Assembly (NCBI GenBank): GCA_003520455.1
Contig: DOUV01000016.1
Location: 1 to 6,946 of the forward strand
Length of the DNA: 6,946 bases
Direction: 5' to 3'
From: Chloroflexota bacterium
GTDB lineage: Bacteria > Chloroflexota > Anaerolineae > Ardenticatenales > Ardenticatenaceae
The translations under genes and the position numbers were made by a program. The notes below the pieces were generated by a model. It was not told the origin of the DNA, searched no databases, and was given only the letters and a program-made list of their open reading frames with translations. Of this stretch, positions 1-6,946 are shown piece by piece; positions within the stretch are counted from its first letter, which is position 1, and each line of letters begins with the position of its first letter.

Positions 1-264
1 CGAGCCGGTCGCGGCGACGCAGCCATTGGGGGCGACGGCGACCCAACTGCGGAGGCTGCCATCGGCTAGCCGCCGGCGCAGCGCTCGCTCGATGGCGTCG
101 GTCGCGTCGTCGAGCCTGGGATGATCCCCATAGCCCATCGCCTCGTGCATCAGGCGGCGCAGGGCGACGAGGTCGGGAACGTCGTCGAGGGTGGCGGGGC
201 GAATCGTGTAGCCGTTCGTGGGCATGCCTTGCGCGGATTTCACGAACGAATGTGGCTCGGTCAT
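1..264 (-). CDS. GNAT-family N-acetyltransferase, N-terminal part (cut by window edge)
   Basis: The 88 visible codons read from ATG at 264 to the left edge with no stop. After a short polar leader comes YTIRPATLDDVPDLVALRRL, the usual beta1-alpha1 opening of GNAT acetyltransferases (an I-R-P-A-x-x-x-D-x-P segment followed by an amphipathic helix). A second predicted helix follows, rich in Arg and Leu, and then SWVAVAPNGCVAATGS, which fits strands beta2-beta3. The acetyl-CoA-binding loop lies beyond the edge, so the substrate cannot be guessed. The start codon overlaps the stop of the upstream protease gene as ATGA, which suggests one mRNA and translational coupling. A second in-frame ATG at 225 sits closer to the domain and could be the true start. 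The family call is fairly secure because the opening motif is typical; the specific function is unknown. Confidence 0.8.
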   Translation of the reverse strand, partial: MTEPHSFVKSAQGMPTNGYTIRPATLDDVPDLVALRRLMHEAMGYGDHPRLDDATDAIERALRRRLADGSLRSWVAVAPNGCVAATGS

Positions 265-1364
265 TCCCAACTCGTACCGTTCGCGGCACGCCTGGCCGGA
301 TGAAGGGGTGCCTGGGAACGGCGAATGCCGCCCAGGATCAACGACACCGGATGCGCTGGCGGTTCCGGCTGGTTCACCCCCGCCTTTGCAAGCAGATCAG
401 CAGCCGCATCGATGGGCACAATCAGGGTGGCCCGGTCGAGGTTGGGATAGCCGAGCGCTTTCATGTTCTCGTGGCCGAGCACGCCGCCGACGATGACGCC
501 GATGAGCTCGCCGTGCTCGTTCACCGCCGGACCGCCGCTTGAGCCATAGGTTGCGCCGGCATTTGTGACGATCAGGGCCACACGATTGTGGAAGGTGTGG
601 GCCTGTGCCAGGTAACGGCCTTTGTCAGAGGCGAGCCAGCCCTCCTTGCCGGGGTAGCTCAGGGTGTAGAGTGGGTCGCCCGGCTCCAACTTGTCCGGGG
701 CAGCCAGCGGGACGGCTGCGAATCCGGGGAAATCGGGCTCTCGGACGCGCAACACCGCCAGGTCGATGCTCGGATCGGTGGCGATGACATCGGCGGTGAA
801 GTGCCAGTCCCCGAAGGGCCCGACGGCAATCCGGTCCGCCTCCTGGCCGTTCAACGCGTCGCCGATGACATGATAGGCGGTGATGAAGGTGCGCCCGTCG
901 CGGCCCACAACGACGCCGCTCCCCCAGAAGTTGGGTTCCTCAATAGGGTGGCGAATCTCGATTGTGGCGTCGTGCGCGCGCTGCCAGAGGGGGGCGGGCA
1001 GTTCCTGAGGCAGCGGAGGAACAGGGTGTTCCGGGCGGGTGGGAAAATCACTGCCAGACGGTGGCGGTGGGGCCGGAGTGGGTGTCGCCGGCGTGAGGGT
1101 CGGCCCGCTGCAACTCGGGAGGCCCAACTGCTGGCCGACGCGAATGAGGTCGGGATTGGTGATCTGCGGGTTGGCCTGCAGGATGGCCTGCACCGACGTT
1201 CCGTGACGAGCGGCGATCTGCCACAGCGTATCGCCGCGCTGGACAGTGTAGGTGCAGGGCGTGGCAGTGAGAGGCGCCGGGAGGACCAGCAATCCGACGA
1301 GGAGCAGGGCGAATCCAAGCCGGTGCCAGCGGAAGGCCACCATGCGTCGTACGACTCTCTGCAT
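261..1364 (-). CDS. Secreted LysM-domain trypsin-like serine protease
   Basis: This is a 367-residue exported protein. Residues 1-34 form a signal peptide: several Arg, then the hydrophobic run GFALLLVGLLVLPAPLTA. No convincing lipobox precedes the Cys at 37. Residues 37-83 are one LysM module (YTVQRGDTLWQIAARHGTS, ending in IRVGQQLGLP), a peptidoglycan or glycan binder. Residues 88-123 are a Pro/Thr linker. Residues about 125-330 are a trypsin-like (HtrA/DegP-type) peptidase with a complete triad: His165 in ITAYHVIG, Asp201 in DPSIDLAVLRV, Ser276 in YGSSGGP. There is no PDZ domain after it. The likely role is cell-wall-anchored or extracytoplasmic proteolysis; the substrate is unknown. The frame is open to an ATG at 1406, but a GGAGG eight bases before the ATG at 1364 and the position of the signal peptide favour 1364. 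It lies 48 bp after purB on the same strand and overlaps the GNAT start. Confidence 0.88.
   Translation of the reverse strand: MQRVVRRMVAFRWHRLGFALLLVGLLVLPAPLTATPCTYTVQRGDTLWQIAARHGTSVQAILQANPQITNPDLIRVGQQLGLPSCSGPTLTPATPTPAPPPPSGSDFPTRPEHPVPPLPQELPAPLWQRAHDATIEIRHPIEEPNFWGSGVVVGRDGRTFITAYHVIGDALNGQEADRIAVGPFGDWHFTADVIATDPSIDLAVLRVREPDFPGFAAVPLAAPDKLEPGDPLYTLSYPGKEGWLASDKGRYLAQAHTFHNRVALIVTNAGATYGSSGGPAVNEHGELIGVIVGGVLGHENMKALGYPNLDRATLIVPIDAAADLLAKAGVNQPEPPAHPVSLILGGIRRSQAPLHPARRAANGTSWE
311..336 (-). repeat. Inverted repeat inside the 3' end of the protease gene
   Basis: CCTGGG (311-316) pairs with CCCAGG (331-336). Inside that, CGGC (319-322) pairs with GCCG (327-330) around a four-base loop, with a two-base bulge at 317-318. 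It lies about 50 nt upstream of the GNAT start on the mRNA. No U-run follows in the minus direction, so it is not an intrinsic terminator. It may slow ribosomes, protect RNA ends, or be chance in coding sequence. Confidence 0.5.
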
Positions 1365-1372
1365 AATCGATC

Positions 1373-1377
1373 CCTCC
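1373..1377 (-). promoter_or_regulatory. Ribosome binding site deciding the protease start
   Basis: A perfect GGAGG on the minus strand lies eight bases upstream of the ATG at 1364. It lies inside the longer open frame that begins at 1406, so it argues against the longer start. Confidence 0.8.
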
Positions 1378-1412
1378 ATTTCCCCCTGCTCCTCGCTAAC
1401 GCCCACGCGTGG

Positions 1413-2813
1413 TCAGGTGGCGAGTGCAGTGCGAATCTCGCCGGCCAGCGCTCGGGCGCGTTGAGGCGCGTCGCCGGCGTAGCCGCTGGCGTCGAGCAGC
1501 GCACGAATGCGGGCTTCAGGGAGAACCCGGAGCACCTCCGAATCGTGGGCGAGCGTCTCGGCCAGCGGATTCGGTTGCCCGGCACCCGCGGCCGCCCAGG
1601 CCGCCAGGCTATGGCGGCGGATGATCTCGTGCATCTCCTGCCGGTCGGCGCCCGCTTTGACGGCCTCCATCAGCAGTCGCTCGGTCGCGGCGAAGACCCC
1701 GTAGGTGGCGAGGGTTCTCGCCACTGCCGCCGCATCGATCTGCAGGTTTTGAACCAGGCGTTGCCCGACCGTCAGGATTTCATCCACCGCCAGAAAGACC
1801 TCCGGGAGAATGACCCGGCGGTTAGCGCTGTCGTCCAGTGTACGCTCGAGCAGGCTGTGAGCGGCATTGTGCCAGGCCACTGCGGGGAGGGAGGCGACGT
1901 AGCGGGCCAGGCTATCGATCTTCTCGGCATTGATCGGGTTGCGCTTGAAAGGCATCGCCGACGAGCCGACCTGGTGTTGGCCGAACGGCTCCGACCACTC
2001 GCCGATGGGCGGGCTCTGGAGCAGCCGCAGATCGAAGGCGAATTTGTAGAGCGTGGCCGCGACGCCGGAAAGAGCGTTCACGACACGCCAGTCGAGCTTG
2101 CGCGGGTACGTCTGGGTTGCCACCGGGAAGGCTTCCAGGCCGATTTTTTGCATCACGCGGGCCTCGAGTTCGGCCGGCGTCACGCCCGTCCCCTCGAGTA
2201 GTTGCGCATAGCTGGCGCTGGTGCCGACGGCCCCCTTGAAGCCCTTGCCGCGGATGCTCGTGCGGACGGCTTGGAGCTCGGCGAAATCGTCGAGCAGGTC
2301 TTGAGCGTACTGCGCCAGGCGATACCCGACCGTGGTGGGCTCGGCCGGTTGGATGTGGGTGAAGGCCATCGTGGGGGTGGCGGCCCAGCGCTCGATCTGC
2401 AGCGCAAAGGTGTCGAGGAGCCGGGCGGTGGCGGCGATCATCAGATCGAGGGCCTCGCGCAGGCGCAGGGCGTCGGCGTTGTCCTCGATGTCCATGCTGG
2501 TTGCCCCCAGGTGGATGATACGCCCACCGAGCGGTGCCTGCTCGGCGAAGGTCCGGACCTCGGCCATCAAGTCGTGGTGGATCTCGGCCTCGATCTGGTG
2601 AGCGCGCTCCACGTCCACCTCGTCCTGATGCGCGCGGAGATCGGCCACCTGCTCGGCGCTGACCAGCCCGGCCTCCTGCTGGGCCTCGGCCAGCGCCAGC
2701 CAGAGGCGCCGCCAGAGCCGGCGCTTGTGCTGCTCGCTCCAGATGTGGCGCATAGCCTCGCTTCCATAGCGCCACGTGAAGGGGGAAAGGAACGTATCGT
2801 AGCTGTAGCTCAT
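1413..2813 (-). CDS. purB: Adenylosuccinate lyase
   Basis: This 466-residue enzyme of the fumarase/aspartase superfamily acts twice in purine synthesis, releasing fumarate from SAICAR to give AICAR and from adenylosuccinate to give AMP. It is cytosolic and a homotetramer in known members. The fumarate-lyase signature GSSAMPFKRNP is at 283-293 and carries the catalytic-loop Ser (284/285). THIQPAEPTT at 152-161 carries the conserved active-site His153. HLGATSMDIEDNAD at 101-114 is the substrate-binding segment. The length is normal and all three conserved regions are intact. The N-terminus SYDTFLSPFTWRYGS fits ADSL better than argininosuccinate lyase or fumarase. The start at 2813 has only a weak upstream G-rich site (GGAG/GAGGG). 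It is the first gene of the leftward unit, with a likely promoter near 2934-2962. Confidence 0.95.
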   Translation of the reverse strand: MSYSYDTFLSPFTWRYGSEAMRHIWSEQHKRRLWRRLWLALAEAQQEAGLVSAEQVADLRAHQDEVDVERAHQIEAEIHHDLMAEVRTFAEQAPLGGRIIHLGATSMDIEDNADALRLREALDLMIAATARLLDTFALQIERWAATPTMAFTHIQPAEPTTVGYRLAQYAQDLLDDFAELQAVRTSIRGKGFKGAVGTSASYAQLLEGTGVTPAELEARVMQKIGLEAFPVATQTYPRKLDWRVVNALSGVAATLYKFAFDLRLLQSPPIGEWSEPFGQHQVGSSAMPFKRNPINAEKIDSLARYVASLPAVAWHNAAHSLLERTLDDSANRRVILPEVFLAVDEILTVGQRLVQNLQIDAAAVARTLATYGVFAATERLLMEAVKAGADRQEMHEIIRRHSLAAWAAAGAGQPNPLAETLAHDSEVLRVLPEARIRALLDASGYAGDAPQRARALAGEIRTALAT

Positions 2814-2817
2814 GGGC

Positions 2818-2898
2818 CTATCGCCCTCTCCGGCGTGTGGAGATTGATGGAACGGGTATCGAACTCAATCCGGGAATCAGACGCGCAGCGTCCGACAT
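2818..2898 (-). other. Possible upstream ORF in the purB leader
   Basis: An ATG at 2898 opens 26 codons that stop at TAG only four bases before the purB ATG. A GGAGG lies ten bases upstream. A second, overlapping frame from the ATG at 2908 (32 codons) ends in a TGA that overlaps the purB start as ATGA, but the same GGAGG abuts that ATG directly, which is poor spacing. Neither peptide resembles anything I know. Both could be chance; if one is translated it would couple translation into purB. Confidence 0.2.
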
Positions 2899-2933
2899 TC
2901 CAGGCCATCCTCCGTCTGTCTTCTCAGGGTGCG

Positions 2934-2962
2934 ATTGTAGCGAAGGGGCGGGTCGCGGGCAA
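2934..2962 (-). promoter_or_regulatory. Predicted sigma70-type promoter of purB
   Basis: On the minus strand, TTGCCC (2962-2957) and TACAAT (2939-2934) are separated by 17 bp, matching 4 of 6 and 5 of 6 consensus bases. The start site would be near 2927, giving a purB leader of about 114 nt. It points away from the lysine promoter, so the two units are divergent. Confidence 0.6.
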
Positions 2963-2967
2963 AGTGG

Positions 2968-3072
2968 CGAGGTGGGACCGCCGGTGGTGCGGGTGCGACC
3001 CGACGTCTTCGGCGAGAACCCGAAGGGGGTCCTCGCGTGCCGAGGTGGGACCGCCGGTGGCGCGGGTGCGAC
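2968..3072. repeat. 32-bp direct repeat, 73-bp period, between divergent promoters
   Basis: The 32-bp copies at 2968-2999 and 3041-3072 differ at a single base (T or C at repeat position 21). A further degraded match starting CGAAGGGG precedes each copy (2941 and 3021), so the array looks like one full 73-bp unit plus a partial one. The intervening part holds a perfect 6-bp stem, CTTCGG (3007-3012) with CCGAAG (3020-3025). The array abuts the purB -35 and ends about 40 bp before the lysine -35. It could be a dispersed intergenic repeat family or tandem binding sites; the sequence alone does not decide. Confidence 0.75.
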
Positions 3073-3111
3073 GGACAGGGTGCCCGAATGGGTAGTTTCT
3101 CGCCGCAGGAC

Positions 3112-3140
3112 TTGACAGCATCGCCAAGCGGCGGTATAGT
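3112..3140 (+). promoter_or_regulatory. Near-consensus sigma70-type promoter of the lysine operon
   Basis: A perfect TTGACA (3112-3117) is separated by exactly 17 bp from TATAGT (3135-3140), which matches 5 of 6 of TATAAT. Transcription should start near 3147. Such a strong basal promoter fits control by premature termination downstream. Confidence 0.85.
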
Positions 3141-3175
3141 CCCCGCGATCCTTCGAAATTCGCAGGGAGTTCTTG

Positions 3176-3235
3176 GTGGCAGCATTCGCGCCGAAAACCG
3201 CGCAGGAGAAAAAACCGGACCTTTGGTCTGGCTGA
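3176..3235 (+). CDS. Putative lysine-operon leader peptide
   Basis: A 19-codon ORF starts at GTG with an AGGGAG ribosome binding site at 3164-3169, six bases upstream. It reads MAAFAPKTAQEKKPDLWSG (GTG read as fMet) and stops at TGA 3233-3235. It has three AAA Lys codons in nineteen, two of them adjacent (3209-3214), and no Arg. It lies about 30 nt after the predicted transcription start and 38 nt before the terminator. Its probable job is as a sensor: ribosome speed over the Lys codons sets the downstream RNA fold. The peptide itself need not be functional. An in-frame TTG at 3173 is an alternative start with worse spacing. It is too short for routine gene callers. Confidence 0.7.
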   Translation: MAAFAPKTAQEKKPDLWSG

Positions 3236-3273
3236 TCCTACTTGGGCGTGACTCACCACGAGGAACGCGACAC

Positions 3274-3309
3274 AACCGGCGGCCAGACGCAATCTGGCGC
3301 CGGTTTTTT
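3274..3309 (+). terminator. Intrinsic terminator in the lysine leader (attenuator)
   Basis: The left arm 3274-3287 pairs with 3293-3305 over 13 bp with one bulged G (3281). A five-base loop CGCAA (3288-3292) caps it, and six T follow at 3304-3309. It sits 186 bp before lysW and on the same strand, so it would stop lysine-operon transcripts unless its left arm is sequestered by 3226-3232. Confidence 0.9.
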
Positions 3310-3495
3310 GTTGTGCAGAAGGAGCAGTCAACGCGTAGCGGTCAACGGAAGGGACGACGGATTCACGGGGGCGGCTGCCGCCGGCTGTCGTTCCATCCGT
3401 TCTTCGGTTGTCCGCTGTGCGCGGGGCACATCCGTTGGCCGGCGCGCGCGCGTTAATTTTCTACGAAATTCGCAACAAATACAGGAGGAATTGGC
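3310..3495 (+). promoter_or_regulatory. Structured, gene-free leader between attenuator and lysW
   Basis: I see no convincing gene here. A long stem joins AACGGA (3344-3349) to TCCGTT (3396-3401) and continues through GG/CC (3351-3352 with 3393-3394), one G-U pair and ACGAC/GTCGT (3354-3358 with 3387-3391), with one A-A mismatch. A smaller GGCGG/CCGCC hairpin (3370-3382) lies inside it. A second hairpin, TGTGC/GCACA, is at 3416-3430. None is followed by a U-run, so they are not terminators. They may protect the mRNA or control lysW translation. The strong AGGAGG ribosome binding site of lysW starts at 3483. Confidence 0.55.
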
Positions 3496-3666
3496 ATGCA
3501 GACGGCATCTTGTCCCGAGTGTGAGGCCGAGATCAGCTTCCCGGACGATGTCATGCTCAACGAAATCACCCAGTGCCCGGACTGCGGTGCCGAGCTGGAG
3601 GTCGTGAATCTCGATCCGTTGGAGGTCGAACTGGCACCAGAAGTCGAAGAGGATTGGGGCGAGTAG
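3496..3666 (+). CDS. lysW: LysW amino-group carrier protein
   Basis: This small acidic 56-residue protein carries the amino group of alpha-aminoadipate (and of glutamate in some organisms) during lysine synthesis, shielding it and presenting intermediates to LysX, LysZ, LysY and LysJ. Cys6/Cys9 (CPEC) and Cys27/Cys30 (CPDC) form the zinc-binding knuckles. The middle is rich in Asp and Glu, giving the charged surface its partner enzymes grip. The C-terminus EDWGE is the family hallmark, and the last Glu is the attachment residue. The length is typical. The start is fixed by an AGGAGG site seven bases upstream of the ATG. It is the first structural gene after the attenuator and lies 9 bp before lysX. 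Identification is very secure. Confidence 0.97.
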
Positions 3667-3675
3667 GAGGAAGGC

Positions 3676-4545
3676 ATGCACATCGGTATACTCCTTGGGC
3701 GCGTCCGCGTGGAAGAGAAGCTTCTGATCCAGGAGATCGAGGGGCGTAGCCTGAGCTACGAAGTCATCAACGACAATGAAGTTCAGTTCGACCTGGAGCG
3801 GGCCGGCGCCTGGCAGCGCTTCGACGTGATCCTGGAGCGCTGTGTCAGCCACTCGCGCGCGATGGCCGCCCTGGCCTGCTTCGATGCATACGGCATTCCG
3901 ACGGTCAACACGCGCCAGGTGGGTGAGATTTGCGGTGATAAGCTCCTGACGACGTTGGTGCTGGCGCGAGCCGGAGTGCCCCAGCCGCGCACTCGCACGG
4001 CGTTTACCCATGAAGCGGCAGTCGCCGCCATCGAGGAGTTGGGCTATCCCGTGGTGCTCAAGCCGGCGACGGGCTCGTGGGGGCGCTTGCTGGCGCGCGT
4101 GAACGACCGGGATGCGGCCGAGGCGATTCTGGAGCACAAGGAGACCCTCGGCGGTGTGCAGCACGCGATCTACTACATCCAGGAGTACGTCAACAAGCCG
4201 GGCCGTGACATTCGGGCCTTCGTCGTGGGCGACGAGACGATCTGCGCGATCGAGCGCCGCTCAGCGCACTGGATCACCAACACGGCGCGCGGTGGGCAGG
4301 CAGGCAATTTCCCGGTCACACCCGAGCTGAACGATCTCTGTGTGCGCGCGTCCCGCGCCATCGGTGGCGGTGTGGTCGCCGTTGATGTTTTTGAGAGCGA
4401 CCGTGGACTCCTGGTGAATGAGGTCAACTACACGATGGAGTTTCGCAACTCCATCGCGCCGACCGGGGTCAATATTCCCGGCCGGATTGTCGACTACGTC
4501 GTCCAGGTTGCCCGGGCGCAGCAAAGGACTGCCCTGGCCGCGTAG
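3676..4545 (+). CDS. lysX: LysW-alpha-aminoadipate ligase (ATP-grasp)
   Basis: This 289-residue ATP-grasp ligase joins the amino group of alpha-aminoadipate to the C-terminal Glu of LysW with ATP hydrolysis. The N-terminal domain ends near GDK (87-89). ATP-grasp features follow: [17 protein letters not shown] (127-142) with Lys129 and the GSWGR loop, IQEYV (168-172) as the adenine-side strand, [10 protein letters not shown] (177-186), NTARGGQA (202-209), and the metal ligands Asp237, Glu249 and Asn251 in [12 protein letters not shown]. All core residues are present and the length fits LysX rather than the longer RimK. A GGAGG site precedes the ATG. LysX, ArgX and dual-function enzymes are close relatives, so glutamate use as well cannot be excluded. 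The lysine leader argues for aminoadipate as main substrate. Confidence 0.93.
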
Positions 4546-4580
4546 GATTCCGGCGCGTGATTCGAGATCTTGGATGTGAG

Positions 4581-4613
4581 CGGATTGCGGGTGCCCGGCC
4601 AGTGGCGCATCCG
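4581..4613 (+). other. Hairpin in the lysX-aminotransferase spacer
   Basis: CGGAT (4581-4585) pairs with ATCCG (4609-4613) and GCG (4587-4589) with CGC (4606-4608), with one bulged T and a 16-base loop. No U-run follows. It lies in the 94-bp gap after lysX and could be an RNA processing or stability element; it is weak as evidence of anything specific. Confidence 0.3.
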
Positions 4614-4639
4614 GGACAATCCACCGTTCAGGATCGACA

Positions 4640-5746
4640 ATGAGAGGTTGTATGAGCATCTTCGAGCAGACAATCAATTTTACCCGCGGTGTCCCTGCGG
4701 ATGAGAGCTTCCCGCTCGAGGAGGTCGCCGAGTGCGCGGCGGCTGTGATCGGGGGCCCCCTCGGGACGCAGGTGATGCAATACGGCAAGAGCTTCGGCTT
4801 CGCCCCGCTGCGCGAGTGGTTGGCCGCGCGCCACAACGTGGCGATCGAGCAGGTAATGCTGGCCAATGGCTCACTCCAATTTGTGGATTTCATGGGCCTG
4901 GCGCTGCTGGAACGCGGCGACACCGTCTTCGTCGAGTCACCGACCTACGACCGGGTGCTGACCCTGCTGCGGCGTCACGGCGCTCGCATCGTCGGCATTC
5001 CGTTGGAGGCCGACGGCCCAGACCTCGAGGCCCTCGAAGTGGCGCTGCGCCACCAGGTGCCCAGGCTCTTCTACATCATCGCCGATTTCCAGAATCCCTC
5101 CGGCGCCACCGCCTCGCCCGCCAAGCGCCGCCGCCTGGCCGAGTTGGCCGAGCGGTACGGATTCTGGCTGGTCGAGGATGCTCCCTACCGGCCACTGCGC
5201 TACCGCGGCGAGCACTTGCCGAGTCTCTTTGACCTGGCACCGGCCCACACGCTCCAGATGTCCTCGTTCACCAAGCAGATCAGCCCAGGCGTTCGTGTCG
5301 GCTATTTGATCGGCGATGCGACGGCGCTGGCGCGGTTGGCCAGAGCCGCCGAGGATACCTATATCACGCCCAACCTGATCGGAGAGGCCACAGTCTACGA
5401 GTTCTGCCGTCGCGGCTGGCTCGATCCCCAACTCGACCGGCTGCGGACGCTCTACGGCCCGCGGTTGGAAGCGATCTGCGCGGCGCTGCGTGAGCGGCTC
5501 CCCGATGCCGAGTGGATCGAGCCCGATGGCGGCTTCTTCCTCTCGGTCACGGTTCCCGTGGGGACGACCAGCGAGGCCCTGCGCGCGCGGGCGGCGGCGC
5601 TCAAGCTCAACCTCAGCGATGGGCGCGGCTTCTTTCCCAACCCGGCGGAGGGGGAGCGCTTCCTGCGCCTGCCCTTCTGCGCGCTCACACCCGACGAGCT
5701 TCGCGAGGCTGTTCGCCGTCTTGCATTCGCAGTGAATCAGTCCTAA
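4640..5746 (+). CDS. lysN: PLP-dependent aminotransferase, LysN-like (2-aminoadipate transaminase)
   Basis: This 368-residue class I/II (fold type I) aminotransferase probably converts 2-oxoadipate to alpha-aminoadipate using glutamate, supplying the substrate for LysX. Visible landmarks are Tyr48 in QYGKSFG, Asn152 in QNPSG, Asp180 and Tyr183 in VEDAPY (cofactor ring contacts), Lys212 in SSFTKQISPGVRVGY (Schiff-base lysine), Arg219 (phosphate) and Arg343 in FLRLPF (substrate carboxylate). The set is complete. The family includes broad-specificity transaminases (LysN, Aro8, MocR-like domains), so the substrate rests on context. An ATG at 4652 with AGAGG four bases upstream is an alternative start; the ATG at 4640 has AGGA six bases upstream. 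It lies between lysX and lysY, which places precursor supply within the carrier-pathway operon. Confidence 0.85.
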   Translation: MRGCMSIFEQTINFTRGVPADESFPLEEVAECAAAVIGGPLGTQVMQYGKSFGFAPLREWLAARHNVAIEQVMLANGSLQFVDFMGLALLERGDTVFVESPTYDRVLTLLRRHGARIVGIPLEADGPDLEALEVALRHQVPRLFYIIADFQNPSGATASPAKRRRLAELAERYGFWLVEDAPYRPLRYRGEHLPSLFDLAPAHTLQMSSFTKQISPGVRVGYLIGDATALARLARAAEDTYITPNLIGEATVYEFCRRGWLDPQLDRLRTLYGPRLEAICAALRERLPDAEWIEPDGGFFLSVTVPVGTTSEALRARAAALKLNLSDGRGFFPNPAEGERFLRLPFCALTPDELREAVRRLAFAVNQS

Positions 5747-5808
5747 GTGAACGGATCGGCGTAGACTTGAATCCGAAACTCAGGAGTTACGACTCCCCCG
5801 AGGGAATC

Positions 5809-6837
5809 ATGCGGGTTTCGATTGTCGGTGCCTCCGGGTACGTTGGGGGCGAGGTGTTGCGGCTCTTGCTGGGCCATCCTCACCTGGAGGTCGCGCAGGT
5901 GACCAGCGAGCGCCTGGCCGGGCGCTTCGTGCACTCGACTCACCCCAACCTGCGCGGGGCGACTCAGCTCAAGTTCACCAGCGCCGGCGAGTTGGCGTCG
6001 TGCGACCTGCTCTTCCTGTGCCTGCCGCACGGTGAGGCCGCCGGGCGGATCAAGCAATTCGCCGGGCTGGGGGAGCGCGTGGTGGACTGCTCGGCCGACT
6101 TTCGCCTGCTCGACCCGATGGCGCACCAGCGCTGGTATCCGGAGACGCCGGTTGCCGCCGAGTGGCGGCAGCAGTTTGTCTACGGGCTTCCTGAGGTCAG
6201 CCGCGAGGCATTGCGGGACGCACGCTTTATCAGTGGCGTGGGCTGCAACGCGACCGTGACGACGCTGGGACTCTTGCCATTGGCGCGCGCGGGACTGATC
6301 GAGCGCGTCGTGAGCGAGGTCAAGGTCGGGTCGAGCGAGAGCGGGGCCAGCAGCAGTGAGGCCTCGCATCACCCCGAGCGCAGCGGCGCGGTGCGCAGCT
6401 TTGCGCCAACCGGCCACCGCCACCAGGCCGAGATCGTGCAGGCCACCGGCCTGGACGAGGGGCAGCTCTTCTTTTCGGTCACCGCTATCGAGATGGTCCG
6501 TGGGGCGCTCGCGACCAGCCACGTCTTTCTCCGCCGGCCGCTGGCCGACAAAGATTTGTGGAAGCTCTACCGCGAGGCCTACGGCCGCGAGCCTTTCGTC
6601 CGGCTGGTCAAAGATCGCTCGAGCCTCTACCGCTACCCCGAGCCCAAGATTCTGGCCGGCACAAACTTCGCCGACGTCGGGTGGGAGCTCGACGAGCACG
6701 GCGGCCGCGTCGTCGTGATCAGTGCGATTGACAACTTGATGAAGGGCGCCGCGGGGAGCGCGCTGCAGGCTGCAAACCTGGCCTGCGGTTTTGACGAGAC
6801 GGCGGGGTTGGAGTTCCTGGGGTTGCATCCGATTTAG
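5809..6837 (+). CDS. lysY: LysW-gamma-L-alpha-aminoadipyl-6-phosphate reductase
   Basis: This 342-residue ArgC-family NADPH-dependent reductase converts LysW-aminoadipyl phosphate to the semialdehyde, the step after LysZ. GASGYVGGE (7-15) is the Rossmann dinucleotide loop. Cys146 in SGVGCNATVT is the catalytic thiol that attacks the acyl phosphate. The HRHQ segment at 203-206 holds the conserved active-site His. SAIDNLMKGAAGSALQ (305-320) is the C-terminal conserved motif. The length matches ArgC/LysY. The frame is open much further upstream, into the aminotransferase gene, but the protein homology begins at the ATG at 5809, which has AGGG four bases before it. By sequence alone ArgC and LysY are hard to separate; adjacency to lysW, lysX and lysZ decides for LysY. 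Confidence 0.92.
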   Translation: MRVSIVGASGYVGGEVLRLLLGHPHLEVAQVTSERLAGRFVHSTHPNLRGATQLKFTSAGELASCDLLFLCLPHGEAAGRIKQFAGLGERVVDCSADFRLLDPMAHQRWYPETPVAAEWRQQFVYGLPEVSREALRDARFISGVGCNATVTTLGLLPLARAGLIERVVSEVKVGSSESGASSSEASHHPERSGAVRSFAPTGHRHQAEIVQATGLDEGQLFFSVTAIEMVRGALATSHVFLRRPLADKDLWKLYREAYGREPFVRLVKDRSSLYRYPEPKILAGTNFADVGWELDEHGGRVVVISAIDNLMKGAAGSALQAANLACGFDETAGLEFLGLHPI

Positions 6838-6852
6838 GTGGTGGAGGAAACG

Positions 6853-6946
6853 ATGCTGGTTGTGAAAGTGGGGGGTGGCGCCGGAAACGAACTCGACGGC
6901 GCGCTGCGCGACCTGGCGGCGCTCTGGACGGCCGGGGAGCGGTGGG
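6853..6946 (+). CDS. lysZ: LysW-aminoadipate kinase, N-terminal part (cut by window edge)
   Basis: The 31 visible codons begin MLVVKVGGGAGNELDGALRD, the amino-acid-kinase opening with the Lys-Val-Gly-Gly ATP/phosphate-binding loop. The product should be the ArgB-like kinase that phosphorylates the side-chain carboxylate of LysW-bound aminoadipate, feeding LysY. A GGAGG site lies five bases before the ATG, and only 15 bp separate it from lysY, so the two are certainly cotranscribed. The right edge removes the rest. Naming rests on the motif plus operon position. Confidence 0.88.
   Translation, partial: MLVVKVGGGAGNELDGALRDLAALWTAGERW

Follow-up and report, generated by a model that had tools for sequence, protein, structure and literature searches.

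The lysine operon and its leader

The window analysed here, a stretch of 6,946 nucleotides from a contig of the Ardenticatenaceae (Chloroflexota, Anaerolineae), carries on its forward strand lysW and lysX, followed by genes for a PLP-dependent aminotransferase and for a reductase of the ArgC/LysY type (Table 1). The best 25 of the 60 NCBIfam matches of the aminotransferase all fall under their cut-offs. This gene separates lysX from lysY in the window, whereas lysY directly follows lysX in two related loci, L002 and L004. The start of the reductase gene is approximate, the listed reading frame opening at 5512. In L002 and L004, the two relatives in which the operon was annotated as far as homocitrate synthase, lysX is followed by argC/lysY, a LysW-aminoadipate kinase, a LysJ-like transaminase (scoring under the cut-offs of the LysJ models themselves), a LysW-lysine hydrolase and homocitrate synthase. 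The association of homocitrate synthase with LysW-pathway genes in these operons indicates that the end product is lysine, made via alpha-aminoadipate. Elsewhere in the window, the reverse strand encodes at 261-1406 a protein that is probably secreted and combines a LysM-like domain with a protease domain of the trypsin-like (HtrA) type; its NCBIfam matches are below cut-off.

Table 1. Features of the window and the basis of their assignment.
Feature	Position	Strand	Basis
Sigma-70-type promoter, TTGACA-17-TATAGT	3112..3140	+	consensus scan, 11/12
Shine-Dalgarno-like GGGAG, 6 nt 5' of GTG start	3165..3169	+	sequence
19-codon leader ORF, MAAFAPKTAQEKKPDLWSG*, GTG 3176 to TGA 3235	3176..3235	+	translation; relatives have short Lys-rich ORFs in this position
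Tandem Lys codons AAA-AAA, predicted stall site	3209..3214	+	sequence; Lys is the top enriched amino acid in such ORFs
Segment 1, CCGGACC, can pair with 3225-3231	3215..3221	+	fold; backed in a subset of relatives only
Segment 2, GTCTGGCTG, antiterminator 5' half	3226..3234	+	9-bp complement to 3280-3288; prefix fold
Intrinsic terminator hairpin (3:4) and T tail	3274..3309	+	-21.3 kcal/mol
Segment 3, CGGCCAGAC, part of terminator left arm	3280..3288	+	pairing with segment 2
lysW, amino-group carrier protein	3496..3666	+	TIGR01206, 68.5 bits, cut-off 53.2
lysX, LysW-aminoadipate ligase	3676..4545	+	TIGR02144, 357.7 bits, cut-off 275.6
PLP aminotransferase, perhaps LysN-like (2-aminoadipate aminotransferase)	4640..5746	+	role suggested by place
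argC/lysY reductase, start approximate	5809..6837	+	TIGR01850, 345.7 bits, from residue 100 of ORF 5512-6837

Attenuators of the trp/his type combine a leader reading frame in which codons for the final product abound, a competing antiterminator and an intrinsic terminator. A preliminary description of this DNA had proposed such a device upstream of lysW, built from a near-consensus promoter, a 19-codon reading frame with a well-spaced ribosome binding site, a tandem AAA-AAA and a terminator with a six-T tail, and each of these elements is indeed present. The -35 (TTGACA, 3112-3117) and -10 (TATAGT, 3135-3140) hexamers are separated by a spacer of 17 nt, and the whole window contains two promoter-like sites against 0.5 expected. 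The leader frame, which could alternatively start at an in-frame TTG (3173), has its lysine codons at 3194, 3209 and 3212, AAA in every case, and together with GGGAG it offers the putative start signal that a trp/his-type attenuator needs. The terminator lies between this frame and lysW, as such an attenuator requires; its hairpin proper spans 3274-3305 with a single bulge, and the T run occupies 3304-3309. Taken with the comparative results below, this anatomy leads us to conclude that the window very probably contains a ribosome-mediated attenuator of the trp/his type sensing charged tRNA-Lys.

Lysine-rich leaders in related genomes

A LysX search of genome contigs gave at least 80 loci; among the matches listed, the closest four belong to the Ardenticatenia or Ardenticatenaceae (76-78% identity). 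Of 298 genomes drawn across the class, 258 had a LysX match at E<=0.001, many of them weak, and this draw added further loci, among them a relative at 80% (L089). From the matches listed in this draw we took 30 loci and 80 more as 1401-nt regions, the rest being weaker, already included or short upstream. The deduplicated set comprises 170 distinct lysX loci including the window. In 150 of them lysW is adjacent, and L159 gave no match. An attenuator was called when a reading frame of 8-50 codons with at least three Lys in seven codons ended 10-60 nt before a terminator, and the control consisted of shuffled sequences with terminator positions kept (mean of five rounds). The finder returned 68 attenuators from 42 loci, of which 54 are non-redundant, the window included. 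An earlier version had missed the bulged terminator of the window itself, and L062 showed two units in an earlier scan and one in a later scan that reached only 700 nt, so that attenuator and tandem counts are best read as approximate lower bounds. Three loci called in a looser scan (L024, L114 and L121) are likely false calls and are absent from the 68 instances.

Lysine stands out clearly among the amino acids of these leaders. At least three Lys in seven codons were found in 42 of the 170 loci, compared with a shuffled mean of 2.2, and at least four in 34 loci compared with 0.6. The next largest excess, that of valine, was 11 versus 2.8 at the lower threshold and 1 versus 0.6 at the higher one. 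The amino acid enriched in the leaders is thus the one that the operon makes. Where lysW is adjacent and the upstream sequence reaches 500 nt or more, 41 of 146 loci have the attenuator, including the window. The short Lys-containing frame that the preliminary description proposed to look for by aligning relatives was recovered by this search instead, and all five closest genomes carry Lys-rich leader frames with terminators 5' of lysW. Relatedness among the loci keeps these counts from being independent; on a LysW+LysX tree of the 146 loci, attenuator presence corresponds to 6 changes (36.1 for the shuffled mean). Of the 42 attenuator loci, 31 have a promoter with at least 9 of 12 consensus bases no more than 110 nt 5' of their first leader, against 2.7 of 42 after shuffling.

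The composition of the leaders also bears on whether the Lys run might stall ribosomes through the basic character of the nascent chain or through slippage on A runs, in which case the device would sense the general state of the ribosome. Lysine clusters are dense enough for this, adjacent Lys pairs occurring in 48 of the 54 leaders, and codons 12-13 of the window's leader (AAA-AAA) form an A6 run. However, most clusters contain interruptions and are encoded by AAG (183 AAG versus 23 AAA in the 54 leaders), and a basic chain would equally allow arginine, which lies below its shuffled value at three or more codons (16 versus 27.4; 7 versus 6.4 at four or more). Since the product of the operon is lysine as well, we regard this explanation as improbable and favour the sensing of Lys-tRNA.

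Outside the class, 30 loci from 200 genomes of Gemmatimonadota (29 with lysW) contained a leader with at least three Lys only in L225, which is the same locus as L037; L227 has a reading frame with two Lys before a terminator and was left out of the count. A search for other Lys-attenuated genes with a terminator-sequence pattern matched two of the 298 genomes, the pattern being too tight to inform.

As a separate observation, leader Lys codons prefer AAG beyond the usage of nearby genes (AAG:AAA 108:30 versus 497:514 in 18 loci, window excluded). The direction is towards AAG in 15 of 19 loci and opposite in the window, L002, L020 and L089. From codon counts, this preference would fit selective tRNA charging or the avoidance of slippage.

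Proposed antiterminator pairing and ribosome spacing

In the window, segment 2 can pair with segment 3 in the left arm of the terminator to form a helix of 9 bp including one G-U. It lengthens the 7-bp match noted previously (3226-3232 with 3282-3288), which is exact. The 9-mer arm occurs once on the forward strand of the window and the 7-mer twice. In prefix folds, the 2:3 helix forms in RNA ending at 3292 when everything up to 3225 is omitted, and the terminator forms when RNA up to 3247 is omitted. A fold starting at 3215 favours 2:3 over 1:2. At equilibrium the terminator (-35.0) is preferred to the 2:3 structure (-29.2), which implies that antitermination must be kinetic. Taken alone, the 2:3 duplex of the window stands out only moderately (8 of 100 shuffles do as well, and its segment-2 region pairs better with 19 of 67 terminator arms from other loci than with its own arm), and it is the relatives that carry the statistical weight.

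Terminators (3:4) were chosen by the finder and 2:3 pairing was not a selection criterion; the pairing statistics concern 2:3 and 1:2. Across the 54 non-redundant attenuators, segment 2 pairs better with its own terminator arm than with arms swapped in from other loci, both by helix score (8.9 versus 7.0, Wilcoxon p = 6.6e-8) and by duplex energy (-21.3 versus -16.5 kcal/mol, p = 1.2e-8). The compensatory changes in 2:3 that had been suggested as a check are thus borne out, and pairing is kept though the bases change, from GTCTGGCTG/CGGCCAGAC in the window to GTGGTCCGGT/GCCGGACCAC in L001, GGTTATCTGG/CCAGATAACC in L018, GTGTCTGG/CCAGACAC in L165 and GCGTCTGG/CCAGACGC in L183. The signal is not uniform: 2:3 ranks in the best tenth in only 28 of the 54, and 8 of them have no good helix (rank fraction 0.60 or worse). 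The 1:2 stem is a different matter. The competing stem described earlier (3215-3220 with 3226-3231) can form in the window, where it grows to 7 bp (3215-3221 with 3225-3231), and holds in a subset of relatives (p<=0.05 in 8 of 54), but not as a general feature. A cruder test, in which at least five arm bases pair upstream in masked prefixes, was positive in 54 of 54 attenuators against 42.1 in shuffles and discriminates poorly.

Segment 2 follows the last Lys codon at 11 nt in the window and at a median of 15.5 nt in the 54 attenuators (quartiles 12.25 and 17), a spacing that would keep segment 2 accessible when the A site of a ribosome holds this codon. The geometry previously drawn for a stalled ribosome therefore suits both the window and the family.

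These elements suggest the following course of events. RNA polymerase would start near 3147 and a ribosome would translate the 19-codon leader. With ample Lys-tRNA, the ribosome would reach the stop codon and cover segment 2, allowing the terminator to form and transcription to stop before lysW. When Lys-tRNA is scarce, the ribosome would stall with its A site at Lys12 or Lys13 and its front edge just before 3226; segment 2 could then pair with segment 3 before segment 4 is made, the terminator would not form and the lysine operon would be transcribed. Leader translation, stalling and the transcriptional response are predictions drawn from these sequences, and they would provide the alpha-aminoadipate lysine pathway of Chloroflexota with a concrete, testable control mechanism. 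The proposal of a leader-peptide attenuator for the lysW operon is supported by its anatomy, lysine specificity, own-arm pairing and spacing.

The same properties weigh against a constitutive or condition-independent early terminator accompanied by a short frame of no regulatory role. The 105 of 146 sampled lysW loci with enough upstream sequence in which no attenuator was detected would agree with such an element, but neither the specificity for lysine, nor the spacing, nor the preference for the own arm would be expected of it, and we hold this reading to be unlikely in comparison with attenuation. Another RNA device (a lysine riboswitch, a T-box or a protein-bound leader) is more improbable still: the leader region 3147-3309 folds well (z = -3.6; 1 of 200 shuffles equal or better), but no Rfam lysine riboswitch or T-box was found in the window, nor any at E <= 0.1 in 16 related loci. 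In the Rfam scan of the window no family exceeded its gathering score, four weak chance matches lying below theirs. The sole Rfam match in the 16 related loci is an unrelated FMN riboswitch near the lysW locus of L086 (660-826, reverse strand).

A candidate long-range stem in the window, 3169-3179 with about 3255-3268, would cover the start of an untranslated leader. It was rejected as a family trait: strong in the window, in the first unit of L001 and in that of L089, it does not extend across the family (own versus swapped p = 0.053; in 10 of 68 attenuators no more than 5 of 100 shuffles equalled it).

The lysine genes of Thermus thermophilus are reportedly also preceded by a leader-peptide attenuator. 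This system is reported to couple, likewise, a leader peptide and attenuation to alpha-aminoadipate lysine genes, in a different phylum, the comparison being one of reported architecture. It is not known to have a tandem arrangement. With the trp/his-type systems, the device described here has in common the leader frame with product codons, the antiterminator and the intrinsic terminator; it differs in that it concerns lysine and Chloroflexota, in that the 1:2 stem is not general and in that relatives often have two units in series. Our literature searches, which covered only a minor part of the subscription literature, listed nothing relevant on attenuators for lysine or in Chloroflexi.

Tandem units in relatives and repeats around the promoter

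The most striking feature, the occurrence of tandem units, belongs to the relatives rather than to the window, and the wider family is the more interesting result. Two units in series, both Lys-rich, were found by the finder in 26 of the 42 attenuator loci; in the 146-locus subset defined above by adjacent lysW and upstream length, at least one unit is present in 41 and at least two in 26. All five closest relatives (L001-L004 and L089) are tandem, whereas the window has one unit. The gap between the first terminator and the second leader frame has a median of 44 nt (16-163 nt); it contains no promoter-like pair in 14 of the 26 cases and a best match of 5-8 of 12 in the other 12. With the promoter mostly 5' of the first leader and a gap lacking a good promoter, both units are likely, on this sequence evidence, to lie on one transcript.

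The region between terminator and lysW in the window (3310-3495) was considered as a possible second attenuator and rejected: no Lys-rich frame precedes a terminator, the fold is modest (z = -2.0, 5 of 200 shuffles as good) and there is no second forward-strand promoter. It may hold a decayed remnant of a second unit. The window groups with L001-L004 and L089 with 99% SH-aLRT support, its branching inside the group being without resolution in a tree based on 147 columns, in which 61 of 143 inner branches are open. The order to which L089 belongs comprises seven genomes in our collection, namely the five tandem relatives, G158 (the contig of L012, with one unit) and G174 (without a real LysX match). 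The simplest reading is that the second unit was probably lost in the lineage of the window. More broadly, we think there is a good chance that many Anaerolineae lysW operons carry two ribosome-mediated attenuators for the same amino acid in series on one transcript, and that the pair is old, with one member lost in the lineage of the window. If this is true, read-through probabilities would multiply, which would double the logarithmic gain and give a wider range of response to Lys-tRNA charging. Relatives with two, one or no detected copies would form a natural system in which to ask whether a second attenuator for the same signal adds range, sharpness or insurance.

Tandem attenuators for the same signal did not appear in our literature searches, which covered only a minor part of the subscription literature. 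Salmonella mgtCBR is described with two leader ORFs in one leader mRNA, mgtM responding to ATP and mgtP to proline, and with stem-loops unlike intrinsic terminators (PMC3641672). Two leader frames per leader mRNA are common to mgtCBR and the tandem relatives; in the latter, unlike in mgtCBR, both leaders have Lys codons and both are followed by intrinsic terminators. The window, with the one unit detected by the finder, does not share the tandem arrangement.

Several repeated sequences surround the lysW promoter. The sequence GCCCGAATGGGTAGTTT (3082-3098), 13 nt 5' of the -35 hexamer, differs by one base from the pattern ACCCNNNNGGGTRRTTT, which occurs exactly once per genome in the five closest genomes, always just 5' of the lysW promoter. 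The exact pattern matches 14 of 254 fetched loci, all from these five genomes and no others, and the reversed pattern, used as a control, has two occurrences across them. From its position, it is perhaps a candidate operator. Further upstream of the promoter, a 32-nt direct repeat (CGAGGTGGGACCGCCGGTGG...) with one mismatch lies at 2968-2999 and 3041-3072, the copies being 73 nt apart. Finally, the 11-mer CGAAATTCGCA is found twice, near the transcription start (3154-3164) and just 5' of the lysW ribosome binding site (3464-3474).
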